From positions 1-33,047 of the IMG/VR virus record IMGVR_UViG_3300044729_000326: a DNA stretch of 33,047 nucleotides; one strand, given 5' to 3'. Shown here one piece after another: positions 1 to 33,047 of this stretch (within the stretch, counting starts at the first letter, position 1; each line of letters begins with the position of its first letter). The position numbers and the translations under genes were made by a program. This DNA comes from a virus. Below the pieces are notes generated by a model. The model was not told the DNA's origin. It did not search any database and saw nothing but the letters and a program-made list of their open reading frames with translations.

Positions 1-12
1 GTCCGAATTACC
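1..12. repeat. Left terminal 12-nt repeat (candidate cos end)
   Basis: The first 12 bases (GTCCGAATTACC) are identical to the last 12 (33036-33047). Joined, the ends read GGGGT-CCGAATT-ACCCC, a partial dyad. Lambda-type GpA terminases cut staggered 12-nt cohesive ends just upstream of the small terminase gene, and here that gene starts 55 nt inside the right end. A filled-in cohesive end is therefore plausible. An assembler overlap on a circular genome is the alternative. Confidence 0.6.
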
Positions 13-69
13 CCCAGATGCGATACCTGTGGGAGGACCCGTAGCACTGTTGAACATCGTCAGCGTGGA

Positions 70-1011
70 TCATCGTATCGTCCCGCCGAAGTAGTCGCCG
101 ATGCCCGCAGCCATGAGCGCGTCAGTTTGCTGCGCGATCGTTCCTTGGCTCGTCGCATTTGCAATGCGAAACCCTCTGTCGAAGTAGTAGGCCAGCCAGT
201 CCTGCGATGCGTCCTTTACGATCTGATTGAACGGCAACCGTGCCTTATACTTTGGTGGGCTGCTCACATATAGGAACACGGGCCGCACCTTGCTGCCAGA
301 CCCAGTGCTCACCCGTTCATAGATGCCGGGCTTTAGGTGCCGATTCTTCTCACGCTTTGGGTACACGTTGAACATCGGATAGGCTACTCGCTTCTTCGCT
401 TTGCGAGGTGCGCTCGGTGTCTGCTGTCGGCGTTGCTCTTTGCGCTTGGACTCCTCCCGCTTCTTTATCGGGCTTGAGTCACTAGGTTTCGGAGTCTTGC
501 GCCGTGTCTTTCGTGTCTTGTTCGCTCGCTGGAACTCATCGCCTATTTGCAGTTGCGATAGCACGCGAGTGTAGTAACCCGCTGGCACATTGCCGAATGC
601 GTCCTTCGGTGCGAAGTTCGTCGGGATGGCGAAGTATCCTGGCGGCATCACGCCTTGATTAATCAACAGCCGCTCGAATGCTTTAGGTCTGCGTGGCCCA
701 CCCTGTACCTGTGCTCGAAGATACTGGTCTGCTGTGCCCTTCTTGGTGTTGGGTGACTCGCCGAAGTATCCGTCCTTCAGTTTAACGATGGCCGTTAAGT
801 CGCGCTTCGTCGCGGGCTTTACATAGGTGCCGTTCAGTGTGTACGGCTTTGGCCTATCAAATACCCGCTTCATCGTATCGACGATGTTCTTCTGCGCTTG
901 CTTGGCGGTCTGCGTCAGCGCGTATGCGGTAGCGAATGGGATCTGATCCTTTCGCAGCCCGGTGAGGTAGCGTTCGGCATCTCGTAGGTCGACGCGAACA
1001 TCTAACTGCAT
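70..1011 (-). CDS. Conserved phage protein, probable minor virion/tail protein
   Basis: This 313-residue protein matches, by eye, a common phage hypothetical family. Its N-terminal half carries an FATAYALTQTA segment, a VFDRPKPYTLNG motif and a PATKRDL motif. Residues about 160-225 form a very basic Lys/Arg-rich linker (KTRRKTPK, KKREESKRKEQRR) that looks inserted between two conserved parts. The C-terminal part (KARLPFNQIVKDA) resembles the ends of minor virion proteins that bind DNA or other structural proteins. It is the first gene after the Q-like gene and the last before the end junction, so on a circular genome it would head the late operon ahead of the terminases. The start is ATG at 1011. 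Exact function is unknown. Confidence 0.8.
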   Translation of the reverse strand: MQLDVRVDLRDAERYLTGLRKDQIPFATAYALTQTAKQAQKNIVDTMKRVFDRPKPYTLNGTYVKPATKRDLTAIVKLKDGYFGESPNTKKGTADQYLRAQVQGGPRRPKAFERLLINQGVMPPGYFAIPTNFAPKDAFGNVPAGYYTRVLSQLQIGDEFQRANKTRKTRRKTPKPSDSSPIKKREESKRKEQRRQQTPSAPRKAKKRVAYPMFNVYPKREKNRHLKPGIYERVSTGSGSKVRPVFLYVSSPPKYKARLPFNQIVKDASQDWLAYYFDRGFRIANATSQGTIAQQTDALMAAGIGDYFGGTIR

Positions 1012-1114
1012 AGGTGCCTCGGTGGTCGGCGTGTGGTCAAACTAACCTGTGAGCGTGTGCCGGTCGAGGCTGAAATCGTATCGAGGTGACGATCCCCAAT
1101 TGTACGCGCTTGTA
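1012..1114 (-). promoter_or_regulatory. Leader between Q-like gene and late genes, candidate late promoter region
   Basis: This 103-bp gap is one of the few non-coding stretches on the leftward strand. It follows the Q-like antiterminator directly and precedes gene 70-1011. In lambda-like phages the late promoter and Q-utilisation site sit in this position. On the minus strand a TACAAT hexamer (plus 1098-1103) could be a -10, but no good -35 lies at the right distance. Position, rather than sequence, supports the call. Confidence 0.35.
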
Positions 1115-1462
1115 TCATGTTTTCGGGGCGGCATCAAGTAGTAAATAAAAATTTACTTTTTCTTCCGCTGTCTTAACCCGGCGCATGAGGGTTCGGCGGC
1201 TCATGTAAAGCCTCGCAGCCTTAAACCAGAGCGGCGCAGAGGTGCAGTAGTAGATGACCAAGACCTGTCGCAACGGAGGCGAAACCTTGGCAACAGCCGC
1301 GTCTATCTCGGCGATGTCATCCGGTGCCGTGGATGCGTCGTGCGCTGCGCGTGCGCCCGAGTTAGCGAATACGAACGCCGAGGCCGATGGGTAGCCCGAC
1401 ACTGCACGCCCCCTCGACCATCTGCCCCACTGCGCCAGCCTAACTCGCGTCCACTCGATCAT
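1115..1462 (-). CDS. Q-like antiterminator / late gene regulator
   Basis: This is a 115-residue protein. Its C-terminal half has PPLRQVLVIYYC followed by KAARLYMSRRTLMRRVKTAEEKV. That combination is typical of phage antitermination Q-like proteins and related sigma-region-4-like regulators, where the last helix-turn-helix binds DNA. The start chosen is ATG 1462, which overlaps the stop of the nuclease gene as ATGA; the longer upstream reading frame is a shadow of that gene. It is the last gene of the early leftward operon and is followed by the 103-bp leader of the late genes, as expected for a late activator. Family assignment is from motif reading only; whether it acts by antitermination or promoter activation is not visible. 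Confidence 0.7.
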   Translation of the reverse strand: MIEWTRVRLAQWGRWSRGRAVSGYPSASAFVFANSGARAAHDASTAPDDIAEIDAAVAKVSPPLRQVLVIYYCTSAPLWFKAARLYMSRRTLMRRVKTAEEKVNFYLLLDAAPKT

Positions 1463-1800
1463 CGCGCACACTCCGGCTTTACTTTCGCGTCGTACCTTTC
1501 CATCAGATCCCGCACCGTTTGGTCGGCCTCGCGTGCCTCGATCCATTCGCCTCGTGGCTCCCAGACTGCCCGCGCTATCTGCTGGGTATCGGAGAGCCGG
1601 CCGCTCGCGCTCTTGATCTCTAGCCAACAGATAAAAAACACCCGCTCGCCGTTTTCTCCGGGTTGCGGTAGCGGCTTGATGGCGAGTTTGTCGGGGATGC
1701 CTAGGCCGGCTTTGGTGTAGTCGATGACGCTAAACCCCGCCGCCTTAACCGCTGCGGTGATCTCCGAATCGTTAAGGTCGCGGCGCATAGCGTACCTCAT
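1459..1800 (-). CDS. VRR-NUC-like PD-(D/E)XK nuclease
   Basis: This small nuclease has the core GIPDKLAI, then FFICWLEIKSASGRLSDTQQ. The Asp, the Glu-Ile-Lys triad and the downstream Gln match the VRR-NUC branch of the PD-(D/E)XK superfamily. Stand-alone phage members of 100-150 residues occur in replication/recombination modules and are thought to cut branched or replication DNA. ATG 1800 overlaps the stop of the upstream membrane peptide as ATGA and gives 113 residues. ATG 1788 has a better Shine-Dalgarno (GAGGT) and gives 109, so the start is not certain. The 3' end overlaps the Q-like gene by 4 nt. Confidence 0.78.
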   Translation of the reverse strand: MRYAMRRDLNDSEITAAVKAAGFSVIDYTKAGLGIPDKLAIKPLPQPGENGERVFFICWLEIKSASGRLSDTQQIARAVWEPRGEWIEAREADQTVRDLMERYDAKVKPECAR

Positions 1801-1919
1801 GACCGATCCAGTATCCGTAGCAACAGGTAAAGCAGGGCAGCGTCGAGCACTGCGCGGTCTACCCATATCGAGATGAGATAGCAGAGGCCGAATAGGGCGA
1901 GGGAAAATAGGATGTTCAT
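1797..1919 (-). CDS. Small single-pass membrane protein (40 aa)
   Basis: A 40-residue reading frame fills the gap between two operon genes. Its ATG lies 2 nt after the upstream stop and its TGA overlaps ATG 1800 of the nuclease gene. Residues 3-18 (ILFSLALFGLCYLISI) are a clear transmembrane segment, followed by a second hydrophobic stretch with basic residues. No homology is recognised. The exact fit between neighbours and the membrane-like composition support a real gene. Confidence 0.6.
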   Translation of the reverse strand: MNILFSLALFGLCYLISIWVDRAVLDAALLYLLLRILDRS

Positions 1920-1921
1920 GG

Positions 1922-2293
1922 CTACCAGTTTGCCGTCAGCCTGCCGATGTCCACTGCCTTGCATAACTCGACGATGATCGGTCGCACACGTCTACGCAAC
2001 AGTTTACTGGTCTTGCGTTGCGCGCGGCGCTTGTCTGCGTATCGCCAGTAGTATTCACGATGATACTCGGTGCGCTTCTTCGGCTTTGACCTCCACCCGT
2101 CTGGGTATCTCGCCCGGTCTACTGCATCGGACACAATTTGGATGAGTTCGACCGTGGTTTTAGATGTCGAGATCATCTGCTGTAGGTCTTGCATGGTATA
2201 GCCCGACCGCTTGGCGGCTTGCTTATGCCAAGAGTGGACTTTACCGCCCGTGTTTTCGACGCCGCAGACAGGGCAGTCCTTCCTAGCCTTCAT
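1922..2293 (-). CDS. Basic zinc-finger-like hypothetical protein
   Basis: This 123-residue protein is unidentified. The N-terminus has CPVC (residues 8-11) followed about ten residues later by HSWH, a possible Cys2-His2 zinc site. Residues 75-105 are strongly basic and aromatic (EYHREYYWRYADKRRAQRK), suggesting nucleic-acid binding. It sits in the early leftward operon between small proteins; its ATG overlaps the preceding stop as ATGA and its stop lies 2 nt before the next gene. A nuclease-associated or regulatory role is possible, but no HNH catalytic motif is visible. Confidence 0.7.
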   Translation of the reverse strand: MKARKDCPVCGVENTGGKVHSWHKQAAKRSGYTMQDLQQMISTSKTTVELIQIVSDAVDRARYPDGWRSKPKKRTEYHREYYWRYADKRRAQRKTSKLLRRRVRPIIVELCKAVDIGRLTANW

Positions 2294-2511
2294 ATAATCG
2301 ATTCTAAAGCCTTTTGAGGCGATTCAAACGTACCTAAGCAGTTAGGTATGCCTGTCTTCGTGTCGCGCCTAAAGCGCCACAGGACGAACTCTGCGCGGCC
2401 GTTAACAGATATGGGGCGAATGGCATACGTCCCGCAAGCGGACACAGCACCCCAGAATGGGTCGTCGTGCCATGTCAGCGGGCGAGGCAGCGGAAGTCCG
2501 GTCTGGTTCAT
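2290..2511 (-). CDS. Hypothetical early protein (73 aa)
   Basis: This short soluble protein begins MNQTGLPLPRPLTWHDDPFW and continues with alternating hydrophobic strands (YAIRPISVNG, FVLWRFRR), suggesting a small beta fold. No family is recognised. ATGA overlaps at both ends place it firmly in the operon, between the 67-residue and 123-residue proteins. Frames on the opposite strand here lack start signals and are shadows. Confidence 0.65.
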   Translation of the reverse strand: MNQTGLPLPRPLTWHDDPFWGAVSACGTYAIRPISVNGRAEFVLWRFRRDTKTGIPNCLGTFESPQKALESII

Positions 2512-2711
2512 TTGTCGCCCAGCGTATCTGTCCCGACCTCGCCGTGCTGGTCACGGTAATGCACCAGCCTTGCCCCAAACCTTTCTTGAAAGGTCTTGAG
2601 CAGGCTGTAGTCATCCGGGCCAAGTTCGGCCAGCATTCTCTTGGCTAGTTGCGTCCTCGCAACAGGTTGCGCCAAAACAACACCTTTAGTCTTTGCCGTC
2701 TTGTACTTCAT
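2508..2711 (-). CDS. Hypothetical early protein (67 aa)
   Basis: This is a small, mostly helical, charged protein starting MKYKTAKTKGVV, with LLKTFQERFGARLVHY in the middle. No domain is recognised. Its ATG (2709-2711) overlaps the stop of the short frame running through the GTCCG array, and its stop overlaps the next ATG, both as ATGA. It is the first clear gene downstream of the repeat array in the direction of transcription. Confidence 0.65.
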   Translation of the reverse strand: MKYKTAKTKGVVLAQPVARTQLAKRMLAELGPDDYSLLKTFQERFGARLVHYRDQHGEVGTDTLGDK

Positions 2712-2851
2712 GCCATCTCCCTATTGTCCGTTCCATGTCCGTGGGTCATGTCCGAATGTCCGAGTCCTAAAGGACTCTCGGACATTTTCGGACATATTTG
2801 ACCGTCCGAAACTGTCCGGTTCGGACGTTTTCGGACATTTTCGGACATCAT
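2708..2851 (-). CDS. Possible 47-aa micro-ORF spanning the GTCCG repeat array
   Basis: An open frame begins with tandem ATGs (2851 and 2848) that overlap the primase-helicase stop and ends in an ATGA overlap with the next gene. This is the same coupling used by real genes in this operon. Its product repeats short words (MSENVRKRPN, CPKMSESP) because the DNA is made of TGTCCGAAAA-like repeats. It may be a translated gene, or an open frame kept so that ribosomes traverse the array. The peptide resembles nothing known to me. Confidence 0.35.
   Translation of the reverse strand: MMSENVRKRPNRTVSDGQICPKMSESPLGLGHSDMTHGHGTDNREMA
2726..2846. repeat. Iteron-like array of 11 GTCCG/CGGAC motifs, partly at 10-bp spacing
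   Basis: Eleven copies of GTCCG or its complement CGGAC occur in 121 bp. On the plus strand GTCCG starts at 2726, 2737, 2750, 2758, 2804 and 2814. CGGAC starts at 2779, 2789, 2822, 2832 and 2842. Several neighbours lie exactly 10 bp apart (2779/2789, 2804/2814, 2822/2832/2842), one helical turn, and the best copies read TTTTCGGACA. The array lies just downstream of the primase-helicase gene. Phased iterons of this kind are typical replication-origin or operator elements. The role is inferred. Confidence 0.8.
2758..2783. other. Hairpin inside the GTCCG array
   Basis: GTCCGAGTCC and GGACTCTCGGAC are near-perfect inverted repeats around a TAAA loop, with a 2-nt bulge on one side. The arms contain GTCCG and CGGAC, so the stem is built from array motifs. 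It could be a cruciform or single-strand initiation signal at an origin. No long T-run follows on either strand, so a simple intrinsic terminator is less likely. Confidence 0.6.
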
Positions 2852-4902
2852 GGCTCACCCAGCATAGAGCCACCTATCGTGGACTTTAGGAAGGGTGAGA
2901 ACATCAACTTTTCGACCGCATCGTGGACAGACTGTCTCGACAGCCCGCACTCCCGACCGATCTGGCGTATCTCCTCGACCGTCCAAACCAATGGCGTCTC
3001 GGACTTCTTCTGCCGCTCACGCAAGGCCGACAGGATCGTCCTTTGAGCCTTGCCTTGGGGCGAGTGAGCCACAGCCGCCTTGCCCGGAGCATTGGTCTCT
3101 CTCATCACCAGCGACTTCACCGCCTCGCCATACCTATCCGCCCGGCCTAGGCTGACCTCGTGCGCCTCGAAAGCGAGAGTCTGCATACTGGCCGTGTCCT
3201 TGAACCGCTCCCGCGTCACAGTCACCACCATTGCCTGCGCGTCTGGACGCTCGACTATGTACTCGGAGTCTGGGTTAGCCATCAGCGCGGATGCCCCTCG
3301 CGGACGCTTCGCGTCACCGTGGCCCGAATGCGCTACGAGCAATACCGTGGCCGTGTATCGCTCACGCAGTCCGATGGTCAGTCTGGACAGATACTCGGCA
3401 ACCTCTTGGTTGCTGTTCTCGTCGAGCCCGGCGCTGAACTTGCTAAAGGTGTCCACGATCACTAACGCAGGCCGTATACCAGCCTCATCAATGGCCTGCT
3501 GAAGCATCAGCATCTCATCGTCGGCGTTTAGGTTGGCGACGGACTCAAGCGCCATCAGTTTCAGTTCGAAAAGGTCTCGCCCCTTGCCGTGTTCCTGCAT
3601 CCATGCCTCGACTCTGCGACCTAGGCCAGCGCCCTCGCCAGAGAGGATCACGACAGGGTTATCGGCCATCGCAATCCGCATGGCCCAGTCAAGCGCGATA
3701 AACGACTTGAACGAGGCACGCGGCCCCGCGAGCACCGCCAGCACATTGGCCTCGATGACGTTGTGGATCAGCCATGTGGCCTCTCGCCGCTCCGCCACGA
3801 TCTCATTGATGGCCCGAAGAACGAGCCGACGTGCTGACACTGCGTGTACGCCCTGCGATACGCCGCGCGCCACCTCCGGCTCGAGGCTGCGGATCATTCC
3901 TTGAGCCTCTGGGACATCGCTGTAATCCACGCCCGGCTCTTCGCGCTGTGGTGGCCCAAGCCGTACTGCCTCCGGCATGGACACAAACCCGCCAGCCTTT
4001 GCCGCAGCAAACAGGCTCCCAAGCGTCACACCTCCTGTTCGGTCGAGGTGGAACGACTGCCATCGGTACTCGATGTCGGCCCGGCCTGCGTAGTTCGCTG
4101 GCAACTCTCCGGTCACCCCACCGCTTGACCAGGCATCCCAGAGTTCTAGGCCGTCATCCGCTCCGCCGCTCGCGTGGTGCAACGCCATGCCGACCATCAG
4201 CCATGCGTCGTAACTGCTCGGGTCAATGTACGCCACCGCCTCGGTGATGCGCGGCAGATCGCGCTGGAAGTCTTGACTGGTGCCCGGCTTCGGCGGCAGT
4301 TTCTTCGCCACCTCTGCGGGTAGTTCCAAGTCCATCCGGCGCTCGTCTATCAGTCCGGCTGGCAGCGGCTGTAGATCGTTCGCTGGCCCTTGCTGCCCAA
4401 AGTGCAGCGGCCACCAGATGATGTAGCCACCCTCTGCGCGGATGTCGAGTCCTTCGCGCTTGACTTTCCCAAGAGTGACGGAAACCCCGCCGCGAATCTT
4501 TACGCCATGCGGCAGGCTGAACAGGTAATGCCGGCCGCCACTACCGCCGCCGGTCTGGTGAATCTTCGTGCTGACCAGTTGCTGCTGGTTCTCCATGATC
4601 CAATCCTGCGCGGCCGTGCCTGCCGATTTGTGGTCATAGTCCACCACGGCAAGGCTCGTGCGGCTCCCGGTCGGCACGCCCACAAGCGCATCGGGATGGT
4701 CTGACCACCATCTGCGAATCTGCTGTTCGTCCTGCGTGGCGTCCTTGAATCCGCTCTTGGTCAGCGGACTTTTGGCACGCTGCACTCGCCCCGTGGCGTC
4801 GGTTTCGTCGCGGCGGCGGCATGGAAAGACTGGATACCGCTTGGCGAGTTCTAGGACTTTCTCCACCGAGACAACTGCGGTGAGTTCAACTGGGTTGCTC
4901 AT
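2848..4902 (-). CDS. Primase-polymerase / RepA-type helicase
   Basis: This 684-residue protein joins a bifunctional primase-polymerase domain to a RecA-fold helicase. The N-terminal part has VVDYDHK (Asp88 and Asp90, probable metal ligands) and SGGRHYLF (His125), hallmarks of Prim-Pol. A middle PriCT-like region (about 210-300) follows. The C-terminal ATPase has Walker A GPRASFKS (393-400) and Walker B ALVIVDT (479-485), as in AAA_25/RepA helicases, and a final winged-helix-like segment (IRQIGRECGLSRQSVHDAV). It should prime and unwind phage DNA. ATG 4902 overlaps the upstream stop as ATGA and was preferred over an ATG three codons earlier. The GTCCG array follows immediately. Confidence 0.92.
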   Translation of the reverse strand: MSNPVELTAVVSVEKVLELAKRYPVFPCRRRDETDATGRVQRAKSPLTKSGFKDATQDEQQIRRWWSDHPDALVGVPTGSRTSLAVVDYDHKSAGTAAQDWIMENQQQLVSTKIHQTGGGSGGRHYLFSLPHGVKIRGGVSVTLGKVKREGLDIRAEGGYIIWWPLHFGQQGPANDLQPLPAGLIDERRMDLELPAEVAKKLPPKPGTSQDFQRDLPRITEAVAYIDPSSYDAWLMVGMALHHASGGADDGLELWDAWSSGGVTGELPANYAGRADIEYRWQSFHLDRTGGVTLGSLFAAAKAGGFVSMPEAVRLGPPQREEPGVDYSDVPEAQGMIRSLEPEVARGVSQGVHAVSARRLVLRAINEIVAERREATWLIHNVIEANVLAVLAGPRASFKSFIALDWAMRIAMADNPVVILSGEGAGLGRRVEAWMQEHGKGRDLFELKLMALESVANLNADDEMLMLQQAIDEAGIRPALVIVDTFSKFSAGLDENSNQEVAEYLSRLTIGLRERYTATVLLVAHSGHGDAKRPRGASALMANPDSEYIVERPDAQAMVVTVTRERFKDTASMQTLAFEAHEVSLGRADRYGEAVKSLVMRETNAPGKAAVAHSPQGKAQRTILSALRERQKKSETPLVWTVEEIRQIGRECGLSRQSVHDAVEKLMFSPFLKSTIGGSMLGEP

Positions 4903-5711
4903 ACTCCACACATTCCTTCACATTCGTTGTTGAACATATCAACCTGTCCGTGATCGGCGGCGGTGGACAAATCCACTTGGTCAAGCGGAACGCGGTCGCG
5001 GTGCATGAATTGTTCTGACTGAAAGTTTCCACGAGGTTTGCGAATTAACTTGTCAATCATCACGGCATCTGCCCATGCTTCAGCATCAGATTTTATTGAT
5101 CGCCATTCGTCGTTATTGTGGAACGGACAACCAATGCAACTGGACTTTGGCGGTAATGGGTAACCTTTACGCTCCATCCACGCCAAGCAATCGTGCCGCG
5201 CCATGCCTTTGTCAATTAAAGGCCATGTATGCACAAGCCACGCTTGCCACGATGGCTTCATTCTAAAAATTTCATCCATTGAAATGCCCATGTACAACTG
5301 GCAAGCGTCTTTTGGTATTCGCTGCCGAAATTTGTACCCAAGCAATTCGCGCAGTTTCTTATGCACGGGTTTAATCTTGTATTCGCTTGTGCATTGCCGC
5401 TTGTTCATGGCGGTTTCGCCATTCGGTTTAAGCAAATGCCACGGTACAGACATGAACGATTGCCCTGTTGAATTTGTGCCAGAAATGATGTCATCGCGAA
5501 TGCTGCCTTGCGTTACCCGATAAATCGGGAACGGGCGCGGACATCTCTGGATTTCAAAATCTAGCCAATCAAGCCATTCGTAGACCTTGCGCGGCTCCCA
5601 TCCAGTATCCGCAAAAATCGCCGCCTCAACGGGTTCCAATTCGCCGTGGGCAATCATCAATGCCAGCGTGCTGCTTTGGACGCCAGCGCCTAATGAAAGG
5701 AAACGTTTCAT
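4899..5711 (-). CDS. PAPS reductase-like PP-loop ATPase
   Basis: This 270-residue protein belongs to the adenine-nucleotide alpha-hydrolase / PAPS reductase-like superfamily. The PP-loop is SLGAGVQSS (6-14) and FADTGWEP (33-40) is the usual second motif. KRQCTSEYKIKP (104-115) and a CIGC pair (192-195) resemble the cysteine and basic positions of PAPS-reductase and DndC-like proteins. Family members adenylate a substrate or transfer or reduce sulfur; the phage versions are mostly uncharacterised. It sits between the repressor and primase genes with ATGA overlaps on both sides, which argues for a role in DNA metabolism or modification rather than sulfate assimilation. Its codons look more AT-rich than its neighbours, suggesting separate acquisition. 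Confidence 0.85.
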   Translation of the reverse strand: MKRFLSLGAGVQSSTLALMIAHGELEPVEAAIFADTGWEPRKVYEWLDWLDFEIQRCPRPFPIYRVTQGSIRDDIISGTNSTGQSFMSVPWHLLKPNGETAMNKRQCTSEYKIKPVHKKLRELLGYKFRQRIPKDACQLYMGISMDEIFRMKPSWQAWLVHTWPLIDKGMARHDCLAWMERKGYPLPPKSSCIGCPFHNNDEWRSIKSDAEAWADAVMIDKLIRKPRGNFQSEQFMHRDRVPLDQVDLSTAADHGQVDMFNNECEGMCGV

Positions 5712-5920
5712 AGGTACATATCCGGCCGCAAAGCCTTCCTAGATACCCCAGTCGCAGCCTCAACCGCAAGCACGCGCAGAGGTGGCACCACGCCGCTGGC
5801 GCACCATTTCTGCACGGCCTGCGGCCTTACACCAAGGATGCGAGCCAGTGCTGACTGACCGCCCGCCTTGTCCACTGCGCGGATAATCGCCGCCGCGCGC
5901 GGCTTCTTTGCTTTAGCCAT
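5708..5920 (-). CDS. YdaS/Cro-like repressor
   Basis: This 70-residue DNA-binding protein has a helix-turn-helix, GGQSALARILGVRPQAVQKWCASG, in the style of YdaS/Cro antirepressor-like proteins. A short tail ends RKALRPDMYL. The gene faces the rightward early arm across a 124-bp control region, the usual arrangement for a Cro or repressor. ATG 5920 begins MAKAKKPRAA; a longer in-frame extension to 6100 would run through the operators and is rejected. No Shine-Dalgarno precedes ATG 5920, so the mRNA may be leaderless or nearly so. It is the only repressor-like gene seen. Confidence 0.82.
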   Translation of the reverse strand: MAKAKKPRAAAIIRAVDKAGGQSALARILGVRPQAVQKWCASGVVPPLRVLAVEAATGVSRKALRPDMYL

Positions 5921-6044
5921 GATGCGACTGTATACGGTCTGAAAAATATTTACAACTAGGGGTTGCAAAGACGGTTGTAACGTGTATGATGGCTTCCATG
6001 GACGGCGCGGTGCCGGGCCAGAAGCGATAGAAGGAGCGAAGAAG
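5921..6044. promoter_or_regulatory. Divergent early control region with operator repeats
   Basis: TTACAAC (5950-5956), GTTGCAA (5962-5968) and GTTGTAA (5974-5980) are three copies of one half-site. The first is inverted relative to the last two, which start 12 bp apart. They overlap a rightward promoter: -35 TTGCAA (5963-5968), 16-bp spacer, -10 TATGAT (5985-5990). A weaker leftward promoter can be drawn with -35 TTGTAA (complement of 5950-5955), a 15-bp spacer and -10 TATACA (complement of 5929-5934), which would start RNA almost at the repressor ATG. The sites are probably bound by the YdaS-like protein. Confidence 0.65.
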
Positions 6045-6293
6045 ATGTCAAACAAAGTTAACGCAACCGAAATTAGAGAAATTCGTTGTTTTGGTTGCAC
6101 GGTTGCTCAAATGCGCGAGACTATAGAGCAGAGCCTAACCTTCCGATTCAGCGGTCCGGCGATGATGGCGATGTCGCTGATGTCAGACGCGCAAGAACAA
6201 ATTGGCGGCCAGCACGGTGATCCGCGTCAAACGCTCAATAGAGCGAAGTGGATTCTCTCTACTTACTGCATGAACAACGAGGTGGCGGCATAA
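6045..6293 (+). CDS. Conserved small early protein (82 aa)
   Basis: This is the first gene of the rightward arm. ATG 6045 has a strong Shine-Dalgarno (AAGGAG, 6031-6036, 8 nt away), which decides the start over the longer open frame from 5982. The 82-residue protein reads VAQMRETIEQSLTFRFSGPAMMAMSLMSDAQEQI and then NRAKWILSTYCM. It is a mostly helical protein of a type I recognise loosely from Gram-negative phages, without known function. Its leading place after the operator suggests very early expression under the YdaS-like repressor. Confidence 0.75.
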   Translation: MSNKVNATEIREIRCFGCTVAQMRETIEQSLTFRFSGPAMMAMSLMSDAQEQIGGQHGDPRQTLNRAKWILSTYCMNNEVAA

Positions 6294-6315
6294 GCCGCCC
6301 CTCTCGGAGCAAACC

Positions 6316-6432
6316 ATGTCAGATTTCTTCCTCACCGCAGCAACCCCAGCCGAATGGTTCATGCTGTGCAAGTTCCTCGTCATCTTCGCAGTGCTTCTTA
6401 TTGCCTACGCATGGATCACCGGCGAGTGGTAA
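6316..6432 (+). CDS. Small single-pass membrane protein (38 aa)
   Basis: A 38-residue frame follows the first rightward gene by 22 nt, with a CGGAG Shine-Dalgarno at 6305-6309. After a short polar start (MSDFFLTAATPAEW) comes a clear transmembrane helix, FMLCKFLVIFAVLLIAYAW, and the protein ends ITGEW. Small early membrane peptides in phages sometimes affect superinfection or host functions, but nothing specific is visible here. Confidence 0.65.
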   Translation: MSDFFLTAATPAEWFMLCKFLVIFAVLLIAYAWITGEW

Positions 6433-6449
6433 CAATTGGATGATGGTCA

Positions 6450-6479
6450 GCCACCCCATCCCAAACTAAATTTGGTGGC
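6450..6479 (+). other. Hairpin upstream of the SSB-like gene
   Basis: CCAAA (6461-6465) pairs with TTTGG (6471-6475) around CTAAA, and GCCA (6450-6453) extends the stem with TGGC (6476-6479) across a 7-nt bulge. It lies about 10 nt before the Shine-Dalgarno of the next gene and has no T-run. It may shape translation or protect the RNA, or be chance. Confidence 0.3.
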
Positions 6480-6500
6480 CGTAAAAATGGAGAAGTGAAA

Positions 6501-7133
6501 ATGAGCATTTTTGTAAGCGCAACATCTGGCGGTAACTATCCCGAGCGCAAGCCTATCGAGGCCGGTGCTTATGCCGCAGTGTGCGACATGATTGTTGATC
6601 TCGGCGTGCAGCCCTCGCCCGGTGGTCAGTACGCCCCAAAGCGTACCGTATTGCTGCGGTTCCAGATTCCCGAGGTGCGCGTTGAGTTCACCAAGGACAA
6701 CGAGACGCGCAGCCTGCCGGCTGTTATCAGCCGCACGGTTGGTCTGTCGCTTAATGAGAAGTCAACCCTATACGGGCTGCTTACCTCGTGGCGCGGTCGT
6801 GCATTCACGCAAGACGAACTCAAGAAGTTTGATCTTGGCAAGGTTGCCGGCAAGCCTGCATTCATCAATGTAACGCACAGCGTTAAAGGTGATCGCACCT
6901 ATGCCAATCTCACCTCAATCATGCCGCTGCCCAAGTCTATGACCGCGCCGGCTCTTGAGGGCGAGGTTCTGGTGTTCTCAACTGACGCGCCAAACCCAGA
7001 CGTTTTCGATAAGTTGCCAACATGGGTGCAAGACAAGATCGCAAACAGGATTGTAGAGGCCAAAGCCGCGCCGCAGAAGCCCGCAGCGCAGCCTGCGGCA
7101 GAGCAGCCCTTTGTTGACGATCAGAATTGGTGA
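6501..7133 (+). CDS. SSB-like single-stranded DNA-binding protein
   Basis: This 210-residue protein has a beta-rich N-terminal 150 residues, then an Ala/Pro/Lys-rich linker (EAKAAPQKPAAQPAAEQ) and a short acidic-aromatic tail, PFVDDQNW. A folded domain with a disordered linker and acidic tip is the plan of phage SSBs, which use the tail to recruit replication partners. The gene is 3 nt upstream of a RecB-like exonuclease, a common SSB-recombination pair. Start: ATG 6501 has GGAG 8 nt upstream; an in-frame GTG at 6495 overlaps that Shine-Dalgarno and is rejected. The SSB role is inferred from architecture and context. Confidence 0.65.
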   Translation: MSIFVSATSGGNYPERKPIEAGAYAAVCDMIVDLGVQPSPGGQYAPKRTVLLRFQIPEVRVEFTKDNETRSLPAVISRTVGLSLNEKSTLYGLLTSWRGRAFTQDELKKFDLGKVAGKPAFINVTHSVKGDRTYANLTSIMPLPKSMTAPALEGEVLVFSTDAPNPDVFDKLPTWVQDKIANRIVEAKAAPQKPAAQPAAEQPFVDDQNW

Positions 7134-7136
7134 GTC

Positions 7137-7844
7137 ATGGCTACCCAAAAAGGCGGCTATAAACTAGCGGACGGCACGAAAGTGCCTAGTGTCACCACCA
7201 TTTTAAAGATCAAAGACCCCGGCGCTCTCATCAACTGGGCATACAAGACCGGCCGTTCGCATGGCGTGCTGGAAGGTCAAGGAAGGGATGCGCCTGGCGG
7301 TCTGTACGAGGCGAACGACGCCTTGCAGATCGGGACGTGCGTGCATGAGATGTGCGAGGTGTTCGTCAAGGGCAATGACCCATACGCGCACCTTGATGCA
7401 GTGATGGAGAAGGCTGGGATGCTTGACCCTGTATCGTTCAAGGCTCAAGTCAAAAGCGCCTACAGCGCGTTTGAGTTTTGGGTAAAGGGTACGCAACTCA
7501 AGATCATCGACTGCGAGGTGCCGGTGCTGTCGCATACTTACAAGTACGGCGGTACGCTTGACTTCATCGGGCGATTGAACGATCAACTCGTGCTGGGCGA
7601 CTTCAAGACCTCTGGTGCGGTATATCCCGAGTATCTGATCCAGTTGGTCGCGTATGCGAAAGCCTACGAGGAGTCACGAGGGACGTACATCACAGGCGGC
7701 TATCATCTGCTGCGGTTCTCAAAAGAAAATGGCGACTTCGGCCATCACTTTTACCCGAGCCTGGACGATGATGCGTGGCCTGCCTTCAAGCACCTTCGTG
7801 CGCTCTATGACTTGAACGAGCGACTAAAGAAGCGGGCAGCATAA
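7137..7844 (+). CDS. RecB/Cas4-like PD-(D/E)XK exonuclease
   Basis: This is a 235-residue nuclease of the PD-(D/E)XK_1 type found in phage recombination modules. Key positions are visible: His70 in GTCVHEM, Glu127 in DCEVPV, Asp142 in GGTLDFIG, the Asp155-x-Lys157 pair in GDFKTS, and the QLVAYAKAY motif (169-177) characteristic of RecB/Cas4 nucleases. It probably degrades one DNA strand for annealing or processes replication ends, working with the SSB-like protein 3 nt upstream. No cysteine cluster for the Cas4 iron-sulfur site is evident, which favours a plain exonuclease. Confidence 0.88.
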   Translation: MATQKGGYKLADGTKVPSVTTILKIKDPGALINWAYKTGRSHGVLEGQGRDAPGGLYEANDALQIGTCVHEMCEVFVKGNDPYAHLDAVMEKAGMLDPVSFKAQVKSAYSAFEFWVKGTQLKIIDCEVPVLSHTYKYGGTLDFIGRLNDQLVLGDFKTSGAVYPEYLIQLVAYAKAYEESRGTYITGGYHLLRFSKENGDFGHHFYPSLDDDAWPAFKHLRALYDLNERLKKRAA

Positions 7845-7905
7845 CCTCACAGCAATGCGCGTGCTCATCCAGCGGAGTTCGGCCCCGTCGCGCAAGCCGA
7901 TTTAT

Positions 7906-8193
7906 ATGCCAAACGATATTGATAGCCCACCGCATTACCAGATGAAGATGCCAAACGGCTCGACAATACAGGCAATCGACTATATACGCGCCACGCTGGG
8001 CGATGATGGATGCGTGAATTATTGTGTCGGATCTGCCCTCAAGTATTTAAGCCGTGCAGGGCGCAAACAAGGTAATGCAAGAGAGAAAGACCTTCGCAAA
8101 GCAGCGTGGTTTTGCATTATGGCCGCGCAGATTTGCGAAGATATTGGTCAAGTCGCAATGAAAGACTGCGAGGACGAAGGCGATGGAATTTGA
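7906..8193 (+). CDS. DUF3310 family protein
   Basis: The 95-residue product matches the DUF3310 pattern: DSPPHYQ near the start, then AIDYIRATL, CVGSALKYLSRAGRKQGN, and EKDLRKAAWFC. These small proteins are very common in phages and are often labelled nucleotide kinases without proof. ATG 7906 was chosen because the family begins shortly before the SPPHY motif; the frame is open back to 7855, and neither start has a clear Shine-Dalgarno. The next gene starts 11 nt before this stop. Confidence 0.85.
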   Translation: MPNDIDSPPHYQMKMPNGSTIQAIDYIRATLGDDGCVNYCVGSALKYLSRAGRKQGNAREKDLRKAAWFCIMAAQICEDIGQVAMKDCEDEGDGI

Positions 8194-8362
8194 CACATGG
8201 GACGTTGAGTGGGATCGAACGCCGCACACGGTAAGCGAATACAAAGCGGAAATCCGCGAACTGCGGGAACGCATTGTCTGGTACGTCTCAAGAATAGAGG
8301 CGCTGGAGTCAGAGGTGCGTGAATTGCGAAGGATGGACAGCCGATGGGTGCAAGAGCCATGA
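8183..8362 (+). CDS. Small coiled-coil protein (59 aa)
   Basis: This frame overlaps the DUF3310 gene by 11 nt and the next gene by 4 nt (ATGA). The protein starts MEFDTWDVEWDRTPH and then forms a charged coiled coil (EYKAEIRELRERI, RIEALESEVRELRRM). Phage early arms often carry such small coiled-coil proteins of unknown role. A Shine-Dalgarno-like GGACGAAGG lies just upstream. Confidence 0.65.
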   Translation: MEFDTWDVEWDRTPHTVSEYKAEIRELRERIVWYVSRIEALESEVRELRRMDSRWVQEP

Positions 8363-8595
8363 CCCGCGACTTCATCATCCTACTGGCAGAGGAGTGGGGT
8401 ATTGCAGAGTTTGAAAACAATGAGTCGCAGGCAGACAACATCCTGCACTTCGCCGCCATCGTTGCCGCAGTCGAGCGGGAGGCGTGTGCGAAGGTGTGCG
8501 ATTCGTCAGTTGAAAAACTGACGCAATGGCATCCACGCGAGGCGATGGCTGTAGGAGTTTGCGCTGCCGCCATCCGTGCGAGAGGCGACAAATGA
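8359..8595 (+). CDS. Small conserved protein with EREACAKVCD motif (78 aa)
   Basis: The product contains FAAIVAAVEREACAKVCDSS, and it ends VCAAAIRARGDK. This EREACAKVC...AAAIRARG pattern is seen in many small proteins of Gram-negative phages; no function is known to me. ATG 8359 overlaps the preceding stop as ATGA and was chosen over a start at 8344. The 3' end overlaps the next gene in the same way. Confidence 0.78.
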   Translation: MTRDFIILLAEEWGIAEFENNESQADNILHFAAIVAAVEREACAKVCDSSVEKLTQWHPREAMAVGVCAAAIRARGDK

Positions 8596-8792
8596 ACTGC
8601 CCCGGCTGCTTTGGCCGACTATGGATTGAAGACTACAGCGGAGACTGGTTCCGCTGTGGGTATTGCGATGCCACAGGAGAACCAAACCATGCAACTGCTC
8701 GTATCTATTCTCTTTCTGACGCCCGTGCTGCTATGCATCGTGCTAATTTCAAGACGGTGGCTCAAGATATTGAACCAGATAAGGCGGGATGA
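8592..8792 (+). CDS. Small zinc-ribbon protein (66 aa)
   Basis: CPGC (3-6) and CGYC (22-25) form a four-cysteine zinc ribbon with an aromatic strand between them (LWIEDYSGDWFR). The rest is short and helical. The ATG overlaps the previous stop as ATGA. Similar mini-ribbons occur in phage early regions and may bind nucleic acid or protein. The final third overlaps a different-frame membrane gene (8689-8853). Confidence 0.7.
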   Translation: MNCPGCFGRLWIEDYSGDWFRCGYCDATGEPNHATARIYSLSDARAAMHRANFKTVAQDIEPDKAG

Positions 8793-8853
8793 GTGGCGGC
8801 GAGTGCCTCCGCCGGAGTGGGCGGCAAAGCGTGGCGGGGTCGATCTGTGGTGA
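8689..8853 (+). CDS. Small membrane protein, out-of-frame overlap with the zinc ribbon (54 aa)
   Basis: ATG 8689 has AGGAG at 8675-8679, 9 nt upstream. The 54-residue product begins with a strong transmembrane segment (QLLVSILFLTPVLLCIVLI), then a basic stretch (SRRWLKILNQIRR) and a tail ending GGVDLW, so it looks membrane-anchored with the C-terminus in the cytoplasm. It shares 104 bp with the zinc-ribbon gene in another frame. It ends one base before the stop of the convergent late gene. Confidence 0.5.
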   Translation: MQLLVSILFLTPVLLCIVLISRRWLKILNQIRRDEWRRVPPPEWAAKRGGVDLW

Positions 8854-9066
8854 CTACCGATCTAGCGTAGTACCGCGCACGTTATATGGCCGTGCTTGCT
8901 TAAAGTGTTTGCTGCCGCAGCGACAGATGCCGCCGAGTAGTCCGTTTACAGTCTCGTGGGCGCAGCCCCAGCCGATGCCATTCCACGGACAAAACCACAC
9001 GCAATTCTGGCACGCATCCGGTTCGGCCCACGCCATCTCCTCGAGTGCGTCGTCTTCTAGTTTCAT
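8854..9066 (-). CDS. Small cysteine-rich hypothetical protein (70 aa)
   Basis: This is the last gene of the leftward late operon. The product begins MKLEDDALEEMAWAEPDACQNC and holds five cysteines (CQNCVWFC, WGCAH, CRCG), suggesting a small zinc-binding fold. ATG 9066 overlaps the metallophosphoesterase stop as ATGA, so the longer frame to 9114 is not needed. It ends directly against the convergent rightward arm, and no clear intrinsic terminator is visible between them. Confidence 0.62.
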   Translation of the reverse strand: MKLEDDALEEMAWAEPDACQNCVWFCPWNGIGWGCAHETVNGLLGGICRCGSKHFKQARPYNVRGTTLDR

Positions 9067-10124
9067 CGGGAGCGCAGCCAGCGTAAATAGTCCGCCCCGA
9101 CCTCGGGTTCCCAAAACACTTTGACCATGTCGGGATGATCGTTAGGTAGGCTTGGGTCGATAACGGTGAGGGCGCACGGCGACAGCGAATTGTCGCGGAA
9201 TCCGCGCTCTTTCGCGTAGCGGTCGTAAACCTTATAGGAGGCTACCTTAATCGCGTGCATGGTGATGTTTTGGATCGGGTCTTTCAGCACGCTATACGCG
9301 CTCTCGTGCTTATGTCCTGCGACGTAGATGTGGTCGCGGGTTCCCATCAGCGCGGCCTTCATCGGGCCGTGGGCTGGGTTCCAGATTGACGAGCCGCTGT
9401 GGTCATGCCGTGCATTAACGCGCACCTCGGCACCGTTCGGAAACCGTAGCGCGATGCGTGCCTCGCTCGACTTATAGAGCGAATTCTGCTGCTTCGCAAT
9501 CCACTTGAGCGGGTCGCCAGATCCAGACCACAGATCGTGGTTGCCGCCGATCATGTAAAGCCAACGACACCGATTGACGAACCATTCCGCAATGCGCCAT
9601 GCCTGTGCTGCCGAGGTGCTCTGATCGGCGTAGAGCCGCGCTAGTCGCCCCGTCCAGTTGTTCGTGGTGTCGCCCACGTTGCACGCGAAAAGCCCCTCTG
9701 TGGCGTTTACGAGGGCCGTATGTCGCTCTATGGACTCGATGTCGCAGCCGTCATCGTCAACGTGCGGGTCGCCAAAGTGCAGCAGCCCAATCGGGCCACC
9801 GATCTTGATGCGAATCGGAATGAGTTTGCTGGCCTCTTCGTGCTCACGCTTGTGAGTAAATTTGCGCTTTCGCTGCTCGATCAGTTGCTCAATCGGGATG
9901 TCGTCATCGGGCAGTGGCGTGAACTCAAAGTCCGCTGTGGGCGGCTGGTTGCGATTTTGATAGGTGGTCGCGTGAACCTCTAACCCTGCACCGCGCATCG
10001 CTGCTAGCCTTCGCAGCAGCCCGCGTTCGGAGAGTTTCAACTCGGCAGCAGCCATCGTGCGAATGCCCTTGTGCTTGGCAAGGGCCGCTATGATCTGCTC
10101 GTCAGTCGCTTTTTTTTCGGTCAT
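9063..10124 (-). CDS. Calcineurin-like metallophosphoesterase with N-terminal helix-turn-helix
   Basis: The 353-residue protein has the complete metallophosphoesterase motif set: FGDPHVD (Asp119, His121), VGDTTNN (Asp152), GGNHD (Asn195-His196), ARHDHSG (His240) and AGHKH (271-273). Residues 1-45 resemble a Fis-type helix-turn-helix (IIAALAKHKGIRTMAAAELKLSERGLLRRL). Such phage enzymes may be DNA nucleases or phosphatases; substrates cannot be read here. It lies downstream of the lysis genes, with a 23-nt overlap with the upstream small gene, so it is probably expressed late. Confidence 0.88.
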   Translation of the reverse strand: MTEKKATDEQIIAALAKHKGIRTMAAAELKLSERGLLRRLAAMRGAGLEVHATTYQNRNQPPTADFEFTPLPDDDIPIEQLIEQRKRKFTHKREHEEASKLIPIRIKIGGPIGLLHFGDPHVDDDGCDIESIERHTALVNATEGLFACNVGDTTNNWTGRLARLYADQSTSAAQAWRIAEWFVNRCRWLYMIGGNHDLWSGSGDPLKWIAKQQNSLYKSSEARIALRFPNGAEVRVNARHDHSGSSIWNPAHGPMKAALMGTRDHIYVAGHKHESAYSVLKDPIQNITMHAIKVASYKVYDRYAKERGFRDNSLSPCALTVIDPSLPNDHPDMVKVFWEPEVGADYLRWLRSR

Positions 10125-10341
10125 TTGTGGTTTTCTTCCGTGTGACCTTAATGCCGAGTTCCTTTCGGCGTTCTTCGGTCAGTTTATCGTCCCGCGTACC
10201 GCTCCACTCGAGCGAGCCGTCAACGAGGCGGAATGCTTCTTTGTGGATCAGCGCACAGTCGCAGCACTCGGTGTAGTTGTATCCTTTGACGCGATACCAC
10301 TTGCCCTCGTACATCTGTATCGACTTGAGTTTATTTGCCAA
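10102..10341 (-). CDS. Hypothetical protein (about 79 aa) between lysozyme and phosphoesterase
   Basis: This short protein contains MYEGKWYRVKGYNYTECCDC, then ALIHKEAFRLVDG and a basic C-terminus. The CCDC-ALIH layout could bind a metal. The start is uncertain: TTG 10341 has the best Shine-Dalgarno (GGAGG, 7 nt away) and overlaps the lysozyme end by 11 nt; ATG 10359 and ATG 10314 are alternatives. No family is recognised. Confidence 0.6.
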   Translation of the reverse strand: MANKLKSIQMYEGKWYRVKGYNYTECCDCALIHKEAFRLVDGSLEWSGTRDDKLTEERRKELGIKVTRKKTTNDRKKSD

Positions 10342-10813
10342 GGTAAAGCCTCCGCTCATCAAGTCGTCGATTCACTAGGCCGCGCATCACCTTGCCCGCG
10401 GCCTTCGTCCACTTCATAAATTCTTCTGCTGCTTCTTCAAACTCGCCGCGATTGTGTTTCATTCGCAGCGATGAGCGTTGCAGATTGCCCAGTCCTACAT
10501 TGAAAGCAAAGGAAACGAGAGCGTCGAATTGGCCTTGATGAGCAAAGCCAGCAGGGCAATATCGGGCCACGCCGCGCTCAAAGCGCACAAGGTCTTGAGC
10601 GAGGAGAGCATCAACCTGTTCAGCAGTCCAGACACGATCATCCTCTGCGCGTAGTGGGAACTGTAGCCTATCGGATACAGGCATCGCGGCCTGTGCTGGG
10701 TATAGAAGGTGACCGACCCCGACCGTCCATAGCGAGGCCGGACACCGATATGGGCGCATCCTTACGCCCTCATGGTGGCGAATCATCGCCAAGGCGTTTT
10801 CGCTGACCTTCAT
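10331..10813 (-). CDS. Endolysin, T4-type lysozyme (GH24)
   Basis: This 160-residue muramidase hydrolyses peptidoglycan at lysis. The catalytic triad is intact in the phage E-x8-C-x5-T form: Glu15 (HHEG), Cys24 (YRC) and Thr30 (LWTVGVGH). The AFNVGLGNLQRSSLRMKHN region and a final RLDERRLYLGK are typical of the family. There is no signal peptide or signal-anchor, so a holin should release it. It starts with an ATGA overlap after a 3-TM holin-like gene. Confidence 0.93.
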   Translation of the reverse strand: MKVSENALAMIRHHEGVRMRPYRCPASLWTVGVGHLLYPAQAAMPVSDRLQFPLRAEDDRVWTAEQVDALLAQDLVRFERGVARYCPAGFAHQGQFDALVSFAFNVGLGNLQRSSLRMKHNRGEFEEAAEEFMKWTKAAGKVMRGLVNRRLDERRLYLGK

Positions 10814-11295
10814 TTTTTCTGGAATGCTTGCGTCCCGAACCAGAAGGCAATGATCGACGACAAGATCAGCATCTCATCGTCGCTGAATACGTTTTCCATC
10901 GCAACAGCAAACGGGATGCCAGTCGTGTAGGCGTACCAGACTCCTGCCACGTTGAGCGCGACTAACTCGAGCACAAAGATGTACGTCACAACTGGACGCA
11001 CCGAAGCGCGTAGGTTAATCATCCACTGGCTTGCGCCCTTGCCGATCTCGATGTCGTGCTGGTACAGAGCCTGTCGCTCCTCGCCAGCCGTCTGCGTCTG
11101 GATCTGTTCTAGTTTGATCTCTTCGACCTTTGCTTGTGCCAGAAAGCCACGCTCTGCCAATGCCAACTCGCGCTCCTTCTGGGCTGCGACAAGGGCCAGT
11201 TCGTGCTTCTTGTCTTGCCGGTCTTGAAAGATGGACAGAATCTTCGGCAAGCCGCCAGCGAGGAACGAGAGAAAGGTGCTAACCATGGTCATCAT
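10810..11295 (-). CDS. 3-TM holin-like protein
   Basis: The 161-residue protein begins with a hydrophobic segment (FLSFLAGGLPKILSIF), followed by a long charged coiled coil (about 28-80). Two further membrane helices follow (SVRPVVTYIFVLELVALNV and LILSSIIAFWFGTQAF). This matches the Holin_3TMs family found next to phage and gene-transfer-agent endolysins. It sits directly upstream of the lysozyme gene. ATG 11295 overlaps the upstream stop; a second ATG at 11292 is possible. Confidence 0.85.
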   Translation of the reverse strand: MMTMVSTFLSFLAGGLPKILSIFQDRQDKKHELALVAAQKERELALAERGFLAQAKVEEIKLEQIQTQTAGEERQALYQHDIEIGKGASQWMINLRASVRPVVTYIFVLELVALNVAGVWYAYTTGIPFAVAMENVFSDDEMLILSSIIAFWFGTQAFQKK

Positions 11296-11549
11296 TTGTT
11301 GCGCTCCTCAATCAATTTAACCCGCACTTGCAGATCGTGAATATCCGTATAGATTTCTTCTTTCATCTTGTGCCGTCGCTCGGCTGATATAGGGCTGTCA
11401 GTCGGCACGCCCTCTGCGGTGATCAGCGCGGGCATCTTGCTTTCAACCGAGAGCAAACGATTGTTAAAGGATGCAATCTCCGTGAGTAGCCAACCAACAG
11501 CGGCGAGCAGTACAGGGAAAAGCATATCCACAATCTTCTGCATATTCAT
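11292..11549 (-). CDS. Small membrane-anchored coiled-coil protein, lysis module (85 aa)
   Basis: One transmembrane helix near the N-terminus (MLFPVLLAAVGWLLTEI) is followed by a charged region ending in a coiled coil (DLQVRVKLIEERNK). ATG 11549 has GAGGG 6 nt upstream and was preferred over the longer frame to 11594. It is one of three small single-TM plus coiled-coil proteins in a row before the lysozyme. Holin, antiholin or unimolecular-spanin-like roles are possible; no lipobox is seen. Confidence 0.7.
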   Translation of the reverse strand: MNMQKIVDMLFPVLLAAVGWLLTEIASFNNRLLSVESKMPALITAEGVPTDSPISAERRHKMKEEIYTDIHDLQVRVKLIEERNK

Positions 11550-11568
11550 GTTAAGCCCTCGCCAGTGA

Positions 11569-11724
11569 TTATTTGTCGTTGCGTTTGTTGACAAGATCGA
11601 ACAGCGTTTTGATCTTGTCCTCGAGTACCGCGACGCGAAGGTCTAACTTAGACAGCACAATGATGAGCGTGATGAGCGCAAGGATTACCGGCCATGCGCG
11701 GGTAAACATTTCGAAGATGTCCAT
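11569..11724 (-). CDS. Small membrane coiled-coil protein, lysis module (51 aa)
   Basis: A 51-residue frame fits exactly after the upstream stop (no gap) and has GGAG 9 nt before its ATG. The sequence is a transmembrane helix (WPVILALITLIIVLSKL) followed by a short coiled coil (RVAVLEDKIKTLFDLVNKRN). Its plan matches the two flanking genes and suggests a small holin-type or accessory lysis peptide. Confidence 0.68.
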   Translation of the reverse strand: MDIFEMFTRAWPVILALITLIIVLSKLDLRVAVLEDKIKTLFDLVNKRNDK

Positions 11725-11985
11725 CTATCGACGCTCCAGCACGCGGTCTAACTTGGCCTCGATTGATTGCAGCCTGGTATTGGTATCAGACACACGCGCC
11801 TCGATCACCGCAATGCGCCTATCGGCTTCCGGCTGGATCGTGGTCTGCTCGACCTTCTCCAGGCGTTGGCTGATCGCGTCAAGTTTTGAGGTCATCTGCG
11901 TGCCCCAGATAATCAGCGCCACAACCAAGCCACCGTCTACCAGCAGCGAACCTGTCGGCACTTTGAATTTGGACATATCAATCAT
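11725..11985 (-). CDS. Small membrane-anchored coiled-coil protein, lysis module (86 aa)
   Basis: After MIDMSKFKVPTGS comes a transmembrane helix (LLVDGGLVVALIIWGTQM), then about 50 residues of coiled coil with heptads (AISQRLEKVEQT, IAVIEARVSDTNTRLQSIEAKL). ATG 11985 has GAGGG 7 nt upstream, so the GTG at 12003 is not needed. It is the first gene of the lysis block after the tail tip gene and may be a holin or a membrane partner of the 3-TM protein. Confidence 0.7.
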   Translation of the reverse strand: MIDMSKFKVPTGSLLVDGGLVVALIIWGTQMTSKLDAISQRLEKVEQTTIQPEADRRIAVIEARVSDTNTRLQSIEAKLDRVLERR

Positions 11986-11995
11986 GTGTGCGCCC

Positions 11996-14395
11996 TCAAT
12001 CACTCCGCTCGATGGTGATAATCACATCCGCTGTTGCGGTCAGCGGGGTGCCCGATGTGCTATCGGTGACGGTACACCGATACGTCGAATAGAACGATTC
12101 GCCAGTGTTCATTCCTGTCTTGCTGAATGTAGTGGTCGCTGCGGTCGGACTATTGACCGTGAGCGTGTCGCCCTCGAGCAATGCCCACGAATAGGTATAG
12201 GGCGAGGTGCCGCCAGTCGGCGTGACCGTGGTGCTGTTGGTCGTCGCGCTTGAGGTCTGCACGATCTTAACCAACGTCGCAGGGCTGGCCGATGCGCTAA
12301 AGACGGTGCGCGTGATCGACACGCTAACGTCAGCCGTTTTCGTGGCCGCAACGTTATCGGTTACGGTGCAGCGGAAAACCGCATCGTAGGTGGTGCCGCT
12401 AGCAAGGCTCGTTCCGGTGAAGGTGCTGGTCGCCGAGGATGCGCTGTCCGCCGAGATGCTGGTCGAGCCGCTTTGTCGTGTCCAGGCATAGGTATAGGGC
12501 GACGTACCGCCGACCGCAGTGGCCGTAGCAGATGCCGTGGTGAGGCTCGCGCCCGTGCCCGAGGTGGTAAGGCTGCTAGGCGATACCGACAGCGACAGCG
12601 CACTCGGCAGTGATGCTGCGCCCGCTGGCACGCCATTGACCGGAGGCTCTGGATCGGACACGCCGCCATCTGGTGTGCGGATCTTGACCCAGTAGTAGCG
12701 CGTGGTGGTGTCGGTCTTGGCTAGGAATACGTTAGTCGAGATTCCCGTCCAGACTTTCGTGGCCGACGAGAATGGGGTCTGCGAGGTGTACTCATAGAGA
12801 TCATATTGCGAGCCAAGCGGCACGACGGTAGGCGCAGACCACGAGAGATAGATGCTGCTCTCGAGCGTGGTGACGGTAAGGTTCGTCGGCGGGCTTGGCT
12901 CGTAGATGTCTGGGGTCGGCGTGGTAACGCTCGTCGGTGTCAGATAGTCGGTCGTCAGCGGATCGTTCCAATCCGTGGACGCTTCCTCGCGCAGCACTAA
13001 CTCGATTGCGCCCGTAGGATCGAACTGCCAACCCTCACAGCGCACGGTCTTGTTCGTCCAGCCAATCTCGGAGAACGTCACCGTGCCGGTTTCAAACGGC
13101 AGAATGCCAAAGGCACTCATGCCGCATTTAACCGTGGCGACTTGCCCGTTGCGGCTGCGGCGCGAGAGAAGGATGGCGTGCCGCTGCGCTTCGTACTCGT
13201 TTGTGCAGGCTGCAAAGTCGGTCTCCAGCCACATCTGCTCGCCATCGGCAGAGACGTAGGACGTATTGATAACCGGCTGGTACTCCATCGCTTGCCAGTT
13301 GCGGTCTTTGTTCACGAACTGCCCGCGCACCGAGTTGTACCGTTGGTTATACGGGTACGCGGTGACAACCGAGATACCGCCATTCACGAGATCAGAGTCC
13401 GTGAGAGTGAAGGCAGAGGCCGACCATGCGCCAGCATAGATGCGCCACAAGCCGCCCGAGTAGTAGCACACTCCCGCCATCGCTTGCGACAGAACTTGTA
13501 TGTTGTCCTCAAATTTATCAGTCGCGGTCAGTGCGACGTTACAGGTGTATCGCTTCTGCGTTGCAGACGCTGGTAGGTTTACGGTCTCGTCGCAGATGTC
13601 TGCCGCATCCATCACCTTCAGCCAGTCGATGCGGGTATCGTCCTCGCCAAGTCCAAGCGAGTCGTCGATAAGATAGTCGGCGAGGCACAGCGCGGGGTTC
13701 GTCGAGTACGTCCATGTGGTTGGGTCTGTAACCCGTTGCGATCCGCTGCCACCGCTGCGAGTAGAGTCGAGCCGTGGGTCGTAGACCTTGCGACCTTGTA
13801 CCAGCAGCGTCAGTTCCGGCTTGCCGGTTCTATAGGTTTCTTCGTCGTACTTAAAGGTCAGCGCAACGTAGGCGATGCCTTTGCCAGCGTGGGCCGCTGT
13901 CCACTGATCTGGCTTTGCTGCTGCTAACTTATAATCTACGGTCTGCGTCGAAGTGCCAGTGTATCGACGCACCCACGCCTTGTTAGCGTAGGTGCCGGTT
14001 GTCACCTTGCCGTCGTCATCGGTTCCGCTGATTGCCGAGATCGTGCCAATGGCCTCGCGGTTGAAGTACACAGTGCCGAGTTGATTGCACTCGTGCCCCG
14101 CAATGGCGAGAACTTGGTGCAGATACTCGTTGGTCGTGCCGGAGGTCATCGGCGGAATGACGTTGATTCCAGACGCTAAAACCTCTCCGTAGATAATACG
14201 GCGAGGTTCTACAGTTCCGCTGTATTCAATGTCGGCGGCTTGCTTGCTCACGCTAGGCTTACCAGCAAGAGCCTCTGTTGCCTTATTGATGGCGATAGTT
14301 GTGGCAATGGTCACAACTGCTTTGCCAATAGCAGTTTTTGCAAACGTGCTAAATGCCAATTGCAAGCCTTTAACTATTGTGCCGATGTCTGCCAC
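11996..14395 (-). CDS. Tail tip / central fibre protein, J-like
   Basis: This 799-residue protein is the baseplate-distal tail protein that contacts the host. The N-terminus has a hydrophobic helix region and an RIIYGEVLASGINVIPP segment typical of J-like tail proteins. Residues about 30-490 look like the Phage-tail_3/hub part. A fibronectin-III domain (about 505-600, SPPTNLTVTTLESSIYLSW) and two tandem Ig/PKD-like repeats follow; both repeats contain GGTSPYTY-W. Adhesion domains at this end may bind host surface sugars. It follows the NlpC/P60-like and hub genes as in lambda K-I-J order and precedes lysis genes. Confidence 0.88.
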   Translation of the reverse strand: MADIGTIVKGLQLAFSTFAKTAIGKAVVTIATTIAINKATEALAGKPSVSKQAADIEYSGTVEPRRIIYGEVLASGINVIPPMTSGTTNEYLHQVLAIAGHECNQLGTVYFNREAIGTISAISGTDDDGKVTTGTYANKAWVRRYTGTSTQTVDYKLAAAKPDQWTAAHAGKGIAYVALTFKYDEETYRTGKPELTLLVQGRKVYDPRLDSTRSGGSGSQRVTDPTTWTYSTNPALCLADYLIDDSLGLGEDDTRIDWLKVMDAADICDETVNLPASATQKRYTCNVALTATDKFEDNIQVLSQAMAGVCYYSGGLWRIYAGAWSASAFTLTDSDLVNGGISVVTAYPYNQRYNSVRGQFVNKDRNWQAMEYQPVINTSYVSADGEQMWLETDFAACTNEYEAQRHAILLSRRSRNGQVATVKCGMSAFGILPFETGTVTFSEIGWTNKTVRCEGWQFDPTGAIELVLREEASTDWNDPLTTDYLTPTSVTTPTPDIYEPSPPTNLTVTTLESSIYLSWSAPTVVPLGSQYDLYEYTSQTPFSSATKVWTGISTNVFLAKTDTTTRYYWVKIRTPDGGVSDPEPPVNGVPAGAASLPSALSLSVSPSSLTTSGTGASLTTASATATAVGGTSPYTYAWTRQSGSTSISADSASSATSTFTGTSLASGTTYDAVFRCTVTDNVAATKTADVSVSITRTVFSASASPATLVKIVQTSSATTNSTTVTPTGGTSPYTYSWALLEGDTLTVNSPTAATTTFSKTGMNTGESFYSTYRCTVTDSTSGTPLTATADVIITIERSD

Positions 14396-14794
14396 TTATA
14401 TGCTCCAATAAAAAAGCACGGCGGAGCGATCAACATAACTAATTCCGTCAGTTGTCTTGACCGCAATATCTCGACCTATACAAATTCCAAGAGCATCAAT
14501 ATCGTTATGCTTGATTAAGGCAACGTCACCGCGCATTGGCCGACCTTCTGTTTTATGAGGGCCGATAAATGTATCGACTGCCGCAGCGATTCCGCCCGAC
14601 TGCGCGATGTAAGCCTGTGCGGTAGGCTCGTCATAGTAACGAGACGCAAGACTAGTGGCGTGTCCCGTGTCGCAGATCACATCAACTGCACGCGCCACGA
14701 ACAAGCAGCAGTCATTGTCGCCCCACGAAAACCTACTGCTGGCATTGGCCGCAATATGCTCGTGCAGTTTGCTTGCCCAGTCATGCCTACGCAT
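14396..14794 (-). CDS. DUF6950 / NlpC-P60-like tail assembly protein
   Basis: The 132-residue protein has FSWGDNDCCLFVARAVD near the start and MRGDVALI later, with a final aromatic SAVLFYWSI. This is the pattern of the DUF6950 family, a small NlpC/P60-like fold with a Cys at the peptidase position. Such proteins sit just before the tail tip gene and act in tail assembly or local cell-wall opening. ATG 14794 overlaps the preceding stop (TGATG), which rules out the longer frame to 14875. Confidence 0.8.
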   Translation of the reverse strand: MRRHDWASKLHEHIAANASSRFSWGDNDCCLFVARAVDVICDTGHATSLASRYYDEPTAQAYIAQSGGIAAAVDTFIGPHKTEGRPMRGDVALIKHNDIDALGICIGRDIAVKTTDGISYVDRSAVLFYWSI

Positions 14795-15417
14795 CAGACT
14801 TTCTTGACCTCTCGCGGTTGAGCAGGATTCGGTTGAATAAGTGCGCCGCCATAGGTTGCATCGCGTGCGCCCCACTTGCCGATAAATCCTTGTATCGCAT
14901 ACATCAGATCGAAGAACCGATCACCGCTATATGCGAGTTGCTGATCCTCATCGGTATACCTAGCAATTCGAGGCTCACGGCGTAAACGATGCTCACAAGT
15001 TAACTCAATAACTGCGCTGCCATTGTTAATCTTGAAGGACATTTGGTTCATTCGCCCTTCCCAGATGGTCTCTGGCGTGGCGATGAGTGCGCCTGTGGTC
15101 TGACTTACAAAGCCGAGATACATGGTCACATCGCGGTTTTGATAGACCTCGGTCATCGTCGGCACAACGAACGTCGAATCAACACCCGACAGCGATAACT
15201 TTATGCCGCGTGCCACGATGTCGATGTTCTCGTCGATGATGTCAACGCCAGCGAATTGCCCCGCGCCAAGGTAAGAATTACCGCCAAACGATAACGTGCC
15301 GGAGCCGTCGTGTACCCGTACCATGCCGGAGGCAAAGTCGAGATCAGCCAGCACGACAACGGTTACGGCTAGTTTGTCGGCCTCTGTCTCGTTAGTGGCA
15401 GAGACAAAACGACTCAT
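14794..15417 (-). CDS. Tail hub protein, DUF2163/gpL-like
   Basis: This 207-residue protein lies between a distal tail protein and the NlpC-like protein, the position of lambda gpL and of DUF2163 hub proteins. It is beta-rich (LADLDFASGMVRVHDGSG, TIWEGRMNQMSF, SAVIELTCEHRLRR). The ending ARYTDEDQQ ... GDRFFDLM is familiar from phage baseplate hub proteins. No C-terminal cysteine cluster is present. Function is assigned by position and fold pattern. Confidence 0.72.
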   Translation of the reverse strand: MSRFVSATNETEADKLAVTVVVLADLDFASGMVRVHDGSGTLSFGGNSYLGAGQFAGVDIIDENIDIVARGIKLSLSGVDSTFVVPTMTEVYQNRDVTMYLGFVSQTTGALIATPETIWEGRMNQMSFKINNGSAVIELTCEHRLRREPRIARYTDEDQQLAYSGDRFFDLMYAIQGFIGKWGARDATYGGALIQPNPAQPREVKKV

Positions 15418-16421
15418 GTGATGTCCTCAACAAAGGACAGCGTGACATCGGAGATGATACCGGGCCGCGTACCCATAGACGTTGACTCATCGGCCACGAT
15501 GAACCGGCCCATTGGCGAGCGAAAGATCACTGGCGCATTGTTGGCCGGAGACGTTCGCAGCGTAGGCTCGAACATCAGAAAGCCATTCCCAGATGAGTCG
15601 GAGTTAAGGTCAGCGGTCATGCGCTTGAGTTCGCCATTGACTTCGAACCAGTCGCCAGCCTTTGCAAGCCCGTTGGTCGATGTCGGCAGGCCGTCGATGA
15701 TAAGCGTGCCGCCTGTCTGCGATGCGCCATTGACCAGCGCACAGCGAGCCGAGGATACCCACGAGAGAAACTGGAAGTCGCCCGCAGCGCGTCCCGAAAT
15801 GTAGTCGTAGAAGGACAGATGCGTGCTCGTGCCAGATGCTGTGAAACTGTCCACATACATTCCGGCCGACGTGCGCGTTGCGCCGTTTAGAACATCTGTC
15901 GCACCTTGCGACGTACCAGCCTCCATCGAGGCTCGAGCGTTGCCCTTACCAGCGGCCAAGAGCATCCGTATCGCGTAAGGAGCACTCGCAACAGTAGTAG
16001 CGGCAGACTGATAAACATAACGGTCGCCAGTAACGCCAGTGCGAGTGAGGCGCAAACCAAGATGGCTATCAGCCGAAAGGACGAGTTCAGCATTGCTGGA
16101 ACTGAATGCATTTGTATTTGTAACTGCTGCATTGTTGGTCAGTAACTCTGGGCAGGAGAAAGAACCGGAGAGGGTATAGGCGGGATCGGTAAGCCACACG
16201 CGATTGGCACGGCCTCGCAGGATAGCGATCAGCGACATCAGTCGTCGTCGCTTCTGATCCGACACGCTGCGAAAGGTCATCCGCACGCCCCAGCGAGTGC
16301 CGGGACGCGACACCGTACGCACTGCGCCAGAAAGCGGCGATGCGAACACTGCCGTACTGTCGAACAGGCTCCACTCTACATCCGACGCAACGAGGTCGGG
16401 CGGCAATACATAGTCTGTCAT
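15414..16421 (-). CDS. Distal tail protein with an apparent inserted domain
   Basis: The first 90 residues (TRWGVRMTFRSVSDQKRRRL, LRGRANRVWLTD) and the last 120 (GLPTSTNGLAKAGDWFEVNG, MGRFIVADESTSMG) match the two halves of a usual 200-residue phage tail protein placed between tape measure and hub. Between them, about residues 90-205 form a Ser/Thr/Ala-rich beta region resembling a jelly-roll carbohydrate-binding domain. Such an insertion on a distal tail protein could bind host polysaccharide. ATGA overlaps on both sides fix the ends. Confidence 0.75.
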   Translation of the reverse strand: MTDYVLPPDLVASDVEWSLFDSTAVFASPLSGAVRTVSRPGTRWGVRMTFRSVSDQKRRRLMSLIAILRGRANRVWLTDPAYTLSGSFSCPELLTNNAAVTNTNAFSSSNAELVLSADSHLGLRLTRTGVTGDRYVYQSAATTVASAPYAIRMLLAAGKGNARASMEAGTSQGATDVLNGATRTSAGMYVDSFTASGTSTHLSFYDYISGRAAGDFQFLSWVSSARCALVNGASQTGGTLIIDGLPTSTNGLAKAGDWFEVNGELKRMTADLNSDSSGNGFLMFEPTLRTSPANNAPVIFRSPMGRFIVADESTSMGTRPGIISDVTLSFVEDIT

Positions 16422-17668
16422 CGGCCTATCCCATAGCGTCTGTCGAGTTCGTCGAATATGCGCCGGTTATTCTCCGCGAGGATACCCGGCAGCGCATCTT
16501 GTAGATCAGCACTCGCACCGCGAGCGTCGATATTGTAAACCGGCGAGACGGTGACGCCGCCCATTTTGTTATTGGGCACGATGTTGCCAGAGGTGCCAGG
16601 CACGAACATCTCCGGCCCGCGCTCGCCGACCAGATACGGGGTGCCAGCAGAGACCGAGCCGCCCATTGCGCGTGGAATGAGCGCACCGGCCAAGGCTCCA
16701 AGGAATCCGCCTTTACCAACGAACCCGCCGAACAGCGATTGCAAGATGGTCGCTGCTGCGGCCTCTGCAATCATGCGGCGAATCACGTTTAGGAAGCCGG
16801 AGAGCATACCCTTCAGTCCGTTCTTAAACGGATCAAAAAGGAAGTCCGCAAAACTCGACTGGATGCTTTCGGCTGCTGCCTTGGCAAACTCTTGCATTTG
16901 GTCGGTTGCTTTTTTGAATTCCTGCACTGGCGTTTTTTTACCAGTGACCTCGACCTCTGGAAGAATTCTCTCTAGAAATTCTGACATTCTCGCTTGAGCA
17001 AGCCCGCGCTCTAGCGGTTGCTTTGCGTTCATTTGCCGATCTATCGCCGCGCTGAACTCTTTGAACTCCATAACCGTTCTTTCGATCTCGGTCATGGTGA
17101 GATCGTTATCGCGTCGCAGACCTTCTAACAACTTGGCAGAAAGGGCAGCCGCCTCTTTGTCTCGCTTGCTTTGTAGTTCCGTCATCTGTTGTCGGAACTT
17201 CCACTCGTTTTCCATTCTATTGAGTGGATCTACTTGTGGCGCACGGCCTCTCCTACCACCTTCGCCTTTACCAAACTGCGAAGGATCTACAGGCTGTGCA
17301 ATCAACCCAAGATCGCGCCCAAGTTTGGTTGTCGCCTTTGCTGCCTCTGCAGCGAACTTCACCACTTCCGTGAAGCCTTTGATTATCGTTGTCGTGAATG
17401 AGTTGGCAGCGGATACTAACGCCGGATCTTTTAGCGCCTTGTTAAAGTCATCAAGTGCGCGTCGTCCTTCTTCTGTCTTCTTTGCGGCTTCGGTAATTTT
17501 ACCGAACGCGCTCACAAGGATCGTCCCGCTCAAAAGGCCGAAGGCAAGATTCACAGCGCGGGCGGTTACTTTTGCCGTCCGCTCCAAGGTTTTCATTCCC
17601 TTGAGTGCGGAGTTGATCGCAACTTGCGTGCGGTCAACCGCTGTGAGGACTACTTGTGCTTGCGCCAT
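16418..17668 (-). CDS. Tape measure protein
   Basis: The 416-residue protein sets tail length. The N-terminal half is helical with a hydrophobic segment (LAFGLLSGTILVSAF). A second hydrophobic stretch (FVGKGGFLGALAGALIP) precedes GTPYLVGERGPEMFVPGTSG, a motif common near the C-terminus of tape measures. It follows the frameshifted tail chaperone, and its ATG has AGGAG 5-6 nt upstream. It is short for a tape measure, which implies a short tail, roughly 60 nm if about 0.15 nm per residue applies. Confidence 0.92.
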   Translation of the reverse strand: MAQAQVVLTAVDRTQVAINSALKGMKTLERTAKVTARAVNLAFGLLSGTILVSAFGKITEAAKKTEEGRRALDDFNKALKDPALVSAANSFTTTIIKGFTEVVKFAAEAAKATTKLGRDLGLIAQPVDPSQFGKGEGGRRGRAPQVDPLNRMENEWKFRQQMTELQSKRDKEAAALSAKLLEGLRRDNDLTMTEIERTVMEFKEFSAAIDRQMNAKQPLERGLAQARMSEFLERILPEVEVTGKKTPVQEFKKATDQMQEFAKAAAESIQSSFADFLFDPFKNGLKGMLSGFLNVIRRMIAEAAAATILQSLFGGFVGKGGFLGALAGALIPRAMGGSVSAGTPYLVGERGPEMFVPGTSGNIVPNNKMGGVTVSPVYNIDARGASADLQDALPGILAENNRRIFDELDRRYGIGR

Positions 17669-17814
17669 GATTTCTCCTGCTCTTCCGCTTCCAACTTACA
17701 GGCCGCGAGAAGATGGTAGAAGTCGCTCTCTGTCATCTCAAAAACTTGCTCGGGGAGGACGTGCAGCCGTAGCGCGAGAGCATAAATCGCTCGGAGATGC
17801 CCGTCCTCTATTAG
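17650..17814 (-). CDS. -1 frame extension of the tail assembly chaperone (T part of G-T)
   Basis: A 54-codon frame without its own well-placed start begins at the slippery site at the end of the chaperone gene and runs 19 nt into the tape measure gene. It reads LIEDGHLRAIYALAL, then HVLPEQVFEMTESDFY and a charged tail ending WRKHK. Fusion by -1 frameshifting would give a 172-residue product. This is the conserved G/GT arrangement of siphophage tail chaperones, in which the T part binds the tape measure. It explains the otherwise empty 142 bp at 17669-17810. Confidence 0.8.
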   Translation of the reverse strand, partial: LIEDGHLRAIYALALRLHVLPEQVFEMTESDFYHLLAACKLEAEEQEKSWRKHK

Positions 17815-18167
17815 TTTTTTTCTGCGTCCTCAATGCTTGGAACTGGGGTGTTCATGGCCGACACGATCTCCGCGATAACCTCGGGATCGTAGTCGTTCAT
17901 CAACTCCATGCGCTCGGCTTTGCTGAACAGACGCTTGCCCTCGATATCCCTAGCGCGAACGATCAGCGTGATCGCCATCGCCTCTAGGTCTAGCACGGTT
18001 TCGTCGCCTTTCTGCTTTGCCAGCATAAAGATTTCACGACGCTCGGCGAGCGTCATGTCCGGCCAGAAAAACACAGTCGTTTTCCAAGCCGATACAGGTA
18101 TCGCAACGAGCGTCTCCGGCTTGCGCCGTTCAGCAAATTGCGATTTCGCCTGTTCTTTCCAGTTCAT
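17811..18167 (-). CDS. Tail assembly chaperone (G part)
   Basis: The 118-residue protein lies between the major tail protein and tape measure genes. It has a beta start (PETLVAIPVSAWKTTVFFWPDM) and a helical rest (MTLAERREIFMLAKQKG). This fits the G-type chaperones that coat the tape measure before tail-tube assembly. Its last codons read GCA-GAA-AAA-AAC-TAA, so the stop follows directly on a slippery heptamer. Most ribosomes should stop here, with a minority reading on into the T extension. Confidence 0.85.
   Translation of the reverse strand: MNWKEQAKSQFAERRKPETLVAIPVSAWKTTVFFWPDMTLAERREIFMLAKQKGDETVLDLEAMAITLIVRARDIEGKRLFSKAERMELMNDYDPEVIAEIVSAMNTPVPSIEDAEKN
17814..17820 (-). promoter_or_regulatory. 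-1 ribosomal frameshift slippery site A AAA AAC
   Basis: In the chaperone reading frame the heptamer is A-AAA-AAC, followed at once by the TAA stop. It fits the X-XXY-YYZ rule, so both tRNAs can re-pair one base back. The -1 frame is open for 54 codons from here to inside the tape measure gene. A downstream stem could form in the GC-rich GGACGGGC... GCACGTCC region. Confidence 0.82.
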
Positions 18168-18181
18168 AAGTCCTCGCTATA

Positions 18182-18574
18182 TCAAGAAGTAACGGCAGAC
18201 AGAGCACCGTTGCCGATGAAGTTAAAGGTGACTTCCGTGATCGCACCGCGCTGCACGTTGCGCGTGATCTCGGTCACGAGAGCGTTTCCGGTGTAGCGCG
18301 TATCGTCGCCAGTTACACCCTCTGGCGCGAGCACGAGCGAAACGTTAGCACCAGGAGCCAGAGCGATCTGGCCAGTGGTGTCCGTCTCGTCCCAGAATGC
18401 CGTCACAGAGCCGTTCCACGAGGTGATCGCGGTCACGTTGTAGGTCTTTGCCGTATCCGAGAGGGTGGTGTCCTCGGCGTACTCCGCCGTCGCGGTGAAC
18501 GAGAAACCCGTCACCTCGGCGACAGTGTTTGCGCCAACCCGAACCACGCCTTCCGAGCCATGATGATTTGCCAT
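18182..18574 (-). CDS. Major tail (tube) protein
   Basis: The 130-residue protein begins MANHHGSEGVVRVGANTVAE. It is rich in beta strands and ends TEVTFNFIGNGALSAV, the usual look of a small siphophage tail tube protein. One of the strongest Shine-Dalgarno sequences in the window (AAGGAG, 18582-18587, 7 nt before ATG) suits a protein made in hundreds of copies. It sits between the tail terminator and the tail chaperone, the normal order. Confidence 0.88.
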   Translation of the reverse strand: MANHHGSEGVVRVGANTVAEVTGFSFTATAEYAEDTTLSDTAKTYNVTAITSWNGSVTAFWDETDTTGQIALAPGANVSLVLAPEGVTGDDTRYTGNALVTEITRNVQRGAITEVTFNFIGNGALSAVTS

Positions 18575-18585
18575 GTTTTATCTCC

Positions 18586-19029
18586 TTACGAAATGATAGT
18601 CCCTGCGTCTGTCTCCGCAGTCCGGTAAGACACACGGAACTGCATTCTCGCCGACCCTATTGGCGCATCGCCGCTAAAGTCTAGCGTCACTTGCGTGTCG
18701 CTTAACACGCAATCCTTTACCACGCCGCCGAGCGTGTTGTCCGCTCCGATGGCGTTCTCGACTGCCTCGCACAATCGGTCGAGGCGGTCGTCTAAATAGT
18801 CAGAGTCTCGCGCCACGCATTCGACGACAAGATTTAATTCTCGCTCGAACTTGCGCGGGTATGTCAGCGTGGTCTGCGGGATAGCCTCGGCATTGGTATA
18901 GACCAGTGCCATTGATACCGTGTCGGCAGGGATCGGATAGACCCGAGACTTTGACACCGTATCGGCGACCGCTGCGGTTTGCAGCACCGAGACCACGGCA
19001 TTGCGTACTTGTGTGCGTGCGTGTGCCAT
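18586..19029 (-). CDS. Tail terminator, minor tail protein U-like
   Basis: This 147-residue protein lies directly before the tail tube gene. It has TQVRNAVVSVLQTA at the start, ERELNLVVECVARDSDYLDDRLDRLCEAVENAI in its middle (split by family features), and a final beta segment (ARMQFRVSYRT). This is the pattern of gpU-like tail terminators, which cap the tail tube before it joins the head. It overlaps the upstream connector by one base (TGATG). Confidence 0.82.
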   Translation of the reverse strand: MAHARTQVRNAVVSVLQTAAVADTVSKSRVYPIPADTVSMALVYTNAEAIPQTTLTYPRKFERELNLVVECVARDSDYLDDRLDRLCEAVENAIGADNTLGGVVKDCVLSDTQVTLDFSGDAPIGSARMQFRVSYRTAETDAGTIIS

Positions 19030-19436
19030 CAGTTGCTCACCTCAAGCAAGATGAAGCCGCCGTTCTCCAGCAGCATATTAGAGCCGTCTTGCAGTAGCAG
19101 ATTGTTAACCGTTGCGATTTCCAACTCGGTCATGTATTCCAGATGCAGCACGGTCATACCCGTGCCGTCTGCGCGAAAGTTCCGAACCGTGTAGTTCCGG
19201 CAGTCGATAATCACGAAATCGCCGACTACCGGCTTGCACGGCAGCGTTGCCGTAGGGATGGTCAAGATCGGCGTGCTGCTTGCGAATTCGACCTCGGAAA
19301 CGTCAACGCCTTGGTAGTTGTTGTCGAATATGCCGACAATCGGAAACCGCGTCTTGCGGTTTTGATACACAGCCGATGTGCCCCAATCCGTCGAGGCCAC
19401 CATCGACAGTCGATCAAATGCGCTCTCAAAACTCAT
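19029..19436 (-). CDS. Head-tail connector paralogue 2, with leucine-rich C-terminal repeat
   Basis: The 135-residue protein is a paralogue of the gene just upstream. Shared words are ESAFDR near the start, GIFDNNYQGVDV, and NFRADGTGMTVL. Its fold class should be the gpFII-like head-tail joining type. Unlike its partner it carries a C-terminal extension (about 108-135) with repeated LLLQDGSN, MLLENGG and ILLEV units, seen in some phage proteins as a small beta repeat. ATGA and TGATG overlaps set both ends. Confidence 0.75.
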   Translation of the reverse strand: MSFESAFDRLSMVASTDWGTSAVYQNRKTRFPIVGIFDNNYQGVDVSEVEFASSTPILTIPTATLPCKPVVGDFVIIDCRNYTVRNFRADGTGMTVLHLEYMTELEIATVNNLLLQDGSNMLLENGGFILLEVSN

Positions 19437-19753
19437 GGCGCAGACAAGCCCGTTGTGATTTCGAGGACGAGCACAGTCATGCCTGTGCCATCTGCTCGGA
19501 AATTGCGGACGTTGTAGACCTCTTCGTTATAGTAAACCTTATCGCCTTGCAGTGGCTCAAAGGGCAGCGCAGAGGTTGGCAGCGTGATCTGCGGCTGATC
19601 GCTAGCGAACTCGGGATCGGCAACGTTCACGCCTTGATAGTCGCTGTCGAATATGCCGCGCATGGTATAGCGCGTGCCTTGGTTCTTGTAGATAAAGGTC
19701 ACCGCCGCATCCGATACAAATGCCGAGCGGTCGAATGCGCTTTCAACTGGCAT
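19433..19753 (-). CDS. Head-tail connector paralogue 1, gpFII-like
   Basis: This 106-residue beta-rich protein lies between the methyltransferase and the second paralogue. It has ESAFDR, RGIFDSDYQGVNVADPEF and VRNFRADGTGMTVL, shared with the downstream copy, and it ends soon after the shared block. Size and position before the tail terminator fit a gpFII-like head completion or connector protein. ATG 19753 lies 11 nt inside the upstream methyltransferase gene. Confidence 0.78.
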   Translation of the reverse strand: MPVESAFDRSAFVSDAAVTFIYKNQGTRYTMRGIFDSDYQGVNVADPEFASDQPQITLPTSALPFEPLQGDKVYYNEEVYNVRNFRADGTGMTVLVLEITTGLSAP

Positions 19754-20288
19754 ACGTCACGCTCCACATTTCGCTGGTTGAGGTCGGCCCGATCAATCGC
19801 ACCGTACCGCTGAAGGTCTCGCTGAATAGCCGATGCCACTCCGGGTATGGTCGCGCCGAAGGGTGTAGGTTCACCCCGTCCCACCATGTAGGGTAATCGG
19901 CTGCAGCAATGATGATTGTCCCACGGCAGACGCGCTCGAGTTCTCGCAGCCCAGGCACGATGTCCGGTTCCAGAATGTGCTCGATTACGTCGATGCAAGT
20001 CACTACGTCGAACGACTTGTCGGCAAAGGGTAGGCTCGTGATGGTGGCGTTTTGCACATTGCCGCCACACAGTTCCGGCACAGCCTCCGTGCCTATAACG
20101 GGATTAAAACCCATTACGGCGGCCTCGCGGATCAACTCACCCCTGCCACAGGATACGTCCAGCAAAGCACCCTTATAGGCTCTCAATGCGGCACGGACGG
20201 GGTGCAGTCTATCGTCGGCCATCGCGTAGTGCGGATAGCGGCTATAGACGTCGCGGTACTTTTCAATCTCCTTTGCGCGGTCGTCCAC
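19743..20288 (-). CDS. Class I SAM-dependent methyltransferase
   Basis: This 181-residue protein has a Rossmann methyltransferase core: motif I LLDVSCGRGE (42-51), an acidic GTEAVPE strand, LPFADKSFDVVTCIDVIEHI (motifs II-IV region) and LRELERVCRGTIIIAAADYP. It resembles small-molecule or glycan methyltransferases (Methyltransf_11) rather than DNA methylases, because no DPPY or SPPY motif is present. GTG 20288 is the best start by length but lacks a good Shine-Dalgarno. It lies in a cassette with an MptE-like protein between the capsid and connector genes. Confidence 0.82.
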   Translation of the reverse strand: MDDRAKEIEKYRDVYSRYPHYAMADDRLHPVRAALRAYKGALLDVSCGRGELIREAAVMGFNPVIGTEAVPELCGGNVQNATITSLPFADKSFDVVTCIDVIEHILEPDIVPGLRELERVCRGTIIIAAADYPTWWDGVNLHPSARPYPEWHRLFSETFSGTVRLIGPTSTSEMWSVTYAS

Positions 20289-20448
20289 GTTTCGGCTGCT
20301 CTGGCTGGAAGAAAGACGGGCGGCTGTACTCGACCGCCATGCCACGGCCCACAAGCCACTTTCCGAAGGTCGGGTCTACTTCGACCACCCGGCCACGTTC
20401 AAGCGTTTGCCCGTTGTAAAGACGGGATCGGATCATCTCGACTTTCAT
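20263..20448 (-). CDS. Small structural-region hypothetical protein (61 aa)
   Basis: The product starts MKVEMIRSRLYNGQTLERG and continues VVEVDPTFGKWLVGRGMA, with a basic end (PKRGRPRKGD). Small proteins of this look, with a KWLVGRG-like helix, are common next to phage capsid genes. ATG 20448 overlaps the upstream stop (ATGA). The C-terminal KRGRPRKG has an AT-hook-like core. The function is unknown. Confidence 0.72.
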   Translation of the reverse strand: MKVEMIRSRLYNGQTLERGRVVEVDPTFGKWLVGRGMAVEYSRPSFFQPEQPKRGRPRKGD

Positions 20449-20963
20449 AATCCTTGAAATACCTGTGTTAAACAGCCAGAAACCACTCGTACTCGTTCGG
20501 GTTCTTTCATGTAGTCCCGAACCTTGATCCATGCTTGCACGTTGGAGATACCTTCCTCGACGCGCAGATCGCCTAACTTGCTGTGCCAGTACCGCCGGTT
20601 GCTCATGTAGTTGTCGCAGCCGCAGATGTATATCTGGTCGAAGCCCATAAATCCAGCGATCCACGTTGCCGTGCCGCCGGAGAATCCGAAGTCGGGACAG
20701 ATGCCCGACCAAATATCGCACGCATCCTTGTGGTGCGAAATCACTGGCGCATGATCTTTCAACAACGGCCAGAGTTCTTTGTCTTGGTAAACAATGTAAT
20801 CAAGAGAGAGCAGGAGAGCGTGCTGATTGACTCCAACCAACACGCCCCCCTGCAATAACAGTGGCTGCACCGCCTTGATGTCTTCCACCAAGGACGGGCC
20901 ACCACCCAGGACAGCGCAACGCTGCCCCCGATGGCGACCCTCCAATGCGGCTAGATCAATCAC
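20445..20963 (-). CDS. MptE-like / DUF115-type nucleotide-binding protein
   Basis: The 172-residue protein contains CAVLGGGPSLVEDI, VGVNQHALLL and DYIVYQDKE, the signature of 6-hydroxymethylpterin diphosphokinase MptE-like proteins. That group is related to DUF115 proteins linked to flagellin glycosylation and to small phage proteins. GTG 20963 starts just after the capsid stop (2-nt gap); the open frame further upstream is a shadow of the capsid gene and is left out. With the methyltransferase it may modify a virion or cell-surface sugar, but the substrate is not visible. Confidence 0.72.
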   Translation of the reverse strand: MIDLAALEGRHRGQRCAVLGGGPSLVEDIKAVQPLLLQGGVLVGVNQHALLLSLDYIVYQDKELWPLLKDHAPVISHHKDACDIWSGICPDFGFSGGTATWIAGFMGFDQIYICGCDNYMSNRRYWHSKLGDLRVEEGISNVQAWIKVRDYMKEPERVRVVSGCLTQVFQGL

Positions 20964-20965
20964 TC

Positions 20966-23365
20966 TTAGGTCGTGACGATCTCGTTGCACTCGGCGAACG
21001 ACTCGGGGTGCCGCACGGCGAAGTCGCAATCGTGGAACGCCACGACACGCACCGTACCGGCATTCGAACCGCTGTACTGATCGACGAGGATGTCGATACC
21101 CGACCACTGGCCGATGAGCAGATCGCTCCACACACCAAACAGCATGGCCGAGAGGCTGGAACCCGAACCTTTCGTGAGGTTCGAGGGAACCTGCTGCGAA
21201 ACGTAGATCGGGTAGCCGTACAGGTTCGCCATATCCGGGCCGAGGATGAAGTTGCCTTCCACGCCGCTCGACTGCCGAGAGGTCGTGGAGAGTTTCGCCT
21301 TCACCTGTCCGTTCGTGAGGAACGCCGCAGAGCCGGTCAACGCGTTGTCCGTCTCCACTTCCTTCACGAGGTTCACCACCATCGCCCAAGTCGGCGCAGC
21401 ACCGTTCGTGCCGAGCGTCACCGAGCCAATGCCCGACGTGTTGAGCACGCCGGTCGGCTTGTTGCTGCCCGAGCCAGCGACCGCAGCACCGTCCATCGCC
21501 ACGGCAATCGAGGTAGCCAAGTCATTGCGAACGAGGTTCTCGATGTCGAGCGACGACTGGAGCATCAAGCGGCGGCTGATGTCAACGTAGGCACCGAGGG
21601 TCTTCGGCGACATCGTGACTTGATCGAACGCCGGAGCGTTGGTGCTCTCCGTCGGTGCGCTGTTCTCGGCGACCCAGTAGGCCGAAGAAGCCGAGGTCTT
21701 GCGCGGGATGGCAACGTTACCGTTGAGGCCCGTGAGGAACTGCGCGCCGAGGGTGTTAAGCACCATCTTGTTACGCAGCACGTCGATGAACGACGCAGCC
21801 AGCAGATCGGTCGCAACGAGGTTGCCCGCCTTCGCCGTGCCAGAGGCCGTCGAGGTGGTCAGATCGCGCTTCCCGTACAGCACATCAACCGGAATCAAGA
21901 GACCGCGTGAGGTGCGGCCTTCCTTCTTCGCGGCGGCTTCGGACACTTCAAACTCGAAAGCCGCGTCCTCTTGGGCACGACGATCCTGCGGGTTCGACAA
22001 AGCCTTGATCGCACGAACGAACGAGAACGAGCGCACTTCCTTATCGGAGAGGCCGACCTCGTGGTCAACGTTCAGCGGCTTGGAGGCCACCTTGTCGAGC
22101 AACGCGCCACGGAACTGCTCGATCGAGGCTCCGTCACGAATCGCCGACTCGCCGAACTCGCGATGGTTGTGACGCGAGGCCAGATCCATGATCGCCGAAA
22201 CGCGGGCGCGTTCGGCCTTTGCTGCATCCTCACGGACGCTGTTGATTTCGTCAGACATTTTTGTCTCCTTGACAATGATTTTAGGTTCGGCAACCGGCGC
22301 AGTGTTGATCGCACGACCAACGCCGACGCTGGTATCTGCCGGGATAGATACGATACTAATTTCGAGCGGCATCCAACTGACTGCGCGGAAAACCTCCCGG
22401 TCTCCTTGCTTTCCGTCCGATACCATCTCGCTGATAACGTAACCGACAGACACGTTTGACCGTATGCCATCCTTTACGTCCTGCCAGATTTCCTCGGCTC
22501 GCGCACTTTTCCCAAAGCGCACGACAGCCCGCGCCACGCGGTCTGCTCCGAGGCTGATCTGCTCCACGACGCCGACCTGGTCGGCCATCTCGTGATCTAC
22601 AAGGAGCGGCGCACGGCCACTGCCAATAAACTCCATGTCGATTGAGCCGGGCGAGTGGTCGAGGATTTCCATGCCCCATCCGCGGTCGACCGCCATCTCG
22701 CTCGAGAAGGCCAACGTCGCACGACGCTGGTCTTCCATGATGGACGCACGCTCAAAGATCGCCGCGCGGAATACACGCTCGGTCGGCCCCTTGCGCTTGG
22801 CAGGGCCAGCGTAGTCCTCTTCATACGGTTCGTTGCCGTACATATCCTTGGGACGCTCGCCCTCGGCGAAGATTTCCTCGCCATCTTCGGCGGCTTCTTC
22901 CAGCGCCTCGATAGCCTCGTCCGCTTCCTCGCTTTCGTCCATGTCGTACTCCGACTTGGCGAATGTCACTGTAACGGTTGCCTCGTCCTCGACGACAGCG
23001 ACGACGTGCCTTGTTTCTACCTTGTCCATATTTCGTCCCTCATCTTCACGATCCAGTTCCGCGCTTTTTCGATTAGCCCAACTCTGACCGGGGTCTCCGC
23101 CCCAGAGTGCCCACGCGATACGCCCTGCGGACGGGTAGCCCTCTTCGCCCGGACGGAAGCCCTCGGCTTCTTTGTCGATTTCGTGTCTTGCAAAGTAACT
23201 CACCATCCTTCGGATCGTTTCGGGCGAAAGATTCGCTCGATTCTTAATGTCCCGAGCACGAGCAACGCCGACCTCTGTGCCGCCGCGTCCGAACTCTTCG
23301 CGCCACTCTAATCCGCGAGCGGCCTCTGCTGCCATTGCCTCTGTGGGCTTTGTGTCGACAGCCAT
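20966..23365 (-). CDS. Fused prohead protease and HK97-type major capsid protein
   Basis: This single 799-residue frame has three parts. Residues 28-100 carry a conserved phage domain (GVARARDIKNRANLS, GYPSAGRIAWALWGG). Residues about 200-350 are an HK97-type S78 prohead protease, with probable catalytic His258 (LLVDHE) and Ser306 (RSNVSVGY). Residues 370-799 are an HK97-fold capsid protein with a helical delta domain (MSDEINSVREDAAKAERAR) and the usual WVAENSAPTES and PKTLGAYVDISRRL segments. Strong internal ribosome sites precede Met370 and Met113, so free capsid and free protease may be made too. It overlaps the upstream fibre gene as TAATG. Confidence 0.92.
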   Translation of the reverse strand: MAVDTKPTEAMAAEAARGLEWREEFGRGGTEVGVARARDIKNRANLSPETIRRMVSYFARHEIDKEAEGFRPGEEGYPSAGRIAWALWGGDPGQSWANRKSAELDREDEGRNMDKVETRHVVAVVEDEATVTVTFAKSEYDMDESEEADEAIEALEEAAEDGEEIFAEGERPKDMYGNEPYEEDYAGPAKRKGPTERVFRAAIFERASIMEDQRRATLAFSSEMAVDRGWGMEILDHSPGSIDMEFIGSGRAPLLVDHEMADQVGVVEQISLGADRVARAVVRFGKSARAEEIWQDVKDGIRSNVSVGYVISEMVSDGKQGDREVFRAVSWMPLEISIVSIPADTSVGVGRAINTAPVAEPKIIVKETKMSDEINSVREDAAKAERARVSAIMDLASRHNHREFGESAIRDGASIEQFRGALLDKVASKPLNVDHEVGLSDKEVRSFSFVRAIKALSNPQDRRAQEDAAFEFEVSEAAAKKEGRTSRGLLIPVDVLYGKRDLTTSTASGTAKAGNLVATDLLAASFIDVLRNKMVLNTLGAQFLTGLNGNVAIPRKTSASSAYWVAENSAPTESTNAPAFDQVTMSPKTLGAYVDISRRLMLQSSLDIENLVRNDLATSIAVAMDGAAVAGSGSNKPTGVLNTSGIGSVTLGTNGAAPTWAMVVNLVKEVETDNALTGSAAFLTNGQVKAKLSTTSRQSSGVEGNFILGPDMANLYGYPIYVSQQVPSNLTKGSGSSLSAMLFGVWSDLLIGQWSGIDILVDQYSGSNAGTVRVVAFHDCDFAVRHPESFAECNEIVTT
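22256..22270 (-). promoter_or_regulatory. Internal ribosome binding site for free capsid protein
   Basis: On the minus strand AAGGAG (complement of 22265-22270) lies 6 nt before an in-frame ATG (22256-22258) at codon 370. Starting here gives a 430-residue protein that begins MSDEINSVRED at the delta domain, the normal size and start of a separate HK97 capsid protein. This is as strong as the tail tube signal, fitting the need for hundreds of copies. Confidence 0.72.
23027..23040 (-). promoter_or_regulatory. Possible internal ribosome binding site before the protease part
   Basis: GAGGGA on the minus strand (core at 23036-23040) lies 6 nt before ATG 23029 at codon 113. Starting here would omit the N-terminal domain and begin with MDKVETRHVVAV before the protease. 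It may give a shorter protease or be chance in a charged-residue coding stretch (Asp-Glu-Gly). Confidence 0.4.
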
Positions 23366-25551
23366 TACTCAAGCCTCAAGAACGATTCCGCCGTCGTCGT
23401 CAATGTTAAGGCTACCACACGAACCGTGCCGTCGCTGCCTTTGACCTTGATCGTGAGCGTGGAATTGTCGGTCAACTCAAACACCATGTCTCCGTTGCTG
23501 CTCGGCGTAGCCGATGCTGCGGGTTGAATGGTTACCGCACTGGAGTTTTGCGTCGACATTGTGCCAAGGCCACTGACTGCGGTATTTGCAATCGCAATCG
23601 ACGTGTTCGATGCGGCAGTCAATCGACCCTGCGCGTCTACGGTGAATGTCCCAACTTGGGACGCCGAACCGTAGGATGCTGCCGTCACTGCGGTATTGGC
23701 GAGCGAGATGGTGCGATTCGCAGACAGATCGCCGCCGCCGCTCAACCCTGTGCCAGCCGAGATGGTCGTGGCAGATGCCGCAGCACCTAAAGCAGTCAAA
23801 GCCGCGCCCGCCGTGGTCGAGCCTGTGCCGCCGTTCGCAACGGCCAGCGTACCGGCCAGCGTAATGGTGCCGCTGCTTGTGATCGGGCCACCGGATGTGG
23901 TCAGCCCAGTGCTGCCGCCCGAGACATCAATGCTCGTGACCGTGCCCACGCCGCCAGCCGAGATCCACTCGACATCCGTGCCGCCGATGTTGACGGCGAG
24001 CACCTTGCCCGCGTTGCTGGTGTAAGTCGGCAACAGGTTCGTGCGTGCGCCAGAGGCTGACGACGCGCCTGTGCCGCCATCGGCCACGGCCAGATCGGTA
24101 ATGCCGGAAACGCTACCGCCGGAGATGCTGACGCTGTTGGCATTCTGGGTAGACATGGTGCCCAGACCAGAAACCGCCGTGTTAGCAATCGAGATCGACG
24201 TATTGCTCGCAGCGGTGAGTCTGCCCTGCGCGTCTACCGTGAAGGTCGCAACCTGTGATGCAGAGCCATACGAGGCCGCTGTGACGGCGGTATTTGCAAG
24301 GCTGATGGTTCTATTGGCCGAGAGGTCTCCGCCGCCAGAAAGCCCTGTCCCTGCGCTTACGGTTCGCCCTGTGGGTACGCCACCGAGGTTAGAGAGCGCG
24401 GTCGATGCGTCCGAGGCTCCGGTGCCACCGTCTGCAATAGCAAGGTCGGTAATTCCCGAGACCGAGCCGCCGCTGATCGTGACGTTATTGGCATTCTGCG
24501 TGGATATCGTACCGAGGCCGCTAACCGCCGTGTTTGCGATAGCGATGCTCGTATTCGATGCCGCCGTGAGTCGGCCCTGTGCGTCCACTGTAAAGGTCGG
24601 CACAGCGGACGCGCTGCCGTATGACCCTGCGCTGACGGCTGTGTTGGCGAGGCTGATCGTGCCCGTCGAGGTGATCGGGCCGCCCGTCAATCCTGTGCCG
24701 GTTGCTACGCTCGTGACCGTGCCATTCTCTGGCGCGGAAATGGTGATCGACCCTGCGCCGTTCGTAATCGAGATGCCGGTGCCCGCCGTGAGGTTGGCAT
24801 TCTTCCAGAGGCTGGTGGCGGCATCGTAAATAATCAACTGCCCATTGGCGGGCGAGTTGATTTGCACATCGTGGATTTCGTCCAGTTCGTAGCCGTTTTG
24901 CACGCGGACATAAATCTGCCCGTTTCCAGCATTGGCCCGCTCAACGATACCAACATAAACAATGTGGTTCGGTGCTTTCGGCTTCGTGGCCGTAAGCGTG
25001 CCAGCAGTCGCGCCGAGGTATAGAGTGTCGCCTTCGTTATATGCGCTCGTGTTGATCTTATCGAGCACGCCTTGGCAGATGATTAGACCGTTTGCGCCCG
25101 ATGCGATGCTCTCGGCTGCGAGGCCAAAAGTTTTGGCAGAGGTCGCGTCCGTGGTGTTGTAGGCCAGTTTCACCGATGCTTTGTTGCCTGTCGCTTCATA
25201 GAGATAGACAGGCTTGCCCTTGGCAATCGTCGATCCTTCAGCGTTGTGAACATAGGCATAGAGCGTCTGAGCGAGTTCGGCCTGTACGTTTCCGCCGACC
25301 ATGCCGATCTGCACTGTGCCCGTGTCGGGATTCCACGCCAGTCGGCGCTCGGCATCGGTGGCACCAGCCGCTGCGAAATCGATATATGTGGGCGTGGCAA
25401 CTCCGCCAGTGAGCCCCGACATCGAGGTGATGTCGCTGTTCGCGCCTTTCTTCGCGCCATCGGGCCAGCCGGTGCGAACGACAACCTCGTTGTTCGACTC
25501 CTCAATGACGACCGATTGCAAAGTTTCGTCAACGATGATGCGCTCGGTCAT
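23365..25551 (-). CDS. Repeat-rich fibre protein (728 aa)
   Basis: The N-terminal 230 residues include beta segments and YLYEATGNKASVKLA. Three long repeats follow (about 65 residues each), containing SYGSAS, FTVDAQGRLTAASNTSI and IANTAVSGLGT, with a Gly/Thr/Ser-rich GLSGGGDLSANRTISL lead. This composition is typical of trimeric phage fibres. ATG 25551 overlaps the preceding stop as ATGA and has GAGGTG upstream, so the longer frame to 25581 is rejected. It lies between portal-side and capsid genes, unusual for a tail fibre; it may decorate the head or simply be relocated. Confidence 0.82.
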   Translation of the reverse strand: MTERIIVDETLQSVVIEESNNEVVVRTGWPDGAKKGANSDITSMSGLTGGVATPTYIDFAAAGATDAERRLAWNPDTGTVQIGMVGGNVQAELAQTLYAYVHNAEGSTIAKGKPVYLYEATGNKASVKLAYNTTDATSAKTFGLAAESIASGANGLIICQGVLDKINTSAYNEGDTLYLGATAGTLTATKPKAPNHIVYVGIVERANAGNGQIYVRVQNGYELDEIHDVQINSPANGQLIIYDAATSLWKNANLTAGTGISITNGAGSITISAPENGTVTSVATGTGLTGGPITSTGTISLANTAVSAGSYGSASAVPTFTVDAQGRLTAASNTSIAIANTAVSGLGTISTQNANNVTISGGSVSGITDLAIADGGTGASDASTALSNLGGVPTGRTVSAGTGLSGGGDLSANRTISLANTAVTAASYGSASQVATFTVDAQGRLTAASNTSISIANTAVSGLGTMSTQNANSVSISGGSVSGITDLAVADGGTGASSASGARTNLLPTYTSNAGKVLAVNIGGTDVEWISAGGVGTVTSIDVSGGSTGLTTSGGPITSSGTITLAGTLAVANGGTGSTTAGAALTALGAAASATTISAGTGLSGGGDLSANRTISLANTAVTAASYGSASQVGTFTVDAQGRLTAASNTSIAIANTAVSGLGTMSTQNSSAVTIQPAASATPSSNGDMVFELTDNSTLTIKVKGSDGTVRVVALTLTTTAESFLRLE
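23564..24720 (-). repeat. Three protein-level repeats in the fibre gene
   Basis: The copies lie near 23564-23765, 24160-24366 and 24520-24720. They encode almost identical residues (DAQGRLTAASNTSI, ANTAVSGLGT, SANRTISLANTAV) but their codons differ at many third positions. For example, the SGGGDLSAN segment is spelled with different Ser, Gly and Asp codons in the first two. The duplication is therefore old or selected against nucleotide identity. Confidence 0.75.
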
Positions 25552-25892
25552 CGCGTCACCTCTGCGTCTACAGTGAAGCAACCCTGCACGAGCCGATACA
25601 CCGTGCTGCCCGAGACTAACTCGAGGTCATAGACATAGTGACCGGCGACGACCGCTGCCGTATCCGCTGCCGTTACGGTTAGCGTGATAGTGCCAGCCGT
25701 GCCGCCGAGAGCAATGCGCGAGTTCTCCGTGGTCAGCGACAGCAGCGTCGAGGATGACTCGACCGTTTCGCGCACTTGCATACGCGCTGTGTAGCCGGTC
25801 AAGTTTACCGCGCTCGATGAATCGTCGAGCCATGTCAACTGACGGCTGAAGGTTGCGCCTTGATCGCAAACGATGTCGTACTTGGCGGCCAT
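25548..25892 (-). CDS. Ig-like small structural protein (114 aa)
   Basis: This protein has YDIVCDQGATFSRQLTW, then NLTGYTARMQVRE and GHYVYDLEL. The QGATF...LTGYTARMQVR pattern is common in small phage proteins of BppU/Ig-like fold next to fibre genes, thought to attach or present receptor-binding parts. It precedes the repeat fibre gene with an ATGA overlap and lies 2 nt after the portal stop. The C-terminal half resembles the Ig-like part of the gpW-type protein (27523-28110). Confidence 0.72.
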   Translation of the reverse strand: MAAKYDIVCDQGATFSRQLTWLDDSSSAVNLTGYTARMQVRETVESSSTLLSLTTENSRIALGGTAGTITLTVTAADTAAVVAGHYVYDLELVSGSTVYRLVQGCFTVDAEVTR

Positions 25893-25894
25893 AG

Positions 25895-27526
25895 TTATGC
25901 CTCCACCGCAACAGCCGGTCTGACTGGGGTCTGAACGAACTCCATCGGCTCAATCGGATCAACCATCTTGCGTGCATCTTCAGCACTGATCGGGAACGAC
26001 TGGATGAGAATCTGAACCGCCGAGTCTTTCGGCAAAATGTTCTCCCTCACCTTCGCAAGCACGTCGATCATTGCAGTGATCTGCACGCCCGTGAATGCTT
26101 GCTCCGCATCGCTCGCCACAGAGATTGCGCTATCCGGTGCGATCGTGCCGCTCAACTCGGTTTCGGCTTGCTGCTCTAGCAGTACGTCCTCAAGATCAAG
26201 CCCGCGTTCTGCAAGGGCTTGCGTCTTTGTCATCAAGCCATTGTTGATAGCGAGAATCTGCGCCTCCGCCTCATTGCGCGGATCAACCCACTGCCAGCCA
26301 CGCGGCACCCACTGGGTCGCGCTGAACTTGAAGAACTTGTTTGCCGGAAGGTTAATCACGCCAGAGTCGAGCGTCTGTCGCAGCCAGCGCAGATAAACCG
26401 GCTGGCAGAAATGCTCAATGACCCAATGCTGCACGGTGCGCCAATGGTCGCGCTCCTCGAGCAGTCCTTGGCGGATGGACGAATACGATACCGCCTCCAG
26501 ATCATTCGCCAGCGACGTATAAGACACGCCGAGGCCGGAGGCTATACCGCGCAGCATCGCTTTCTCAAAGTCCTTAAAAGCCGTCGAGGGATGCTGCGGA
26601 TCGTATGCCTTGAAGTCTACGCCAGCGGGCAATTGCGAGAACTGGCCCGGCTGTACGTCCATATTGAGCGTGCCGTCCGGTGCGGTGCCATCGCCTTGGT
26701 ACTCATCGCCGGACTCCGAGACAAAAAAACCCATCTTGGAAGCCGACACTCGCGCTGCGACTAACTCGGCCTCTTCGTAACCGCCGAGCATCTTTAGCCT
26801 CGTCATCGAGGTGGCTGTCCACGGACTGCCGCGATTCTGGCCGATACGATCCACGCGGAATGCGTGAATCATGCGCTCGGCTGGAATGCGCTCTGTCTTG
26901 GGGTTCGTGGTGCCGATCTGATAATCATCGGGCGGACGTACCCGCACATGGTAAGCGACCGGACGGCCAGAGGCATCTATCTCGATGCCCATGCGAATCT
27001 GACCGCCGTTTGCCAGAATCTCGTTCTTGTCTTGATCCACAAGGTCGGGATCAATGAACTGTAAGCGAAAACGGAATGGGTTTGCATTGTCCTCTACGAA
27101 CAACACAAAGCACTCGCCGTCTCGCGCTACGCTCTCGATAAAGACGCGCTGCGCGTCGATCCACGACAGCCGACCGTCTACCGTACACACGCCCGGCTGC
27201 GCCCACGCATAGAACGCCGCCTCTAACTGCTGGTTCGCTACTTGATCGAGCGCACCCGTCTGCTCACGCGCACGCACCTGTAAAGTGATGCCACGCGGCC
27301 CGACGACGTTGGTTGCTACGAGATCAAGATACCGTCGCGCATAGTCATTGTTTTGGCAGAGATCACGCGAGCGAGCACGCATGGCCTTGAGCGCATAGCG
27401 TAGATCGCTGTCGGCGGTCTTGGTTTGAACGAGCCAGTCGGAGAAAAGCCGTCCGGTGTTTGCTGCGTCAAAGGATCGTTTACGAGGCTTTGGCGTTTGT
27501 CTTTTGAAATAGTCGAGTAGACTCAT
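25895..27526 (-). CDS. Portal protein, lambda gpB family
   Basis: The 543-residue protein forms the head portal ring through which DNA is packaged. Lambda-family features include RYALKAMRARSRDLCQNNDY, RYLDLVATNVVGPRGI, FIESVARDGECFVL and LQFIDPDLVDQ. A GLGVSYTSLANDLEAVSYSS motif lies further on. Length and order (terminase, gpW-like, portal, protease-capsid) match lambda-type head modules. The start is ATG 27526, in an ATGA overlap with the gpW-like gene. Confidence 0.94.
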   Translation of the reverse strand: MSLLDYFKRQTPKPRKRSFDAANTGRLFSDWLVQTKTADSDLRYALKAMRARSRDLCQNNDYARRYLDLVATNVVGPRGITLQVRAREQTGALDQVANQQLEAAFYAWAQPGVCTVDGRLSWIDAQRVFIESVARDGECFVLFVEDNANPFRFRLQFIDPDLVDQDKNEILANGGQIRMGIEIDASGRPVAYHVRVRPPDDYQIGTTNPKTERIPAERMIHAFRVDRIGQNRGSPWTATSMTRLKMLGGYEEAELVAARVSASKMGFFVSESGDEYQGDGTAPDGTLNMDVQPGQFSQLPAGVDFKAYDPQHPSTAFKDFEKAMLRGIASGLGVSYTSLANDLEAVSYSSIRQGLLEERDHWRTVQHWVIEHFCQPVYLRWLRQTLDSGVINLPANKFFKFSATQWVPRGWQWVDPRNEAEAQILAINNGLMTKTQALAERGLDLEDVLLEQQAETELSGTIAPDSAISVASDAEQAFTGVQITAMIDVLAKVRENILPKDSAVQILIQSFPISAEDARKMVDPIEPMEFVQTPVRPAVAVEA

Positions 27527-28110
27527 GCCGTAAACCTCACGCGAATTGTGGCGTTAGTTCCCAATCCCTTGGCGATCTGTTCGGCCCTGCGCTCTCGCGT
27601 CACCTCGCCCTTGAGCCGTTCGCGTTCGGTCAAAAGGTCGGCACGATTCCAGCGCGAGAGCGAGCGTCCGGCAATCGAGTAGGACGCGGCTGCAAGGTTG
27701 GTCGGGTCTTTTAAGTACGTTTCGATATTGTCCAGCGCAATCTGCGCGAACGAGCGCGGATCAACTGAACTCGTCGAGCGGTTCGGCGCAACCTCGAACA
27801 CGCCTTTGTCGACTTCGATACGGGCAGAGTCCGAGGTGCGGATGATGTATGCGACCCAGTGATACCGGCCTTCTTCGTAGTTGGCTGTCGTCGTCGAGGA
27901 AACCGAGACCGTGTAAGCCTCGGTCGAGCCGGTGGTCGAGATAGAAATCTTCTCGCCCGTGATCTCTCGACGCGCAATGTACGAAAGGCTATAGGCCGAC
28001 GATGGGTAGTCCGTGACTAAATCGGTGCGCTTCCACGCCCAGAGATCGCCCGCTTGCAGAGCGGTCGGCTCTCGGGTCGGATAATTCGCAGAGTCAAAAA
28101 GGTTAGCCAT
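27523..28110 (-). CDS. gpW-like head completion protein with N-terminal Ig-like domain
   Basis: Residues about 125-195 (DNIETYLKDP, SYSIAGRSLSRWNRADLL, ERERLKGEV) match gpW-type proteins that join head and tail. The first 110 residues form an extra Ig-like beta domain (AYTVSVSSTTTANYEEG, RYHWVAYII, GVFEVAPN). Plain gpW is about 70 residues, so this is a fusion. Position before the portal fits gpW. ATG 28110 has no strong Shine-Dalgarno visible. Confidence 0.78.
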   Translation of the reverse strand: MANLFDSANYPTREPTALQAGDLWAWKRTDLVTDYPSSAYSLSYIARREITGEKISISTTGSTEAYTVSVSSTTTANYEEGRYHWVAYIIRTSDSARIEVDKGVFEVAPNRSTSSVDPRSFAQIALDNIETYLKDPTNLAAASYSIAGRSLSRWNRADLLTERERLKGEVTRERRAEQIAKGLGTNATIRVRFTA

Positions 28111-28125
28111 AGACTACCCCTAGAT

Positions 28126-28275
28126 TTATTGTACCGGCTCCGAAGGCGGAACCTGTGGCTCTGCCTGCTCTTTAATCTTCAACACCAGAGGCCATGCGCC
28201 AGTTTTAGTTGGCAAGTCGCCTAGCACTTGCAGGATTGCGTTCACTTCTTCAATGGACAGTTCTAGTTTAATCAC
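28126..28275 (-). CDS. Conserved small phage protein with LPTKTGAWPL motif (49 aa)
   Basis: GTG 28275 overlaps the previous stop (GTGA). The product has IKLELSIEEVNAILQVL, then LPTKTGAWPLVLKIKEQAEPQVP. This NxILxxLxxLPTKTGA-PL-KIKxQ pattern is a very common small phage protein, usually near fibre genes, of unknown function. It explains most of the gap 28111-28271. Confidence 0.82.
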   Translation of the reverse strand: MIKLELSIEEVNAILQVLGDLPTKTGAWPLVLKIKEQAEPQVPPSEPVQ

Positions 28276-28595
28276 GGCGTCACCCACGGCAGCGGCGGCG
28301 ACACGATGGGCGGGTTGATTTGGTTCTGAATCTGCCCCTCCACCGCAGCCTCGGTCGCGGCCTTATCCACGCCGTTGGCCCAAATCCAGCCCAGCACTTG
28401 CTCTTTCGTCAGTTGGTTATATGGGGTGAATTCACCCTGCACGACGGGAAACGAACAGGTCGAGTAGACGCTGCCGTTGTATTGGCCGTCTACGCCGTTG
28501 CACTGCCAGTGACAGCAGATGACGTAATCCGCGCCCTCTGCGGTTTGCGGGATGCAGTTAAGAACCGAGATGTTCCATGTGATTACCGTAGACAT
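28272..28595 (-). CDS. Conserved small virion-associated protein (107 aa)
   Basis: The product has VITWNISVLNCIPQT, then YVICCHWQCNGVDGQYNGSVYS, GEFTPYNQLTKEQVLGWIW and PPLPW at the end. I recognise the FTPYxxLTxxQVLGW...PPxxxxxLPW pattern as a small protein family often encoded just after phage tail fibres, possibly an accessory or assembly factor. GGAG lies 9 nt before ATG. The next gene starts inside its stop codon. Confidence 0.72.
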   Translation of the reverse strand: MSTVITWNISVLNCIPQTAEGADYVICCHWQCNGVDGQYNGSVYSTCSFPVVQGEFTPYNQLTKEQVLGWIWANGVDKAATEAAVEGQIQNQINPPIVSPPLPWVTP

Positions 28596-28599
28596 TTAA

Positions 28600-30711
28600 T
28601 TATGCTCCTTTCAGCAAAGCCATTTCGGCTTCCAGTTTCTCAATACGGGCCATTGCTTCTTGCAGGGCGACGGCGGCTTTTATTAGCAAGATGGACGATT
28701 TGACCGACTTGGTAGTGGTGCCAAGGTCGTTGCCCTCTGCGTCACGGTCGGCATGTTCGTCAACCAACCCCGGCGAGGTCTGCTCAAGTTCCTGCGCCAC
28801 AACACCCAACTGCGTGATTTGCTGCGGGTCATCCTTCATCTTGAACTTGCGGAACCGCACAGCCTTTATGTCTGCCCATTGCGAACCCGCGTCCACAATA
28901 TCGGTTTTCATCTTGGCATCGGAAATAGCGCCGTATGAATTGTTGGTGTTGGTGACATTGCCGTTGTTAAAAACATTAAAAGTATTGACGGCATTGGCAG
29001 TCCCGTACAAAAACAAAGCGTTTGTTCCCGCTGCGCGAGCGGTTGAAAGCGAAATGTTTGAACCAACTTGACTTCCGTTTGTATTTGAAATAACAACTGT
29101 ATCACCAGTTTGGTCTGTTCTTAATTCGTGATAAGCAGCCGTGCTGCCCTCATACGTCCCCGCATTGCTAAACTTGCTATAGCCCCCCGAGGTGATGCGG
29201 GCGCGTTCGGTAAGAGATGCGTCAAGCGCAGTGGAGAAAGTTAAAATTCCATCATTTGCAGACGCGCCGCCGCCAGTCTTGGTTCCGGTAATTCGCGCCA
29301 AATCTCCATTGCCGTTAATCCACGAAATATAACCAACGTTTTCACCTGCGTTATAAAGACGTATATATTCGCTATCAGATGAACTGTTCGTAGTTGTTTG
29401 AAGGTTTAGTTTTGCGCTGCCGGTTGTTCCACCGACAAACAAATTTGAACTCGCATCCAGCGTCATCGCCTGCGTGAGAGATTGTGACGCGCCTGCGCCA
29501 GAACTGTTGCTTACTGTAGATACATAAAACGCATGCGTACCTGCGTATTGCCGATACCGTGTGGCATATCCATTACCGATAAACTTGTCATTAAACGAAC
29601 TGTCAATATACGAGTTCTGCCCAATGAAAATGCGGTCATTGTTGTATTGAAAGAACGACCCGCCGCCATTCTGCAATGCTTGACTACCAGCCCCCCACGC
29701 ACTCGGCGTTACGCCCAGACCGAGGTTGCCATCTTTAGTCAAATCAAGAAGCGTTGTCGCGTTGTACAACACCAGAAGGTCATCATTGGCGTTGGAAAAA
29801 GTGCCTTGAAATGTCCAACTGTTTGTATCAGCGGTAAGTTTTAAATACGGGTTGTTGCCAGAACCCGAAGTCTTAATTTCTGCGTATGGATTACCGCTAG
29901 TGTTGACGAAGATATTCCCTGCAACTTCCAACTTTTGACCCGGCGAACTCGTCCCGATGCCGACGTTAATCCCCGACGCTGTGTAGAGCGTGGTGGAGGT
30001 GAGGCTCATTTTTTCAGTGCCGTTAAATCCAAACCGCAACGGATTGACAAACGTGGCGGATGCTGGAACTTCAATTTGCCAGCCGCCGCCATATGCCTGA
30101 AAATCAATGCCCACAAGTGCGCTTGCGCCAGAATTTTGATTCTGAATGAGCAACTTCGTGCCAGCGTTTTGGTCTTTTCTAACCTCCAGCGGAGACCCCG
30201 GCGTACTTGTCCCGATGCCGACGTTAGTTCCATCAAATACAAACGCACTCCCCGACGTCGCCACCTTGCTGCCGTTCAAAAACAACACGCCGTTGGCGGT
30301 GCCGCCGTTGAGCGTTACCGTCGAGGAGGTGGTAAGCGTCGTGAACGCGCCGGTCGATGCGCTGCTCGCGCCGATGCTTGTGGCATCAATGGTGCCGCCG
30401 TTGATGTCGATCGTAGTGACCGCGCCGCCGTTCGAGACCGTCGCGCCGCTAAAGGACACCGTGCCCGATGCCGTAAGGTTAGTGAACGTGCCCGCTGCGG
30501 CGGAGTTTGCGCCGATGGTTGTGCCGTCGATCGCGCCGGAATTGATATCGACGTTTGTTACGCCCGCGGTCATTCCTGCGCCGACGAGTGCGCTGGCGGT
30601 GATCTTTTTCGTCTCCGTTGCGCTCGTGTCCACAATCGGGAGCACGTCCGTTGAGGCGGCTACGTCTCCTTGGGCGAGCGATGTCAGTGCGCTGATTTTT
30701 TTATCGGCCAT
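28600..30711 (-). CDS. Tail fibre/spike with S74 intramolecular chaperone
   Basis: This 703-residue fibre begins MADKKISALTSLAQGDVAAS, a common attachment region, and continues with beta repeats (NVGIGTSTPGSPLEV and NVGIGTSSPGQKLEV). The last 112 residues are a Peptidase_S74 endosialidase-type chaperone with SDAKMKTDI (Ser597, Lys602) and QLGVVAQELEQ, ending in a coiled coil. The chaperone trimerises the fibre and then cuts itself off before the Ser. A long AT-rich stretch (about 29,200-30,000) in the middle suggests exchange of the receptor-binding part. GGAG lies 7 nt before ATG. Confidence 0.92.
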   Translation of the reverse strand: MADKKISALTSLAQGDVAASTDVLPIVDTSATETKKITASALVGAGMTAGVTNVDINSGAIDGTTIGANSAAAGTFTNLTASGTVSFSGATVSNGGAVTTIDINGGTIDATSIGASSASTGAFTTLTTSSTVTLNGGTANGVLFLNGSKVATSGSAFVFDGTNVGIGTSTPGSPLEVRKDQNAGTKLLIQNQNSGASALVGIDFQAYGGGWQIEVPASATFVNPLRFGFNGTEKMSLTSTTLYTASGINVGIGTSSPGQKLEVAGNIFVNTSGNPYAEIKTSGSGNNPYLKLTADTNSWTFQGTFSNANDDLLVLYNATTLLDLTKDGNLGLGVTPSAWGAGSQALQNGGGSFFQYNNDRIFIGQNSYIDSSFNDKFIGNGYATRYRQYAGTHAFYVSTVSNSSGAGASQSLTQAMTLDASSNLFVGGTTGSAKLNLQTTTNSSSDSEYIRLYNAGENVGYISWINGNGDLARITGTKTGGGASANDGILTFSTALDASLTERARITSGGYSKFSNAGTYEGSTAAYHELRTDQTGDTVVISNTNGSQVGSNISLSTARAAGTNALFLYGTANAVNTFNVFNNGNVTNTNNSYGAISDAKMKTDIVDAGSQWADIKAVRFRKFKMKDDPQQITQLGVVAQELEQTSPGLVDEHADRDAEGNDLGTTTKSVKSSILLIKAAVALQEAMARIEKLEAEMALLKGA

Positions 30712-30714
30712 GCG

Positions 30715-32544
30715 TTATCTCCATCCGTTCATCCACCCGCCGCGAGAAGGCACGGGGCGACGTTGTGGTTTTTGCGGTTGTACTGTGACTTGCGTTTCGG
30801 TAACTGGTTCGACCTTGCGGTTCGGCAATATCATCGGCCCGTTGCGTCCTATGAATGCTGCGTAGGCGTAGACCAAGCAGTCGAGGGCTTCCGTGCGACT
30901 GCCCGAGGAGCGCGGCTTATAAGACCGCACGCGCCGCCCCTGCACCATGCGATAGATCAATGTCTCGGCGGTCAATTGGTCAAAATAGACCTCATCGACC
31001 GAGACGGGAAAATGAATGTATCCCGCCCCCGGTTGGTGTACGCGCTTCATGCGCCCGTACAGCACGTCTTTGGCTGTATCAACACCGACTATAAAAACCT
31101 GCGCCGAGGTTTTCCCTGCCCGTCCCGCTGACTTCGGCCAGATCAACCGACCGAAGCCACCGGCTCCCTTGATCGCCCACACGCGCCGCGCTTTGCGTTT
31201 AGCGCAGTAGGCATAGACTTGCTGCGTGAAGTGACCGCCAGAGTCGATAGCCTGGGCCTCGATCAGTAGCGGTCGTCCGTCTTCGGTCTCGCGTTTGCGA
31301 GCCATGTATCCGTCAAGATCGTGCCACAGCGAATCGCTGCCAGGATCACCTCGCAGTACGCCGTGCTCGACAATCCATGTCTCCTCGTCCTTGCCGAAGC
31401 CGACGATAGTTACCTCTAGCCGGTCGTCCTGTACGTCTACGCCAGCCGTGAGCATCAGCACCTGTTCTGGGATGCTCTGTGCGGTGTACGGTTCGCGTCG
31501 CTGCGCGAGTCCTACCGTCTCCACCTGTTCGCCGCGTTCCTCGTAGGTTTCCCCAAGCGCCGTGTTTATCCACGTTTGCAGCGTTTCGGGAAACCTTTTC
31601 GCTTGAATAAACGCGACCGCCATCTCCGCCCATGTAGACCACGGAGAGTACAACTCGCTTATGTGGAACGATGCGATACCCGAGAATGGCTTGCTCCCGC
31701 GCCACTCGCCCGCCTGTAACATCTCCGCCTTGTCCGCCTCGGTCAGTATCGCACCGCACGCCACACAGACGTACTCGGCTAACTCTGGCTGACCCTCGGG
31801 CCATTTAACCTGTGCCCACACGAGCCGCTGGAACTCGCGGCAGTGCGAGCATGGCACATAGTAGAACCGCTGGTCGCCCGACTCGAAACCGGCCTCGATG
31901 CGGCTCGATCCTTTGATGGTCGGGGTCGATCCTGCCAAGACTTTGCGACTCCAAAACGTAGCCGTTCGCTTACGGCCCAGCGAGATCGGATCGCCCTCTG
32001 TGCCCGCGCTCGACGGATACCTGTCTACCTCATCGAATAACACGATCCGAATGGGCCGCGAGGCCAGACCCGAAGGACTATTCGCTCCGGCCACCGTCAG
32101 ATGCCCGCCGGTGAACTTCTTGTGCAGCAGCGTGTTGCCGCTGTCGCGTGCCTTGGGGTCTGCGATCCGTTCGGCCAGTGCTGGCGTGTCCCGCACCATC
32201 GGTGCGAATCTGTCTTTGCTCCACGACTCGGCCATCTCTAGCGTCGGCTGCACGAGCAGCATCGGCGCAGGGTCTTGGTGAACGTGATACCCAATCACGT
32301 TGTTGAGAATCTCCGTCCAGCCTACCTGTGCGGATTTCTGAATCCAGACCTCTTTGACCGTTTCATCCGTGACGGCATCCATAATGCCGCGTTGGTACGG
32401 TGCTCGAGAGGTACGCCATACGCCGGGTTCGGCGGATGCCTCGCTAGATAGTCTCCGGTATTGGTCGGCCCACTGGCTCACCGTCAATTTCGGTGGCGGC
32501 TTGAGAATCGACACTAGCCTCTGTCGAATCTGCGGCAAGTTCAT
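30715..32544 (-). CDS. Terminase large subunit, GpA family
   Basis: The protein (609 residues from Met 32544) packages DNA and cuts the ends. It begins with the GpA-like LKPPPKLTVSQWADQYRRLSSEAS region. The ATPase Walker A-like loop is QKSAQVGWTE (69-78) and Walker B is LFDEVD (169-174). The nuclease half includes MLTAGVDVQDDRLEV. A CSHC...CVAC cluster is typical of this family. The start is uncertain: ATG 32544 overlaps the small subunit by 101 nt, the frame is open to a TTG at 32610, and GTG 32514 is also possible. GpA enzymes cut at cos. Confidence 0.93.
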   Translation of the reverse strand: MNLPQIRQRLVSILKPPPKLTVSQWADQYRRLSSEASAEPGVWRTSRAPYQRGIMDAVTDETVKEVWIQKSAQVGWTEILNNVIGYHVHQDPAPMLLVQPTLEMAESWSKDRFAPMVRDTPALAERIADPKARDSGNTLLHKKFTGGHLTVAGANSPSGLASRPIRIVLFDEVDRYPSSAGTEGDPISLGRKRTATFWSRKVLAGSTPTIKGSSRIEAGFESGDQRFYYVPCSHCREFQRLVWAQVKWPEGQPELAEYVCVACGAILTEADKAEMLQAGEWRGSKPFSGIASFHISELYSPWSTWAEMAVAFIQAKRFPETLQTWINTALGETYEERGEQVETVGLAQRREPYTAQSIPEQVLMLTAGVDVQDDRLEVTIVGFGKDEETWIVEHGVLRGDPGSDSLWHDLDGYMARKRETEDGRPLLIEAQAIDSGGHFTQQVYAYCAKRKARRVWAIKGAGGFGRLIWPKSAGRAGKTSAQVFIVGVDTAKDVLYGRMKRVHQPGAGYIHFPVSVDEVYFDQLTAETLIYRMVQGRRVRSYKPRSSGSRTEALDCLVYAYAAFIGRNGPMILPNRKVEPVTETQVTVQPQKPQRRPVPSRGGWMNGWR

Positions 32545-32980
32545 CAAGGGCTGAATAGACTTCTGCTCTAATTCTGCCGACGATGATTGCTGGCTCTGCT
32601 GTGTTGACAAGTTGTGGCCCTAGTTTGGTAGGCATCGAAAGTAATTTCGCACGAACCGCAGCGAGCACTCCCGACCACATCTCAATCATTTGTTTTGTGT
32701 CGGCCAACTCTCCGCGTCGCACTCGATTTTCGGTTTCGACTTTTTCGGCTTGCGCGGCTGCGAGTCTTTCGCGCTGATTGTTATGCTCGCGCTCTCCGTT
32801 GCCGCCAGAGGATCGTTGCAAAAACCACGCGACGAACTCTTGCGCGTTGTATGTCCCATCAGCATTGCGTGGCGCGTCGGCCCAGTCGCGGATGCTGCGC
32901 GAAGTTACACCGCAGATAAAAGCAATCTGCTGCTGATTTAACTTCGTAAGTTCAACGTCTGCTGCGCCGCGGTTAGCCAT
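32444..32980 (-). CDS. Terminase small subunit, Nu1-like
   Basis: This 178-residue protein recognises the packaging site. The N-terminus has a helix-turn-helix (NQQQIAFICGVTSRSIRDWADAP) as in Nu1-type subunits, then a coiled coil (NQRERLAAAQAEKVETENRVRRGEL) and TKQMIEMWSGVLAAVRAKLLSM, the conserved middle of this family. The C-terminus, which contacts the large subunit, overlaps that gene by about 100 nt. ATG 32980 lacks a good Shine-Dalgarno; the upstream 67 nt reach the terminal repeat. Confidence 0.88.
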   Translation of the reverse strand: MANRGAADVELTKLNQQQIAFICGVTSRSIRDWADAPRNADGTYNAQEFVAWFLQRSSGGNGEREHNNQRERLAAAQAEKVETENRVRRGELADTKQMIEMWSGVLAAVRAKLLSMPTKLGPQLVNTAEPAIIVGRIRAEVYSALDELAADSTEASVDSQAATEIDGEPVGRPIPETI

Positions 32981-33047
32981 GCGATTGTTTCATGGAAGGA
33001 ACACTAGAGAGTTTTTTATCTAGGAAAACATCGGGGTCCGAATTACC
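32981..33047. other. Right end: small-terminase leader and candidate cos site
   Basis: This 67-bp non-coding end includes the second copy of GTCCGAATTACC (33036-33047), preceded by GGG. CTAGA and TCTAG form a short inverted repeat around an AT-rich stretch (33004-33023) that could be a bend or terminase contact. In lambda, cos lies just upstream of the small terminase gene; here the distance is 55 nt. Confidence 0.55.
33036..33047. repeat. Right terminal 12-nt repeat (candidate cos end)
   Basis: This is identical to bases 1-12. Twelve bases is the length of lambda-type cohesive overhangs, and shorter than typical assembler overlaps. If the two copies are one site, the circular genome is 33,035 bp. 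Confidence 0.6.

Follow-up and report, generated by a model that had tools for sequence, protein, structure and literature searches.

The nicking site, cosN, is reported to have two-fold symmetry in phage lambda and in many phages like it, and in the lambda system the small terminase subunit (TerS) bound at R3 (bp 50–65) is thought to anchor the large subunit (TerL) that nicks the bottom strand (accessible sections of PMC9026076). The symmetry is therefore to be taken as typical of cosN, not as required. The lambda system tolerates alterations to the right half of cosN, and phage N15 has a lambda-like cos (accessible sections of PMC4669245).

Roseobacter phage CRP-406 (PV211008), of the CRP-822 type, carries the same 12-mer as the DNA analysed here, with GGTTCTTCT upstream and CTAG downstream. 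The site lies between the genes for a minor tail protein and TerS, TerL is ~52% identical to that of our phage, and the record is given as circular and opened elsewhere. The words "cos" and "cohesive" are absent from the main text, as far as it was accessible, of the paper on CRP-822-type phages (PMC12629253). A Blast search of annotated phages with the 67-nt cos core gave six records at E values up to 10 and was useful for CRP-406 and perhaps Psul1; no similar cos site was found in the Psul1 or CRP-811 stretches that were scanned. In a literature search whose coverage mostly excludes subscription journals, GGTAATTCGGAC or its complement occurred only in a plant paper, and no paper was found that names this shared 12-mer.

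The stretch of DNA analysed here (the window) is an entire virus record of 33,047 bases. Its first and last 12 bases are both GTCCGAATTACC; the border is exactly 12 nt long and the genome unit is 33,035 bp. No third copy of GTCCGAATTACC, even with one mismatch, and no copy of its reverse complement is present in the window. Given the base composition of the window, a border of at least 12 nt has a chance of ~1e-7. On the minus strand, GGTAATTCGGAC comes first and is followed by CCCGATG; TerS starts at base 68, and TerL overlaps the end of TerS (Table 1). The initial annotation had reported identical 12-nt ends and a small terminase gene 55 nt from the repeat, and both observations hold. TerS has no Pfam match. 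TerL contains a GpA_ATPase domain (E 3.8e-94) and a GpA_nuclease domain (E 2.2e-89), both above the cut-off. Elsewhere in the window, the region between TerL and the portal gene (28600–30711) encodes a tail-fibre-like protein that contains a Peptidase_S74 chaperone domain, and a single 799-aa ORF (20966–23365) bears both a prohead protease domain (PF04586) and a major capsid domain (PF05065).

Table 1. Features of the putative cos region and the terminase genes in the window.
Feature	Position	Strand	Evidence
Left cohesive end, cosN GGTAATTCGGAC, predicted first 12 nt of the packaged molecule	33036..33047	-	Exact border; starts of relatives
Right cohesive end, formed by the other copy of the 12-mer (putative filled-in overhang)	1..12	-	Border; right ends of relatives
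cosQ-like GGGTCCT box; in the joined site, 21 nt upstream of the left nick	34..40	-	Same 7-mer as lambda
CTAG box, 12 nt beyond the nick in the bottom strand	33020..33023	-	Spacing as in lambda (CTA) and type-2 relatives
TTCCTTC, candidate TerS-binding (cosB/R3-like) box, bp 47–53	32995..33001	-	Tracks TerS type; putative function
TerS, small terminase subunit, 178 aa	32444..32980	-	phrog_57, E 4.6e-25
TerL, large terminase subunit, GpA family	30715..32610	-	phrog_15, E 1.4e-262; PF05876, PF20454

The cos had been judged unlike that of lambda. This is correct for the 12-mer, which is GGGCGGCGACCT in lambda and GGTAATTCGGAC in the window, but not for the layout. The GGGTCCT box, which we take to be the core of lambda cosQ, the nick spacing, and the CTA box are all lambda-like. 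In lambda (NC_001416), 23 nt separate the end of GGGTCCT from the left nick, compared with 21 nt in the window, and the start of CTA is 12 nt beyond the second nick, as is that of CTAG in the window. In addition, both have a GpA-type TerL, TerS and then TerL after the left end, and an overhang of 12 nt, which is predicted in the case of the window. An overall likeness to the lambda site was considered and rejected: of 100 nick-registered positions 30 are identical, against a background of 24.9 (sd 4.3), and this value is reached or surpassed at 3,433 of 23,900 control positions. Only the spaced boxes match lambda and the rest of the 100 bp does not, indicating a lambda-like layout with its own 12-mer.

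A partial dyad across the joined ends, also proposed in the initial annotation, is no better than chance. Six of 16 cosN positions are symmetric in the window, compared with ten of 16 in lambda; 34% of all 16-mers in the window have six or more symmetric positions, and by this measure the window cosN lacks two-fold symmetry. The distance between the left nick and the start of TerS is 67 nt in the window and 190 nt in lambda, which leaves no room upstream of TerS for a lambda-type R3-I1-R2-R1 cosB. The three R sites and the IHF site of lambda have no clear counterpart in the window, where there is a single R-like box only.

Relatives were collected by a TerL search of IMG/VR, and the best 80 of 90 relatives were used as 80 loci. 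Besides the cosN of the window (type 1), a second cosN, GGTTACGCGGC(C) (type 2), is present in phages with near-identical terminase. A site was called when there were at most two mismatches to either cosN type and CTA or GTA at the right spacing. By this rule, 21 of the 80 contigs, representing 19 sample numbers, start at cosN position 1 or 2; the site is internal in 19 of the 80, including a weak match in L073, and there is none in 40 of the 80. Contigs that cross the site (18–19 of 80) are expected for intracellular, annealed, or prophage DNA and are not diagnostic. By eye, eight of the 40 rule-negative contigs also have a boundary at the site: L010 starts one base inside, L071 has a divergent site, and L007, L019, L032, L033, L042, and L046 have a tail in place of the overhang. 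Two further contigs (L041 and L052) start ~20 nt inside.

The six tailed left ends lack the overhang, and their short tails, in which 47 of 48 nt are purines, abut the next expected base exactly. In the type-1 relatives (L019, L032, L033, and L042) these are 3′ tails at the recessed position, and in L046 and L007 the type-2 tails adjoin the base that follows GGTTACGCGGC. The type-2 site of G010 (35,811 bp; 177 of 178 TerS residues and 621 of 631 TerL residues identical to the window) has a left tail as well as a right-end pyrimidine tail, CCTCCTCTT, straight after ...CTCGCG. The tail added by single-strand 3′-tailing libraries is rich in C and T. Such libraries have been used for viromes and leave low-complexity tails (accessible sections of PMC6511391). 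Judging from the composition of the tails, the samples with tailed ends were probably prepared with that library kit. Pyrimidine tails on both 3′ ends, inside the overhang, fit a library of this kind made on 5′-overhang DNA and indicate this polarity for the relatives. For the window, they point indirectly to 5′ overhangs of 12 nt, the polarity being drawn from the tails of relatives and not from the window's own library.

Cohesive ends with 3′ overhangs exist in HK97-type phages, and the sequence of a contig alone is silent on polarity. However, 3′ overhangs would be lost in end repair, yet the 12-mer is kept at both contig ends. Moreover, either 3′ overhangs or a blunt 12-bp repeat would place the tails elsewhere than observed. 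With 3′ overhangs the tails are expected outside the 12-mer, but they are found at its inner edge on the left in the four type-1 relatives and at the inner edge of both ends in the type-2 site of G010. We therefore regard 3′ overhangs as very unlikely, and 5′ overhangs as the preferred reading.

Metagenome contigs break arbitrarily, and variable flanks around a conserved site could favour a break there, in which case the 12-nt border would be a coincidence of assembly or chance and the contig would merely have broken near the terminase. We consider this extremely improbable, given the low chance of such a border and the number of relatives that start at the same or the adjacent base. Where the first bases of a contig align to the window, its start can be placed: seven such contigs start at base 1 of the minus strand, and no two of them share any other start. 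If variable flanks had caused the break, it would not hit exact bases common to contigs that are only ~74–77% identical to the window (L022 and L044). On the other side of the site, seven other contigs, out of 33 stretches found by the upstream pattern, end exactly 12 nt on, where the 12-mer, or a one-base variant of it, has its last base. The border itself is repeated in a distant record of 32,611 bp (G003), which has GGTAATTCGGAC at 2–13 and 32600–32611 and a TerL ~65% identical to the window over a short stretch. Two copies of GGTAATTCGGAC are also present in G001, 34,265 bp apart. The right end of G002 (L384) extends ten bases, GACTCCCCAG, past the 12-mer; they are partly complementary to the preceding sequence and are perhaps a fold-back artefact. 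The ends are fixed to single-base precision in independent contigs, at one site adjoining TerS. There is hardly any case for a T7-like duplication giving a blunt direct terminal repeat of 12 bp, or for headful packaging that begins at a preferred site: the same contig would result from a 12-bp repeat in double-stranded form, but the tails lie inside the repeat and not at its outer edge, headful packaging lacks sharp right ends such as the seven exact ones seen here, and the terminase is of the GpA type, not the T7 or headful type.

The window is very probably the complete linear genome of a tailed phage, derived from virions and opened at a lambda-type cos with cohesive ends. The proposal in the initial annotation of a cos-packaged genome broken at cos gains strong support from the boundary bases shared by independent contigs, from single-copy contigs that cross the site, and from the 3′ tails of relatives. 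The comparison of the joined site in related genomes, which it had also suggested, gives contig boundaries at the same base as well as an unbroken alignment of L054 (97% identical) through the joined ends, with a single 12-mer.

The steps of packaging can be outlined for the window phage on the model of the lambda system. TerS bound at the box ~47 bp inside, together with the GpA-type TerL, would act on concatemeric DNA, and the terminase would nick twice, 12 bp apart (CTGGG^GGTAATTCGGAC^CCCGATG). The left end, on the TerS/TerL side, would enter the capsid first, and packaging would halt at the next cos, helped by cosQ (GGGTCCT). The packaged molecule would carry 12-nt 5′ single-stranded ends. 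The 12-mer would stand at both ends of the contig because end repair filled in these overhangs.

The two cosN types occur with almost the same terminase. L004 and L005 (type 2) share 178 of 178 TerS residues and 624 of 631 TerL residues with the window, the latter count being one too low because the start codon was read as M in one copy only. Likewise, L044 (type 1) has 628–631 of 636 TerL residues and 174–175 of 178 TerS residues in common with L043 and L045 (type 2). The type-2 left ends of L003, L004, L006, and L018 start with GGTTACG, and both type-2 right-end contigs (L376 and L378) stop after GGTTACGCGGC. These positions fit a type-2 overhang of 11 nt, compared with 12 nt in type 1. As far as N15 is described in the accessible sections of PMC4669245, the two cosN types differ more here, and they differ also in the overhang length suggested by the contig ends.

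CTAG, or CTA in lambda, lies 12 nt from the bottom nick in type 1, type 2, and lambda alike. TTCCTTC lies 33–34 nt after the bottom nick. All 14 loci with a window-like TerS have it, whichever their cosN type, compared with 0 of 27 loci with another TerS, a tally that does not amount to 41 independent cases because the loci are related. The box goes with the TerS type, not with the cosN type. This pattern fits an arrangement in which the TerS box and the bottom nick would be fixed while the sequence of cosN and the top nick would be free to change. Since the TerS-side box and the distance between the bottom nick and CTAG are nearly fixed, the TerS side would be the enzyme's point of reference for measuring, and the top nick would move.

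An HNH endonuclease was considered as the cause of the second cosN and rejected. In L043 and L045, a cosN of this kind is followed immediately by TerS, indicating that HNH is not required for type 2. The HNH ORF (~16–840; Pfam HNH E 1e-11 in L046) is located between the type-2 cos and TerS in L003 and L046, and L004, L006, L007, and L018 have the same spacing as this insertion. In L012, ParB-like and Mom-like DNA-modification ORFs (62–1238) are located between cos and a different TerS; its TerL is still ~97% identical to the window over residues from 31 on.

The pattern of GGTAATTCGGAC plus CTAG is present in at least 119 stretches. Among the matches listed, 89 of 110 newly numbered loci are cos-like, that is, they have CTAG exactly at +25 plus a cosQ-like box or a contig edge. 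TerL is found downstream on the same strand in 82 of these 89 loci and downstream in two of the 21 listed loci that are not cos-like, an association that serves as a consistency check because the profile used to find TerL derives from these loci. The seven listed cos-like loci without TerL have 58 to 2,567 nt of downstream sequence. Where CTAG is at +25 and enough upstream sequence is present, the cosQ-like box among the matches listed is GGGTCC in 42 of 58 sites and GGTTC[CT] in 12 of 58; where CTAG is elsewhere, 17 of 17 listed sites have neither.

In bacterial genomes, the pattern of cosQ plus the 12-mer gave 36 stretches, from Proteobacteria and Acidobacteria among others. TAG is present at +26 to +28 in 18 of the 36. 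Of 37 sites, 18 have a TerL match; the stretches of the other 19 gave none, and six of these have less than 1 kb downstream. A scan with the pattern CGCGGGTTACGCGG was discarded, as it gave mostly chance matches (22 of 123 sites pass a loose filter, and few of these 22 are real cos); a stricter version gave five stretches, and further pattern scans gave no new tailed ends. One stretch from a bacterial bin (L234; JAUILK010000067.1) has two GGTAATTCGGAC sites 2.6 kb apart, and its 8 kb contain capsid-protease and primase-like genes with no TerL match; it is possibly a phage satellite.

Carriers of the 12-mer have TerL identities to the window down to ~27% (~27–31% in the most distant). On balance, we favour a joint reading: the type-1 12-mer, almost unchanged in phages and prophages where TerL is only ~30% identical, would be a very old cos code common to them all, with lambda cos as an offshoot, and one lambda-type terminase lineage would naturally cut two very different cosN at two overhang lengths.

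As judged from sequence, the site in the window is very probably another lambda-type cos; less ordinary are the spread of the 12-mer and the switch of cosN with an apparent change in overhang length. The window would thereby be a complete virion genome with known ends. The signature GGGTCCT or GGTTCT, ~21 nt, GGTAATTCGGAC, 12 nt, CTAG would locate the cos, the direction of packaging, and the true ends, and may be applied to many uncultivated phages and prophages. In addition, natural swaps of cosN under a near-constant terminase would make it testable whether the nick is set by the sequence of cosN or by the distance from bound TerS.
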